Positions 1 through 48,935 of a stretch of 48,935 nucleotides of DNA are shown here, one piece after another; positions within the stretch are counted from its first letter, which is position 1; each line of letters begins with the position of its first letter. The notes under the pieces are model-generated. The model made no database searches. It was given only the letters and a program-made list of their open reading frames with translations, and was not told the DNA's origin. The DNA is from Treponema sp. (GTDB lineage Bacteria > Spirochaetota > Spirochaetia > Treponematales > Treponemataceae). Location: assembly GCA_016283615.1 (NCBI GenBank), contig JAEENG010000020.1, forward strand, positions 1 to 48,935, written 5' to 3'. The position numbers were made by a program, and so were the translations under genes.

Positions 1-602
1 TCTTTTTCCATCAGGAAGCCGCCAACCGGTTCGCTCTTCATGAATTTAGCGATAGAAGCTGTAGAAGCCTGGTCGCGGTGAGCTGTACCGAATGCATCGT
101 TTACAAAGATGTCACCGTATGAAGCAAGTTCTTTTGCCATTGGTTCGCGTTCTTCCGGAGTTTTAGCTGTTTCTTCCTTGTGGAAGCGAACATTTTCGAG
201 CATTGCAACTGCTCCGTCCGGAAGAGCGTCAATTGCTGCCTTCTGTCCGAGGGCATCAGGAAGGAATGTAACTTCTTTTCCGAGTTTTGAAGCAAAGTAT
301 TCAACAACAGGCTTCATGCGGTTTTTGCCGTTGATAAATTTTTCTGCATCTGCATCTGTCCAGGTTTTACCTGCTTTTTCTGCTTTTTCCTGAGCCTTTT
401 TAACATCCTTTTTTGGATCTCCAAGGTGGCTCATCAAAACGAGTGAACGCGGATTCTGTTCAAGAATATATTTGATAGTTGGGAGTGCGGCCATAATACG
501 TGTGTCATCCTGTACTACGCCGTCTTTCATCGGCACATTAAAATCAACACGCATGATAATGCGTTTGCCTTTAAGATCTACATCTTTTACTGTCTTAATC
601 AT
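1..602 (-). CDS. pgk: Phosphoglycerate kinase, N-terminal part (C-terminus outside window)
   Basis: Glycolytic enzyme that transfers the acyl phosphate of 1,3-bisphosphoglycerate to ADP in the cytoplasm. About 200 residues are visible. They begin [13 protein letters not shown] and contain the family's early motifs [16 protein letters not shown] and LLEN-type [12 protein letters not shown], then [11 protein letters not shown]. The ATG at 602 is preceded by AGGAGA about eight bases upstream, which fixes the start. The gene runs off the left edge, so nucleotide-binding C-domain motifs cannot be checked. It is divergent from the radical SAM gene at 700. Another glycolytic gene, gap, lies 12 kb away and is not co-transcribed with it. 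Confidence 0.97.
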
Positions 603-664
603 CTGTATATTCTCCTTTGATTTGAATTCAAAAATTAATTCCCTTTAAATATATCGTTAAAGCC

Positions 665-693
665 TTATAAATTCAATTAAAAAGAGTTATAAT
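665..693 (+). promoter_or_regulatory. Promoter of radical SAM gene, leaderless type
   Basis: A perfect TATAAT lies at 688-693, exactly six bases before the ATG at 700. A weak -35, TTATAA (3/6), is at 665-670 with a 17-base spacer. Transcription would be expected to begin at or next to the A of the ATG, so the mRNA would have no leader. No Shine-Dalgarno sequence fits between. Confidence 0.6.
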
Positions 694-699
694 GAAAGA

Positions 700-1704
700 A
701 TGTTTGAGCCAACTGAGATAATTTTTGCCTCGACCAATTCATGCAATCTAAAATGTCCTCATTGTTTTGTAAATCCCGGGAACAAGCGCCTGGAGATTCA
801 GGACGCAGTTAACTTTTTAAACTCCTGTAAAAATTCAGCAATAGAAAAAGTCGGCTTTTCCGGCGGCGAACCGTTTTTATACCAGGAGTTTCTGACAGAG
901 GTAATCCGGGCAGCCGTTAAAAACGACCTGATGTTTGACAGAATCATGACCAACGGTGAATGGTGGACAAAGGCTCCCCTTTTACACGAAGCCCTGCAGA
1001 AAGTTTATGACGCAGGCTATGACGGCAAAATCGGTTTGAGCTGGGATGCCTTTCACGGCCAGAGCTTCAGCCGGATCTGCGTATTTATTCAGGAAGTAAT
1101 GGAAGTTTTTGGAGGAGACTGCCTTGAAATTCAGACAGTTCTGGACAGTATTGAGAACCAGGCAGAATGCCCGACGGACGAACTGATGATTTTTAACTTT
1201 CAGAAACTTGCCGAACACTTTAATCTTGAATTTGAATACGAACTCGACAAAAAATCCGGACGCGGATGGGCCACCCTTCAGGGACAGGTTGAATTAAGTT
1301 CCGGGCCATGTGATGTTTTTATCCCGGTAAATCTTGAACGGCCGACGCTGCAGTTCAACCAGGAAGAAGCCTGGAAGAGCAAAAAATGGTTTAAAGACGA
1401 TTACTGCGAAGGACCGGGACAGATTCTGTTTATTCATCCGGGCGGTGATATTGCGCCGTGCTGCGGTTTTGCAAATGAAGAAAAGGAACTTTTTATAGGT
1501 TCAATAAAAGACAGCTTTGACGAGGTGATAAAAAAGGCTTCTGAAAACGCTCTGGTAAACCTGTGCTACAACGAGGGACTTTCCACAGCAGTCAAAGTGC
1601 TGAAGGAAAACGGCGCCGAGCTTCCCTTCGGCCCGGAATCAAAAACCGACAACCCGTGCACTTTCTGCCAGTTTGTCTGCAAAAATGCCGGCAAATTGAA
1701 TTAG
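700..1704 (+). CDS. Radical SAM protein with SPASM-like C-terminal cysteines
   Basis: A 334-residue putative radical SAM enzyme. The [4Fe-4S] motif CNLKCPHC (C15, C19, C22) sits near the N-terminus and is followed by the SAM-contacting GGEP (55-58). The C-terminal part looks like an auxiliary-cluster SPASM/twitch domain: C236, then G249-x4-C254 (C255 adjacent) in the context HPGGDIAPCC, and a terminal C320-x2-C323-x3-C327. Family knowledge: SPASM proteins often modify peptides or proteins, but the substrate here is unknown and no small precursor peptide gene was seen beside it. The next gene starts ten bases after the stop, so the two are probably an operon. The start is set by the leaderless promoter; no other in-frame ATG is better placed. 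Confidence 0.85.
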   Translation: MFEPTEIIFASTNSCNLKCPHCFVNPGNKRLEIQDAVNFLNSCKNSAIEKVGFSGGEPFLYQEFLTEVIRAAVKNDLMFDRIMTNGEWWTKAPLLHEALQKVYDAGYDGKIGLSWDAFHGQSFSRICVFIQEVMEVFGGDCLEIQTVLDSIENQAECPTDELMIFNFQKLAEHFNLEFEYELDKKSGRGWATLQGQVELSSGPCDVFIPVNLERPTLQFNQEEAWKSKKWFKDDYCEGPGQILFIHPGGDIAPCCGFANEEKELFIGSIKDSFDEVIKKASENALVNLCYNEGLSTAVKVLKENGAELPFGPESKTDNPCTFCQFVCKNAGKLN

Positions 1705-1714
1705 GGGGCGCAGA

Positions 1715-2908
1715 ATGACAGACGTAGAAAACCTTGAAAAAATAATTTCTGACATTTTTGGTGTCCAGAAAATTATCAAAAACAAAAACAATTCAAACGC
1801 CTGCATTGCCCCTTTAAACCGCTACCCGCTCAATCTTTTTGCATTCAATTTTATGAACCGCCTGAGCCGGCTTGCAGAAAAATTTGCCGGTGACAAAGAC
1901 GCGCTCAACACAATCACCGACCGCATCAAAAACCTGGGAGAGGCAACTGAGTCTTCCTGGGCAGGGCCCTACTCCGAGCTTGTTGCCCTCGATTTTTACA
2001 GCCAGTTTTCTGAGTTTTTCAAAGTATCTTACATAAATATCCTTCCGATTGCCGAGCACGAAAAAAGTATTCCGGCATTGAACGGACAAAAGGAAAAAAT
2101 CGATATTGATTTGTGCCTCAATTTAAGACACGACAAAATTTACACGGACGTAAAATCGTTCAACTGTATTCATCAGCTCATTTTTGAACGCATTTTTGAA
2201 AGTATCGAAACCTTTGCCCGCGACAAACTCGGAAAAACGATTTTAATCGGGGTAGACAACATGTCTTCCCTCGACTACGTGACAGTAAAACAAAACCTTG
2301 TCGGCGAGAGAAAGTACATCGAAGAACTTTTAAAAATGGCAGTTACCGAAGGCCGCAACTTTATGACCTATTCTTCAAAGGGCGGATTGCAGTTCAACTT
2401 TAAAATTGAATACTCATCGGCTCTTTCTACGGTAAAGGAATATTCACCGTTTGCAATGGCAGAAGCATACAAATACAAATTTATTGACTACGGAAGCAAG
2501 CTCCTGGACAACGAATACTCGATGATTACGATGGTGCGCAACAACTTTTTTAACACGGAAACCGTCGACTTTGGAAACTTCAACAACATCTTTTATCGTT
2601 CATTGAGCCGCAGGACCTTTATGGAACTGCACAAAATGCGTTCTGCCGCACAAAAGTATTCTTCAAACTACAAGGATGATTCAATCAGGGTGTCGGACGT
2701 GAGCAAAAATCTCGCAGGAATCATTTTTATCGACGACAACTCGATGCGCTCAAAATACTACAAGAGTCTTTACAGCGCATACATTTACTTAAATCCAAAC
2801 TACATAAACAAGGCGCCGCTCACAATCAGAAAGCTGGAAAAATACTTTCACAACGACTTTGAAGTTCAGATAAAGGATTTTGACGACTTTAAGTGGGATA
2901 ACTATTAG
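1715..2908 (+). CDS. Protein of unknown function with PD-(D/E)XK nuclease-like signature
   Basis: A 397-residue protein that I do not recognise by name. Seen in the sequence: E88 within a helix-like stretch (YSELVALDFY), D130/D132 in IDIDLCL, and a following strand IYTDVKSF with D145-x-K147. This order, Glu then Asp then (D/E)xK about 13 residues later, is the spacing of the PD-(D/E)XK catalytic core, so a nuclease-like or nuclease-derived fold is my inference. The C-terminal GIIFIDDNSMRSKYYKSLYSAYIYLNPN also resembles the ends of such proteins. No signal peptide or membrane segment is visible. It is preceded by GGGGGC and follows the radical SAM gene closely. It ends by overlapping the convergent lipoprotein gene by four bases (2905-2908). 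The true function is undetermined. Confidence 0.75.
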   Translation: MTDVENLEKIISDIFGVQKIIKNKNNSNACIAPLNRYPLNLFAFNFMNRLSRLAEKFAGDKDALNTITDRIKNLGEATESSWAGPYSELVALDFYSQFSEFFKVSYINILPIAEHEKSIPALNGQKEKIDIDLCLNLRHDKIYTDVKSFNCIHQLIFERIFESIETFARDKLGKTILIGVDNMSSLDYVTVKQNLVGERKYIEELLKMAVTEGRNFMTYSSKGGLQFNFKIEYSSALSTVKEYSPFAMAEAYKYKFIDYGSKLLDNEYSMITMVRNNFFNTETVDFGNFNNIFYRSLSRRTFMELHKMRSAAQKYSSNYKDDSIRVSDVSKNLAGIIFIDDNSMRSKYYKSLYSAYIYLNPNYINKAPLTIRKLEKYFHNDFEVQIKDFDDFKWDNY

Positions 2909-3987
2909 TTGAATTTCTGGAGCAGTTCGATGAATTCGATTGCGCTTACAGTTTTGTCGCCGGAAAAATTAATTCCGTCTTCCAGATGCATTAAATCGTT
3001 TTCTACAACACCGAGGACCGCGTCAAAATCCGGCGAGTCCCGGCTCACATCCGGAATCGGGCTCCGCATAGAAGCGTCCACGAACAGTGCCGAATATTTA
3101 TTCAACTGCTCCGGAGTATTTTTCTTTTTATTCCAGAGGTTCCATAAAAATCTTGCGCACATGGTTTTTGTGACAGCCGCGTCCCTTGAAAGGGGGCCCT
3201 GATTTTTATAAGCGCTCCGGCACGAAGTAAGTTCGCCGGATGCAGCGACTCTCTTATACAGCACGGATGAACTAATTGCCTTTCCGGCGGTGTACGCATA
3301 CATCAGGTCTGTGCGTGTTGTTGCAAGTTCAAGCATCTGCTCAACGGTGATTTTGTTTTTTGTCAGAAGTTTGTCATAGCCTGAATGTGCATTCACCTTT
3401 GCTGTAGAGCGCATTGACCAGCAGAAGTCGCGCAGCTGGCGGTAATTTTCCTGATAAAAATTGTCCAGAAGCAGAAAGGCTTCGTCAAAGTATGCTACGG
3501 CGTTTGCATAATCTTTATCCGAGTACGAATTAAGCGCGTCTTCGATTATAAAAAGCGCGTTTTCATTGTGTTTTTTTGAACTGCTCTTTTTTGATTTAAG
3601 GCGGTCTTCCAGAACCGAAGCACGCACATCACCCTTAAATGAAGATCTGGACATGTTCAACCGGTCCCGGGCAAAAGAAGTGTCCCCTTTTAAAAGGCCT
3701 ATAAGCCCCTGAAGCGCATACAATCTTGCACAGTCGGCTTTTTTCAGGGAGTCCGCATTGATTGCGTTTTCCATGTCATTTATGTAAACCTGGGCCACAG
3801 TCAAATCCACTTTGCCGTTCATATAATACACCGCGTCGAGCTCGGTAAAGCGCTCTTCGTAAAAAGCGGTCTGCTGGCTGTCAGAATTGAGTTCAACATA
3901 TTTATCGGTCTGGGCACTCATACAGCCAGAACTAAGCAACGAAAAAAGAAGGCATATTGATAAAAAGGCTGTTTTTAGAACTTTCAT
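2905..3987 (-). CDS. Lipoprotein, probably with helical TPR-like repeats, unknown function
   Basis: A 360-residue protein that begins with a signal peptide ending LLSSGC, so Cys22 is the likely lipidated residue and the protein is probably anchored in the periplasmic face of a membrane. The rest is strongly helical with TPR-like stretches, for example CARLYALQGLIGLLKGDTSFARDRL near 85-110 and YANAVAYFDEAFLLL near 160. No enzyme motif is visible. The ATG overlaps the stop of the upstream membrane protein gene (ATGA, 3984-3987) and has GGAG seven bases before it, so the two are translationally coupled. This suggests they work together at the cell envelope. The 3' end overlaps the plus-strand gene at 1715 by four bases. 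Confidence 0.8.
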   Translation of the reverse strand: MKVLKTAFLSICLLFSLLSSGCMSAQTDKYVELNSDSQQTAFYEERFTELDAVYYMNGKVDLTVAQVYINDMENAINADSLKKADCARLYALQGLIGLLKGDTSFARDRLNMSRSSFKGDVRASVLEDRLKSKKSSSKKHNENALFIIEDALNSYSDKDYANAVAYFDEAFLLLDNFYQENYRQLRDFCWSMRSTAKVNAHSGYDKLLTKNKITVEQMLELATTRTDLMYAYTAGKAISSSVLYKRVAASGELTSCRSAYKNQGPLSRDAAVTKTMCARFLWNLWNKKKNTPEQLNKYSALFVDASMRSPIPDVSRDSPDFDAVLGVVENDLMHLEDGINFSGDKTVSAIEFIELLQKFN

Positions 3988-6677
3988 TTAAGTCTCCAGG
4001 CAGTAATTTTATTGTCGATTGTAAGTGCGATTCCGTCAGTTTTTTTGTCGGCGTTAACGTCGGCAAAAACCGGGTAACCGAATCCTTTGACAGGATAACC
4101 ATGTAAAAGTTCAAGATTTTCGTCAAAGCCGTAAATTACGTTTGAGTCGGCGCAGACATAAACACCGTATTTTGCGCCGGTTCTTTTCTGAACACTCAGA
4201 TATGCGTTTCTGGCAGTTGAATGCGGAATGCGGACGCTCAGCACATCGCCGTCAGGGCTTATACGATACAAAACTGCATCGGAAGAAATTGTGTAATAAT
4301 ATTTTTGCGAACTTGCGGCAGGTCCCATAAACACTCCGTTGAGTTTTACAGGATTTACAAGGTCAGCGTCTTTAGAAAAATTCCAGCAGTAAAAGTCACC
4401 GGCCTGTGTTACAAAGCCCGCCTGATTTTTTGACTCTTTGAGCATCACAGGGTACGAAAGTGAAATTCCGTTTACAGTAACCGGAGCATCCTGATTTTTT
4501 ACAACGCCGTTTTCAAAGAAGAACACGAGACCCGGAAAGCCCTTGCTGTAAAGTGCAAAGTTTGAGCCCGTATTCTGCGGAGTCATTTTTACGGAAAGTC
4601 CCTCGATTTTTTGAGTTGAATAAGTTCCGTCGGTTTTGACAGTAAAAACTGTTCCATTTTCGCTGATTACGATGAGATTGCTGCCGCTTGCAAAAGGTTT
4701 TACGCTAACACGCTCACCTGTCATAACCGGGAAAGGTTCAAGTTCTTCAAGATTTGAATTCATCAATGAAACAACTCCAAGCGGTGTTACGCTCCAGAGA
4801 GATGGCCCTGTGGAACTTGCAGCCGGAGCATTTACTGAACAAATCATTACGCCCGAGGCACTGTCCGCTGTCTGAATTTTTGTCGACTCCAAATCAAAAC
4901 TGCAGATTGTTTTTCCGTCTTTAACAAAGAAAACATGATCAGGATTTTTTACCGCATTTGCGGCAAAAGTTTTCGGGTCTGCCCTTCCCTCAAGGCTCAG
5001 CGGAAATCCCGGAATCCCGGTACTTTGTTTTGTTTCCCTCGCACTCGACTGAAGTGTAAATTCAAGCTGGTAGTCGCGGAGGCGGATGTCAAAACGGCCG
5101 AGATTATATAAAGAAAGCACTTTTGAAAAGGCTTCATTTTTTTTGATAAAGAAAGGCACGCTGCGTTCAAGATTGTAATAAAGGCTCATTGTGCTTTCGT
5201 TTTTTTGCCGCGAAGAAACACTCTTCCAGCCTTCATCCTTTGTCAACGATGTGCCGTTGACTGCGCCGGTGTAAATTGCAGAAAGGGATTCTGCGCTTTC
5301 AGAAAAATAAATCGTTTCATTCTGGACCATAAAGTACGGAGACGGAATGGAAATATTTACGACAGAAAGCATCCAGTTCAAAAACGGAGGAAGTGTCAGG
5401 CGCGGAAGGCGCACTCCGGCTAAAATAAGGCTGTCGTCTTCGCTGATTAAGAGGGAGCCGGTCAGTTTGTCAAAAACTTTTTTGCGCGCATTTTCATCTT
5501 TTACAAGTACTGCAAAAACCGGGTCATTCTGATTTTCAATTCCAAGAACCGCAAATTCATCGCCGGTCCAGGAAAGTAAAAATTCATTTAAATTCATTCC
5601 CAGCATGCTTTTACACATACTGTCATACTGGGCCCACTGCTCTTCCGGAGATTTCTGGGACTTCATGAACGGAAGGAGAGCGTCTTTGAGTACATCGATT
5701 GAACCCGCATTAAGGAGTGTGTAATATTGAACACAATCCGTCAAAGCCGGTAAAAAGGCCGGAACAGTTGAATTTTTACTGATGATTGAATTGAATTTCT
5801 TTAAGTCTTCTTCATCCTCGCTTACCGGGAGAGAGCATTTTACGAGAAGGTCGCTGTCAGTTATAGATAGCGAAAGCACGCTCAATTCGTCCTGGCCAAG
5901 AATCCGGCTCATTGAAGAAAGAACTTCGTTTCCTTCGGTAAAATACTGCATCAGAAATTTTGCGTCAGCAACAATGCGGATGTCGCCCCCGCTTTTTTGA
6001 GTAAGCATTTTGCGCTGGCTTGCGGTATAAGTTGAATCATTTTTTACGAGGCAGGAAGTCATGAACAAATCTTTTGAATCACTTACGATTACAAGATTTT
6101 TGAGCGCCTTTATGTAAAAAACATTGCCGTCTACCGTACAGCAAAAATACGGAAGGCTTTCATCTTCCACATACACAATATTTGGAACAGAAAAACCGCT
6201 TTTATATTTAAGAAGATATTTCCAGCCAAAATCTGCAAGGCGGCTTGCAAAAGAAAAGGGACCGAGATTGACGGAAGCCACAAAGTTTGCGTTTTGAATA
6301 TCACCGTAACAGGCAAAATCGACCGGCCGCGAAAGTAAAAATTTAAAAAGCGGATTTGAGCGCAAAGGTGACGAGCGCAGCGTCATAAACATTTTGCGGT
6401 ACTTTACAAATTCTCCGGATGAGAGCAGAACTTCTGTTGCGTGTAAGTCAAGCAGCGGGTTAACCGTAGCAAAGGCCGAATCTGTATGAACGTATGCGCT
6501 GTAATTGCGCGGAATCGCTGAGAGCGGCGAACGTCTGTCGAGCGCACTGAAGGCAAGGATTCCTGAGGCAATGAGAATAAGAAGGACAATTAAACCAGAA
6601 ATGAATTTTACAAAACTTAAGAATGGATTTTTGCGTTTTGACTTTTTTATGCTTTTTGAATTTTCAGAATCAGCCAT
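3984..6677 (-). CDS. Membrane-anchored protein with beta-propeller/FG-GAP-like C-terminus, unknown function
   Basis: An 897-residue protein from ATG 6677. The N-terminus is short and basic (KSIKKSKRKN), followed by one membrane segment (FISGLIVLLILIASGILAFSAL, about residues 26-47), which leaves the bulk outside the cytoplasm. The middle region resembles DUF3352-type proteins in composition and in its repeated LSSGEFVKYRKM-like segments; this match is tentative. The last 250 residues read as repeated blades (LIVISENGTVFTVKTDGTY, YTISSDAVLYRISPDGDVL, ADSNVIYGFDENLEL) ending with FADVNADKKTDGIAL, an FG-GAP-like acidic loop. An upstream in-frame TTG at 6695 lies inside the promoter, so I prefer ATG 6677. 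The gene is coupled to the following lipoprotein gene. Confidence 0.8.
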   Translation of the reverse strand: MADSENSKSIKKSKRKNPFLSFVKFISGLIVLLILIASGILAFSALDRRSPLSAIPRNYSAYVHTDSAFATVNPLLDLHATEVLLSSGEFVKYRKMFMTLRSSPLRSNPLFKFLLSRPVDFACYGDIQNANFVASVNLGPFSFASRLADFGWKYLLKYKSGFSVPNIVYVEDESLPYFCCTVDGNVFYIKALKNLVIVSDSKDLFMTSCLVKNDSTYTASQRKMLTQKSGGDIRIVADAKFLMQYFTEGNEVLSSMSRILGQDELSVLSLSITDSDLLVKCSLPVSEDEEDLKKFNSIISKNSTVPAFLPALTDCVQYYTLLNAGSIDVLKDALLPFMKSQKSPEEQWAQYDSMCKSMLGMNLNEFLLSWTGDEFAVLGIENQNDPVFAVLVKDENARKKVFDKLTGSLLISEDDSLILAGVRLPRLTLPPFLNWMLSVVNISIPSPYFMVQNETIYFSESAESLSAIYTGAVNGTSLTKDEGWKSVSSRQKNESTMSLYYNLERSVPFFIKKNEAFSKVLSLYNLGRFDIRLRDYQLEFTLQSSARETKQSTGIPGFPLSLEGRADPKTFAANAVKNPDHVFFVKDGKTICSFDLESTKIQTADSASGVMICSVNAPAASSTGPSLWSVTPLGVVSLMNSNLEELEPFPVMTGERVSVKPFASGSNLIVISENGTVFTVKTDGTYSTQKIEGLSVKMTPQNTGSNFALYSKGFPGLVFFFENGVVKNQDAPVTVNGISLSYPVMLKESKNQAGFVTQAGDFYCWNFSKDADLVNPVKLNGVFMGPAASSQKYYYTISSDAVLYRISPDGDVLSVRIPHSTARNAYLSVQKRTGAKYGVYVCADSNVIYGFDENLELLHGYPVKGFGYPVFADVNADKKTDGIALTIDNKITAWRLK

Positions 6678-6683
6678 AAAACA

Positions 6684-6712
6684 ATTTTTAGTCAAAACGC
6701 AGTTTTTGTCAA
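6684..6712 (-). promoter_or_regulatory. Promoter of 6677 gene, overlapping the pectate lyase stop codon
   Basis: On the minus strand there is a perfect TTGACA at 6712-6707, a 17-base spacer, AAAAAT at 6689-6684 (4/6 to consensus) and six bases to the ATG at 6677. The TTGACA contains the TGA stop of the PL9 gene. The mRNA would be leaderless, in line with the absence of any Shine-Dalgarno sequence here. Confidence 0.55.
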
Positions 6713-9033
6713 TTCATTACAGGAGCGCCTTCGAGAACTTCATAGGCTTCGTCGCCAAAGCGGCAGCCCAAAGCGCTGTACGAGCCGGAAGATTTTGATT
6801 CAAAAAGACCGCCCATGTTTACTGTTCCGTCGGCGTTACGGCATACTGAGTGAACAGTTCCGTCAAATGCCGGCAGAGTTACAGAAACAAATTCACCAGA
6901 ATACGGGTCAGAAACCTGTGTTCCGATTTTATCGCCGTTATGAATCTGAGTCTCATCGGTAACGTAATAGAAAATTCCCTTACTCTTGTCACCCAGATAA
7001 ACAGAATCTGCAATCAATGCGGCAACAGTAACCTCGTTTTCTTTTCCGCCAAACTTATCTACCTGTGCTACACTTGCTTCTCCGGTTGCAGAAATGAGTT
7101 TTCTAAAGACACCGCCTGCATAAGTACGATAGAAGTTAAAGTTTGAATTTGTATTTGCAACAGAAGTACAGCCATGAACGCTCAAAGCACCGCCGTTACC
7201 GTTATCAGTAAATCCGTCCTTTCCGTTTCCGAATGCAAGGCAGTTGTAAACTACGTGCGGTGTCGGAACCTTGTTGTTTGAGCCGCCAAGTTTATAGCCG
7301 TTCATATCGCCGTTTGCAAAGTTTGTTCCGGAAGTAAGTTTACCGTTTCCAAAAGCGACACAGTTTCTGATTGTTACAACACCGATTGATCCGGTTGCTT
7401 CTTTTGCGTACAAATCCCAGCCGTCATCGCTGTTGCAGTAAGAAATACAGCCGTCAAATACGTTTCCGTCGCCGCAGGTAAGTTTTGCGGCAAAACCGTC
7501 TGCGTTTTCATCAGTTGCAGGGTCGTGGTTATCAAAAGAAGTACAGTTCAAAATCAGGTTGCCGCTCGGCCAGTCTGCAAACGCTGTAACAGAAGAAGCA
7601 CGGCGGCTGATTTGAAGGCCTGTATCACGGTTTGCCTGTAAAACACAGCGTTCAATAATGTTGTTTTTACCGGCTACAAAGATACCGTTGTCGGCAGCTC
7701 CATAAACTGTGATTCCAAAAATGTGCCAGTAGTCTGCGTTAATCTGAAGACCACGCGCATTATTTGAAGTTTCACTTGAATCATAAGACTGGCTCGAAAA
7801 GTCCAGGATAACGGAAGCATTGCTTTCCGGCATAATGTATTTGCGCGCACTTTCTGTTCCGTCATTGCCGGCAGCGATAGTGAGCTGATGGTCAAATGAG
7901 TAGGTTCCTGCGGCAATAACGATTGCCCCGCCCGCTTTTACCTGTGTAAGGGCAGATTCAAGTTCTGATGCACTTGAAACACGAATTGCATCTTTGATTT
8001 TTGAAGTATCGATTTCATTCAATAATGAGCGCCGTCCGATTTTTGAACCGTTTGTGTATTCGGCGGTTAATGTAGGGTCGATAACCGGGGTCACAGGCGC
8101 AGTCACTCCGCCGGAAGTTCCGGTTCCGCTGCCGCTACCTGTTCCGCCTGAGCCGGATGAAGAGCCTGTGGTTTCAGTTGTTGAATCTATTATGTTTCCG
8201 TTTTCATCTGTCGTAACCTTAGTTACAGTTGTCGAACCGTCTTCGTTTACAGTTGTAGTTGTTTCTACTGTGTAAACAACATCTTTTAAAAACAATACAT
8301 CATAAAGGCACACCCAGTTGGTTGAACCTACAACGATGTCCACAACGTCAGTTCCGCTGTATTCGACAGTAAAACTCACACCTTCTCTTGCAAGCGAGTT
8401 TGCTGCAATAACAGCTTCATCCCGGTAAAGAGTATTGCCGGCTTTTATGTATGCATAACGTCCGTCAGTCTTGGGATTTTTTGAATTTGCACCGTAGTTG
8501 ATTTGAATTTTAAACGGTCCCTGAACTGAAGAAATTGTAAAAGCATCATCTTTAATTTGCAGAAGACCTGCAGAACAATCTTTTACAGTACAACTCTTAT
8601 CTGATGCATTATAACCGCAATATTGAATCGGAGTCGCACCGTCCGCACCAAGAGAATGAATCTTAGCCGTGTAACTGCCGTCATCTGATAAATATTCAAC
8701 ATCACTTTTGAGGGAAAATTTTTTATTGTTTGTACCGCCAAATGTTGTAAAATCAACAGCGGCTGCTGCAAGTGCATCAGATGTTGCAATTGCAGTCGTA
8801 GCGTCTACAGCCTCGCACGCAGCAGAAGACAAGTCGCTGAAAACCCATCCGTTGGAAACAGAAACGGTTTCCTTTACGGTGGTAACGGTAGTTCCTGAAT
8901 TTGTAAGCGGATCAGAACCCGACTCCGGGTCAGAACCTTTTTTAGAAGTACTTACATTGTGAGTACAGCCTGCAAGAATAAGTGCTGAAAAAGCAAAAGA
9001 AAGAATTGAACGGTAAAGATTTTTTTTATTCAT
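6709..9033 (-). CDS. Pectate lyase lipoprotein, polysaccharide lyase family 9
   Basis: A 774-residue surface or periplasmic lipoprotein. The signal peptide ends LILAGC, with Cys23 as the lipid site. Residues 60-255 form a beta-rich accessory module of unknown family. A Thr/Gly/Ser linker (about 255-315) follows, then a right-handed parallel beta-helix (about 335-680). Within it are the PL9 features: ADGFAAK with D512, the calcium-binding DDGWD with D536, D537 and D540, and NGYKLGG with K581 as the probable catalytic base, by analogy with Pel9A of Dickeya. It should cleave polygalacturonate by beta-elimination. It lies 71 bases downstream of a PL1 lyase gene on the same strand, and the two probably act together on pectin. 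No strong Shine-Dalgarno is seen; AAGG is 12 bases before the ATG. Confidence 0.9.
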   Translation of the reverse strand: MNKKNLYRSILSFAFSALILAGCTHNVSTSKKGSDPESGSDPLTNSGTTVTTVKETVSVSNGWVFSDLSSAACEAVDATTAIATSDALAAAAVDFTTFGGTNNKKFSLKSDVEYLSDDGSYTAKIHSLGADGATPIQYCGYNASDKSCTVKDCSAGLLQIKDDAFTISSVQGPFKIQINYGANSKNPKTDGRYAYIKAGNTLYRDEAVIAANSLAREGVSFTVEYSGTDVVDIVVGSTNWVCLYDVLFLKDVVYTVETTTTVNEDGSTTVTKVTTDENGNIIDSTTETTGSSSGSGGTGSGSGTGTSGGVTAPVTPVIDPTLTAEYTNGSKIGRRSLLNEIDTSKIKDAIRVSSASELESALTQVKAGGAIVIAAGTYSFDHQLTIAAGNDGTESARKYIMPESNASVILDFSSQSYDSSETSNNARGLQINADYWHIFGITVYGAADNGIFVAGKNNIIERCVLQANRDTGLQISRRASSVTAFADWPSGNLILNCTSFDNHDPATDENADGFAAKLTCGDGNVFDGCISYCNSDDGWDLYAKEATGSIGVVTIRNCVAFGNGKLTSGTNFANGDMNGYKLGGSNNKVPTPHVVYNCLAFGNGKDGFTDNGNGGALSVHGCTSVANTNSNFNFYRTYAGGVFRKLISATGEASVAQVDKFGGKENEVTVAALIADSVYLGDKSKGIFYYVTDETQIHNGDKIGTQVSDPYSGEFVSVTLPAFDGTVHSVCRNADGTVNMGGLFESKSSGSYSALGCRFGDEAYEVLEGAPVMN

Positions 9034-9052
9034 TTTTAAACAGCCTTATAAA

Positions 9053-9079
9053 AATACCGGCCACAGAACGGCCGGTATT
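9053..9079 (-). terminator. Hairpin between the two pectate lyase genes
   Basis: A perfect 10-bp stem, AATACCGGCC at 9053-9062 with GGCCGGTATT at 9070-9079, and a 7-base loop. On the minus strand it follows the PL1 stop and is followed by only TTTATA, so it may be a partial terminator or an mRNA processing/stability element within the operon. On the plus strand a long T-rich tract follows. Confidence 0.6.
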
Positions 9080-9104
9080 CTTTTTATTTTATTTTTTTTC
9101 TTTT

Positions 9105-11888
9105 CTATTCTGAAATTACAATTACACCGATAGAAGCTGTATCACCTTTTGTAATAACATCATTACCGGTTGCAGTAAATGTTTGTTCAAATGTTGTAAC
9201 TGCTGTAGTTTTAGCACTAAGTTTAACAGCAGTACCATTCAACTTAAAGCATGACTGTTTTCCGCTTGGTAAAGAGCCTACAACAGTAATTGTAGCACCG
9301 ACTGTTGCCTTCACAGTAATGCTGCTTGAACTTTCCATTTTCATGGTTGTATATTCGATACCGTCATAAGTAATGGTAATTGCACCATTACTTTCCTTTG
9401 CATTTACACTTCCAACTGCAGTTACGCGGCTGTCGGACGGAGCAACGGCACCGTTTACAACAAGAGCTACAACAGCAGAACCTGTCGGAACGTCTGTACT
9501 TCCTGAGTCAGTAGTTCCACCGGAAACAGGGTCACTTGTTCCGCTTCCGGTTGATTCACCTGAACCGGTTGAACCTGAATCTCCGCCGGTACTTCCGCCG
9601 GAACCCGAAGAAGCAAGTCCCTGAACTGCCGTAAGCTTGTTTTCATAGTTTACGACAAGAGCTTTCAATGCTGAATTAACACCATAATCAGCGTCATCTG
9701 CCGCATTGTCAAAGTTGTATGCAAAGTCACTCTGGTAGCGGCCTGCGTATTTAACAACGTATGATTTTGCAGTTTCTGCATTAGAAGGAACGGCAGCAAG
9801 ACCAAGTCCGCTCAAACCTAATTTTGTATCAAAGTTTGAATATGTATGGCTTCCGCTCTTTGTCTTTACAGTGTCAGGAACAACTGCATCACGCGAATCT
9901 ACTTCGTAAGCGTCAATATCGCTCAAAGAAACACCTGTTGTATATGTAGTTTCCCAACCGGTTGCTGCATATACAGTGATTGCCTTGACGTTGATTGAAC
10001 CTTCAGAACCTGCAGTAACAGCAAATGAAGTATCAGTAAGACCGCTTACATCAAATTCACAGTCTGTATAATCTGCATCACTTACAGTTCCAGATACACT
10101 GCCTACCGTCAATTTTGCAGAACTTACATCAGAAGAACCTGATTTTGCTTTAATTACAACCTTTGTCGCATTTGCAGGAACTGTAAGCGTAAAGCCTTTT
10201 TTACCCTTAGAAATCTGATAATATGGCTTTGTTGCGTCAGAAGCTCCCTTATCGGTTGCATTATCTGTAACAATGAAAGCTGGGAAACTCTCTCCGTATG
10301 CCCAGCTGTATATTGTCCAAGTTCCATCACCGTTAACTGTACCAAGAGTTTCTGTTACAGTTGTCGGTTCTGAAACTGATTTACCATTTGTGTAGTCGTA
10401 TTTGTTTGTAACAAACTGGAATTTAACTCCGTTTGTATTATTTCCAACAAACTTATTACCGTAAGCCTTAATGGTTCCGCCTTCTTCACCTGAGAAAGTT
10501 CCGTCACCCTGTCCGTCAGTTCCCTGCTTTGAAGACATCATCGGGTCATGAGCGTTACGGAAGTAGTTTGATTCAGCAAAACATGAAGAACCGCTTGTTA
10601 CACCAATACCGTATTTTGAGTTACCGTCGTAGTAGTTGTTGTAAACGTGAACTGCAGTTGCGTTACGGATACGCGGATGGCGGCTGTCTGAGTGGTCATA
10701 CCAGTTGTGGTGGTAAGAAAGATAGTTTGAACCGTTTGAATCTGCAGAGGCATCAAGGAGATTACACTTTCCGCTGTCCCAGAAGTGGTTGTAAGAAAGT
10801 GTACTGTATGTTGATTTTTTAAAGTCTAACGAACCGTCACCCTTAGCCTGGTCTGAGTCAGAACCGACAGCACCGTAAGAAATATCGTTGTTATGAATCC
10901 AAAGGTATGAGTTGTCAGTATCAACCGAAATACCATCGTCCATAAAGTTGTAGACACCGAGGTTGCACAGTTCAACATATTTGGCTGCACGAATAAGGAA
11001 GCCGAATCCGTAAACAGCGGCATCGTGTCCTACACCTTCGATTGTGATTCCATATTCTGTTGTTGATTTAATCTGAAGGCCTTCGGCAGATGAACCGAGG
11101 CTGTCCATCTGAGCCTTTGTAATTGTACCGATGATACGGATACAAAGAGGTACAGAAAGTTTTTTGAGGGAAGCTTCAGAAAGAATATTCTGAAGACCTG
11201 TGTAAGTTGCGTCGGCAGTTGCGTTTGTACCTTTTACCTGAGTATAGCTTACTGTTTTTGCAGTAGCGCCTGTTACGTACAAAACAATTGCGTTGCTCTT
11301 GAGGGTACCGTCAGATGCGTAAGCACCAGGAATTGAAGAGCCTGTAAATGCAAAGCCTGAACGGTCTTTATCAGCAACAGTCATTGTTGCACTTGAATAG
11401 TCAGACTTGCTCTGGGTACCTACGGCGCATACTTTAAGAGTATGTGAGCCTGCAGTAAGTCCAAGAGCATCAGCACGGCAAACCTTTGTCAAAGATTTTT
11501 TGGTCCATGTTGAATTTGCCTCGTCATACTCATGATATACATATTCATCATAGTAGCGGATTAAAGCTTCATCAATCTTAACATCATCAGCAAGAACTTC
11601 ATAAACAGCGCCTTCTACCTGTTCAAAAATAATGTATGCAGAATTGAACAGACCGTCGCTTTTTACAATTTTAACCTGAGCATTTGAAACATCAGCGGCG
11701 GTAGGAGTCTGAACAGTACCTGCTCCGCCTCCACCATTTTCAGGATTATCAACGTTTCCGCCACCGCCGGAAACAGGACCGCTGTGTTCGTCTCCTCCAC
11801 CGCCGGAACTTGTAGTTCCCGAGCAGGCAAAAAATAGAAGTCCCGCAGCAAGAATTGCGGTAATTCCAAATAAAGTCCTTTTCATCAT
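9105..11888 (-). CDS. Pectate lyase lipoprotein, polysaccharide lyase family 1
   Basis: A 927-residue lipoprotein with signal peptide ending LLFFAC (Cys22) and a Gly-rich tether to residue 60. Residues 65-175 look like a fibronectin-type or Ig-like domain. The PL1 beta-helix spans about 240-500, with WIHNNDIS, the calcium-site DGSLDFK (D351, D355) and YHHNWYDHSDSRHPRIR, in which R406 matches the PelC catalytic arginine. A beta-sandwich module (about 555-645) follows, then a Ser/Gly/Thr linker (760-800) and a C-terminal beta module (805-927), probably carbohydrate-binding. Predicted to cleave pectate outside the cytoplasm with the neighbouring PL9 enzyme. Two ATGs stand in tandem; GGGGG ends one base before the first and four before the second (11885), so the second may be the true start. 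Confidence 0.92.
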   Translation of the reverse strand: MMKRTLFGITAILAAGLLFFACSGTTSSGGGGDEHSGPVSGGGGNVDNPENGGGGAGTVQTPTAADVSNAQVKIVKSDGLFNSAYIIFEQVEGAVYEVLADDVKIDEALIRYYDEYVYHEYDEANSTWTKKSLTKVCRADALGLTAGSHTLKVCAVGTQSKSDYSSATMTVADKDRSGFAFTGSSIPGAYASDGTLKSNAIVLYVTGATAKTVSYTQVKGTNATADATYTGLQNILSEASLKKLSVPLCIRIIGTITKAQMDSLGSSAEGLQIKSTTEYGITIEGVGHDAAVYGFGFLIRAAKYVELCNLGVYNFMDDGISVDTDNSYLWIHNNDISYGAVGSDSDQAKGDGSLDFKKSTYSTLSYNHFWDSGKCNLLDASADSNGSNYLSYHHNWYDHSDSRHPRIRNATAVHVYNNYYDGNSKYGIGVTSGSSCFAESNYFRNAHDPMMSSKQGTDGQGDGTFSGEEGGTIKAYGNKFVGNNTNGVKFQFVTNKYDYTNGKSVSEPTTVTETLGTVNGDGTWTIYSWAYGESFPAFIVTDNATDKGASDATKPYYQISKGKKGFTLTVPANATKVVIKAKSGSSDVSSAKLTVGSVSGTVSDADYTDCEFDVSGLTDTSFAVTAGSEGSINVKAITVYAATGWETTYTTGVSLSDIDAYEVDSRDAVVPDTVKTKSGSHTYSNFDTKLGLSGLGLAAVPSNAETAKSYVVKYAGRYQSDFAYNFDNAADDADYGVNSALKALVVNYENKLTAVQGLASSGSGGSTGGDSGSTGSGESTGSGTSDPVSGGTTDSGSTDVPTGSAVVALVVNGAVAPSDSRVTAVGSVNAKESNGAITITYDGIEYTTMKMESSSSITVKATVGATITVVGSLPSGKQSCFKLNGTAVKLSAKTTAVTTFEQTFTATGNDVITKGDTASIGVIVISE

Positions 11889-12091
11889 TCCCCCTTTTAA
11901 GGCGTCTAAAAAAGTAACAAAACGACACCACTTTGTTTATAATATCGAGCAATGATACAAAGGTTCATATTATTATTTGCACTTTTCCGACATTTAGTGA
12001 TAAAATTTTCTCAAGTTTTAAGAATATTCCGAACAAAAAGTCAAAAAAGTCAATTTTTTATAAGTTTTATTAAGGGGATTTTAAAAAGCGT

Positions 12092-12138
12092 CCTGTCATT
12101 GACAACAGATACCCGCGTCGGGGCGCGGAAATAACAGG
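12092..12138. repeat. REP-like palindromic element
   Basis: Ends CCTGT (12092-12096) and ACAGG (12134-12138) are inverted. An inner stem, CCGCG (12113-12117) with CGCGG (12124-12128), sits between them. The TGTCATTG start recurs as TGTCATTGC at 12698-12706 and 12722-12730, which suggests a dispersed intergenic repeat family rather than a gene part. Confidence 0.5.
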
Positions 12139-12229
12139 AAAGATTAACAATCGGAATCGGAGTAAATCTGTTAGAAGAGTTGGGCGTGTCCCTCACTGTG
12201 TTCGGGCCGGGCTTTTCAGGGCTACGGCA

Positions 12230-12270
12230 AGGGCGTTGCCCGGGGCAACGCCCTGGGCAACGCCCTTTGC
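12230..12270. repeat. Tandem 12-bp repeat with competing hairpins
   Basis: GGGCAACGCCCT occurs twice in direct tandem (12243-12254 and 12255-12266), and its reverse complement AGGGCGTTGCCC stands just before it (12230-12241). The upstream arm can pair with either copy, giving two mutually exclusive GC-rich stems. A short CACACC/GGTGTG hairpin follows at 12278-12292. I see no gene that it would control other than the toxin locus 120 bases downstream. Confidence 0.65.
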
Positions 12271-12354
12271 CTCCGACCACACCTCCGGTGTGTTTTCGCT
12301 GCGCTCACCCTTACAATCCCTCACGCAAAAATGACACAATATAGTAAATGCCTC

Positions 12355-12383
12355 TTGCTTCCTATACAAGATTATAGTATACT
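12355..12383 (+). promoter_or_regulatory. Putative promoter of toxin mRNA
   Basis: TTGCTT at 12355-12360 (3/6), a 17-base spacer and TATACT at 12378-12383 (5/6). The expected start is near 12390, right at the GGGAACACCG that opens the left inverted-repeat arm. Confidence 0.5.
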
Positions 12384-12428
12384 GATTATCGGGAACACCG
12401 TGGTATGGGTGGCTGTCTCCTAATCTAA

Positions 12429-12455
12429 ATGACTGGGAGATTTGTGCAGATATGA
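12429..12455 (+). other. Leader peptide frame overlapping the toxin start
   Basis: An eight-codon frame starts at ATG 12429 and ends with TGA at 12453-12455. The TGA overlaps the toxin ATG (12452-12454) as ATGA. The toxin's GGGAGA Shine-Dalgarno lies within it. Translational coupling of the mok/hok kind is possible, but no ribosome-binding site precedes the leader frame, so its use is conjectural. Confidence 0.35.
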
Positions 12456-12538
12456 CAAATTATGAAGAGGCGATGCTTGTCATTGCCGTTCTGACTTTGC
12501 TTATAGACGCACTTGCTCTCTTCAAGAATTTCTTGTAG
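12452..12538 (+). CDS. Small hydrophobic toxin peptide, putative holin-like (type I TA)
   Basis: A 28-residue peptide with start MTNYEEAMLV, a membrane-spanning stretch of about 17 residues, one Asp (D19) and a basic Lys25 near the end, closing in FKNFL. The short N-terminus with a YE pair followed by a single hydrophobic helix is the pattern of the putative holin-like toxins (Hol_Tox) that are common in Firmicutes. GGGAGA at 12435-12440 lies 11 bases before the ATG. Just upstream, TCTCCT (12416-12421) can pair with GGGAGA and hide it. The gene sits between inward-facing promoters, with a hairpin terminator after it, and is enclosed by inverted repeats. Predicted to insert in the inner membrane when its antisense RNA is lost. 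Likely acquired by transfer; toxicity is inferred. Confidence 0.75.
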   Translation: MTNYEEAMLVIAVLTLLIDALALFKNFL

Positions 12539-12540
12539 GG

Positions 12541-12630
12541 CAAAAAATAAAGCCTACCCGGCTGCAACCCTGAGTAGGCTTTTAACAATAGCTTAAAGGA
12601 GACAGCCACTAACTGCGGTGTTCCCTTTTC
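12541..12630 (-). ncRNA. Putative antitoxin RNA, convergent with toxin mRNA
   Basis: Predicted from the promoter at 12664-12637 and the terminator at 12582-12549: an RNA of roughly 90 bases that runs toward the toxin gene. Its 5' part copies the toxin mRNA leader (GGGAACACCG...GGCTGTCTCC), and its 3' part is complementary to the end of the toxin transcript over about 40 bases, including the terminator loop. The TCTCC near its 5' end could also pair with the toxin Shine-Dalgarno in trans. The architecture recalls par of pAD1 and bsrG/SR4. The RNA is not proven. Confidence 0.6.
12549..12582. terminator. Bidirectional terminator shared by toxin and antitoxin RNAs
   Basis: A 9-bp stem, AAAGCCTAC (12549-12557) with GTAGGCTTT (12574-12582), and a 16-base loop. 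On the minus strand it is followed by ATTTTTTG, a good U-tract. On the plus strand the stem's own TTT plus TAACAA follows, a weaker signal, so some toxin transcripts may read into the right inverted-repeat arm. Confidence 0.75.
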
Positions 12631-12636
12631 TGTTTA

Positions 12637-12664
12637 AATATACCACATTCTGTTAATTTGTCAA
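12637..12664 (-). promoter_or_regulatory. Promoter of antitoxin RNA
   Basis: On the minus strand: perfect TTGACA at 12664-12659, a 16-base spacer, and TATATT (5/6) at 12642-12637. The expected start is near 12630. It is clearly stronger than the toxin promoter, as expected for an excess of antitoxin RNA. Confidence 0.7.
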
Positions 12665-12763
12665 CAACTTACATGGGGTTTCCTATCGTGCCCGCTGTGT
12701 CATTGCAAATCACAACTCCCCTGTCATTGCCTGCCGCGGGCCGGGGCATCTGTGAAGTATAGT

Positions 12764-12793
12764 AAAAAAAAAGACCTTCGCATAACGAAGGTC
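12764..12793 (-). terminator. Rho-independent terminator of gap
   Basis: On the minus strand GACCTTCG (12793-12786) pairs with CGAAGGTC (12780-12773) around a 5-base loop. It is followed by nine T residues (12772-12764). It lies 22 bases after the gap stop codon. Confidence 0.92.
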
Positions 12794-12814
12794 CTTTTTA
12801 GTCTTCAGCAAAAA

Positions 12815-13873
12815 TTATTTAAGTTCTGAGAAGTATTTAATAGTACGAACCATCTGTGAAGTATAGCTGTTCTCGTTATCGTACCATGAAACAACCTGTA
12901 CTTCGTACAAATCGTCAGCGATTTTGTTTACCATTGTCTGAGTTGAATCGAACAATGAACCAAAGCGCATTCCGATTACGTCTGAAGATACGATTTCGTC
13001 TTCATTGTATCCGAATGTTTCAGGATCAGAAGCTTTCTTCATAGCGGCGTTGATTGCTTCTTTTGTTACGTCGTTACCCTTTACAACTGCTGTAAGGATT
13101 GTTGTAGATCCTGTTGGAACAGGAACACGCTGAGCTGAACCGATCAATTTTCCGTTCAATTCCGGAATTACGAGACCGATAGCTTTTGCAGCACCTGTTG
13201 AGTTAGGAACGATGTTCTGAGCACCTGCGCGTGAACGGCGGAGGTCACCCTTGCGCTGTGGACCGTCGAGAATCATCTGGTCGCCTGTGTAAGCGTGGAT
13301 TGTTGACATGATACCTGACTGGATTGGGAAAGCATCGTTGAGAGCTTTTGCCATTGGAGCCAGACAGTTTGTTGTACAAGAAGCAGCAGAAATAACTGTG
13401 TCGCTTGCTTTAAGAGTTTTGTGGTTTACGTTGTAAACGATTGTTGGAAGATCATTTCCAGCTGGTGCAGAAATTACAACTTTGCGTGCACCTGCTTTTA
13501 CGTGTTCTTCTGATTTTGCTTTTGATGTATAGAAACCTGTACATTCGAGAACTACGTCTACGCCGATTTTTCCCCAGTTTGGAAGGTTAGCTGCATCTGG
13601 TCCCTTGCACTTGTAAATTACGATTTTCTTTCCATCTACTACGATGTAGTTATCTTCGCCTTCACCATCGTGAGCTTCTACAGTGTGCAGTCCTTCACCA
13701 ATACGGCCCATGAAACCGCCCTGTGCTGTATCATACTTCAAAAGGTGTGCGAGCATTGTTGGGCTTGTAAGATCGTTGATAGCAACAACTTCATATCCCT
13801 TAGCGCCAAACATCTGGCGGAATGCCAAACGACCAATACGGCCAAAACCATTAATAGCAACTTTTACTGCCAT
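12815..13873 (-). CDS. gap: Glyceraldehyde-3-phosphate dehydrogenase, type I
   Basis: A 352-residue cytoplasmic enzyme that oxidises glyceraldehyde-3-phosphate to 1,3-bisphosphoglycerate with NAD. The N-terminal Rossmann motif is INGFGRIGR (8-16). The active site SAASCTTNC has catalytic C166, and H193 lies in [10 protein letters not shown]. The C-terminal [15 protein letters not shown] is typical. The chain is longer than the usual 330-340 residues because of a charged insert near 63-77 ([10 protein letters not shown]), a feature seen in some bacterial GAPDHs. AGGAGA stands six bases before the ATG and a strong terminator follows, so it can be expressed alone as well as by readthrough from the valS-acyl-CoA synthetase run upstream. 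Confidence 0.98.
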
Positions 13874-13953
13874 AATCTATCTCCTATAAAAAATTAGATT
13901 CAAATTATATTAATTCTAAAATAGCGGATTTTTGACAAATAGTCTACAAAATT

Positions 13954-15912
13954 TTATTCAAATAGACCCGCAATTTGTTCTTTGTAAAGCTCTTCAATCT
14001 TGTAGCGCATCATTTCCTGCTTTGCACTCAGTTCAACACCAACTTCAAAAGATTTTGGTACAAGAACGAATTTATAAATTCGTTCACAAATACGGAATCC
14101 GTTATTTGTACTGATTTTTTCATTCAGGATTGAAGCAAACAGACTGTCGATTTCAGGTGTCTTGAGCAGCGACGGATAATCCATATAGGCAAGATTGTTC
14201 TGTTCAGCATAAGCTTTAACGGCATCTTCGTTAGGAACAATGAGTGCGCCCAGGTATTTTTTATCCTGACCGGTTACCATTACAGATTCGATGAATTCGT
14301 TTCCGAGAAGTTCGGCTTCGATTACTGAAGGTTCAATATTTTCGCCGCCCAGCAATACGATTGTATCCTTTGCACGGCCTGTAATTTTAATTTCACCGTC
14401 ATAGGTCATAAGACCAAGGTCACCAGTGTTGAACCAGCCGTCCTTGTCGATTACCTTTTCTGTCAGGTCAGGACGCTTGTAATAGCCCTTCATTACCTGA
14501 GGCGAGCGGAGAATAATCAGGCCCTGCTTTCCCGGAGGAAGGGGATCCATGCTTTTGATAACTCCGTGCTCTTCTGCAACAATGCGCAAATCCATTGTAG
14601 GGAACAGAATTCCCACAACGCCCGGACGAGGATGAGTCCAGTCGCGGAACGAAATTACAGGCGCAGTTTCGCTCATGCCGTAGCCTTCAAGAAGGTTAAG
14701 GCCGATTGCGCGGTAAAAGTCGTCAGTTGCTTTCTGGAGGGCGCCGCCGCCTGAAACGGCGATGGAAATACGGCCGCCAAACTTAGCACGGATTTTTCTG
14801 AATACAAGGATGTCTCCAAGTTTGTGCCATGGCCACAGTACAAGCCATGGAATAAGTCCAACACAGAAATCCAGCGGACGGCAGCGTTTTTTAATCTGGG
14901 TTGCGTTTCCATAAACCAGGTCTTTCATTCTGGCATATTTTGCGCCTACGCTGATAAAGAAATTGAATAATTTAAGTGTGATTCCGCCGGTCTTTCTCAT
15001 AGCGCGGTTTACACCGTTTGCAAGACCTTCCCAGAGACGCGGAACACCGCAGATCCACTGAGGGCGGATTACTGCCATGTCAGGAAGAAGAATCGGAGCA
15101 ACAGGTTTTGAATATGCAAGACCGCAGCTCATTGTCGGAGCCAGGTACTGAATCAGGCGTTCAAAACTGTGCCATACCGGCAGGATGCTCATCCAGATAT
15201 CGCCTACTTTACATGGTACAAAGTTATGAATTACAGAAAGCTGAGTCATGTAGTTTCCGTGTGTGAGCATTACGCCTTTTGGAGTTCCTGTTGTGCCGGA
15301 TGTAAAAATCATTGTGGCAAGGTCATCGCCTTCAATTGAATCCATAGAGTCTTCAATTTCTTTTGTCTTGCCGGCAACATCCGTATTCAGGATTTCGTGG
15401 CCTTTTTCCAGCAGCCGGTCAAAGTAGTAAAGTGTAATTCCTGCGTCTTTAATGGCCTTTTCTACATCGTCTTCTGCCTTATCAAAGAGAATTACATTTT
15501 TTAAGAGCGGAACCTCGTCAACTTTTTCAAGGATTTTTTTAATCTGGCGGGCATTTTCAAAAATTCCGTATTTACAGTCAGCAAAACTTGTAATGAAGCG
15601 GATTTCTGTTCCCATTGAATCACAGCCCCGGGGAACATCGGCAGCTCCAAGGCTCAGAATGGCAAAGTCACTGATTAACCATTCACGGCGGTTATCAGAA
15701 ATAAAGGCTACATTGTCACCTTTTTGAATTCCAATTGACTTTAATGCAAGAGCATAGTCAATAACCTTTGAATACACTTCCGCATAGGAATATTCCTGGA
15801 ATTTGCCTTCACTGTTTTTTGAATACTGAAGAATTACATCAGGAACTTCTTTTGCTCTTGTCTTTAAAAGCAACGGAAGGTTTTTTGGCAGCGTTCTTGT
15901 AGTGAATTTCAC
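13954..15912 (-). CDS. Long-chain acyl-CoA synthetase (AMP-forming)
   Basis: A 652-residue member of the adenylate-forming (ANL) superfamily. It activates a fatty acid to the acyl-adenylate and then to acyl-CoA. Motifs in order: P-loop-like MIFTSGTTGTPKGVMLTHGNY (about 205-225), LEGYGMSETAPVIS (A5 region), GWFNTGDLG (A7), and GRAKDTIVLLGGENIEP (hinge, A8). It is the large spirochaetal/bacterial FadD type and probably lies at the inner membrane. Start: GTG 15912 has GGGGA eight bases upstream; a TTG at 15945 in the same frame has no such site, so I prefer GTG. It follows the small HD hydrolase gene by 60 bases, and so may belong to the valS transcript. Substrate chain length cannot be read from the sequence. 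Confidence 0.93.
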   Translation of the reverse strand: MKFTTRTLPKNLPLLLKTRAKEVPDVILQYSKNSEGKFQEYSYAEVYSKVIDYALALKSIGIQKGDNVAFISDNRREWLISDFAILSLGAADVPRGCDSMGTEIRFITSFADCKYGIFENARQIKKILEKVDEVPLLKNVILFDKAEDDVEKAIKDAGITLYYFDRLLEKGHEILNTDVAGKTKEIEDSMDSIEGDDLATMIFTSGTTGTPKGVMLTHGNYMTQLSVIHNFVPCKVGDIWMSILPVWHSFERLIQYLAPTMSCGLAYSKPVAPILLPDMAVIRPQWICGVPRLWEGLANGVNRAMRKTGGITLKLFNFFISVGAKYARMKDLVYGNATQIKKRCRPLDFCVGLIPWLVLWPWHKLGDILVFRKIRAKFGGRISIAVSGGGALQKATDDFYRAIGLNLLEGYGMSETAPVISFRDWTHPRPGVVGILFPTMDLRIVAEEHGVIKSMDPLPPGKQGLIILRSPQVMKGYYKRPDLTEKVIDKDGWFNTGDLGLMTYDGEIKITGRAKDTIVLLGGENIEPSVIEAELLGNEFIESVMVTGQDKKYLGALIVPNEDAVKAYAEQNNLAYMDYPSLLKTPEIDSLFASILNEKISTNNGFRICERIYKFVLVPKSFEVGVELSAKQEMMRYKIEELYKEQIAGLFE

Positions 15913-15972
15913 TTTTTTAGTCCCCTTCAAAAGCCCCCGCAGCAAATGCGATTTTTTATCGCCGGGAGCCCT

Positions 15973-16602
15973 TTATTTGCGGCTTTCCTTTTCGGATGCC
16001 TTTCTATTTAAATATCCGGAATCAACAAGGTACTGACGGCGTGTCATTACCAGAGAAATCAATTCCTGATACATATTGTAATCTACTTCCAGTGCAATAG
16101 GAAAGATAAAAAATTCTGTTTCGTCGCAATATCGTTCAATAAATTTTTCGTCGGTAACAAATCCCAGCGAAATCATATTACTGATTCGATCTGCGCATTT
16201 TAAGATTTTGGCTTTCTGACTGCCGTCCACAAGGATGCGGCGGAGAAACTGGCTTTTCTGTTCACCTTCCCGTTTGGTAACTTCAAGTACCAGATCCAGC
16301 ACCTGACGGCCTTCAGAATCCGTGTTGATGATTATGTCCTGGTCAAAACCTGGGATATCTTCTACCACGTCGTGAATTACGCTTGCCTTCAGCAAAGTTG
16401 AATCAATATATCCGTAGTCAATCAAAATGGCCATTGTATCCATCTGGTGACGGAACATATTGCCGCCGGCGTGGCGTTCTTTTCCGATAAGATTTGTTGC
16501 AATCTGCATATATGGAGCAAGTACAATTTTCTGAAGTTGCTGAAGATGTTCAGCATCCATCTTAAGAGGCTTGTCTACTTTCATATCAAACTGTTTGCCC
16601 AT
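15973..16602 (-). CDS. HD-domain protein resembling a small (p)ppGpp hydrolase (SAH)
   Basis: A 209-residue single-domain protein of the metal-dependent HD superfamily. The RelA/SpoT hydrolase signature is present in order: H52 (MFRHQMDTMAIL), HDVVED (H77, D78, E81, D82), LVLEVTK (about 104-110), and a K-x-ADR-x-x-N segment with D138. There is no synthetase or TGS domain, and the length fits a small alarmone hydrolase. Inferred reaction: removal of the 3' pyrophosphate from (p)ppGpp or a related nucleotide. It starts 13 bases after valS with GGGGG before the ATG, so it is co-transcribed with an aminoacyl-tRNA synthetase. This fits a stringent-response role. An unrelated HD hydrolase cannot be excluded. 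Confidence 0.78.
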   Translation of the reverse strand: MGKQFDMKVDKPLKMDAEHLQQLQKIVLAPYMQIATNLIGKERHAGGNMFRHQMDTMAILIDYGYIDSTLLKASVIHDVVEDIPGFDQDIIINTDSEGRQVLDLVLEVTKREGEQKSQFLRRILVDGSQKAKILKCADRISNMISLGFVTDEKFIERYCDETEFFIFPIALEVDYNMYQELISLVMTRRQYLVDSGYLNRKASEKESRK

Positions 16603-16615
16603 ATACGCCCCCGTC

Positions 16616-19342
16616 TTATTTTAATGTTTCGATATAACCTGTAAGTTTTTCGATACGGCGTTTGATTGCCGCAAGGTTATCCCGTTCTGCCTGAACCACT
16701 TCTGCAGGAGCAAACTGAGCAAACTTTCCGGCAAGCTTACCTTCGAGTTTTTCAGCATCCTTCTTTTCTTTTTCAAGATCCTTTGTAAAGTGGAGCATCA
16801 GGGTATTTGTATCCAGGTTTTCATCCATGAGGATGAATGCTTCGTAACCAGTTCCTACAGTTCCGATTGATTTTGCAGGTTTAGCGTCTACAAATTCAAT
16901 ATTTGCAAGTCCCGCAAGCAGCTGAATCATTTCAATCTTTTCGCGGCAAACTTCTGCATCACTGCCCTTTTCAATCAAAAGTGCAACATTAATCTTGAAT
17001 GCAGGGTCAATGCCGCACTCGTTGCGCAGTCCGCGGATGTTTCTGATTAAATCCTGCAGTGTATCAAATCTGCGGGTAATGTTTTCATCATCGCGAGCAG
17101 CATCATATTCAGGATATGGTGCAGTGATAAGCATGTCTTTGTAAAGGCTGTTTGAAAGCACTTTCTGAGCGCCTGCCTTGCTGCGGTTTACGATGATTTC
17201 TGCAAGAGGAAGCTTTCCGTAGATTTCTTCCGTTACGAACGGAATGAACGGATGAAGCAGTCTAAGGGATTCTTCCAGAACGTTGAGCAATACGCTTACC
17301 TGGCGGTCTTTTTCGTGGTCGTCACCGTGTTTGAAAGAAAGTTTTGTAGCTTCAACATACCAGTCACAGAATTTATTCCAGAAGAACTCGTATACGGCAC
17401 TTGCTGCATCGTTGTAACGGTATCCGTCAAGGGCGGCACGTGCGTCCAGGGCAGCGTGATTCAATTCTGTGTAAATCCAGCGGTCAAGTTCTGTCAGTTC
17501 ATCATCCTTTACAGGAATCAGGTTGCGGTCTTCAAGATTACCGAGGATGTATCGGCTTGCATTCCATACTTTGTTACAGAACTTGGAGCCCATCTTGAAT
17601 GAGTCGTTGTCAATCAGAATATCCTGGCCCTGTGCACACAGGAATGAAAGTGTAAATTTAAGGGCATCGGCTCCGTACTGTTCAATAATTTCCAGCGGGT
17701 CAAGACCGTTGCCGAGAGATTTACTCATCTTGCGGCCCTGCTTGTCGCGAACCAGTCCGTGGATATAAATATCGTGGAACGGAGACTTGCCTGTAAATTC
17801 AAGGCCGGCCATAATCATGCGGCTAACCCAGAAGAAGATGATATCGTAAGCAGTTACGAGAGCTGTTGTCGGATAGAAATTTTCAAGGTCGACAGTTTTT
17901 TCCGGCCAGCCCAGGGTACTGAACGGCCAGAGCCATGAAGAGAACCATGTATCAAGAACATCAGGATCCTGTTTTAACTGGTCTGCACCTGCGCCGCACT
18001 TTGGACAGCATGTCGGGTCTTCGCGGCTTACGATTGTTTCGCCGCATTTCTGGCAGTACCATGCAGGAATTCTGTGTCCCCACCAGATCTGGCGGCTGAT
18101 ACACCAGTCACGGATGTTTTCCATCCAGTGTGTGTATGTGTTTTCCCACTTGCGGGGATAGAATACGATTTCTCCGTCGCGCCATGCCTTGAGGGCTTTT
18201 TCGGCCAGCGGCTTCATTTTTACGAACCACTGATATGACAGATATGGTTCAACAACGGTCTTACAGCGGTAACAGTGGCCTACTGAGTGGGTCATTTTTT
18301 CTTCGCCCTTAAAAAGACCTGCTTCTGTTAAATCTTCAATTACCAGTTTGCGTGCCTGTTCGCATTTGAGGCCGCGGTATTTTTCCGGTACGTTTTCGTT
18401 TAAAGTTCCGTCCGGATTGAGAAGGTTGATGATTTCCAGGTTGTGTCGTTTACCAACTTCCCAGTCGTTAGGGTCGTGAGCCGGTGTAATTTTTACCATA
18501 CCGGTTCCAAACTCTTTATCAACATAACTGTCTGCAATAATCGGGATTTCTTTTCCTGTAATCGGAAGTTTTACTTTTTTGCCTACAAGATTCTTGTAGC
18601 GTTCATCCTCCGGGTTAACTGCAACTGCAGTATCACCAAAGAATGTTTCCGGACGGGTTGTTGCAACTTCGATTTTTCCGCTTCCGTCAGCGTATTCGTA
18701 GTAAAGGTGGTACATTGCACCTGCTGTGTCGATGTGGTCAACTTCATCATCTGCAAGGGCAGTTCCGCAGCGTGGACACCAGTTTACCAGGTACTGTCCC
18801 TTGTACATAAGTCCGCGTTCGTAGAGTGTAACGAATACATCACGAACTGCCTTTGAAAGACCTTCGTCATAAGTAAAGCGTTCCCGGGTCCAGTCTACTG
18901 AGTTACCGAGTTTTTTCTGCTGTTTTACGATAATGTCGTGATGCTGGTGAGTTACATCCCATGTGCGTTCGATGAACTTTTCGCGGCCGATGTCGTTACG
19001 TGTTTTACCTTCTTTTTTGAGGGCTTTTTCTACAACGTTCTGAGTTGCGATTCCGGCATGGTCTGTTCCAGGAATCCACAATGTATTGTCGCCCTTCATG
19101 CGGTGGTAACGAACTACAACGTCCTGCAAAGTATTGTTGAGACCGTGTCCCATGTGCAGAACGCCTGTTACGTTAGGCGGCGGAATTACAACTGTATATT
19201 TGATATTAGAAGTTTTCTGGCTGTGAACAGGACTTTCTTTGTCGCTGGCCGGTCTAAAATAGCCTTTATCTGTCCATTCTTTATAGATTCTGTCTTCAAA
19301 ATCTTTAGGATTATAAGCTTTTTCCAATTCAATCGCGTGCAT
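16616..19342 (-). CDS. valS: Valyl-tRNA synthetase
   Basis: A 908-residue class I aminoacyl-tRNA synthetase that charges tRNA-Val. The HIGH motif appears as HMGH in PPNVTGVLHMGHGLN, and KMSKS in RKMSKSLGNG. Between them is the CP1 editing domain, including TTRPETFFGDTAV. A zinc-type WCPRCGTALADDEV and a second cluster YCQKCGE...CCPKCG are seen. The C-terminal coiled-coil arm (about 840-908) is present. The start is ATG 19342, with GAGGAT about five bases upstream; longer readings to 19462 pass through the promoter. It heads a minus-strand run with the HD hydrolase and acyl-CoA synthetase genes. The cytoplasmic enzyme is of full family length. Confidence 0.98.
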   Translation of the reverse strand: MHAIELEKAYNPKDFEDRIYKEWTDKGYFRPASDKESPVHSQKTSNIKYTVVIPPPNVTGVLHMGHGLNNTLQDVVVRYHRMKGDNTLWIPGTDHAGIATQNVVEKALKKEGKTRNDIGREKFIERTWDVTHQHHDIIVKQQKKLGNSVDWTRERFTYDEGLSKAVRDVFVTLYERGLMYKGQYLVNWCPRCGTALADDEVDHIDTAGAMYHLYYEYADGSGKIEVATTRPETFFGDTAVAVNPEDERYKNLVGKKVKLPITGKEIPIIADSYVDKEFGTGMVKITPAHDPNDWEVGKRHNLEIINLLNPDGTLNENVPEKYRGLKCEQARKLVIEDLTEAGLFKGEEKMTHSVGHCYRCKTVVEPYLSYQWFVKMKPLAEKALKAWRDGEIVFYPRKWENTYTHWMENIRDWCISRQIWWGHRIPAWYCQKCGETIVSREDPTCCPKCGAGADQLKQDPDVLDTWFSSWLWPFSTLGWPEKTVDLENFYPTTALVTAYDIIFFWVSRMIMAGLEFTGKSPFHDIYIHGLVRDKQGRKMSKSLGNGLDPLEIIEQYGADALKFTLSFLCAQGQDILIDNDSFKMGSKFCNKVWNASRYILGNLEDRNLIPVKDDELTELDRWIYTELNHAALDARAALDGYRYNDAASAVYEFFWNKFCDWYVEATKLSFKHGDDHEKDRQVSVLLNVLEESLRLLHPFIPFVTEEIYGKLPLAEIIVNRSKAGAQKVLSNSLYKDMLITAPYPEYDAARDDENITRRFDTLQDLIRNIRGLRNECGIDPAFKINVALLIEKGSDAEVCREKIEMIQLLAGLANIEFVDAKPAKSIGTVGTGYEAFILMDENLDTNTLMLHFTKDLEKEKKDAEKLEGKLAGKFAQFAPAEVVQAERDNLAAIKRRIEKLTGYIETLK

Positions 19343-19378
19343 CGGTATCCTCAAAATTAAATCGATATATAGATGTAG

Positions 19379-19407
19379 ATTATAGTGAATTGAATGGCCT
19401 TGTTCAA
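19379..19407 (-). promoter_or_regulatory. Promoter of valS
   Basis: On the minus strand: TTGAAC at 19407-19402, a 17-base spacer, and a perfect TATAAT at 19384-19379. The expected start lies about 30 bases before the valS ATG, leaving a short leader with a normal Shine-Dalgarno. Confidence 0.75.
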
Positions 19408-19447
19408 TAAAGAGGGAATTTTTGACCCGGATGAAATAATGAAAGAT

Positions 19448-19497
19448 AAAAAAAAGCCGCACAAAAACTCCCCGGACTTGGACAGTTTCCGTGCGGC
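19448..19497 (-). terminator. Terminator of the hydrogenase operon
   Basis: On the minus strand GCCGCAC (19497-19491) pairs with GTGCGGC (19462-19456), extended inward by AAACT/AGTTT pairing. Eight T residues follow (19455-19448). It lies just after the stop of the hydrogenase large subunit gene. Confidence 0.88.
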
Positions 19498-19518
19498 CGT
19501 ACTGAATTCTAATTTTGC

Positions 19519-21267
19519 CTAGTACTGATACAGTTCCCGCTCTTCGTATGAAGTGTGCAGGTACTTTTCGCTCTTTTCACCCAGCGGAGCTCCAAGATAA
19601 TCCTTGTAAATCTTAATGATTTCAGGATTATTGTGGCTCTGACGGATTACACATCTTTCATCGTCGGTGTACAAGGCGTCTGAACGGACTTTACGGAGCT
19701 CGTCTGTAATTCCGTATGGCTGTCCGCCGCCGGCAATACAACCACCGCGGCAGGCCATAACTTCGATAAAGTGCCATGTCGGTTCCTTTCCTTCGGCAAG
19801 GTCCTTACGAACCTGTTCAACAACCTGGTCCACGTACTTAATCTGGTGAACTACAGCCACGCGTACCTTTGTTCCGTTGATGTCGACTTCGCTGGACTTA
19901 ACGTTTTCAAGACCGCGCACAGGTTTGTATTCAACCGGTCCAAGTTCTTTTTTGGTAAGAACAAAGTAAGCGGTTCTTAAAGCGGCTTCCATTACACCGC
20001 CTGTAGCTCCGAAGATTGTTCCGGCACCTGTGTAATCGCCCAGGAGGCTGTCACACTTGCCTTCCGGAAGGTTTTCAAAGTCTATTCCTGCTTCGCGGAT
20101 GAGCATTGCCAGTTCGCGGGTTGTGAGGACCATATCATTGTCCTGAGCCCCGGAAGAAGCCATCGTCTTGTTTCGTTTGCTCTCCCAGAGTTTTGCGGTA
20201 CACGGCATAATCGAAACGTTAAAGATTTCTGACGGCTTGAGCCCCATTTTTTCTGCAAAGTAAGTCTTTGTCATTGCGCCCTGCATCTGCTGCGGAGACT
20301 TTGCAGTAGAAAGGTGCGGCAGCATGTCGTGGTATTTCTTTTCGCAGTAATCTACCCAGCCAGGACAGCAGCTTGTAAACATCGGGATTTTTCCGCCCTT
20401 TGTAATGCGTTCAATTAATTCGTTGCCCTCTTCCATGATTGTAAGGTCGGCAGCAAAGTTTGTATCAAACACATACTTGAATCCAAGTTCGCGGAGGGCA
20501 CTGTAAATCTTACCTGTGGTAAGTTCGCCCTTTTTCATGCCGAATTCTTCGCCCAGCGCTGCACGAACTGACGGTGCAATGGCAGCAACACTTGTGTATT
20601 TAGGGTTATCCAGGCGTTCAAAAATGCCTTTGACAGGATTGCGGAATGTAATTGCTTCTACCGGACAGTGAACTGCACACTGACCGCATCTGATACACGG
20701 ACTGTGGGCAAGGTCAACTCCGCCTACAGGGCCGATGATTGTCTTGTCGCCGCGGCCATTGTATTCAAGGGCAAACACGCCCTGCATTTCCTGGCAGGCA
20801 GTAACACAGCGTCCGCAGTTGATGCACTTTTCCCGGTTGAGGACGATTTCAGCGTAGCTGTCGTCAACCGGCTGGCTTCTGTCGATTTTTGGAAAACCCG
20901 CACGGCGCAGCCCGAGGGCGCCTGCAAGTTCCTGGAGTTCGCAGTTGTGGTTCCGTGAACACTGGAGACAGTCGCTGGGATGGGAACTGAGTATAAGTTC
21001 AAGAACTGTACGTCGTGCCTTAATCAGCTCTGCGTCCGTAGTTATGATGTTCATACCTTCGGTACACTCTGTGGAACAGGCACGGATCATTTTTGCTCCC
21101 CGCGGACCGATGCTTTTTACGGCACAGATACCGCAGCTGCCCCACGGCTTTAAGTCGTCACAGTGACAGAGTGAAGGTATTTTGATTCCAACCTGTCGTG
21201 CGGCCGTGATAATTGTGGTTCCCTCGGGAACGCTGACCGGTTTATTGTTTATTGTCAAATTAATCAT
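19519..21267 (-). CDS. hydA: [FeFe] hydrogenase catalytic subunit of a trimeric bifurcating enzyme
   Basis: A 582-residue cytoplasmic subunit. N-terminal [2Fe-2S] ferredoxin domain (LCHCDDLKPWGSCGIC), His-Cys cluster segment (SSHPSDCLQCSRNHNC), two [4Fe-4S] motifs (CINCGRCVTAC, CIRCGQCAVHC), then the H-cluster domain with TSCCPGW, MPCTAKLWE (fits MPCxxKxxE) and EVMACRGGCIAGGGQP, followed by the small-subunit-like tail. All ligands are intact. With HydB and HydC encoded just upstream it should form an NAD(H)- and ferredoxin-linked enzyme that makes or uses H2. Family members of this layout are electron-bifurcating. It is the last gene of the operon, 27 bases after hydB. The maturases HydE, HydF and HydG are not in this window. 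Confidence 0.95.
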   Translation of the reverse strand: MINLTINNKPVSVPEGTTIITAARQVGIKIPSLCHCDDLKPWGSCGICAVKSIGPRGAKMIRACSTECTEGMNIITTDAELIKARRTVLELILSSHPSDCLQCSRNHNCELQELAGALGLRRAGFPKIDRSQPVDDSYAEIVLNREKCINCGRCVTACQEMQGVFALEYNGRGDKTIIGPVGGVDLAHSPCIRCGQCAVHCPVEAITFRNPVKGIFERLDNPKYTSVAAIAPSVRAALGEEFGMKKGELTTGKIYSALRELGFKYVFDTNFAADLTIMEEGNELIERITKGGKIPMFTSCCPGWVDYCEKKYHDMLPHLSTAKSPQQMQGAMTKTYFAEKMGLKPSEIFNVSIMPCTAKLWESKRNKTMASSGAQDNDMVLTTRELAMLIREAGIDFENLPEGKCDSLLGDYTGAGTIFGATGGVMEAALRTAYFVLTKKELGPVEYKPVRGLENVKSSEVDINGTKVRVAVVHQIKYVDQVVEQVRKDLAEGKEPTWHFIEVMACRGGCIAGGGQPYGITDELRKVRSDALYTDDERCVIRQSHNNPEIIKIYKDYLGAPLGEKSEKYLHTSYEERELYQY

Positions 21268-21294
21268 GATTCACCTCGTTATCCAAAAGAAAAA

Positions 21295-23190
21295 TTACGC
21301 CTTAACAATTGCGTGGAATTTACAGTTGGCTTCACAGGTTCCACACTTAACACACTTGTTCTGGTCAATAACCTTCCATGCAAGTTTCTTTCCTTCCTTG
21401 ATTTCGTTCCAAGGGTTATTGGAAATTGCTCCTGCAGGACATCCTTTCTGGCACATTCCGCAGCCTATACACTTTTCTTCATCAATGTTGAATGAAACAA
21501 GACTGCGGCATTTGTGTGCAGCACATTTCTTTTCCTGAATATGTTCAAGATATTCATGATTGAATTTTTTAATCGTTGAAAGCGTCGGGTTTGGTGCAGA
21601 CTGCCCGAGAGCACAGAGCGCACTGTTCTTCATTGCCTTACCGATATCTTCCAGCATCTGAAGGTCACGCATTGTACCGCGGCCACTGGTAATTTTTTCC
21701 AGCGTATTGAGCATCTGGCGCGTACCGATTCGGCACGGTGCACACTTACCGCAGCTTTCATCCACACAGAACTTCATGTAGAATTTTGCAATGTCGACAA
21801 CACAGTCGTCTTCGTCCATTACAATCATACCGCCCGAACCCATCATTGAGCCGAGCTTAACGAGAGAGCCGAAGTCAATCGGAGTATCAAGCTCGTCCTC
21901 GCAGATAATACCGCCGGAAGGACCACCTGTCTGAACCCCCTTGAACTTTTTACCGCCCTTGATTCCGCCGCCCACATCAAAAATGATTTCCCGCAGCGTA
22001 GTTCCCATTGGAACTTCAACGAGTCCCGAGTTGTTGATTTTTCCGGTAAGGGCAAAAACCTTTGTACCCCGGGAGTCTTCATCACCGATTGTGTTGAACC
22101 AGTCGGATCCCTTGTAAATAATCTGAGCGATGTTTGCCCATGTTTCTACGTTATTGATTACTGTAGGCTTGCCCCACAAACCGCTCTGAGCCGGGAACGG
22201 AGGTTTTGGAGTCGGCATGCCGCGCTTTCCTTCGATTGAACGCAGGAGGGCTGTTTCTTCACCACAGACAAAGGCTCCGGCGCCGAGACGGATTTCGATG
22301 TCAAAATCAAAACCGCTGCCCAGGATGTTTTTACCGAGAAGACCGGCTTTTTTAGCCTGATCAATTGCAACTTCAAGGCGGTGAACTGCAAGAGGATACT
22401 CGGCGCGGATGTAGATGTAACCCGCATTTGCACCGATTGCCCGTCCACAGATTGCCATTGCTTCGAGGATTGCGTTAGGGTCACCTTCGATTGTTGAACG
22501 GTCCATGTAGGCACCTGGGTCACCTTCGTCGGCGTTACATACAACGTACTTTTCAGGACCAGGTGCATTAAAGCCCGCTTCCCATTTTAAGCCCGTCGGG
22601 AATCCTGCACCACCGCGTCCGCGCAAACCTGATTTTTTGATTTCATCGATAATGTCTTTTGGCTGCATCTCAAAAAGGGCTTTTTCGAGGGCGAGGTACC
22701 CGTCCATACCGATGTATTCGTTGATATCTTCAGGATTGATGACGCCACAGTTACGCAGAACGATACGGAGCTGTTTTTTATAGAATGGAATCGATTCAGT
22801 TCCGTCAGGATTTTTTTCGATTTCATCATAAAGAAGGCGTTCAACTTCTTTTCCGCCGATCAAGTGTTCGTTTACAATATCTTTTACGTCTTCAGGCTTT
22901 ACGTGAACATAAAAAGAGTTTTCGGGCATTACCTTTACGATAGGGCCCTTTTCACAAAAGCCGAAACAACCGGTACTGATAATGTTTACACGGTCAGTCA
23001 GTTTTGCTTCGGCAATGAGTTTTTCAAATTCATCACGGATTGCGTCTGAGTTGCTTGATTTACACGCAGTACCGCCGCAAAGCAAAACTGTTTTTTTATC
23101 GGTTTTTAAGTTTTTAAAATCCTCCGGTTTCCGGATAGCCAGAAGTTCTTTATATTTTGAATTTATTGAATGTAATTCGTCTCTTGTCAT
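21295..23190 (-). CDS. hydB: NADH-binding/FMN subunit of trimeric hydrogenase (NuoF-like)
   Basis: A 631-residue diaphorase subunit. The N-terminal thioredoxin-like [2Fe-2S] domain shows C38-x4-C43 and later GCFGFC. The NuoF core follows with the FMN/NADH motifs GRGGAGFPTGLKW and NADEGDPGAYMDR. The [4Fe-4S] cluster motif is ESCGKCAPCRIG. The C-terminus adds a two-cluster ferredoxin domain (CIGCGMCQKGC, CVKCGTCEANC). This length and domain order is that of HydB/HndC proteins and not of respiratory NuoF. It is predicted to pass electrons between NAD(H) and the H-cluster subunit. It lies 11 bases after hydC and 27 before hydA, in one operon. Confidence 0.95.
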   Translation of the reverse strand: MTRDELHSINSKYKELLAIRKPEDFKNLKTDKKTVLLCGGTACKSSNSDAIRDEFEKLIAEAKLTDRVNIISTGCFGFCEKGPIVKVMPENSFYVHVKPEDVKDIVNEHLIGGKEVERLLYDEIEKNPDGTESIPFYKKQLRIVLRNCGVINPEDINEYIGMDGYLALEKALFEMQPKDIIDEIKKSGLRGRGGAGFPTGLKWEAGFNAPGPEKYVVCNADEGDPGAYMDRSTIEGDPNAILEAMAICGRAIGANAGYIYIRAEYPLAVHRLEVAIDQAKKAGLLGKNILGSGFDFDIEIRLGAGAFVCGEETALLRSIEGKRGMPTPKPPFPAQSGLWGKPTVINNVETWANIAQIIYKGSDWFNTIGDEDSRGTKVFALTGKINNSGLVEVPMGTTLREIIFDVGGGIKGGKKFKGVQTGGPSGGIICEDELDTPIDFGSLVKLGSMMGSGGMIVMDEDDCVVDIAKFYMKFCVDESCGKCAPCRIGTRQMLNTLEKITSGRGTMRDLQMLEDIGKAMKNSALCALGQSAPNPTLSTIKKFNHEYLEHIQEKKCAAHKCRSLVSFNIDEEKCIGCGMCQKGCPAGAISNNPWNEIKEGKKLAWKVIDQNKCVKCGTCEANCKFHAIVKA

Positions 23191-23201
23191 GTCTGTGCTC
23201 C

Positions 23202-23678
23202 TTACTTCTGGTACTTAGCTAGAATTTGAGGAATCTGTTCTTTTACAACGCGGCCGTAAACTTCGCCGTTGATTGAAATAACAGGTGCCATACCGCAGCA
23301 ACCGATACAGCGTACAGATTCAACAGAAAACTGTCCGTCTGATGTTAAGATATCATCTGCCTTTAAATTTAAAATTCGATGGATTTCGTCCAGAAGTTCC
23401 TGACCGCCTTTGAGATAGCAGGCTGTACCGAGACAAACAGTAATCTGATTGCGTCCCGGAGGTGTTGTTCTGAAAAATGAATAGAAAGAAACTACTCCAT
23501 GAATTCGTGCGACAGGGAGACCTGTAAGATTTGCAACTTCCTGAACCGCATCGTTTGAAATGTAACCCATTTCTTCCTGAACACGGTGAAGAATCATAAT
23601 CAGGTTGCCTTTTTTAGACTTCCAATCGTCGATAAACTGGCGCAGTTCCGGTGAAAAAACTGACTTTTTATCTGCCAT
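23202..23678 (-). CDS. hydC: Small [2Fe-2S] subunit of trimeric hydrogenase (NuoE-like)
   Basis: A 158-residue thioredoxin-fold protein that carries one [2Fe-2S] cluster. Ligands are seen as CLGTACYLKG (C-x4-C) and RCIGCCGMAPV. The N-terminal helical part has the family's GVVSFYSFFRTTPPGRN just before the first cysteine. It is the first gene of the hydCBA operon; GAGG stands about nine bases before the ATG. It shares a 178-base intergenic region with the divergent LPP20-like gene; A/T-rich -10 candidates are present there, but no convincing -35 was found for the hydrogenase side. Confidence 0.95.
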   Translation of the reverse strand: MADKKSVFSPELRQFIDDWKSKKGNLIMILHRVQEEMGYISNDAVQEVANLTGLPVARIHGVVSFYSFFRTTPPGRNQITVCLGTACYLKGGQELLDEIHRILNLKADDILTSDGQFSVESVRCIGCCGMAPVISINGEVYGRVVKEQIPQILAKYQK

Positions 23679-23780
23679 AATAATGTACCTCTAAAAAATA
23701 TTTTAACACAGTTTTTAAAATGCAGTTATTTTATTTTAAAAATTATATCTTTTTATATCAGGTCAGAGCGTGTAACAAAT

Positions 23781-23809
23781 TTGAAAGTACAATGTTTATG
23801 TGTTATATT
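23781..23809 (+). promoter_or_regulatory. Promoter of the LPP20-like lipoprotein gene
   Basis: TTGAAA at 23781-23786 (5/6), a 17-base spacer and TATATT at 23804-23809 (5/6). The expected start is near 23816, giving a leader of about 40 bases that ends in a strong GGAGG. Confidence 0.72.
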
Positions 23810-23856
23810 GAATTTGAATTCGCGCCGGCGGAGGTGCGGACTTACTGGAGGAAAAA

Positions 23857-24420
23857 ATGAAAAAAATAATCGCAGCAGTTTGCGCAATCAGCGCTGTTTT
23901 ACTTCTTGCATCTTGTGGTTCAACAAAAACAACAGCAGCCACTCAGGCAGAAGAATTGAACCTTCCGGCATGGGTTCTCGAAGGTAAACGCGACAATACA
24001 GGTATTTATGCAGTAGGCGCCGGAAAACTTTCCAACCTTACAAATTCGCTCAAAATGGCCAAAGCACAGGCCCGTGTTGAACTTGCAACAACCGTAAAGG
24101 CAAATGTTCAGGCTGTAACACAGACTCTCGTTGACGACCAGGGAGCCACAGGCGACAGACAGGACCTGGAAGCACTCACAGAAAACGCACTCATCCGCGT
24201 TGACACAATTCTCCAGGGCTCAGAACAGGTTGACCAGTACATCGCAAAGGACGAAACAGTTTATGTTCTGATGTACCTTCCATACAGCACAATGGTCACT
24301 GAGCTGAATAAAAATCTTGAAGAAACAAACAAGAAATTCAACCGCACATCTTCTGCCGCATACACAGAGCAGAAAATGGCAGAAGCATACGAAAAATACT
24401 TCTCGCAGAATAAAAATTAA
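23857..24420 (+). CDS. LPP20-family lipoprotein
   Basis: A 187-residue lipoprotein with signal peptide ending LLLASC (Cys20). The mature part begins after a short Thr/Ala tether and holds the LPP20-type fold: LPAWVLEG, GIYAVGAGKLSN, then a long helix in which KMAKAQARVELA resembles the family signature. The last 30 residues are charged and helical. Family members are outer-membrane or surface lipoproteins in Helicobacter and spirochaetes, with no known enzymatic activity. A strong GGAGG seven bases before the ATG and a good promoter suggest high expression. It is monocistronic, with the palindromic element 24432-24664 after it, and its role is unknown. Confidence 0.85.
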   Translation: MKKIIAAVCAISAVLLLASCGSTKTTAATQAEELNLPAWVLEGKRDNTGIYAVGAGKLSNLTNSLKMAKAQARVELATTVKANVQAVTQTLVDDQGATGDRQDLEALTENALIRVDTILQGSEQVDQYIAKDETVYVLMYLPYSTMVTELNKNLEETNKKFNRTSSAAYTEQKMAEAYEKYFSQNKN

Positions 24421-24431
24421 CCCTGCCGCAT

Positions 24432-24664
24432 TTTGACACAGGGGCACACAGCATAAAAAACTTTCTTTTATGAAAGAGTCTCCCGGTCGATTCCGGACTT
24501 TACGAAACCGCTCGATATCTTCGCTACATACAGAGCGGGCCCTGAAACTATTAACGTTTGCCGCTAAAGCGGCAGGCCCGCTCTGAATGTTTTCAAAAGC
24601 CCGGCCTCTCCCTCGCGCCTCTTTCGAATCATTAATTTTTAATCTCTGTGCCCGGTGTGTCAAA
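24432..24664. repeat. Large imperfect palindrome, possible MITE-like element
   Basis: The ends are imperfect inverted copies: TTTGACACA followed by GGGGCACA on the left (24432-24448), and TGTGCCC followed by GGTGTGTCAAA on the right (24648-24664). Further in, both sides share A-rich segments and GAAAGAG in inverted order. The centre is a perfect 11-bp stem, CAGAGCGGGCC (24531-24541) with GGCCCGCTCTG (24575-24585), enclosing an inner TGCCGC/GCGGCA hairpin. No reading frame in it looks real. It fills the gap of about 300 bases between the lipoprotein and pseudokinase-like genes. Confidence 0.6.
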
Positions 24665-24686
24665 GTTGTCCGTAATCAATTTTTCC

Positions 24687-24715
24687 TTGTCATTCCGTTT
24701 TCGTATGTATAAATT
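24687..24715 (+). promoter_or_regulatory. Promoter of 24722 gene, leaderless type
   Basis: TTGTCA (5/6) at 24687-24692, a 17-base spacer, TAAATT (4/6) at 24710-24715, and six bases to the ATG. An overlapping TATAAA at 24708-24713 is an alternative -10 with a 15-base spacer. AGGA touches the ATG and is too close to act as a normal Shine-Dalgarno. Confidence 0.5.
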
Positions 24716-24721
24716 ATAGGA

Positions 24722-25567
24722 ATGAGCACACTTGTAAAAATCACCGATGACGTAATTCAACTTTCAAGTTCATTAAAAGAAGCAAACTTCGGCCGTACTG
24801 ACCTCGGAAATTCAATCGACGAAAAAGGCTATGTTATTACCGTAAATGATGACCTTTCCATCGGCTGTGAGGAATGGGCCTTTACAAATACAAAAATCGC
24901 TGACGACGGAATAGTTTATTTTGAAGGAAAAACTCCGTTCAGTTTTACAGGCACTACTCTATTCAATCTGCTCGAACAGAATGACGACGCTGCAAAAAAG
25001 GCAAAAAAAGACAGCATGCTCGCCATTACATATCTCTTAAAAGAAGAAAAAGCCTTTGGCGGCGCCATGGGAATTTTATATTCAGAAGTGGACAGCAAAA
25101 GCAGAATAATCGCGCTGCCGGCAAATCTTTTTGAACGCTGCGCCCGCAATTCATCTGAATACGGACAGAACCAGGGCATTTTTGTTAACCGCGCACTTAC
25201 CGGCCAGAAAGCAAGTCTTTTTACCAGAAGTGTCATCGCCTACAAGGCTTTGAGCGGCGCCTACCCTTTTACAGAAACCGACCTCGAAAAACGCCAGAAC
25301 GATATTACAGACTTTAATTTTATCCCGCTTCAATATATGGTCAGCGGAATCGACATCGAACTTGCAGATTCAATCAACGCAGGACTTAAAACCGTAAATC
25401 CCGTCAAAGAACGCAGGACAAAAAAATTAAAATCCGAAGACAGGGCTTTGATTCAAATTGAACAGAACCTGAACAGGGCTAAAAGTTTTTCTGTAAAAGC
25501 CTTTGTTGAACAGCTGCAGAAAAATCCGCCTTCACCAGATGCTGAGTTCAACAGAAAAAAAAAATGA
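24722..25567 (+). CDS. Degenerate protein-kinase-like protein, unknown function
   Basis: A 281-residue protein that I cannot name with certainty. The middle of the chain reads like a eukaryotic-type Ser/Thr kinase C-lobe that has lost its catalytic residues: ALPANLFE in the place of the APE motif, a stretch FTRSVIAYKALSGAYPF matching the subdomain IX-X pattern (usually ending YE-L-G--PF), then RQNDI. No HRD, DFG or glycine-rich loop is seen, so a pseudokinase is the best inference. It ends in a Lys-rich tail encoded by a run of ten A. The following gene starts inside it in another frame, has no ribosome-binding site, and encodes a membrane protein. Loss of one A would join them into a kinase-like, transmembrane and extracytoplasmic protein. 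Confidence 0.7.
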   Translation: MSTLVKITDDVIQLSSSLKEANFGRTDLGNSIDEKGYVITVNDDLSIGCEEWAFTNTKIADDGIVYFEGKTPFSFTGTTLFNLLEQNDDAAKKAKKDSMLAITYLLKEEKAFGGAMGILYSEVDSKSRIIALPANLFERCARNSSEYGQNQGIFVNRALTGQKASLFTRSVIAYKALSGAYPFTETDLEKRQNDITDFNFIPLQYMVSGIDIELADSINAGLKTVNPVKERRTKKLKSEDRALIQIEQNLNRAKSFSVKAFVEQLQKNPPSPDAEFNRKKK

Positions 25568-26345
25568 ATTCATCAGAAAGCAGAAGCGCCGGATTAAGAC
25601 AAAAAGATTTCTGGCCCGAAACAAAAACCGCATCATAGGAACTGCAGCAGCGCTTGTAATTGCTGTAAACGTAATTCACAGTTTTAATAAAACAAACGGT
25701 CTTCTTGCAACTTCGCTAGGGCTTACTGCAGAAGAAACAGCACGCACGTTTTACACAGGCATCCACAAGGCCGACGTTCCGCTCCTGCAGGAAATTGCAA
25801 AGGGCTCAAAGATGAAAAATGTAATCAACATTACGGCAGGTTTTTACGTTACAAACAAACAGCGCGTCATCATGGACGAAAAGGAAGGTACCCTCTCTCC
25901 TGTTGAATTTTTACGGAAAAAAGGCGAAACAGATTACTGGCAGTATGGAATCAGCGGCCTCACACTCGACGGAACTCCATACCCTGCTGCTTTTGAATAT
26001 CCCCGCCGGAACGACAAAAAAGCTCCTCTAAAAACAGAAAACGGAGAAAAGCTTATAAAAGGCCAGACAAAACAGATTCAGGCTTCATACAATCTTATTC
26101 ACTACGACGGGGCAAACGTAATTGCCGTAAACAAGGTAACAGAAACACTGACCCTCAAATGGAACGGAAAGCGCTGGATCGTCCGCGACGTTGAAGGCAA
26201 ATCCAGAAACTCTTTGTGGAAGGTTAAATCTTACAAGGCTGACATAACAGGCGCCCTCGAAGAAAGCGGCGGCGACCTCGTAAAAGCCTGCGATATTTTA
26301 CGCCTAAAATACGACTTTATTCCGCGCGCTGACGAACTTCAATAA
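25539..26345 (+). CDS. Single-pass membrane protein, unknown function, overlapping the pseudokinase-like gene
   Basis: A 268-residue protein from ATG 25539. The first 30 residues are highly basic (RKQKRRIKTKRF), a membrane segment follows (RIIGTAAALVIAVNVI, about 38-55), and then an extracytoplasmic domain that contains an NTF2-like pattern (ARTFYTGIHKADVPLLQEIAKG) and beta strands such as ETLTLKWNGKRWIVRDVEGK. The start overlaps the preceding gene by 29 bases in the +1 frame and no Shine-Dalgarno is present. This raises the possibility that the protein is normally made as a fusion through slippage at the A10 run (25555-25564). If translated alone, it would have the orientation N-terminus inside, C-terminus outside. 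Confidence 0.7.
   Translation: MLSSTEKKNEFIRKQKRRIKTKRFLARNKNRIIGTAAALVIAVNVIHSFNKTNGLLATSLGLTAEETARTFYTGIHKADVPLLQEIAKGSKMKNVINITAGFYVTNKQRVIMDEKEGTLSPVEFLRKKGETDYWQYGISGLTLDGTPYPAAFEYPRRNDKKAPLKTENGEKLIKGQTKQIQASYNLIHYDGANVIAVNKVTETLTLKWNGKRWIVRDVEGKSRNSLWKVKSYKADITGALEESGGDLVKACDILRLKYDFIPRADELQ
25555..25564 (+). other. A10 homopolymer at the junction of two overlapping genes
   Basis: Ten consecutive A residues directly before the TGA of the pseudokinase-like gene. With nine A the frame continues through NRKKNEFIRKQKRR into the membrane protein. It is a candidate for transcriptional slippage or phase variation, or a sequencing error. Confidence 0.7.
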
Positions 26346-26383
26346 AGTTATTTTTTGAATTCTGTTATTAGCAGGGTTTCATA

Positions 26384-26411
26384 TTGACATTTTTTCGGTT
26401 TTTGTCATAAT
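26384..26411 (+). promoter_or_regulatory. Promoter of the carboxyltransferase gene
   Basis: Perfect TTGACA at 26384-26389, a 16-base spacer and CATAAT (5/6) at 26406-26411. The expected start is near 26418, right before the AAGAGG Shine-Dalgarno (26419-26424), so the leader is very short. Confidence 0.75.
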
Positions 26412-26432
26412 CATTTACAAGAGGTTCGATTT

Positions 26433-27914
26433 ATGTCATTTGAATACAATCTTGAAAAACAGCACGCAAAAGGAAAGCTTCACGCCATCGAAAGAATCAA
26501 TGCTCTCGTTGACAAAAACAGCTTTATGGAAATCTATGCCCAGGCACGTCATCAGTGCACAAACTTTGGCATGGACAAAAAAGAAATTCCTTACGACGGT
26601 GTTATCACAGGTTTTGGAACCATCAACGGAAAAAAGGTTGCAATTTATGCACAGGATTTTACAGTTCAGGGCGGTTCGCTGGGAAAAGTTCACGGACAGA
26701 AAATTGCCGAACTGATTGAAAAAGCAATCGAATTTAAATGCCCTGTAATCGGTGTCAACGACTCTGGTGGAGCACGTATCCAGGAAGGCGTTGACGCACT
26801 CTGCGGTTACGGCGAAATCTTCAGACAGAACGTACGCGCTTCAGGTGTAATTCCTCAGATTTCAATCATCGTAGGACCATGTGCCGGCGGTGCAGTTTAT
26901 TCACCTGGACTTACAGACTTTATCTTTACAGTAGACAAGATTTCTCAGATGTACATTACAGGTCCAAAGGTTGTTAAGCAGGTAATGTTTATGGACATCA
27001 CTGACGAAGACCTCGGTGGAGCTGCAATTCACTCACAGAAATCAGGCGTTGCTCACTTCCGCGCAGACAGCGAAAAAGAATGCTACGAACAGGTTAAAAA
27101 ACTTCTCGACTATATTCCGCACTACTACGGTGAAAAGGCTGAGCCAGAAGAAAAATTCAAGTTCTCTTCCAAAAAGAACAAGGACATTACAACAGTTCTC
27201 CCGGAAGCAAGCACAAAGGGTTACGATATCAAAAACGTAATCGAAGATGTAATCGACGATGATTCATTCTTTGAAGTAATGAAAGAATTTGCAGGAAACG
27301 CCGTAACAGGTTTTGGTAAAATCGAAGGCCGCACAGTTGGTATCGTTGCCAACAACCCGGGTTACTTTGGCGGCGTTTTGAACTGCGATGCTTCTGACAA
27401 AATTTCACGCTTTGTACGCTACTGCGACTGCTACGATATTCCGCTTTTAACTTTTGTAGATGTTCCGGGCTTTATCCCTGGTCCACAGGAAGAGCAGAAA
27501 GGTATCATCCGCCACGGTGCAAAACTCCTGTACGCTTACTCAGAAGCTTCTGTTCCAAAAGTTACAGTTATCACACGCAAAGCTTACGGCGGTGCATACA
27601 TCGCTATGTGTTCAAAACACCTTGGAGCTGACTTTGTTTACGCATGGCCAAAAGCAGAAATCGCCGTTATGGGTGCTGAAGGTGCCATCGGTATTTTGTA
27701 TGCAAAAGAAGCAGATCCAAATGTTAAGGCACAGAAAGGTGCCGAATACAGAGAGACATTTATGACTCCGACAATCGCAGCTCAGCGTGATTACATTTCT
27801 GCCGTAATCAATCCAGAAGAAACACGCGCACGCGTTGCAGCAAGTTTTAAAATCCTTGAAGGAAAAACTTCTACAGACTGTATCTGCAAAAAACACGGAA
27901 ACATTCCGCTGTAA
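26433..27914 (+). CDS. Acyl-CoA carboxylase/decarboxylase carboxyltransferase subunit (PccB/MmdA type)
   Basis: A 493-residue carboxyltransferase with the two crotonase-fold halves of the family. The N-half has VIGVNDSGGARIQEGVDAL and the oxyanion-type GPCAGGAVYSPGLTDF. The C-half has GIVANNPGYFGGVLN, FVDVPGFIPG, RHGAKLLYAYSEA and the biotin-site GGAYIAMCSKHLGAD. It fits propionyl-CoA carboxylase beta or methylmalonyl-CoA decarboxylase alpha, so it should move CO2 between biotin and propionyl-/methylmalonyl-CoA. Which one cannot be told here, since no biotin carrier, biotin carboxylase or sodium-pump subunit is adjacent. It has its own promoter and SD (AAGAGG). The gene is convergent with the next gene, 23 bases apart. 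Confidence 0.93.
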   Translation: MSFEYNLEKQHAKGKLHAIERINALVDKNSFMEIYAQARHQCTNFGMDKKEIPYDGVITGFGTINGKKVAIYAQDFTVQGGSLGKVHGQKIAELIEKAIEFKCPVIGVNDSGGARIQEGVDALCGYGEIFRQNVRASGVIPQISIIVGPCAGGAVYSPGLTDFIFTVDKISQMYITGPKVVKQVMFMDITDEDLGGAAIHSQKSGVAHFRADSEKECYEQVKKLLDYIPHYYGEKAEPEEKFKFSSKKNKDITTVLPEASTKGYDIKNVIEDVIDDDSFFEVMKEFAGNAVTGFGKIEGRTVGIVANNPGYFGGVLNCDASDKISRFVRYCDCYDIPLLTFVDVPGFIPGPQEEQKGIIRHGAKLLYAYSEASVPKVTVITRKAYGGAYIAMCSKHLGADFVYAWPKAEIAVMGAEGAIGILYAKEADPNVKAQKGAEYRETFMTPTIAAQRDYISAVINPEETRARVAASFKILEGKTSTDCICKKHGNIPL

Positions 27915-27937
27915 TCTGCGTACATCAACGGATTTTG

Positions 27938-29089
27938 TTAAAAGCACTCCTGCGGCGTCCCTGCCGTAGCAAACATGCCGTAGCAGTCGTGCCAGATTAC
28001 ACCGTCATCAAAAATTACCTGGCTTAAATAAACAAAATCCAGAACATATTGCCCTGCAGTTTCTTCTGCGGGGCTTTTTATTTTAAATTCAAGGACGCAC
28101 GACTGCCCCGCTTCGAGTGAGCAGTCTTTTGTAAAAACGTATTCAAGGCCGTCTTCGGTGTCCGGATTGCCTTCGCTGTCGTAAACATTAAAGCAGACGG
28201 TAACGGCGCTGATTGTTTTTGGGCTTGTGTTGGTTATTTGAACCTGAACAACCGGATAATCAGACCTTTCATCAGAAAGGAGGCCTCCCGTGTCAGAACC
28301 CCTTCCACAAAGAGCGTCTCCGCCAGCCCCGCCCGACCGGACACATGCGTACACCTGGCAGGGAGATTCATTCAACAAGCCTGCAAAGGCACCCGTTGCA
28401 CACGAAGCAAACAGAGAAAAAAGCAGAAGGCTCAGGCCAAAGATATTGAACAGTCTGAATCCCGTTTTATCAGGCTTTCCAATGGAAGCCGCGCCTGATT
28501 TTTTAGGATAATATTTTTTGATTTTGACAGAGGGCTCTTCATTTTTAAACAAAGTTGAATACGACATAAGCGCCGAACAAAGACTGTGGCCCGCCCTGAC
28601 CCCGTGACTGAAAACCGCATCGATAAAGCAGCCCTCCCCGGTGCAGTTTATGCTCAGGCAGTCTTCGTGCCAGAAAAAGGAATTGCAGCAGTAAAGATAG
28701 ATTTCCATTACAAGGGCAAGTTTGTAGTTTGGAACAAAGGTGCCTGATGTAACGCCGCCGGATACAAGTTTTTTCTGGGTTGCAAAAACTCCGCACGACA
28801 CAAATTTTTTATTCAATAATTCAATAAAATCTTTTGCACCCGGATAATAAATTCCGTCGGCAGGCAGAGGGTCACAAACTCTGTAGCCGAGAGTTAACTG
28901 TCCCAGAAAATCAAACGACACGGAGCAGGCTTCATTCTGGACAATTTCCCGCTCGGTGCAGTTCTGCAGCTTAAACAGACACTTTCCGTCATCGTACCTG
29001 AATGACTGGATATTGCCGCGATGTTCGTAAACTCTCTGCAAAACCATGGATGTCCGTTCGGCAGAAGTCGGTAATTCACTTGAATACAA
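27938..29089 (-). CDS. Membrane protein with internal membrane segment and DUF5780-like tail, unknown function
   Basis: A 383-residue protein. The Cys-rich N-terminal half (1-200) is probably cytoplasmic. One hydrophobic segment follows (IFGLSLLLFSLFASC, about 218-232) and then a C-terminal beta domain (about 275-380) with VVQVQITNTSPKTISAVTVCFNVYDSEG and later DGVIWHD, the look of DUF5780/FxLYD-type domains. The hydrophobic stretch ends in a lipobox-like LFASC although it is in mid-chain, so the gene may be a fusion of a cytoplasmic protein and a former lipoprotein. The start is TTG 29089, chosen because AAGGAGG lies four bases before it; the next ATG (29047) has none. It is divergent from the FGE-fold gene. 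Confidence 0.68.
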   Translation of the reverse strand: MYSSELPTSAERTSMVLQRVYEHRGNIQSFRYDDGKCLFKLQNCTEREIVQNEACSVSFDFLGQLTLGYRVCDPLPADGIYYPGAKDFIELLNKKFVSCGVFATQKKLVSGGVTSGTFVPNYKLALVMEIYLYCCNSFFWHEDCLSINCTGEGCFIDAVFSHGVRAGHSLCSALMSYSTLFKNEEPSVKIKKYYPKKSGAASIGKPDKTGFRLFNIFGLSLLLFSLFASCATGAFAGLLNESPCQVYACVRSGGAGGDALCGRGSDTGGLLSDERSDYPVVQVQITNTSPKTISAVTVCFNVYDSEGNPDTEDGLEYVFTKDCSLEAGQSCVLEFKIKSPAEETAGQYVLDFVYLSQVIFDDGVIWHDCYGMFATAGTPQECF

Positions 29090-29185
29090 AATTCCTCCTT
29101 GTAATAAAAGCCACCCACCTTATATATAGACGGTGAAATTCAAAAATCAGCAAAAGATTTTTATAACATTGCGTTATATTTCGAT

Positions 29186-29214
29186 TTGAAAAGAGTTTTT
29201 TTCTGTGTTAAAAT
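29186..29214 (+). promoter_or_regulatory. Promoter of the FGE-fold gene, leaderless type
   Basis: TTGAAA at 29186-29191 (5/6), a 17-base spacer and TAAAAT at 29209-29214 (5/6). Six bases remain to the ATG at 29221, so the start point should fall on the ATG. Confidence 0.65.
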
Positions 29215-29220
29215 CAAGGC

Positions 29221-30198
29221 ATGATGAAAAGTTTTATTAAGAGCCTTATCGGTTCAATCATTTTTACATGCTCAGCTGCTGCCTTTGCCCAGGAAACTTT
29301 TTCTGATCTTGATATGGTAAAGGCCGGTCCCCCTGTCGACGAAGTTTACGACGTTTACGTTATTGGCGACGGAAGCCAGTCTTTTACAGAAAAACGCTGG
29401 ATAAAACCTTTTTACATCAACCGGACAGAAACCACTTACGACCTGTGGTATTCAATCAGGACCGCGAGCCTTTCAATGGGATACAAATATATAAATCCGG
29501 GCCAGGAAGGCTCAAAAGGCAGGCGCGAGGCCGAACCTACTGATTTTAACAAATACCAGCCGGTAACAATGATAAGCTGGTACGATGCAATCATCTGGTG
29601 CAATGCTTTAAGTGAATTATCAGGCTTTACTCCGTGCTACACTTACAACGGTCAGGTTCTGCGCGACGCAACAGACACCGCAAAATGCGATTTGTGCGAA
29701 TGCAACTGGGACTGTGACGGCTACCGTCTTCCTTCCGAAGAAGAGTGGGAATACGCAGCACGCAAAACAAAGAGCGGATTTCAGTCAGGCGACTGCATGA
29801 GCGGCCAGATTAACGAAAAAGGCAAAACTGATTATTCAATTCCGGAAGGTGAATTAAGCTGGACTGCAAACAATTCATCTTCAACCCATGTGGCAGGAAC
29901 AGCCGGCTCTCCTTTTAAAGAAGATGCCCCGCCGGAAGCAGGAAGCGGAAATCCGAACGGACTCGGCTTATTTGATATGAGCGGAAACGTTCTTGAATTT
30001 GTATGGGACTGGATGGCAAACTACAAGAGTTCTGAGCCGGGACAGCGTTACAACGGACCTGAAACAGGAAGCCAGCGTGTAAGCCGCGGAGGAAGCTGGT
30101 CTGCCTACACACCGTTCTGCTATGCAGGCGACCGCTACAGTTTTGATCCGAACGAAGTTTACAACTACTTTGGATTCAGATTAGCTAAGACTAAATAA
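29221..30198 (+). CDS. Secreted formylglycine-generating-enzyme-fold protein lacking one catalytic Cys
   Basis: A 325-residue protein with a cleavable signal peptide (cut after SAAAFA) and one SUMF1/FGE-sulfatase domain. Typical motifs are WIKPFYINRTETTYDLW, PVTMISWYDAIIWCN, GYRLPSEEEWEYAAR, GLFDMSGNVLEFVWDW, RVSRGGSW and the terminal GFRLA. In true FGEs the copper site uses two cysteines in the segment after RV-RGGS; by my alignment the first is Ala295 here while the second is Cys300. A sulfatase-activating oxidase role is therefore unlikely. Spirochaetes have many such domains with structural or binding roles. The gene is exported, probably leaderless, and its last 18 bases overlap the convergent phosphodiesterase gene. 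Confidence 0.87.
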   Translation: MMKSFIKSLIGSIIFTCSAAAFAQETFSDLDMVKAGPPVDEVYDVYVIGDGSQSFTEKRWIKPFYINRTETTYDLWYSIRTASLSMGYKYINPGQEGSKGRREAEPTDFNKYQPVTMISWYDAIIWCNALSELSGFTPCYTYNGQVLRDATDTAKCDLCECNWDCDGYRLPSEEEWEYAARKTKSGFQSGDCMSGQINEKGKTDYSIPEGELSWTANNSSSTHVAGTAGSPFKEDAPPEAGSGNPNGLGLFDMSGNVLEFVWDWMANYKSSEPGQRYNGPETGSQRVSRGGSWSAYTPFCYAGDRYSFDPNEVYNYFGFRLAKTK

Positions 30199-30876
30199 TT
30201 CAGCGGATTTTACAAACCACTTATCGTCTTTTTTATCAAGTTCTGCAACTGCGTATCTTCCCTGAACCAGTGCACCCGGATTAACAACAGTTGTATCACC
30301 GATTTTATCTACTGCAAAACTTTCATGAATATGGCCTGTCAGAACAAGGACAGGCTGTCTCTTTTCAACAAAGTTTCTTAAGCCTTCACTTCCCACGTGG
30401 AATTGGCCGCCTGCAAGGTCACAGAGTGTGTCTTTTGGCGGATTGTGCATAATAAGTATCAGGTTGTTGATTTTACCGTCTGCGTCAGCGAGGGTGTCGG
30501 CTGAGTTTTCAATTATGTCCAGATCAGAAACGAGTTCTTCGTCAGTGCGTTCAAAAGGAGTAACGCCTGTAAATTTTGAACCGCCGCCGGAACCTGCAAG
30601 CACAAGCGAGTCATGGAATACCATGCTGCCTTCTACGCTGATGTCCTGCTTTTCAAGTTCATCAAGGAATTCTTCCTTGTCGTTATTTCCGAGAACAGCA
30701 AAAATTGATTCATGTTTTTTAAGAAGTGTTTCGAGAACAGGTTTGCCTTCGATATTTTTTTCTGCGTCGGCAAAATCGCCTGCAAACAATACAAGGTCAG
30801 CCTTTCCAAATTCACCGGCGAGTTTCTCGATATTAACTGTATCGCCGTGCATATCTGAAAGTAAAAGAATTCTCAT
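30181..30876 (-). CDS. YfcE/MJ0936-type metallophosphoesterase
   Basis: A 231-residue calcineurin-like phosphoesterase. All metal-site blocks are present: LLLSDMHGD (D8, H10), LFAGDFAD, VLGNND, LIMHNPP, and GHIHE. The length and motif spacing fit the YfcE/MJ0936 family, which hydrolyse phosphodiesters with two Mn or Ni ions in the cytoplasm; the natural substrate is unknown. The ATG stands one base after the hisC stop on the same strand, so translation is coupled to hisC, though no histidine-related role is known for the family. The last 18 bases overlap the FGE-fold gene tail to tail. Confidence 0.88.
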   Translation of the reverse strand: MRILLLSDMHGDTVNIEKLAGEFGKADLVLFAGDFADAEKNIEGKPVLETLLKKHESIFAVLGNNDKEEFLDELEKQDISVEGSMVFHDSLVLAGSGGGSKFTGVTPFERTDEELVSDLDIIENSADTLADADGKINNLILIMHNPPKDTLCDLAGGQFHVGSEGLRNFVEKRQPVLVLTGHIHESFAVDKIGDTTVVNPGALVQGRYAVAELDKKDDKWFVKSAELFSLS

Positions 30877-30877
30877 C

Positions 30878-32047
30878 TTACATATCCTCCATTGCCTTTT
30901 TTAAAGCAGCCATCTGCTCATGAGTTCCGATTGTGATTCTTAAAAAGTCTTCGATTCCAGGGGTGTTAAAGTGGCGGACCAGAATGCCCTGCTCCTTGAT
31001 TTTCTGGTAAGAAGATTCGCCGTTCAAACCGTCTTTTTTGCAGAATACAAAGTTTGTCTGGCTGTCCAGAACAAACCAGCCCTTTGCGCGCAGAAAGTCG
31101 ATAAATTCATCGCGTTCAAAGGCAACGCTTTTTGCGCATTCAACATAGTAGCCTGCGTCAGAACATGCGGCAATACCGGCCTGCTGTGCCATAAAGTCTA
31201 CAGGAAAGTGGTTCAGGCTGTTTTTTACGGTCGTAATCTGATTTACGAGGGCTGGGCTTGCAACAACGTAGCCGAGTCTCAAGCCTGCGCCGCACAGAGA
31301 CTTAGAAAAAGTTCTTACGATTACAAGATTGTCAAATTCGCTCAAAAGCGGAATTGAACTTTCCCCGCCAAAATCAACGTATGCTTCGTCTACGACAAAG
31401 ACCTGGTCTTTTGGAGCGGCCTTGATCATCTGACGGATTTCGTCGCGGGTAAGGCCGAGGCTTGTAGGAGCATTAGGGTTTGCAAAAATTGTGCTTGAGT
31501 TATTTGCATTTGCGTGTTCAAGCATGGTCTTTTTGTCTAAAGTCCAGTCGGAATTCAATTCAATTTTGTCCATCGGAACATTATAAAATCCCGCATACAC
31601 CGGATAGAATGAATATGTATGTGCCGGAACTACAAGTTTTTTGTCGCTGTCAAAGAATGCGTAAAAAACAAAACTCAAAACTTCGTCCGAGCCGTTTCCG
31701 ACATAAATCATTTCCGGAGTAATTTCGAATGGAATTCTGTCACACGGAGCAGGTTCTACCCTGCCCTGCGAGCCGTTTTTTCTTCCGCCGGTAACTTCCG
31801 CATTAACGAGGACTCCGCCTGTTTTGTTAAGCATGTCAGCGATAGCAGCTTTTAACTGATTTGAATCCGGATCAGGATAAAGCGCCATTTTCTGGGCGTA
31901 CTTCTGGGCAGCTTTTTTTACGGCTTTTACAACTGCAGGAGAAGGCGGATAAGGGTTTTCATTTGCGTTTAATTTGATATATGGTCTATCCTTAGGCTGT
32001 TCCCCGGGAACATAAGGATGAAGGTTCTGCATACGTTTTGCAATCAT
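30878..32047 (-). CDS. hisC: Histidinol-phosphate aminotransferase with an unusual insertion
   Basis: A 389-residue PLP enzyme from ATG 32047 (GAGGA about six bases upstream). It should convert imidazole-acetol phosphate to histidinol phosphate using glutamate. Conserved parts: KLNANENPYPPSP near the N-terminus, YVGNGSDEVL, NPNAPTSL (Asn for substrate), DEAYVDF, and TFSKSLCGAGLRLGY with PLP lysine K249. Between residues 78 and 109 there is a hydrophilic stretch (VTGGRKNGSQGRVEPAPCDR) that most HisC proteins lack, where the chain normally runs straight from the dimer arm to the GNGSDE loop. No other his gene is nearby. HisC-like enzymes can also act on aromatic amino acids. Confidence 0.9.
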   Translation of the reverse strand: MIAKRMQNLHPYVPGEQPKDRPYIKLNANENPYPPSPAVVKAVKKAAQKYAQKMALYPDPDSNQLKAAIADMLNKTGGVLVNAEVTGGRKNGSQGRVEPAPCDRIPFEITPEMIYVGNGSDEVLSFVFYAFFDSDKKLVVPAHTYSFYPVYAGFYNVPMDKIELNSDWTLDKKTMLEHANANNSSTIFANPNAPTSLGLTRDEIRQMIKAAPKDQVFVVDEAYVDFGGESSIPLLSEFDNLVIVRTFSKSLCGAGLRLGYVVASPALVNQITTVKNSLNHFPVDFMAQQAGIAACSDAGYYVECAKSVAFERDEFIDFLRAKGWFVLDSQTNFVFCKKDGLNGESSYQKIKEQGILVRHFNTPGIEDFLRITIGTHEQMAALKKAMEDM

Positions 32048-32087
32048 TATTTTCCTCTGAATATTTAAATTCAACAATCTTATTTTA

Positions 32088-32116
32088 TTGACAAATTTGC
32101 TTTATATCAAGAAAAT
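32088..32116 (+). promoter_or_regulatory. Promoter of 32123 gene, leaderless type
   Basis: Perfect TTGACA at 32088-32093, a 17-base spacer and GAAAAT (4/6) at 32111-32116. Six bases then lead to the ATG. No Shine-Dalgarno sequence is present. Confidence 0.6.
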
Positions 32117-32122
32117 AAATAT

Positions 32123-34066
32123 ATGGCAACAACTACATCGATAATAGTTCTGCTTAAGTTTTTTGCTGGCAGACAGAACAGCGCAATAATCGATTTCGGA
32201 GAGTTTTGCGATTACCTTAAGAGATACTCCGAACATCATCTTGAAGAGCAGCCTTCACTCGTTACCTATCTGTCAGATACAGCGGCAGTTCTTCAAAAAG
32301 AACTCGACAAACTCATTTATGACCGCCAGGTTCTTGAAATTGAAACAACCCCTGAAAAAAAACAGATTATAGTAATTCCATTTTTTATTGAACGATTTAC
32401 AAAACGCTATAACGAAATTAAAGCTACTCCACAGATTCCTTTTCCTCAGGAAACTGATATTCCAAAAAAAGTTCCGAACGAAATCGTAACAAGAAAGTCT
32501 GCGGCCGAGCTTATCAACAAACTTCTCGAAAAAGAAACCTTAAACGACAAAACTCTTTACGGCATCGTTCTGCCGCACGACTCACCGACAATTCTGCTTC
32601 CGTCATCAGTTTCAATCATGACACTGCTTGACTGTTCGATTCAAAAACTTCGTGGAATGCTCACAAAAGATGAACATCACGATTACTTTCTGAAAAAACT
32701 CACAGTGTCTAACCCCGGAAAAGAAATGACTGCAAAGAGTTTCTTTAACCGTTTTGTGCAGAACCCGGAAGCAGGTCTCCAGATGCTGCGCATGCCGGAA
32801 GATTCATTCTATTTTTTGACACAGCTTCTTTTCTTTATCAGACAGGATTACGAAAAGGTAAAGGATTATACGGCAGAAGACCTTTCAATTCTCCAGTCAG
32901 TATACCTGATGGAAATTGCAGGCAACTTCTTTAAAAACCGCGCACAGGAAAACAATAAAAAAGAAAACGCTCTCAAAACACTTGAACAGCAGCTTGCCCG
33001 TCCGCCATATTACTTTACCCTCGAAACAATCACCAAGTTTACAAGTAACAGCGGCGTTCCTCTTCTGGGCCAGTACTCGGAAGACGATCTCAAGGATTAC
33101 CTTCACGCAAAAACAACAGAAAGCGCTGCAAATGAACTTCCTGACCTGCTCGTATTTAAAACCGACGACAATAACCGCTACTTTATCTTTAAGAACAAGG
33201 TTCTTCCTTTGATTCTGCGTCTGTGCGCCGATGCAAGGGTTACAATCCGCGAAACAATCAAAAAGAACTGGTTCAATGTGTTGAAGAAATTTGATGACCT
33301 TCCGGAAATGAAGGAACAGCCGGCCTTTGAACAGCGCCTCGAAAAAGAAGTTGCAGTTCAGAGCCCGATTTTGTATGCATTATTGAATTCATCCTTCCTC
33401 CAGCTCATAAATTATGAATCAAATACAGATAGTGAAATCGGCGGCGGACGAATCACACTTTTTGAAAACGGAAAACTCATTCCATATTCAGATATTCTCC
33501 TGATGAACCGCCAGGAACTTTTGACAGATTCAAAAATTCTTCTTCCTTTCTGGTACACAATTCCGGTTATCTCATGGATTATCAAACTCATTATGAGACC
33601 GCCAAAACCGAAGGTTCCTAAAAAAGAAAAAACATCAGCCCAGATCTACCGCGAAAGCGAAGCAGAAAAGAGCCGTAAAGATAATGAAGAAGCAGCACTC
33701 GCCCAGAACCCGACAATTTCCAAAAAAGTTGCCCTTCACGAAGCTGCTCGCGCCGCAGAACAGAGTCTTGTTCCTTCAAGTTCAACCTTAAACCGCGAAC
33801 TGAGTTCTTACGAACACCAGTGGAACAAACTCATCGGTAAGGTAACCCACAACAACCTTACAGAAGACGTTAACTCACTTATCCGCGACTATCTGCGCAA
33901 GGTTCTCCGTACACTCAAGGCAGAGAGCTTTACACCGGAACGAATCGCTTCGCTCGCTGATACACTTGTAAACACTCCGGGCATGCAGAAAATCGGCGAA
34001 CATGACGCCCTTCTGATGTACACCCAGCTTTACATTATCAAGCTTGTAAAAGGAATTCCAATGTAA
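32123..34066 (+). CDS. Conserved-looking spirochaetal protein of unknown function
   Basis: A 647-residue protein without a signal peptide that I do not recognise. The N-terminal 430 residues are helical with acidic and basic patches. A hydrophobic stretch near residues 470-490 (LLPFWYTIPVISWIIKLIM) could be a re-entrant or single membrane segment. It is followed by a Pro/Lys-rich hinge (RPPKPKVPKKEKT) and a charged helical region (about 500-560) resembling a coiled coil (YRESEAEKSRKDNEEAALA). The C-terminal 90 residues form another helical domain. Codon use matches its neighbours, so there is no sign of recent transfer. It is transcribed alone from a leaderless-type promoter and is divergent from hisC. 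My knowledge of spirochaete proteomes suggests a lineage-specific protein, but I cannot assign a role. Confidence 0.75.
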   Translation: MATTTSIIVLLKFFAGRQNSAIIDFGEFCDYLKRYSEHHLEEQPSLVTYLSDTAAVLQKELDKLIYDRQVLEIETTPEKKQIIVIPFFIERFTKRYNEIKATPQIPFPQETDIPKKVPNEIVTRKSAAELINKLLEKETLNDKTLYGIVLPHDSPTILLPSSVSIMTLLDCSIQKLRGMLTKDEHHDYFLKKLTVSNPGKEMTAKSFFNRFVQNPEAGLQMLRMPEDSFYFLTQLLFFIRQDYEKVKDYTAEDLSILQSVYLMEIAGNFFKNRAQENNKKENALKTLEQQLARPPYYFTLETITKFTSNSGVPLLGQYSEDDLKDYLHAKTTESAANELPDLLVFKTDDNNRYFIFKNKVLPLILRLCADARVTIRETIKKNWFNVLKKFDDLPEMKEQPAFEQRLEKEVAVQSPILYALLNSSFLQLINYESNTDSEIGGGRITLFENGKLIPYSDILLMNRQELLTDSKILLPFWYTIPVISWIIKLIMRPPKPKVPKKEKTSAQIYRESEAEKSRKDNEEAALAQNPTISKKVALHEAARAAEQSLVPSSSTLNRELSSYEHQWNKLIGKVTHNNLTEDVNSLIRDYLRKVLRTLKAESFTPERIASLADTLVNTPGMQKIGEHDALLMYTQLYIIKLVKGIPM

Positions 34067-34304
34067 AATGCCGCGCACAGATGCGGCAGTTTACAGCGCA
34101 AAAACATCTTTTCCCTTCCCGGCCGGTAAGCCTTATTCAACTAACCGTTAATTATAACAATTTATTATCCGAAAAATATGCCCGTTTTTAAAAATCTCGG
34201 CACTATATATTATGAAGTCCGGGAGGAACTTCTTTTTCTTTGCCACCGGCCGGATTAAAGAAAAAACTTTACCAAGCAAATGCGAAACAAAAAGGAGTTT
34301 GCAA

Positions 34305-34733
34305 ATGAATTCAATCAATCAGGTTATCATCGAAGGAAATTTGGTTCGTGACCCAACTTTTAAAGAAACACCAGGTGGAAAAAAGGTATGCACTGTTCCT
34401 GTTGCGGTAAACAGATTTTACAAGGACAGCACAGGCAAGCAGGTAGACGAAGTCGGCTTTTATGATGTAGAAGCATGGGGAGAGCGCTTTACGGAAGATG
34501 TTGCAAAGGCGGCTGTTAAAGGACGCGGTGTTAAAATCATCGGCCGCCTTAAACAGGACCGCTGGAAGGACAGCGAAGGAAAATCAGTTTCCAAAGTGCT
34601 CATCGTCGCCGAACACATCGATTTTAAGCCGTTTTCGCCAAAAAAAGATGGTCAGGACAACGACGAACAGATTGCCAGAGATAATGCAGAGGCAGCTGCT
34701 CAGGGAGTTGCCGGGGAGGCAGTTAGTTTTTAA
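34305..34733 (+). CDS. ssb: Single-stranded DNA-binding protein
   Basis: A 142-residue OB-fold protein. It starts MNSINQVIIEGNLVRDPTFKETPGG, the classic SSB opening, with aromatic ssDNA contacts such as Y and F in NRFYKD and W in VEAWGE, and ends in a short acidic-rich tail. The C-terminal tip is AVSF and not the usual DDDIPF, so partner binding through the tip may differ. ATG 34305 is chosen because AAGGAG stands ten bases before it; an upstream in-frame start at 34212 would add 31 residues that do not fit the family. It acts in replication and repair. It is convergent with the U32 gene, with one base between stops. The 238 bases before it hold only a weak 6-bp hairpin (34069-34088). Confidence 0.93.
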   Translation: MNSINQVIIEGNLVRDPTFKETPGGKKVCTVPVAVNRFYKDSTGKQVDEVGFYDVEAWGERFTEDVAKAAVKGRGVKIIGRLKQDRWKDSEGKSVSKVLIVAEHIDFKPFSPKKDGQDNDEQIARDNAEAAAQGVAGEAVSF

Positions 34734-34734
34734 G

Positions 34735-37047
34735 TTAGCGTCGTCCGCCCCGATTTGGTCCCTTTCTGCCGTAACTGTTTTTACCGGAACGGCCGCGATT
34801 GTCGCGGGCTGGACGCCCCTTACCGTTTTGCTGACGATTCTGGAAACGGGCGTATGCTCTTTCCATTTCGTCACGCTCGGCGGCAGCTTTATAGGCTTCC
34901 ATTTTTTCAGGATTGTAGAATCCGTCTTTCCAGTTAAAGCGGTCTGATTCCGGGACAGGCTGCTGCTTAACAAGGCTTGTCATTACAAGCTTAGTTTCTG
35001 CGCGGGTAACCTTAGTCCGGCTAAAGTCGATGAGAATCCGCTTAAAGCCTTCTTTTTTAAGACCTGTTGCCTTATCAACGATGCTGAACGGATTTTCGCT
35101 CATTACAAATGAACCGTCCGGGTTTGAAAGCACTTTGAAAGGCATTTCATTTTTATCCCAGAAGTACATGAATTCATAACTTTCAGGAAGCATAAAGCGC
35201 ATACGGAACAATGCAGGATAGCCGTAAACAGTTATCATAACCCTGTCGCGTACATTCTTTTCAAAGGTATCAAGAAGGTTGTTATGTGAATTTTCAATCG
35301 GTGTGATAAAAGAACCGATATTCTGGTTTTCAAGCCAGCTTACGGCCCAGCGGTTGAATGTGTACAGGTAAGGGCCTGCAATCATGTTTACGCCCTTTCC
35401 GCGGAGCATTCCGATGTGGGCAACGTTATTAACGATAAATGTCTTAAAGCCGTCAGCGATGAGAAATTCAAGTGTGTCCTGCAGATCGTAGGCTGTGCTT
35501 TCCGGACAATACGGATTGAGGGAAATAATTACCTGCTTTTTTGAATACGGCAGAGTTGTCTTGTGTTCAAGCAAATCAACCTTTGTTTCAAAATTCAATT
35601 CAAGGATAACACGAACAGGACTCATTGATTGAATTGCAAACATGTCTGCAATCGTACTTACCTGAACGTATGTGCCTTCCGGGAAGTAATTGAGTTCATT
35701 CTTTGCTACCGGAGTCAAATCCAGAATCGGCAGCGTCTCGTCGCCAGGCTGCTTTCTGAACTTGCTGATATCAGCCGGCAGAACGCGCGGATAGCGTTTT
35801 GACATTGCCTTTGTCTGTAACAGATATACTTCATCTCCGTGGCCAAATCCGCGCGGAATATCAATCCATCGGCTTCCGTCTTCTTCAAATTCAACCGAGC
35901 GGACTTTGTGGCTTACGCGTCCTGAGTCGTCCTTTCTGTGCAAACGGATTGAGTCGCCCGGATCAGGATCGTAAGGACCGCCTTTGAGTTCGGCCATTAA
36001 AATCTGATATGACTGCGGGTCTGCATCAGGTCCTGCGGCGTCCATTGCACGCTGTTTGGCGGCATCGCTCGGTGCCTTAACGCGTTCGATACGACCGAGG
36101 TAGATACCTGTTCCGCCGGCCTGGTTAGGATTTAATATTGCACTTCCGGCATTTTTAACGCCTTCTTCGTTTGTTTTAAAATTATACCAGTAGGTAGTTT
36201 TTGAACGTGCAAAGTCGGTAGAGAGCATGCGTTTTGCGGCAGCGATTGCTCCCTTTTTGTCTTCCTTGTAGTGGTCCATCAGATAGCGGTAAGCGCTTAC
36301 TACTGAACCTACGTATTCGGCACTTTTCATGCGGCCTTCGATTTTAAAGGATTCAACGCCGATTTCCATGAGATCAGGAATTTTTTCGATAAGCATAAGG
36401 TCTGACGGACTGAAGTAGTAGCCCTGCTTTTCGCCCGAAGTTGTTTCTGCTGTATAAAAGCGGCGGCAGGCCTGTGTACACATACCGCGGTTAGCGGACT
36501 TTCCGCCGAGATAGCTCGAAAATAGACAGAGGCCGCTCTCGCTTACGCAAAGTGCCCCGTGAACAAACATTTCGATTTCGCAGTTTGTGTTCTGCTTGAT
36601 GTGACTTACTTCTTCAAGACCGAGTTCGCGGGCAACAACTACGCGTTTGAGACCTGCTTTGCTCAGCATGTTTACACCGGCGGCGCTTTCTACGTTCATC
36701 TGTGTTGAACCGTGGAGTTCGAGATTCGGGAAGAACTCACGGCACATTCTTAAAACGCCAAAATCCTGAACGATAAGCCCGTCCGGATGAACTTTATCCA
36801 GATAGCTTAAAAAGCGGTAAAGTCGTTCAGTTTCGTTTTCTTCTGAGACGGTGTTAACTGTAACATAAATCTTTTTACCCTGGCGGTGTACAGACTGAAC
36901 TGCGGCTTCGAACTGGTTCCACGCAAAGTTGGATGAACGAAGTCGCGCGTTAAAGCTTTTGAGACCAAGATAAACTGCGTCGGCTCCTTCGCCGATTGCT
37001 GCATCGAGGGCTTCGATGTTTCCTGCCGGTGCTAATAATTCTGACAT
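34735..37047 (-). CDS. U32 family peptidase-like protein, RlhA/TrhP type, with Arg/Gly-rich tail
   Basis: A 770-residue protein of the U32 family. The N-terminal part is a TIM-barrel-like domain (LLAPAGNIEALDAAIGEGADAVYLG) and the signature follows as EMFVHGALCVSESGLCLFSSYLGG with MCTQACRRFY, whose cysteines probably bind an Fe-S cluster. A large C-terminal part corresponds to the DUF3656-like region of E. coli RlhA (about 650 residues). Family members RlhA and TrhP are needed for hydroxylation of 23S rRNA C2501 or tRNA U34, so an RNA-modification role is the best inference over proteolysis. The last 30 residues are rich in Arg and Gly, a possible RNA-binding tail. It lies downstream of a palindrome on the same strand as the 38330 gene. 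Confidence 0.88.
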   Translation of the reverse strand: MSELLAPAGNIEALDAAIGEGADAVYLGLKSFNARLRSSNFAWNQFEAAVQSVHRQGKKIYVTVNTVSEENETERLYRFLSYLDKVHPDGLIVQDFGVLRMCREFFPNLELHGSTQMNVESAAGVNMLSKAGLKRVVVARELGLEEVSHIKQNTNCEIEMFVHGALCVSESGLCLFSSYLGGKSANRGMCTQACRRFYTAETTSGEKQGYYFSPSDLMLIEKIPDLMEIGVESFKIEGRMKSAEYVGSVVSAYRYLMDHYKEDKKGAIAAAKRMLSTDFARSKTTYWYNFKTNEEGVKNAGSAILNPNQAGGTGIYLGRIERVKAPSDAAKQRAMDAAGPDADPQSYQILMAELKGGPYDPDPGDSIRLHRKDDSGRVSHKVRSVEFEEDGSRWIDIPRGFGHGDEVYLLQTKAMSKRYPRVLPADISKFRKQPGDETLPILDLTPVAKNELNYFPEGTYVQVSTIADMFAIQSMSPVRVILELNFETKVDLLEHKTTLPYSKKQVIISLNPYCPESTAYDLQDTLEFLIADGFKTFIVNNVAHIGMLRGKGVNMIAGPYLYTFNRWAVSWLENQNIGSFITPIENSHNNLLDTFEKNVRDRVMITVYGYPALFRMRFMLPESYEFMYFWDKNEMPFKVLSNPDGSFVMSENPFSIVDKATGLKKEGFKRILIDFSRTKVTRAETKLVMTSLVKQQPVPESDRFNWKDGFYNPEKMEAYKAAAERDEMERAYARFQNRQQNGKGRPARDNRGRSGKNSYGRKGPNRGGRR

Positions 37048-37133
37048 AATGTTACGATTTTACCACATTACGAAAGAATAAACTAGCACGCTCCATACAT
37101 ATCAAATTTCGTTTTTTTCGCATTATCACAACA

Positions 37134-37226
37134 CAAATCTGCCTCTCAGCGAGAACACGCCAGCAAACCTCGCAGTGAGCAAAGCTCAGGCGAGTTTGTG
37201 TCGTAACCTCGCTTACGGCAGATTTG
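37134..37226. repeat. Nested palindrome between genes
   Basis: Outer perfect 10-bp arms CAAATCTGCC (37134-37143) and GGCAGATTTG (37217-37226). Inside, CAAACCTCGC can pair with GCGAGTTTG with one bulged base. The short GCGAG/CTCGC motif recurs. It lies between two minus-strand genes and is probably an intergenic REP-like element. Confidence 0.6.
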
Positions 37227-37262
37227 CACCTGCTGGTATACGAAAAACTCGATTTTTACTAT

Positions 37263-38330
37263 TTACTTTGTATAAATTTGAATCTTGTTTTCGGCCCCGG
37301 GAGTGCCTGTTGTTACGACTGCCCAGTCATCTTTTCCGCCTTTTATGATTCCGCTCTCATCAAGTTGAGGAATTGCTTTGCGGCAGAGAGTGCGCACCGG
37401 AGTCTGGTAATCAGAAACTGCACTTCCCTCCTTTGTACTTCCACTAAGCCAGACGCCTTCTTCCACAGCAAGGGCCGCCCATTGCCTCTGGCCTGCGTTT
37501 TTCCAGTCAGTTTTGCCTGATTCCATAAACAAAACCGCGTCCATTATTTTTCCGCTCATAGTCTGATTCAAAATAATTACATCGGTTTCTCCGAGCACCG
37601 GTGTTTCGTTTTCTGCCCACAAATCAATCGCCGTCGCACAAGTTGCTTCGGCCGATGATAATTCAAGATTTTCCGAATCTTCATCCACAACAACACCTTC
37701 TTCCGTCTTACGAAGATGAACCGTAATGTAAGTTCCCTCTTGAACTTCCATCACCGGAAATACATATTTTTCTGATTCTCCGTCTCCTGCCGAAAACAAT
37801 TCAATTCCGCAGGTGTTGCCTGATTTTATTACCACAAGTTCCACATACTCTGCCTTTTTTAACACACCGGAAGCTGCCGTATGTTTTGTGCGTATTTCGT
37901 TTAGGGCAAGAACTGCAGGATTTTCGTTATAGCCCGTAAACGGCAAAGAAAATGACAGGGAGTTTCCGGCAGTATCCTTTGCAATTCCTTCAAGAACATA
38001 TTTATGCCCGATCTGCATCGGTTCAAGAAGATTGATTTTAACGGCATTTTCTTCGTCAATATAATCGAGTGCACCGACTTGAATCTGACTTTCATCACCG
38101 TCCTGAACAAGTAAGTCCGACAGGAGAACCTTTTCGGTGCATACAAGAGAAAGACACTGTTTGTCCTGGACTGTAAAAGCAAGAATTTTTGGACCGGATG
38201 TGTCCCCTTCATAAATTTCGATTCCTTCTTCTGTCATCCTGCACGACACGGGAACTGCAGAAGTAAAAATCACAACAGCGCTTATCATAAGCGAAAGGCC
38301 GAACAGCCTCAGATAATGTTTTGCATTCAT
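37263..38330 (-). CDS. Secreted protein with lamin-tail-like domain, unknown function
   Basis: A 355-residue exported protein. The hydrophobic signal segment (LFGLSLMISAVVIFTSA) is followed by PVSC at residue 30, a poor lipobox, so it may be a lipoprotein or simply cleaved. Residues 45-135 form a beta-sandwich (KILAFTVQDKQCLSLVCTEKVLLSD). Residues 140-350 show ALNEIRTKH and YVELVVIKSGNTCGIELFSAGDG, the arrangement of LTD (lamin tail) domains found in secreted bacterial proteins. AGGAGG eight bases before the ATG defines the start. It is upstream of the U32 gene on the same strand, though a palindrome and 215 bases separate them. I cannot assign a function. Confidence 0.78.
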   Translation of the reverse strand: MNAKHYLRLFGLSLMISAVVIFTSAVPVSCRMTEEGIEIYEGDTSGPKILAFTVQDKQCLSLVCTEKVLLSDLLVQDGDESQIQVGALDYIDEENAVKINLLEPMQIGHKYVLEGIAKDTAGNSLSFSLPFTGYNENPAVLALNEIRTKHTAASGVLKKAEYVELVVIKSGNTCGIELFSAGDGESEKYVFPVMEVQEGTYITVHLRKTEEGVVVDEDSENLELSSAEATCATAIDLWAENETPVLGETDVIILNQTMSGKIMDAVLFMESGKTDWKNAGQRQWAALAVEEGVWLSGSTKEGSAVSDYQTPVRTLCRKAIPQLDESGIIKGGKDDWAVVTTGTPGAENKIQIYTK

Positions 38331-38416
38331 TTACAAAAACCTCCTACTATATGTATTGAAGAGATTTTTAAAAACGAGCAATATTTCGGGATAAAAAGTT
38401 GTTATTTTTATTGAAC

Positions 38417-38446
38417 AAAAAAAACGGGTGTTCGATTGAACACCCG
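38417..38446 (-). terminator. Rho-independent terminator
   Basis: On the minus strand CGGGTGTTC (38446-38438) pairs with GAACACCCG (38433-38425) around a four-base loop, followed by eight T residues (38424-38417). It ends the DUF2259-like gene. Confidence 0.93.
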
Positions 38447-38469
38447 TGCAGTTAACCTGAATTATTGAA

Positions 38470-39168
38470 TTAGAGGCGGATTGTTTCTACCATGTAGCGG
38501 ATACAGGTTCCCTCTTCTGTTTCCATCTGCTTTTCTACAACAAATACAAGGTTGCGTCCTGTTTTGTCAGAAAAGATTCTGTTGATTGTGTAATTGCTTA
38601 CGCCCTTACGTTTGATGTCAGGGTTACCGACAATATTGCGGCTTACAACGCTGCCCTTTTCATCCTGTTTTTCGAGGGTAATAAAGAACGATGACTTGAT
38701 TTTGTTTCCGCTGCCTTCAACATTTTTTACGAGATTGATGTGATAAAAAATGTTCTGTTCAACAGTTGAACCTTCAAAATCCTTGAATACGATTTCGCCT
38801 GTGCTTGACGGGATTTCACGTGTAAAAAGGAGATTGTCCGGATCTGACTGCTTTAAGTTGTATTTTTTGAGTGTCCATTCAGCTTTTTTAAGAAGATCTT
38901 CGTAAACTTCTTTTCCGCTCTTTTTAAAAGTAGCTGCTGATGGTTCTGCCCTGAATACTTCGCCGTCAATCCAGTCGTTTTTTTCTATATCTACACAATA
39001 AATTTCTGCATACCCCTGAAAGGTTTTATCAACTTTTCCGTACTCTGCAAACACGTAGGTTTTTCCGTCAGCAGACAGTCCAAGATCGACAAAGGCTGCG
39101 GCATCACCTGCAAAAGAAAGAGTAGCGGCAGTTAAAAGCAAAACTGAAAGTAAAAGGTGCTTTTTCAT
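38470..39168 (-). CDS. Secreted DUF2259-like protein
   Basis: A 232-residue exported protein with a clear signal peptide (cut after TLSFAG or nearby). The mature part begins DAAAFVDLGLSADGKTYVFAEYGKVD, the start pattern of DUF2259 predicted secreted proteins, which in my knowledge are found mainly in spirochaetes. It continues with AEIYCVDIEKNDW and a C-terminal beta region (SNYTINRIFSDKTGRNLVFVVEK). No catalytic motif is seen. Probably a periplasmic or outer-membrane-associated protein of unknown role. GGGGG lies before the ATG and a strong terminator follows the stop, so it is a single-gene unit. Confidence 0.83.
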   Translation of the reverse strand: MKKHLLLSVLLLTAATLSFAGDAAAFVDLGLSADGKTYVFAEYGKVDKTFQGYAEIYCVDIEKNDWIDGEVFRAEPSAATFKKSGKEVYEDLLKKAEWTLKKYNLKQSDPDNLLFTREIPSSTGEIVFKDFEGSTVEQNIFYHINLVKNVEGSGNKIKSSFFITLEKQDEKGSVVSRNIVGNPDIKRKGVSNYTINRIFSDKTGRNLVFVVEKQMETEEGTCIRYMVETIRL

Positions 39169-39210
39169 AATTCCCCCTTACATTTATCATCGGATTTTTT
39201 TGTGTAAGTC

Positions 39211-39239
39211 TTTACTTTATTTTTTTGAGAAGTTATCCT
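39211..39239 (+). promoter_or_regulatory. Promoter of 39246 gene, leaderless type
   Basis: TTTACT (4/6) at 39211-39216, a 17-base spacer, TATCCT (4/6) at 39234-39239, then six bases to ATG 39246. Both boxes are weak on their own, but the spacing repeats that of other genes in this window. Confidence 0.45.
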
Positions 39240-39245
39240 TATTTT

Positions 39246-40070
39246 ATGACACTAAAGGTAAGAAACAGAATACTTCAGGGCTTTTTTTTCGCCTCACTTT
39301 TTTGCATTGCGACGGCCGTTTTGTGCTTTATTATCGCTTTTGTGAACAAGGCAATCACTCCGCCCCCTGATATCCGAATTCCACAGTTTGTAACAAAGTT
39401 TGCGTTTTTTAAATACAGTTTTGCCGCCACAATGATTTCGATTCTTTTAATCATGCTGTACGCAACCGCTTCTGTTTTTATCTGCTGGCAGTTTTTTGAA
39501 AACACCCAGACTTCAGAAATAATCTTTTTTATCGGAGTTGTTGCCGGCTGTCTTTGTGAAGGAGTTCGCTTTTTAACTCCACTCTACGGCCTGTGGTCAA
39601 GTTTTTCTGACTTTTTGTTTTTCTGCGGACGGATTTTATTTACCGGCCGAATCATGGTTCCATTAAGTTTTGTATTTGCAGCCGTTGCAAGTTCAAACGA
39701 AATGCGCCAGGACGTAGAACGAAACCTCCTCACAATTTTTGCCATCGGCATCGTATTTGCCCTGATTGTTCCCCTCAATACTGCAAAAATCAGTTCCGCC
39801 GGAGCCGTTACATGGGGCTTTCCGCGTCTGTTCCTTACAGTGCGATACTTATTCATCCTGATTGCATTCGTTTCTTTTCACATCAACGGAAGCAAGCAGT
39901 CCGCTCCCGAATACAAAACTCTCGCATGGACTATGCTTTTGATTATGGCAGGTTATGGAATTTTAACCTGTGCAGACAATTTTCTGTTCATGATTGCAGG
40001 CGTTCCTCTCCTTGGCTCGGGAACCCTTTACTACCTTAAAACACTGCACAACTTATACATGTGGAAGTAA
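39246..40070 (+). CDS. Polytopic membrane protein, unknown function
   Basis: A 274-residue protein with seven or eight predicted membrane segments, for example ILQGFFFASLFCIATAVLCF near the N-terminus, FAATMISILLIMLYATASVF, FFIGVVAGCLCEGVRF, TIFAIGIVFALIVPL and LLIMAGYGILTCADNFLF. Few charged residues lie inside the helices. The layout is that of a seven-helix sensor or carrier-type integral membrane protein, but I see no signature motif. An in-frame TTG at 39225 would lie inside the promoter region, so ATG 39246 is chosen. The 3' end overlaps the convergent dolichol-kinase-like gene by 18 bases. Confidence 0.75.
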   Translation: MTLKVRNRILQGFFFASLFCIATAVLCFIIAFVNKAITPPPDIRIPQFVTKFAFFKYSFAATMISILLIMLYATASVFICWQFFENTQTSEIIFFIGVVAGCLCEGVRFLTPLYGLWSSFSDFLFFCGRILFTGRIMVPLSFVFAAVASSNEMRQDVERNLLTIFAIGIVFALIVPLNTAKISSAGAVTWGFPRLFLTVRYLFILIAFVSFHINGSKQSAPEYKTLAWTMLLIMAGYGILTCADNFLFMIAGVPLLGSGTLYYLKTLHNLYMWK

Positions 40071-40673
40071 ATTACCCGTCATAAAAGCGAGCAGAACAGG
40101 TAAAAGAAGGTTGTCGTAATCTTTTAACGGAAGTCCTTCGATTAAGGTGCCTGTTGCGGCTAAAATCAGTGCCATGGCCGTATTTGCTGTAACAAGATAA
40201 GATGAAACAAAAATCGCCGTAAAACAGGTCAGACTTCCGGCGGCGGTTTTTCCGTTTGTAAGTGGAACCCTCACCTTTCCAAAAGTTTTTCCTCCAAGGC
40301 TTGCAAGGCCGTCCCCAAAGGCAAGCGCAAAAATTCCTACGCGTGCGCTCTGCTCATCAAAAAGAAGGGCTGTCAAAACAATTCCAAGAACCAGTGTTAC
40401 AGGCCCAAAGACAAATCCCTTATTGTCACGCTGGCGCGCTGCGGCCTGAGTAATATGTGATACAAGTGGAATTTCAATTCCGCGCAGGCGAAGAATTTCG
40501 CTGATTGAATAACACAGGAGGGCGCAGCAAAGCAGGATCAGAGTGATTGTTTTATTCAAATGCAAAAATAAAGGAATAAAGCCCGTGCACATGTGAATTG
40601 TCTTTCTGAAAAACTCTTTTTTGAGGGAAATAAGATGTTTTTTCTTGTCAATTCCTACACGGGGACAAATCAA
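40053..40673 (-). CDS. Dolichol/phytol kinase-like (SEC59/VTE5) membrane protein
   Basis: A 206-residue integral membrane protein. It shows the CTP-dependent polyprenol kinase pattern: RKTIHMCTGFIPL at the first membrane segment, FALAFGDGLASLGGKTFGK with the conserved GDG(L/I)A motif, and NGKTAAGSLTCFTAIF, followed by EGLPLKDYDNLLLP. Family members phosphorylate dolichol or phytol, or act as related cytidylyl transferases at the inner membrane, so a lipid carrier substrate is likely. It starts at TTG 40673 with GGTGAG just before, 11 bases after the flcA-like stop; this start is uncertain. The gene forms a pair with flcA on the same strand and overlaps the convergent 39246 gene by 18 bases. 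Confidence 0.82.
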   Translation of the reverse strand: MICPRVGIDKKKHLISLKKEFFRKTIHMCTGFIPLFLHLNKTITLILLCCALLCYSISEILRLRGIEIPLVSHITQAAARQRDNKGFVFGPVTLVLGIVLTALLFDEQSARVGIFALAFGDGLASLGGKTFGKVRVPLTNGKTAAGSLTCFTAIFVSSYLVTANTAMALILAATGTLIEGLPLKDYDNLLLPVLLAFMTGNLLPHV

Positions 40674-40684
40674 AGGCTCACCGC

Positions 40685-43600
40685 CTACTTGAGGACTTTT
40701 TCGCTTACAAGTGTGCGAGGAATATCTGTGTAAATTGCAGGTTCAAAATCATTTTTAGAAGTTGTGATATATTTTGAGTTCTGCAATGCAAGGTTGCTTC
40801 CGCCGAGGCGTACCATTGTTTCAGGGTTACGGGTCAGCGCATCCCAGGCCCGGATTGAATCCGAAAGTCTTACAAGTGCTTCTGCGTTTTTCTGGCTGTC
40901 ACCGGTCTGTTTTGCAATACGGTGCAATGTTACACCGAGGTTATTGTTAACTTTGAGATAGTTTTCTACGAGCTGGTTGTCTTCAAGACGCTCCTGCGGC
41001 ATGAGCAGCAGGTGGCGGGCCTTTTCTGCGTCGAGCAGACTCAACAGGTGTGAATAATAGCCCTGGGCCGCAAAGTTATCGCCGCGAAGAGAAAGAACGT
41101 TTCCGAGAGAAAGCAGGAGGTTTGTATCCTGGCTCTTTTCTTCTGCAGTTTTGATGAATGAAGTCAAAGCCTTTTCGTATTCCTGTTTACCGTAGTTGAT
41201 GGCACCGATACGGTAATTTATTGAAGGAGTATCGTTTTTATTGTTGAGAGCCTGTTCATAATTGCTCAGGGCAGCATCCATGTCACCGCTGATAAAGTAT
41301 TCGATATCGCCCATGTCGGCGTACAAAAGACCTGTGTTGTGATCGCCTTCAAGCCCTGTTCTTTCTTTTTCATTCTGGAACAAAGTGATACCGCGTGTAT
41401 ATACTTCCTGAGCCTTCAGATATTCGCGGGTGTCTGTGTACAGCTCACCCAGAATGCGGCAGGAATCGATTTCGCCGTAGATGTTTTTCTTTGAACGGTA
41501 TGAAAGCGCATTATAGCAGTCGAGGGCTCTTTTGAGTTCGGCACGTGCCGGGTCAAAGTTTCCGTTATGAATAAAATAACGTGCCATGTTGTAGTGAGCA
41601 GCAGGAATTGAAGGGTCTGCCTTTTCTGCTATTTCGAGCATTGAACGGATGTCTTCGATAAGTGAACGAAGATATTCGTCGGAACGGCTCAAAGGACCGT
41701 AGTTTTTATCAAGCAGGTAACCACTCAATTCAACCCAGTCTTCGGCACAGAGAGATTTTTCATTCGGATAGAAACGGCTCTTTAATTCAATTACGTTGCG
41801 CAGTTTGTCGGTTCTGATAAAGTAGCGCAGCATACGCGACATGTACAAATCTGTGCCGCCGTATAATTGAATCAAATTTGAATACTGTTCGCGTGCAAGA
41901 TCATATTTTGCAGGATCAGTTTCGGCCCACTCGAGGAATACATCTCCCAGAAGCAAAAGTCCTTCAGGAGCGTTGATATGATAATCGAGAATTTCGCGGC
42001 GTGTAATTTTTTCGGCCTGTTCGTAGTTTGCGCGCTCGTAGAGTTCCATCTGGGCCCATTCAATTCCCGCTTCCTTATCGTGGTTAAAAATACCGAGGAT
42101 ATTGCGGTACATCTGAGCGGCGCGTTCGTACTGCTTGTGCTCTCTGTAACCGTGAGCGTACTTAAAGAACCATTTTCGTACAGCCTTATAATGAACAGCG
42201 TCCTTAAAACGTTCTTCTGACTGAGGATATTCGTTGTTCTGGAGAAGGGCATAGCCCTGTTTATAGTACATCCGTGCCATAGAAGGCTTGTAAATGAACA
42301 TAACAGAGGCCTGGAAAAGCAGAGTGCCGATAATTACGATAATTACGCCCGCAATTGCCCCTGGAATAATGCGGTTCTTTAACTGATACTGGAAAGACTG
42401 CTTGTATGCTTCGTACTGTGCAAATGAGCGTCTCTCGTAATCGCGCGGAACATCAATTGAAATGTCCAGCATCTTTTCGAGATGGGTTGCAACCTGTCTT
42501 GCAGGAGCCTTTTTAAGAACCTTTTCTACAACTTCAAAAACAGCGTCATCTGTAAATTCGTTTTTAACGATTAAGTCTTCGATGGCAAGACGAAGGTTCA
42601 GCGGGTAATCAGAAAGATTTTTCTTGAATTTTGCGTATTCTTCGTCGGTAAGTGTATTTTTAGGCTTTACGCCCTGTGCCTGGCTAAAGTCTGCAACATC
42701 TACCTTGCGGCGTTTAGGGTCAAAGCTTGCAGTTTCGATATCAGAAAAGCCCGGAATTTCATAGTTTTCATCGAGAATAAAGTCATCATCCGGAGCGGCT
42801 TTTGGTTCAGTAACAGGGAATTCATCCGCATCACCGGCCGGGGCCGCTTCATCAGAAAAGTCCACGCCGTCCATTGCAGACAAGTCATATTCTTCTGCCG
42901 GAACATCCATTGAAGCATCAGGAGCCTGTCCCTGCTCTGCAAAAGGTGTATCGAGGTCGTCTGTGTTAAAGAGCTGCTCCATTGAAGGTTCAGCAGCTGG
43001 CCCTCCTTCTCCGGCAGGCTCAGCGGCAGGTTCTGATGGAATATCGGCTCCTGCATCAGGTATTGCGTCAGGAACAGCGTCCGGGACAACGTCCGGGACA
43101 GCGTCCAAACCTGCCTCCCCGATTGAATCAAGTCCTGCATCAGGGACAGCGTCTGCAGAAGGTTCATCAAAGGAAGAAGACTCAGGCAGTGATAAATCAT
43201 CAAGACTGTCCAGAGAGTCCAGAGCTGAAAGTCCGTCGTCACCACCCTCCTCTTCCGGAGTGCTATCCTGTTCAGCAGGAGCTTCCGGTGCAGGTGCAGG
43301 ACCTGCGTCTGTTTCTGCTATATCATCAGGTAAATCTTCGTTTAAATTAATTTCTGAGCCGTCGTAGGCAAAGTCATCTACCGGACCGAGTCCATCATCA
43401 AGAGGAACCGGCTCTCCGGCTTCAGGAGATTCTGCAACTGGTTCAGCCGGGCTTTCCGGAAAGTCAGAGCCTGCAGGTGAATCAAGGTCAGCAATCGGCT
43501 CGGCTGAAGGCGCTTCAAGGTCTACGGCGGGAGCGTCAAAATCTGGAAGAGAAAAATCGTCTGCACTTACAGGTGCAGGTGCAGGTTCAGGTGCAGGTTG

Positions 43601-44131
43601 AACTAAAGGTGCTTCTTCAAGTGGCTCTGCGGCAGTTTCCTCTGCCGGAATATCAGGAATCTGCTCTTCAGACGGCGCTGAATTCAACAATGCATCCAAA
43701 TCAAGGTCTTCGAGCGGAGTTTCTTTTGGTTCTTCAGGTTCTGGAGTAACAGGAGTTTCAAATTCACTTAAATCAGGAACATCTGCGGCCCCTCCTGCGG
43801 GTGAGGCTCCGGCATTTAAAATTGCATCGAGATTGAGTGCTGCGGCTGCGGCTTCTTCTGCGGATACGTCTGAGTCATCAGAAGGTGTTGATGGAGTTTC
43901 TGCTGCTGGAGCAGAACCATCCTCTGCGGCTGCTTCTTCATTTTCTTTGAGAACGTCTGCTGGAGTGTCAGGTACGCCGAGGACAAAGTCTTCGGAGTCA
44001 TCTGCTTCTGAGATGCCTTCCGGGAGAGGCACTTTTGCAGGCTTTTCACCACGCTGTGCACGAAGTTTAACTTCATCCCCTAAGTCTTCTACGTCACTGG
44101 TAAACTGTTTTAGCTGATTTAATCCCGGCAT
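40685..44131 (-). CDS. flcA: Large TPR membrane protein, probable periplasmic flagellar collar protein FlcA
   Basis: An 1148-residue protein. It begins MPGLNQLKQFTSDVEDLGDEVKLRAQRGE, which resembles the start of spirochaetal FlcA proteins (BB0326 of Borrelia). Residues of about 45-490 are low-complexity and rich in Ala, Pro, Glu and Asp, with a four-residue (A/V/I)PD(A/V) repeat. A membrane segment lies near 589-613 (GAIAGVIIVIIGTLLF), and the rest is a long array of TPR-type helices (for example YKQGYALLQNNEYPQSEERFKDA). Family knowledge: FlcA scaffolds the collar that surrounds the spirochaete flagellar motor and stabilises the stators. ATG 44131 is preferred over an upstream TTG (44158) because a promoter ends eight bases before it. 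The symbol is inferred, not proven. Confidence 0.75.
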   Translation of the reverse strand: MPGLNQLKQFTSDVEDLGDEVKLRAQRGEKPAKVPLPEGISEADDSEDFVLGVPDTPADVLKENEEAAAEDGSAPAAETPSTPSDDSDVSAEEAAAAALNLDAILNAGASPAGGAADVPDLSEFETPVTPEPEEPKETPLEDLDLDALLNSAPSEEQIPDIPAEETAAEPLEEAPLVQPAPEPAPAPVSADDFSLPDFDAPAVDLEAPSAEPIADLDSPAGSDFPESPAEPVAESPEAGEPVPLDDGLGPVDDFAYDGSEINLNEDLPDDIAETDAGPAPAPEAPAEQDSTPEEEGGDDGLSALDSLDSLDDLSLPESSSFDEPSADAVPDAGLDSIGEAGLDAVPDVVPDAVPDAIPDAGADIPSEPAAEPAGEGGPAAEPSMEQLFNTDDLDTPFAEQGQAPDASMDVPAEEYDLSAMDGVDFSDEAAPAGDADEFPVTEPKAAPDDDFILDENYEIPGFSDIETASFDPKRRKVDVADFSQAQGVKPKNTLTDEEYAKFKKNLSDYPLNLRLAIEDLIVKNEFTDDAVFEVVEKVLKKAPARQVATHLEKMLDISIDVPRDYERRSFAQYEAYKQSFQYQLKNRIIPGAIAGVIIVIIGTLLFQASVMFIYKPSMARMYYKQGYALLQNNEYPQSEERFKDAVHYKAVRKWFFKYAHGYREHKQYERAAQMYRNILGIFNHDKEAGIEWAQMELYERANYEQAEKITRREILDYHINAPEGLLLLGDVFLEWAETDPAKYDLAREQYSNLIQLYGGTDLYMSRMLRYFIRTDKLRNVIELKSRFYPNEKSLCAEDWVELSGYLLDKNYGPLSRSDEYLRSLIEDIRSMLEIAEKADPSIPAAHYNMARYFIHNGNFDPARAELKRALDCYNALSYRSKKNIYGEIDSCRILGELYTDTREYLKAQEVYTRGITLFQNEKERTGLEGDHNTGLLYADMGDIEYFISGDMDAALSNYEQALNNKNDTPSINYRIGAINYGKQEYEKALTSFIKTAEEKSQDTNLLLSLGNVLSLRGDNFAAQGYYSHLLSLLDAEKARHLLLMPQERLEDNQLVENYLKVNNNLGVTLHRIAKQTGDSQKNAEALVRLSDSIRAWDALTRNPETMVRLGGSNLALQNSKYITTSKNDFEPAIYTDIPRTLVSEKVLK
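43053..43112 (-). repeat. 12-bp tandem repeat in the flcA acidic region
   Basis: Five consecutive 12-base units of the GCGTCCGGGACA type, with varying fidelity. On the coding strand they give the four-residue (A/V/I)-P-D-(A/V) repeat. Unit number could vary between strains. Confidence 0.75.
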
Positions 44132-44139
44132 TTGCTTTA

Positions 44140-44168
44140 ATTTTACTCCAGATAACAAATTAGAACAA
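44140..44168 (-). promoter_or_regulatory. Probable promoter of flcA
   Basis: On the minus strand TTGTTC (3/6) at 44168-44163, a 17-base spacer and TAAAAT (5/6) at 44145-44140, then eight bases to the ATG. Only AAAG could act as a ribosome site, so the mRNA would be nearly leaderless. Confidence 0.4.
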
Positions 44169-44290
44169 GCCGAAAAATTTAACGGCTCTATTCCTTTTTT
44201 GATAATCGGAATAAAAATTATTGTCCTTTAGAAAGAAAAAAGAAATCTTTTTACTCTAAATAATTGAATCCAGGTGCCGAAAATCTTAGT

Positions 44291-45007
44291 ATGAAAAGAT
44301 TTGTAATTTCGTTTATCCTGATTGCGTCAATTTTCAACGCATACGCCAAAGAAGTTGTTGTTAAACCGGACACTTATGATTACGACATTATCGTTTCTGA
44401 TATCCGCGGTGTTCAGAGCCCGCAGATTGTAGACAAGTACGTAATCTTTACGGCAGAAAACAACGCGCGCAACGTGGGAATCGCATTTGATTTTGAAAAC
44501 TACACAAAGATTCATTCATACAAAATCCGCCGGACTTACGATATCGAAGGCAAAGAAACAGGTTCCTGGTTCTTTTACGTTCTCGAACGCCCTAAAAAGC
44601 TTGAATCAATTTCTTACAAAATCATAATCGACGGACTCTGGACAACTGACCCAACAAACGAAAATACAATCTATGACTGGGAAAACGGAGTTCAACTGTC
44701 TCAGATTAAACTGCCTGTTGAACATGAACATATTACAGAAACAGTTCTGGAAGGATTTACAAGATTTGTCTGCAACACTGAACCTGGAAAAAAGGTGCGC
44801 CTCGGAGGCACATTTACCGACTGGGACAGCTGGATTTACGAAATGACAGAAGTTCAACCGGGAAAGTATGAAATTCTTCTACCTCTCCCGGCAGGAACTT
44901 ATTACTACTCTTACTATGTTGGAATGAAGAGTTTTATAGACACGACAAATCCTGTCAAAGCATATTCAAAAGAAGGACAGGTCGTTTCAAAACTGATAGT
45001 TCAATAA
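44291..45007 (+). CDS. Secreted protein with a CBM48-like C-terminal domain
   Basis: A 238-residue exported protein with a signal peptide (MKRFVISFILIASIFNAYA, cleavage before KEVVV). Residues 20-140 are beta-rich with no known motif. The C-terminal 80 residues fit an AMPK/CBM48-type E-set fold: KVRLGGTFTDWDSWIYEM (the typical G-F-W pattern), EVQPGKYEILLPLPAGTYYYSYYVG, and DTTNPVKAY. In other proteins this domain binds glycogen or starch, but in spirochaetes it also occurs in envelope proteins with no known ligand. ATG 44291 is used since it begins the signal peptide; a TTG at 44264 would add nine residues. It is convergent with ffh, three bases apart. Confidence 0.78.
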   Translation: MKRFVISFILIASIFNAYAKEVVVKPDTYDYDIIVSDIRGVQSPQIVDKYVIFTAENNARNVGIAFDFENYTKIHSYKIRRTYDIEGKETGSWFFYVLERPKKLESISYKIIIDGLWTTDPTNENTIYDWENGVQLSQIKLPVEHEHITETVLEGFTRFVCNTEPGKKVRLGGTFTDWDSWIYEMTEVQPGKYEILLPLPAGTYYYSYYVGMKSFIDTTNPVKAYSKEGQVVSKLIVQ

Positions 45008-45010
45008 TTA

Positions 45011-46378
45011 TCAGAACCCAGGGAATCCGCCCGGCATTTTACCGCCCATCTGGCTCATCTGCTGCATGAGTTTTGCCTGCATGCCGCGGTTCTTTGACAG
45101 CTTTTTCATTGTCAGCTTTGTCTTTTCAAACTGTTTGATAAGCTTGTTTACCTCAGCAACGCTTGTTCCGCTGCCCTTTGCAATACGCTTGCGGCGGCTT
45201 GGTCCGATAATCAGATGATTATTGCGTTCCTTCTGTGTCATTGCCTGAATAATTGCCTTCTGGCGTTTCATTCCGGACATGTCGATTTTACTTTCATCTA
45301 CCTGTCCGGCAAGTCCCGGAATCATATCCATGATTGAAGAAAGGCTTCCCATCTTTCCGACACGGTCAAACTGGTCGAGCATGTCGTCGAGTGTAAACTC
45401 GTTGCGGGCCATTTTTTCTTCAAGTTTTTTTGCTTCTTCTTCGTCTACAGTCTGCTGGGCTTTTTCTACGAGACTGACGATATCACCCATTCCAAGGATA
45501 CGGCTTGCAATGCGTTCCGGATGGAATACTTCAAAATCGTCTGTCTTTTCGCCAGTACCGATGAACAAAATCGGTTTATCTGTAATTGTTTTGAGGGAAA
45601 GAGCCGCACCACCGCGGGCATCTGAGTCAAACTTTGTAAGAATTACACCTGAAAGTCCGAGCTGTTCGTCAAAACTCTTTGCAATGTCAACTGCGTTCTG
45701 ACCGGTCATCGCGTCTGCAACGAGAATTGTTTCTACCGGATTTACTGCCTTTTTAACTGCAACAAGTTCCTTCATCATGTCTTCGTCAATCTGAAGTCGT
45801 CCGGCAGTATCAACGATTACTGTATCAAAACCGTTCTTTTTTGCGTAATCAAGAGCATTTTTACTTACTTTTACTGCGTCCCTGCTTCCATCTTCTGAAT
45901 AAACAGGAACATTGATTTTCTGGCCGAGAGACTTTAACTGTTCAATGGCAGCAGGACGAACAAGGTCGTCTGCGACGAGCAGAACCTTACGGCCTTCTTT
46001 TACAAGACGATTGGCAAGTTTGTGAGCGGCGGTTGTTTTACCGGCACCCTGTAAACCGAGCAGGAGGATTACTGACTGAACATCAGGACCATTGAGAGCT
46101 AAATCAGTTTTAGTATCTCCCAGAAGTTTAACGATTCTGTCGTAGATTATTTTGACAAACTGCTGGCCAGGGTCAACGGCTCTGAGAACGCGTTCACCCT
46201 TAGCTTCTTCGATTGTTGCATTGACAAAGCGGCGTACAACACGGAGGTTAACGTCGGCTTCGAGGAGAGCCATCTTAATCTGTTCAACAGTTTCTTCGAT
46301 GTTCTTTTCGGTAATTGTAGATTTACCGCTGATTGTTTTTACAATATTGCCAAAAGTGTTTGTAAGTTTTTCAAGCAT
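45011..46378 (-). CDS. ffh: Signal recognition particle protein Ffh
   Basis: A 455-residue SRP GTPase. The N domain is followed by the G domain with LLGLQGAGKTTAAHKLA (P-loop), VDTAGRLQIDEDMM, and LTKFDSDARGG. The methionine-rich M domain holds the RNA-binding GSGTSVAEVNKLIKQFE and ends MGGKMPGGFPGF. It binds 4.5S RNA and the FtsY receptor and delivers membrane and secreted proteins to the Sec translocon. The gene lies five bases after gpsA on the same strand with only GGAT as a ribosome site, so it is likely co-translated with it. No 4.5S RNA gene was recognised in the window. Confidence 0.97.
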   Translation of the reverse strand: MLEKLTNTFGNIVKTISGKSTITEKNIEETVEQIKMALLEADVNLRVVRRFVNATIEEAKGERVLRAVDPGQQFVKIIYDRIVKLLGDTKTDLALNGPDVQSVILLLGLQGAGKTTAAHKLANRLVKEGRKVLLVADDLVRPAAIEQLKSLGQKINVPVYSEDGSRDAVKVSKNALDYAKKNGFDTVIVDTAGRLQIDEDMMKELVAVKKAVNPVETILVADAMTGQNAVDIAKSFDEQLGLSGVILTKFDSDARGGAALSLKTITDKPILFIGTGEKTDDFEVFHPERIASRILGMGDIVSLVEKAQQTVDEEEAKKLEEKMARNEFTLDDMLDQFDRVGKMGSLSSIMDMIPGLAGQVDESKIDMSGMKRQKAIIQAMTQKERNNHLIIGPSRRKRIAKGSGTSVAEVNKLIKQFEKTKLTMKKLSKNRGMQAKLMQQMSQMGGKMPGGFPGF

Positions 46379-46383
46379 TTTTA

Positions 46384-47448
46384 TTATCCGTCAATTTTTC
46401 CGATTGCAAGAAGATTATTCAAAAATTCCATTGGTTCGATTTCGCGGTTGAGGATTTTGTAGAGTCCGCCGCTGATAATCAGATGGAGACCGTACTTCTG
46501 TGCAATTTCGTGTACGTATTTGCAGGCAACGGCACCTTCTGAAAGGTAACCGATTTCGCCGATTCGATTGATAAGATCATCGAGGTTTTTGAATTTTTTG
46601 AGGATGTCAGTTTTGATAATGTCCTGACCAAAGCGGCGGTTACGGCCGTACTTTGAACGGCAGGTTACATCAAGGTCTCCGACACCTGCGATTGAAGTAA
46701 AGGTTTCTGCGTGTGTAGCACCCATTGCCATACCAAGAGTCTGGATTTCATTCAATCCGGCTGCGAGGAGAAGGCTTTCTGCGTTATCACCAAAGATGTC
46801 TGAGTGTTCGGCAACTGCGTCGAGTGCACCGTAAACAATGGCGATTACGTTCTTTGCGGCTGCACAAATCTGAACACCGATTACGTCAAATGAAGAATAT
46901 ACCATCAATCCTGGAACGCGCATCAAATCACGGAAACGGATTGAATTCTTAGGGTTTTCGCTGGCTGCAATCAAACCTGTAAGTTTACCCATTGCAACTT
47001 CCTCAGCGTGGCTTGGACCTGCGATATAAACGAGGGCTCCCTTGTAGCATGGAGGAAGAATGTTTTCCAGAGTTTCCAGAACGAGTTTTGGTCCTTCCGG
47101 CGAAGTGATAAAGCCCTTTGTGATTACACCGATTGTAGTTTTTCCGTCGCGTACATCAGGTACATCAAGGAGCTGTTTTGCTGTAGCGGCAAGGTAAAGA
47201 GACGGGCTTGCAAGAATGAGAAATTCCTTTCCCGAAGCAACTTCCTTAATGTCGGAAGATGCTGTCATATTATTGCTTAATGGATATCCTGGAAGATATC
47301 TTTTGTTTTCGTGATCGTTATTAATGCCATCTACAACATCCTGCTCGCGGGCCCACATCTGAACCTTATGTCCGCCCCTGGCAAGAGCCTGAGCAAGACC
47401 TGAACCCCATGCACCTGCACCAATGACACCAACTGTTTTTGATTCCAT
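46384..47448 (-). CDS. gpsA: Glycerol-3-phosphate dehydrogenase [NAD(P)+]
   Basis: A 354-residue enzyme that reduces dihydroxyacetone phosphate to sn-glycerol-3-phosphate, the start of phospholipid synthesis. N-terminal Rossmann motif GVIGAGAWGSGLAQALA (7-23), then GPSHAEEV and the catalytic-lysine region ICAAAKNVIAIVYGA, and GDLDVTCRSKYGRNR, the G3PDH signature. The length is slightly above the usual 330-340. GAGGAT lies before the ATG. The gene stands 29 bases after ndk and five before ffh on the same strand, and so is part of the ispH-ndk-gpsA-ffh run. Confidence 0.96.
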   Translation of the reverse strand: MESKTVGVIGAGAWGSGLAQALARGGHKVQMWAREQDVVDGINNDHENKRYLPGYPLSNNMTASSDIKEVASGKEFLILASPSLYLAATAKQLLDVPDVRDGKTTIGVITKGFITSPEGPKLVLETLENILPPCYKGALVYIAGPSHAEEVAMGKLTGLIAASENPKNSIRFRDLMRVPGLMVYSSFDVIGVQICAAAKNVIAIVYGALDAVAEHSDIFGDNAESLLLAAGLNEIQTLGMAMGATHAETFTSIAGVGDLDVTCRSKYGRNRRFGQDIIKTDILKKFKNLDDLINRIGEIGYLSEGAVACKYVHEIAQKYGLHLIISGGLYKILNREIEPMEFLNNLLAIGKIDG

Positions 47449-47477
47449 AATAATCCTCGATAAAGCCGTTTTGGCAA

Positions 47478-47927
47478 TTAGTACCAGAGAGAAGCTTCGT
47501 CTCTCCAGTCAATAAGCTCCTCTGGTTTAAAGAAAAGATTGATTTCGCGTTCGGCGCTTTCGTCGCTGTCCGAAGCGTGAATAATATTATGATTTGTATG
47601 TGAACAGAAATCTCCGCGGATTGTACCCGGCTGAGCTTCGCTCGGTTTTGTGGCACCGACAACCTTGCGTACCAAAGTTACGCAGTCGTCCCCCTGCCAT
47701 ACCATGGCTACAACAGGACCGCTTGTGATATAAGAAACAAGTTCGTCATAAAAAGACTTGCCTTTGTGTTCGGCATAATGCTTAGCGGCAAGTTCCGGGG
47801 AAATCTGCATGAGCTTTAATCCCACAAGTTTGAGCCCTTTGTTTTCCAGGCGGCTGATTACCTGTCCCACCAGTCTGCGGTTCAAAACCCCAGGCTTACA
47901 CATAGTAAAACAACGTGTACCGTTCAT
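47478..47927 (-). CDS. ndk: Nucleoside diphosphate kinase
   Basis: A 149-residue enzyme that balances NTP pools through a phosphohistidine. The catalytic His is H117 in NHNIIHASDS. Upstream are CKPGVLNRRLVG (replacing the usual KPDGVQRGLVG, a variation I associate with treponemes), FYDELVSYITSGPVVAMV and ATKPSEAQPGTIRGDF. The ATG 47927 is preceded by a -10 hexamer only nine bases upstream, so the message is nearly leaderless; a GTG at 47933 is a possible alternative start. It lies between ispH and gpsA. Whether a transcript from ispH also covers it is unclear. Confidence 0.95.
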   Translation of the reverse strand: MNGTRCFTMCKPGVLNRRLVGQVISRLENKGLKLVGLKLMQISPELAAKHYAEHKGKSFYDELVSYITSGPVVAMVWQGDDCVTLVRKVVGATKPSEAQPGTIRGDFCSHTNHNIIHASDSDESAEREINLFFKPEELIDWRDEASLWY

Positions 47928-47936
47928 AATCACTAT

Positions 47937-47965
47937 ATTATAGTGCAGTTGGAAAGAAGGTGCAA
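47937..47965 (-). promoter_or_regulatory. Promoter of ndk
   Basis: On the minus strand TTGCAC at 47965-47960 (3/6), a 17-base spacer and a perfect TATAAT at 47942-47937. The ATG is nine bases after the -10, which leaves a leader of zero to a few bases. Confidence 0.6.
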
Positions 47966-47970
47966 CAATC

Positions 47971-48852
47971 TTAACAGCCCTTTAAAAGACGGCTCTCTAC
48001 GCGGTCTATTACGCTGTCAGGAGTGCTGGCGCCGGCGGTGAGACCGACAGTTTCCAGGGCAAAAAACTCCGCCGGAATCTCTGAGTCAGTTTCTATGAGG
48101 GCAGCGTGAGGGCAAAGCTTCTGGGCGGTAGCAAAGAGGCGGCCTGTATTGGCGCTTGTTTTACCGCCGATAACGAGAACTCCGTCAACCCTGGCGCAGA
48201 GGTCTACAAGGGCGTCCTGGCGTTCATGTGTTGCCGGGCAGATTGTGCTTATTATTTGAATTGAATTTATTTTTTGTCTGAGAATGTCTGAAATTGAATC
48301 AAATTCCTTTATGCTGAATGTTGTCTGGCTCAAAAGAACTGCGTTTTGAGGCACGTCACCGTCTGAAAAAAGTTCACCCGCCTCTTCACTGTTTTGAATC
48401 AGATAAAATTTTCCGGCTGCACCATGAGCGATTGCTTCTTCTGCGTAGCCTGCAATTCCTGTGGTTTCGCCGTGGTTTTTATCGCCTGCAAGGATTACGG
48501 CAAACCCTTTCTGAACAAAGTCCGCTGCCCTCTTCTGGCTTGCGGTAACGAGGGGACAGGTTGCATTCAATATTTTAGCGCCTCTGGATTCAAGGGCATG
48601 ATGAGTTTTAGGCGGGACACCGTGGGCACGAATCAAAACAGTGTCTCCGTTTTTAAGGTCACCGATGTGGCTGCCGTCGAGGATTTTAAGGGAACGTTCT
48701 GCAAGTTCAGCAAGGGCAACAGGATTGTGAATCAAAGGTCCAAAGGTATAAACCTGGCCTTCAGTATTTTGAGTGAGGGCTTTGTCGGCAAGTTCCACAG
48801 CACGCCTGACTCCGGCACAAAATCCCATTTTTTCAGCCCGTAAAACTATCAT
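47971..48852 (-). CDS. ispH: 4-Hydroxy-3-methylbut-2-enyl diphosphate reductase
   Basis: A 293-residue Fe-S enzyme of the last step of the non-mevalonate (MEP) isoprenoid route; it makes IPP and DMAPP. Cluster ligands appear as C12 (MGFCAGVRRAVE), the Cys in NATCPLVTASQK and the Cys in ISTICPATHERQDAL. Substrate-binding HNPV, IRAHGVPPKTH and GDKNHGETTG are present. The C-terminal GASTPDSVIDRV matches the family, and the length is normal. It is the first gene of the minus-strand run with ndk, gpsA and ffh and has its own leaderless-type promoter. Other MEP genes are not in the window. Confidence 0.97.
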   Translation of the reverse strand: MIVLRAEKMGFCAGVRRAVELADKALTQNTEGQVYTFGPLIHNPVALAELAERSLKILDGSHIGDLKNGDTVLIRAHGVPPKTHHALESRGAKILNATCPLVTASQKRAADFVQKGFAVILAGDKNHGETTGIAGYAEEAIAHGAAGKFYLIQNSEEAGELFSDGDVPQNAVLLSQTTFSIKEFDSISDILRQKINSIQIISTICPATHERQDALVDLCARVDGVLVIGGKTSANTGRLFATAQKLCPHAALIETDSEIPAEFFALETVGLTAGASTPDSVIDRVESRLLKGC

Positions 48853-48858
48853 TAGACC

Positions 48859-48887
48859 AATATATCATTTTACGCGCTTTTGGTCAT
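48859..48887 (-). promoter_or_regulatory. Promoter of ispH, leaderless type
   Basis: On the minus strand ATGACC (4/6) at 48887-48882, a 17-base spacer and TATATT (5/6) at 48864-48859, then six bases to the ATG at 48852. No Shine-Dalgarno is present. Confidence 0.58.
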
Positions 48888-48935
48888 TCAGTTTGGATAA
48901 AAATAGTCCCCACTAATTGCATCCGGCTAAAAAAA

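Follow-up and report, generated by a model that had tools for sequence, protein, structure and literature searches.

The window, that is, the whole stretch of 48,935 nucleotides analysed here (contig JAEENG010000020.1 of Treponema sp. assembly GCA_016283615.1, denoted G000), opens with a phosphoglycerate kinase gene (pgk), from which a radical SAM gene (ORF 1) diverges. A second open reading frame (ORF 2), coding for a protein of 397 residues, follows on the same strand after a gap of 10 bases, at the positions and distance originally predicted, and its stop codon is overlapped by 4 bases by that of a convergent gene, C6. The features are as follows.

3–602, reverse strand: pgk (phosphoglycerate kinase), truncated at the window edge.
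700–1704, forward strand: ORF 1, radical SAM/SPASM-type protein of 334 residues, EpeE/YydG-like (open reading frame, Pfam and fold match).
742–765, forward strand: CX3CX2C motif (C15/C19/C22), read from the sequence and invariant in 16 relatives; expected ligand of the radical SAM cluster.
1459–1464, forward strand: C254-C255, invariant in 16 relatives; C255 aligns with the H-donor Cys223 of EpeE.
1715–2908, forward strand: ORF 2, PD-(D/E)XK-like protein of 397 residues, Treponema only (open reading frame and predicted structure, pLDDT 83.6).
1976–1978, forward strand: E88 (motif I), located on the first helix of the predicted core (residues 83–96); invariant in 34 homologues.
2108–2110, forward strand: D132, motif II (IDID, in which D130 is also invariant), at the second core strand of the predicted structure; invariant in 34 homologues.
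2147–2155, forward strand: D145-V-K147 (motif III), on strand three of the predicted core (141–149); D145 and K147 invariant in 34 homologues.
2905–3987, reverse strand: C6, convergent gene of 360 residues with no Pfam match (open reading frame call).

The pgk homologue of a related genome (G196) carries a Pfam PGK match, and in seven of the regions fetched from the genus, window included, no more than about 1.5 kb separates pgk from the radical SAM gene. On the other side, C6 is adjacent to a gene of 903 residues, likewise devoid of a Pfam match (both on the reverse strand, 2905–6695); in G020, homologues of these two genes adjoin the radical SAM gene. Still on the reverse strand (6712–11888) come two large lipoprotein-like secreted proteins, the second of which matches pectate lyase (PF00544), followed by a GAPDH gene at 12818–13873. 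The window contains no tRNA and no Rfam family. A scan for promoter-like matches found 8 of them against 3.4 ± 1.8 in shuffled sequences, none on the forward strand between pgk and ORF 1; the single promoter originally assigned to both genes is therefore not established. The assembly of the window may itself be a mixed bin, its rpoB being present as two pieces on separate contigs (C187:35268–38456 and C60:21828–22925); its listed contamination is 5.37%.

The assignment of ORF 1 to the SPASM-type radical SAM enzymes is upheld by Pfam matches to Radical_SAM (2.5e-08) and SPASM (9.1e-05), both above cut-offs, and by nine cysteines (C15, C19, C22, C236, C254, C255, C289, C320 and C323) that are invariant in 16 relatives and cover the CX3CX2C motif and the C-terminal cluster. 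Among solved structures, sequence comparison puts YydG/EpeE closest (6.3e-14); EpeE is also the top fold for a model of ORF 1 that was built from only four sequences (pLDDT 66.9), with a Foldseek E-value of 4.2e-11 and a Z-score of 15.2 over 270 residues, the next entry reaching Z 12.4. PHROGs returned generic radical SAM matches, and viral contigs no relatives of the protein. No conserved precursor-peptide-like open reading frame was found beside the gene; the short ones that recur near it are apparent shadows of pgk or of an antitoxin-like gene, as judged by eye. ORF 1 is probably an ancient spirochaete enzyme, an EpeE-like radical SAM protein whose gene is frequently found next to pgk.

The protein encoded by ORF 2 is matched by no model in Pfam, NCBIfam, PADLOC or PHROGs; Pfam searches with 34 homologues at E-values up to 10 gave scattered weak matches only, and PDB sequence searches with the protein or its profile gave nothing significant. 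Among these homologues, E88, D130, D132, D145 and K147 are invariant. In the AlphaFold2 model, a helix (83–96) is followed by three strands (103–106, 133–136 and 141–149), a second helix (152–172) and a last strand (176–182), in agreement with the order of core elements by which the PD-(D/E)XK fold is defined (PMC1913061); an α/β core is thus predicted around residues 88–147, and the motif I glutamate, the motif II aspartate and the motif III (D/E)xK all fall on the expected elements. The spacing of 13 between D132 and D145 equals that between D33 and E46 in Hjc. The top VIA-align matches of the model are XisH (Z 6.5, the highest) and BsmI (Z 6.3), and the list also holds AF1548, Hachiman, Cdn1, McrC, Bax1, Hjc, I-Ssp6803I and HindIII; Card1, RecU and the R2 endonuclease are further structural neighbours. 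All of these matches are weak, with Z at most 6.5 when an unrelated acetyl-CoA carboxylase scores about 5, and Foldseek found no match at E ≤ 0.001 (best E 0.12). The nuclease-like motif of the original prediction is thus in place, residue for residue, as is the predicted core, while the resemblance to solved members is slight; taken together, the 397-residue protein likely adopts a PD-(D/E)XK fold.

By analogy with the superfamily, the protein would be catalytic: E88, D132 and D145 would serve as metal-ion ligands and K147 would orient the water molecule attacking the phosphodiester bond, with the N-terminal helices and residues 185–330 possibly conferring substrate specificity. Could the fold have been kept in a binding or regulatory protein that is no nuclease? 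The most conserved long region of the family (243–300) lies outside the motif core and, in some carriers, the gene comes after FIST-like and MCP-like signalling genes with an overlapping start, both of which would suit such a protein; however, four motif positions invariant in 34 sequences would be unusual for a dead nuclease, and we regard this possibility as quite unlikely.

The two genes were originally proposed to form an operon with a possible joint role, and a literature search for a nuclease/radical SAM pair in Treponema found no papers. The 397-residue gene is present in 38 of 200 Treponema genomes (about 19% of species), 13 of which also have the radical SAM gene, but the two are adjacent in only four (G000, G094, G174 and G196); these four belong to one nine-genome branch of the 397-residue gene tree, not as sister groups. 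Nine genomes carry both genes apart, as in T. ruminis CP031518 (G072), where the two map to 780 kb (397-residue gene) and 2,029 kb (radical SAM gene), some 1.25 Mb apart. In three genomes (G020, G072 and G212), a C6 homologue lies directly 3′ of the radical SAM gene, and the 397-residue gene sits elsewhere. In the majority of regions fetched from the genus, pgk is close to the radical SAM gene and the 397-residue gene is absent there. Counting radical SAM carriers at E below 1e-20, and with G174, which has both genes, outside the sample, the radical SAM gene occurs in 12 of 37 carriers of the 397-residue gene and in 72 of 159 other genomes, so that the two are uncorrelated (Fisher p = 0.20) and show no positive co-occurrence. 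The gene pair is not conserved, and the original pairing idea falls with it. Their phyletic ranges differ as well: the 397-residue family is confined to one genus, Treponema, of the 167 sampled in the phylum, whereas 20 of the 62 genera sampled in the order have the radical SAM family.

A real lineage-specific operon, in which the radical SAM enzyme would modify or cooperate with the nuclease-like protein, would account for the shared strand and the gap of 10 to 12 bases in three close relatives (G000, G094 and G174), for the recurrence of the adjacency in G196 with an overlap of 8 bases, and for its retention at dS values of 0.3–0.5. These same observations are what speaks against treating the genes as unpaired. 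Nevertheless, 25 of 37 carriers of the 397-residue gene lack a clear radical SAM homologue, so the gene must work without such a partner, 72 of 84 radical SAM carriers lack the 397-residue gene, and separated copies and insert-free junctions both exist; such an operon is most improbable. Because their adjacency is limited to a handful of relatives, the two genes are probably unrelated neighbours with no joint pathway. In one lineage, the 397-residue gene would have ended up with the radical SAM gene on one side and the convergent C6 on the other.

Elsewhere in the genus, which was represented among others by the gut and rumen relatives T. ruminis, T. saccharophilum, T. berlinense and T. zioleckii, the 397-residue gene has at least a dozen distinct upstream neighbours, among them rny, ispH, hslU and a FIST-like/MCP-like pair, and its housekeeping neighbours comprise rny, ispH, hslU, ilvD and fabD. 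The FIST-like and MCP-signalling-like proteins precede it at three loci (L089 in G193, L101 in G201 and L107 in G124), and in G201 there is an overlap between its start and the preceding gene's stop; an MCP signalling neighbour was dropped as a recurrent feature, a motif scan having found one nearby in only a few carriers. At one locus (L044 in G013, positions 229–1369) the gene is split over two frames, by decay or by an assembly error, and in G170 it is cut by a contig end, with a matching C-terminal piece on another contig (L108, G170:C86; L114, G170:C43). No relatives of the protein were found in viral contigs, phages or plasmids. A remote match in another spirochaete family (G357, residues 319–397, E 0.004, with 393 genomes searched and E-values calculated per genome) was dismissed as chance, the protein looking different.

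Among G000, G094 and G174, the 397-residue gene has a dN/dS of 0.026–0.041 and the radical SAM gene, at a comparable dS, one of about 0.11–0.12; purifying selection on the former is strong. The tree of the 397-residue gene is largely that of rpoB, two genomes (G018 and G170) being displaced; inheritance is thus mostly vertical. Another candidate is a free-standing homing-type or otherwise selfish nuclease spreading its own gene. Such an element would explain the many upstream neighbours, the insert of gene size that parts the radical SAM gene from C6 and brings little additional sequence, and the presence of I-Ssp6803I and the R2 endonuclease among the fold neighbours. Against this, ilvD is found within 4 kb of the gene in 13 of 38 carriers from several branches, which points to an ancestral place and later rearrangement, the gene tree mostly tracks rpoB, and no common border sequence that could be a target was seen, by eye, at the insertion points; a selfish nuclease is accordingly very unlikely.

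The reading we favour, at a probability of roughly three in four, is that two unrelated genes are neighbours here, an EpeE-like radical SAM enzyme and a stand-alone Treponema family of PD-(D/E)XK-type nucleases. What the latter might do is a matter of more tentative ranking. The patchy presence of the gene suggests an accessory role, and our leading guess, held at somewhat less than even odds, is a restriction-type activity on foreign or modified DNA. No defence family recurs among the neighbours. PADLOC matches at E ≤ 1e-10 include no DNA methyltransferase (70 neighbour representatives, two genes either side, with 25 of 112 Pfam families listed). The very low dN/dS and the housekeeping neighbours fit poorly with defence. 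Slow evolution and housekeeping surroundings argue instead for nucleic acid maintenance, and an auxiliary nuclease for DNA repair, recombination or RNA processing, which some species have retained while others have lost it, comes next as a real, if still doubtful, possibility. Its strong purifying selection, mostly vertical inheritance, chromosomal housekeeping neighbours and the fold neighbours Hjc, RecU and Bax1 all suit this role; its absence from about 80% of Treponema species, some of them represented by genomes rated 99% complete, and its many different gene contexts do not. Rather unlikely, in our estimation, is a further reading in which the protein stands for an unnamed PD-(D/E)XK family, restricted to Treponema, that has a new specificity (it could be a modification-dependent restriction enzyme lacking a methyltransferase) and a gene that moves, as one unit, more often than is usual. 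With the suggested radical SAM/nuclease pathway removed, two separate leads remain: in treponemes of rumen and gut, a strongly selected family of unannotated nuclease-like proteins and, in spirochaetes, a radical SAM enzyme that resembles EpeE and has no known substrate.

In comparison with known systems, ORF 1 is best matched, in sequence and fold and over nearly its full length, by EpeE/YydG (PDB 8ai1–8ai6; NCBIfam TIGR04078), with which it shares the CX3CX2C motif, the CC motif and a C-terminal CxxC. Its C255 is the equivalent of Cys223, the proposed H-atom donor of EpeE (PMC8326336), and faces an alanine in the aligned 8ai3 chain, a C223A mutant. By contrast, D210 of EpeE, mutated in 8ai6, is aligned with I242 of ORF 1, and the Treponema gene lies near pgk. 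ORF 1 may work like EpeE, though it is not classed as EpeE because it scores 63.3 bits with TIGR04078, against a curated cut-off of 300 bits, and because no precursor-like open reading frame was found nearby. The radical SAM core of prokaryotic viperins (pVip) also aligns with ORF 1, at residues 10–121 (PADLOC E 2.9e-13), but this match is confined to the shared core, while the C-terminal domain of ORF 1 points to EpeE. The 397-residue protein, for its part, differs from the PD-(D/E)XK superfamily (Hjc, 1gef; XisH, 2inb; BsmI, 9ez5) by the lack of any sequence model match, by its weak structural scores and by long family-specific regions on either side of the core; what it has in common with these enzymes is the predicted core topology and the order and spacing of E, D and D-x-K.

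Follow-up and report, generated by a model that had tools for sequence, protein, structure and literature searches.

An imperfect palindrome of 233 bp at positions 24432-24664 of the window (the whole 48,935-nucleotide stretch of Treponema sp. DNA analysed here) raises the question of what kind of element it is, how it came to this site, and why it can fold so well. The initial annotation, made from the sequence alone, had proposed a non-autonomous mobile element or decayed MITE, or else a structured 3' UTR of the gene before it (23857-24420), which matched the LPP20 lipoprotein family. None of the frames after the element matched a Pfam or NCBIfam family; two of these overlap (24722-25567 and 25503-26345, + strand), probably due to a frameshift in the assembly or in the gene, and the homologue in relatives was mostly one open frame of ~530-640 aa. 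The element itself had been described as lacking a coding frame, which needs the qualification that a 147-aa frame (24220-24663, - strand), antisense to the end of the lipoprotein gene, mechanically spans it.

The ends, flanks and centre were indeed inverted copies of each other, with repeats at 24432-24440/24656-24664 (9 nt, 100%), 24442-24459/24636-24653 (18 nt, 83%), and 24526-24541/24575-24590 (16 nt, 94%). As had been anticipated, the stretch was predicted to form one long imperfect hairpin as either RNA or DNA, and folded far better than shuffles: RNA folding of the + strand from 24400 to 24700 gave -89.9 kcal/mol (z -5.39, equalled by 0/100 shuffles), and single-stranded DNA folding of 24432-24664 gave z -6.36 for the + strand and z -8.04 for the - strand (equalled by 0/200 shuffles on each). 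The hairpin TGCCGC-TAAA-GCGGCA, reported as perfect and central, is perfect but displaced from the geometric centre by a preceding one-sided bulge of 17 nt, and the fold is branched because of a side hairpin at 24510-24524. The features of the window copy are as follows.

24432..24664, + strand: whole element, an imperfect palindrome (inverted repeats and DNA fold as above).
24439..24458, + strand: putative left terminal inverted repeat (TIR) remnant CAGGGGCACACAGCATAAAA, compare CAGGGCAAACGCATTATAA; only 2/500 letter shuffles aligned locally to the TIR as well.
24469..24629, + strand: structured core, an end-to-end match to covariance model R1 (151.5 bits), this copy being one of the 37 from which R1 was built.
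24481..24489, + strand: conserved 5' loop strand TCCCRGTCG (alignment A1), opposite 24608-24617 with fixed mismatches.
24510..24524, + strand: side-branch hairpin with its loop around a GATATC-type palindrome (A1 columns 43-57), the two closing pairs present in 37/37 copies.
24526..24541, + strand: inner stem 5' arm, an inverted repeat (helix 5, 97.7% of cells paired).
24542..24558, + strand: one-sided 17-nt bulge, strongly conserved, family consensus CTTGWAACTATNTACGT.
24559..24574, + strand: terminal hairpin TGCCGC-TAAA-GCGGCA (helix 6, 100% of cells paired).
24575..24590, + strand: inner stem 3' arm, an inverted repeat.
24608..24617, + strand: conserved 3' loop strand CTCCYTCGCG (A1).
24636..24655, - strand: putative right TIR remnant (reverse complement CCGGGCACAGAGATTAAAAA); 12/500 letter shuffles as good.

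A DNA search placed the element at one site in its own genome and found matches in 12/97 genomes (own included), all 12 of one genus, and in 0/38 genomes of other genera. We retrieved 40 of the 43 sites in other genomes, aligned 37 of the resulting 41 copies (window included) by sequence with MAFFT to give A1, and built R1 from this alignment. In the window's own genome R1 found two copies (151.5 and 114.5 bits), and so holds a further copy of the kind the initial annotation had suggested looking for; a third match (21.7 bits, E 0.066) was left out of the count. With up to 15 candidates scored per genome, the 160-nt core was present in at least 110 of 196 genomes of the genus. The 2.8-Mb genome G113, for which 150 of 1303 candidates were scored, held at least 56 matches of 119-173 bits, none between 62 and 119 bits, and nine weaker ones, two of which were opposite-strand shadows. 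An exact core pattern matched 101 stretches in named genome records; the 80 of these that were listed came from Treponema or uncultured Spirochaetaceae and were MAGs almost throughout; Treponema ruminis RU1 was also among them and gives a named strain that carries the element. At the same locus in the sister genome G173 the core was 97.5% identical and the left outer arm was absent. We rejected carriage as phage or plasmid cargo, as one copy searched against plasmids and one against phages gave no match at E 1e-5 and the exact pattern was absent from viral contigs.

The surroundings of the copies did not bear out a 3' UTR of the lipoprotein gene. With a crude open-frame caller (frames of at least 70 aa) we placed 30 of the 56 G113 copies: the flanking frames were divergent for 11, same-way for 14, and convergent for 5, and a frame overlapped the core in 9 of the 30, four of these frames being long (264-420 aa). 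A scan that sees loops of 3-8 nt found no terminator-like site in window positions 24250-24850, and with this result and the 5/30 convergent and 11/30 divergent placements we also set aside an intrinsic terminator. A link with the downstream gene was likewise rejected, since among its 30 best homologues the element lay beside the gene in the window and G173 only. Separately, one G113 copy (L104, G113:C1:587481-587641) lies just upstream of a distant homologue (31% identity) of the window gene at 24722, and an element in G214 is also near a distant homologue of that gene; the two cases may reflect chance or a favoured site.

Complete elements were found in relatives, above all in G051 (contigs of RUG13083), whose copies are younger (nearest neighbours 86-97% identical, 30 full rows) than those of G113 (74-95%, 55 rows). 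The full element is ~216 bp, starts with CAGGGCAAACGCAT, and has the inverse at its other end. One G051 subfamily has the outer arms CAGGGCAAACGCATTATAA and their inverse, and other G051 copies (e.g., L199, L202, and L271) have different arms that are not CAGGG, e.g., around CAAATGTCGAGTTTTG. The 18-mer AGGGCAAACGCATTATAA occurred at 82 sites in G051 with up to 3 mismatches, versus 3 for a reversed control. Among the loci retrieved we counted 22 TIR-bounded elements (20 in G051, L254 in G113, and L200 in another MAG) of 78-293 bp, some of them shortened. Perfect 10-bp direct repeats abutted CAGGG...CCCTG in 10 of the 22, all in G051; the remaining 12 had between 0 and 9 matching positions out of 10 (five had 0-3), the G113 element having 8. 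Over all 22 the mean duplication score was 5.73 of 8 (best of five offsets) versus 2.18 when shuffled, and 0/2000 shuffles scored as high. Three elements of 216-217 bp with perfect duplications (L352, L354, and L365) carry the whole core (137-142 bits); across 24 G051 loci R1 found nine cores of 131-146 bits, the rest being shortened, cut or rearranged. We also found an empty site, one G051 copy being missing in G122 with the flanks conserved on both sides; this copy's duplication is imperfect (7 of 10).

Insertion sequences (ISs) of the ISAs1 family typically end in CAGGG and duplicate 8-10 bp of target. Several in this genus share the ends of the element. Two ISs in G184 (L409 and L429) have the ends CAGGGCAAACGCATGTAAAAA and exact 10-bp duplications (AACTCTTTGG and GCTTGACAAT), and two others (L408 and L405) have CAGGGCAAACGCATTATA on one side with no duplication seen. 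The transposases of L409 and L408 matched NF033564 (ISAs1) with E-values of 1.9e-102 and 1.5e-107, and no frame in L405 reached 280 aa. A G051 copy of the element matched these ISs over 20 bp (100%, L405), 18 bp (100%, L408) and 35 bp (80%, L409). The element thus shares the terminal CAGGGCAAACGCAT and the 10-bp target duplication with ISAs1-family ISs (NF033564) and differs from them in having no transposase, in its length (~216 bp versus 1.2-1.3 kb), and in its interior, which apart from the ends gave short, weak matches only. Many copies, ISAs1-type ends, and 10-bp duplications common to the element and an IS of the genus together identify an ISAs1-type MITE, in line with the mobile-element proposal of the initial annotation. 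The palindrome in the window is very probably an old copy of this MITE whose core has been kept as folded DNA or as a fold of both strands. An ISAs1 transposase would have moved the element in trans by recognising its ends; in the lineage of the window, transposition would lie far back, the ends having since decayed and the target duplication having faded from view. What has been kept in the core may be a folded DNA strand or a both-strand fold, and the fold would most likely aid replication or amplification of the element rather than serve neighbouring genes.

The distribution of the presumed mover speaks against this account. The transposase marker PF13808 was present in 24 of 196 genomes, and 11 of these 24 were element-positive versus 110/196 overall, so we see no association of PF13808 with the element. 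It was absent from the window's own genome and from G113, G035, G045, G050, G051, G057, G102, G195, G214, and G230, and Treponema ruminis RU1, a complete genome that carries the element, was not among the 24. Short-read MAGs often lose repeated ISs. In its favour, G184 and G213, which both have such an IS, had at least 15 element matches each. No kb-long autonomous element with the same ends was seen in G051, the 82 sites including no such TIR spacing in an assembly that is 85% complete.

In the window copy, CAGGGGCACACAGCATAAAA begins at 24439, 30 nt outside the core on its left (29 in full-length G051 copies), and CCCGG on the right ends at 24655; both match the TIR loosely. A target-site duplication, which the initial annotation had suggested looking for, is not visible here: the flanking ten bases, CATTTTGACA and TGTGTCAAAG, form no direct repeat, and TTTGACACA/TGTGTCAAA instead prolongs the palindrome. 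The second copy in the same genome has little TIR (41/500 and 489/500 shuffles as good), and a TIR match on both sides within 6 mismatches was found in 4 of the 40 copies of our first set. Among 91 copies outside G051, a 9-of-10 direct repeat occurred in 3, versus 5.6 from mismatched flanks, that is, no duplication above control, and in 33/111 copies the arms in the copy's own flanks were more complementary than the 95th percentile for mismatched flanks. From these two results we take it that ends decay and cores persist, a pattern that is partly detection bias because R1 finds copies by their core. The word decayed, as first applied to the window copy, suits its ends and not its core.

The same core is also carried with a second kind of ends. 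In G057, four of seven aligned copies (L029, L033, L043, and L044) have both ends 2-4 mismatches from CACGGAAATCAATTTT, whereas 0/33 copies from other genomes had such ends within 5 mismatches. CACGGAAATCAATTTT is the end of another IS, found in G158, G181, and G146, with an ISAs1 transposase (3.2e-81), and the four copies of this IS that we examined had exact duplications, of 9 bp in three and 10 bp in one.

Pairing is what is conserved in the core, which with the two copies in the window's own genome is the opposite of the single, unpaired-but-conserved sequence that the initial annotation had named as counting against a mobile element. In A1, 94.9% of cells held standard pairs and 256 cells had changed on both sides, versus 68.3 with partners shuffled (0/500 shuffles reached this); pairing fell to 35-48% when partners were slid by 1-3 columns, a comparison that favours the structure since it was derived from A1 itself. 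G113 alone had 360 two-sided changed cells versus 106.5 shuffled, in an alignment fitted to R1, which A1 was not. In 11 pairs of close G113 paralogues, unpaired positions differed at 124/748 and paired positions at 62/1012.

Since G.U, unlike A.C, is tolerated in an RNA helix, we compared the counts of G.T and A.C. Over all columns the ratio G.T:A.C was 30:24 in A1, 31:44 in A2 (G113 copies), and 128:70 in A4, and without one hairpin column with a standing T.G it was 12:24, 23:44, and 79:70, respectively. As a control, the 30 best SRP RNA loci of the genus (29 distinct rows) gave 81:2; dropping the column richest in G.T brought this to 58:2. Fisher tests against 81:2 gave 3.6e-14 (12:24), 1.8e-18 (23:44) and 9.9e-15 (79:70), the cells not being independent. 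This balance, so different from that of SRP RNA, suggests that the core is a DNA fold or a fold needed on both strands, with imperfect strand symmetry, as G.T exceeds A.C over all columns of A1 and A4. Nor is the core a blindly perfected palindrome, given the conserved bulge CTTGWAACTATNTACGT and three fixed mismatches (opposed columns 13/151, 15/149, and 16/148, Watson-Crick in 0/37 copies).

Several sites are shared between genomes, and at two of them the element lies in opposite orientations (L025 versus L099 and L059; L063 versus L110). Counted as double Watson-Crick/other double/single, stem changes were mostly single in the three closest pairs (L052-L064, 0/0/2; L066-L162, 0/0/1; L006-L061, 2/0/3) and mostly two-sided in the diverged pairs (L059-L099, 4/0/0; L025-L059, 7/1/1; L025-L099, 11/1/1; L063-L110, 6/2/1; L017-L131, 7/2/2; L060-L142, 10/0/1). 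In four pairs, shared-site copies were 0.80-0.88 identical to each other and 0.87-0.90 to their best paralogue; since they are no closer than paralogues, change in place and replacement or gene conversion are equally likely, and we do not take these sites as proof of vertical descent, for which they are weak. We excluded L062/L112 and L046/L067 as shared sites, the element being on different sides of a gene.

A possible if doubtful extension of the MITE reading is that the core forms an independent module under selection as folded DNA, acting for the element or the host through its branched DNA hairpin. Such a module would have outlived its carriage by the ends of two ISAs1 lineages as well as decayed ends, and would have been turned or replaced at fixed sites.

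For the core only, we think it somewhat unlikely that the selected form is an RNA folding from both strands (a two-way terminator, an insulator, or an RNase III site) that would make insertion near genes harmless. Consistent with this, the closing stem is in many copies preceded by an A-run and followed by a T-run, the mismatches are nearly strand-symmetric, and copies occur between frames of every orientation; yet the window copy has no terminator-like site (loops of 3-8 nt scanned), 11/30 copies lie between divergent frames, and an RNA fold of both strands would by itself leave the conserved bulge and the fixed mismatches unexplained.

Also for the core only, the paired changes might be mutational, arising when template switching copies one arm onto the other, the fold itself being under no selection. 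This could produce two-sided Watson-Crick changes with few G.T intermediates, and arm-to-arm exchange could give the in-place inversions at the two shared sites. We nevertheless consider it unlikely, as blind correction should erase the three opposed mismatches (Watson-Crick in 0/37 copies) and the conserved one-sided 17-nt bulge, and single-sided changes outnumbered double Watson-Crick changes in the closest paralogues (34 versus 13 in 11 G113 pairs; 20 versus 10 in 12 G051 pairs).

A structured non-coding RNA transcribed from one strand, as a 3' UTR element or acting in trans, and copied around genomes would account for the massive covariation, the conserved loop motifs and the branched fold. 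We regard it as very improbable, however, and rejected an RNA family on the G.T:A.C counts (31:44 in G113, with no preference for G.U, against 81:2 for SRP RNA) and the lack of an Rfam match, there being none in the window or, with a cut-off of E 1, in seven copies; the copies moreover show no preference in gene orientation and have TIRs and target duplications. The case is a warning to those who hunt for RNAs, as a DNA element can also produce overwhelming covariation; counting G.T against A.C helps to tell the two apart. REPs are not known to leave a 10-bp duplication. A REP/RAYT system is hardly credible as the mover and is refuted as far as these assemblies tell, for although the complement reads GTAG and then a small palindrome (GTAGC beside the side hairpin on the - strand), and GTAG tags have been described for REPs (PMC3733652), the Y1 transposase PF01797 was found in 61/196 genomes (36 element-positive, versus 110/196 overall) and is missing from the high-copy genomes (none in G113, G035, G050, G045, G102, G195, G214, or G230) and from the window's own genome.

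Among known systems, integron attC sites are imperfect palindromes in which DNA structure rather than sequence is conserved, and the Treponema core may be analogous in this respect; it differs in being found as dispersed copies with the target duplications of a DDE element. ERIC, YPAL, and NEMIS are bacterial MITEs with palindromic interiors. So are QMITE2 of Coxiella and Chunjie of Geobacter, as described in PMC10969869. Like the Treponema element, all of these are short and gene-less, with terminal repeats and the whole element foldable. The Treponema core, unlike these, is branched, has fixed unpaired positions, shows two-sided pairing change across many genomes, and is carried with two kinds of ends. 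The main text of PMC10969869 has no occurrence of ISAs1 or Treponema, and we found no description of this family among the titles and abstract beginnings listed from the open-licence PMC literature. The IS605 stem-loops beside lipoprotein genes in Borrelia, as given in PMC2775950, are also transposon stem-loops near lipoprotein genes of a spirochaete, but they belong to another transposase class, and the Treponema element adjoins a homologue of its downstream gene in just two cases of the 30 best (above). MITEs are usually described by their ends, whereas in this ISAs1-type MITE conservation lies in the interior; should selection act on DNA folding, the many copies of the family would be an experiment of nature on the handling of long hairpins by cells.

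Other repeats were seen beside the element. At L127 and L157, pairs of copies face each other 41-43 nt apart and have arm sequence in common between them. In several element copies of G051 the 5' half has given way to, or is interrupted by, a second dispersed palindromic repeat (GGGAACGACGGCG...GAGCATTTTGAGTGA...GCAGCTATGCTGC), noted at L041, L047, L230:5679, L234:1498, L261:3218, L266:215, and L270:3627. Another dispersed repeat (...GGCTGCCAATTTCGCG...) closely follows the element in copies from G035, G045, and G050 (L016, L023, L027, and L030).
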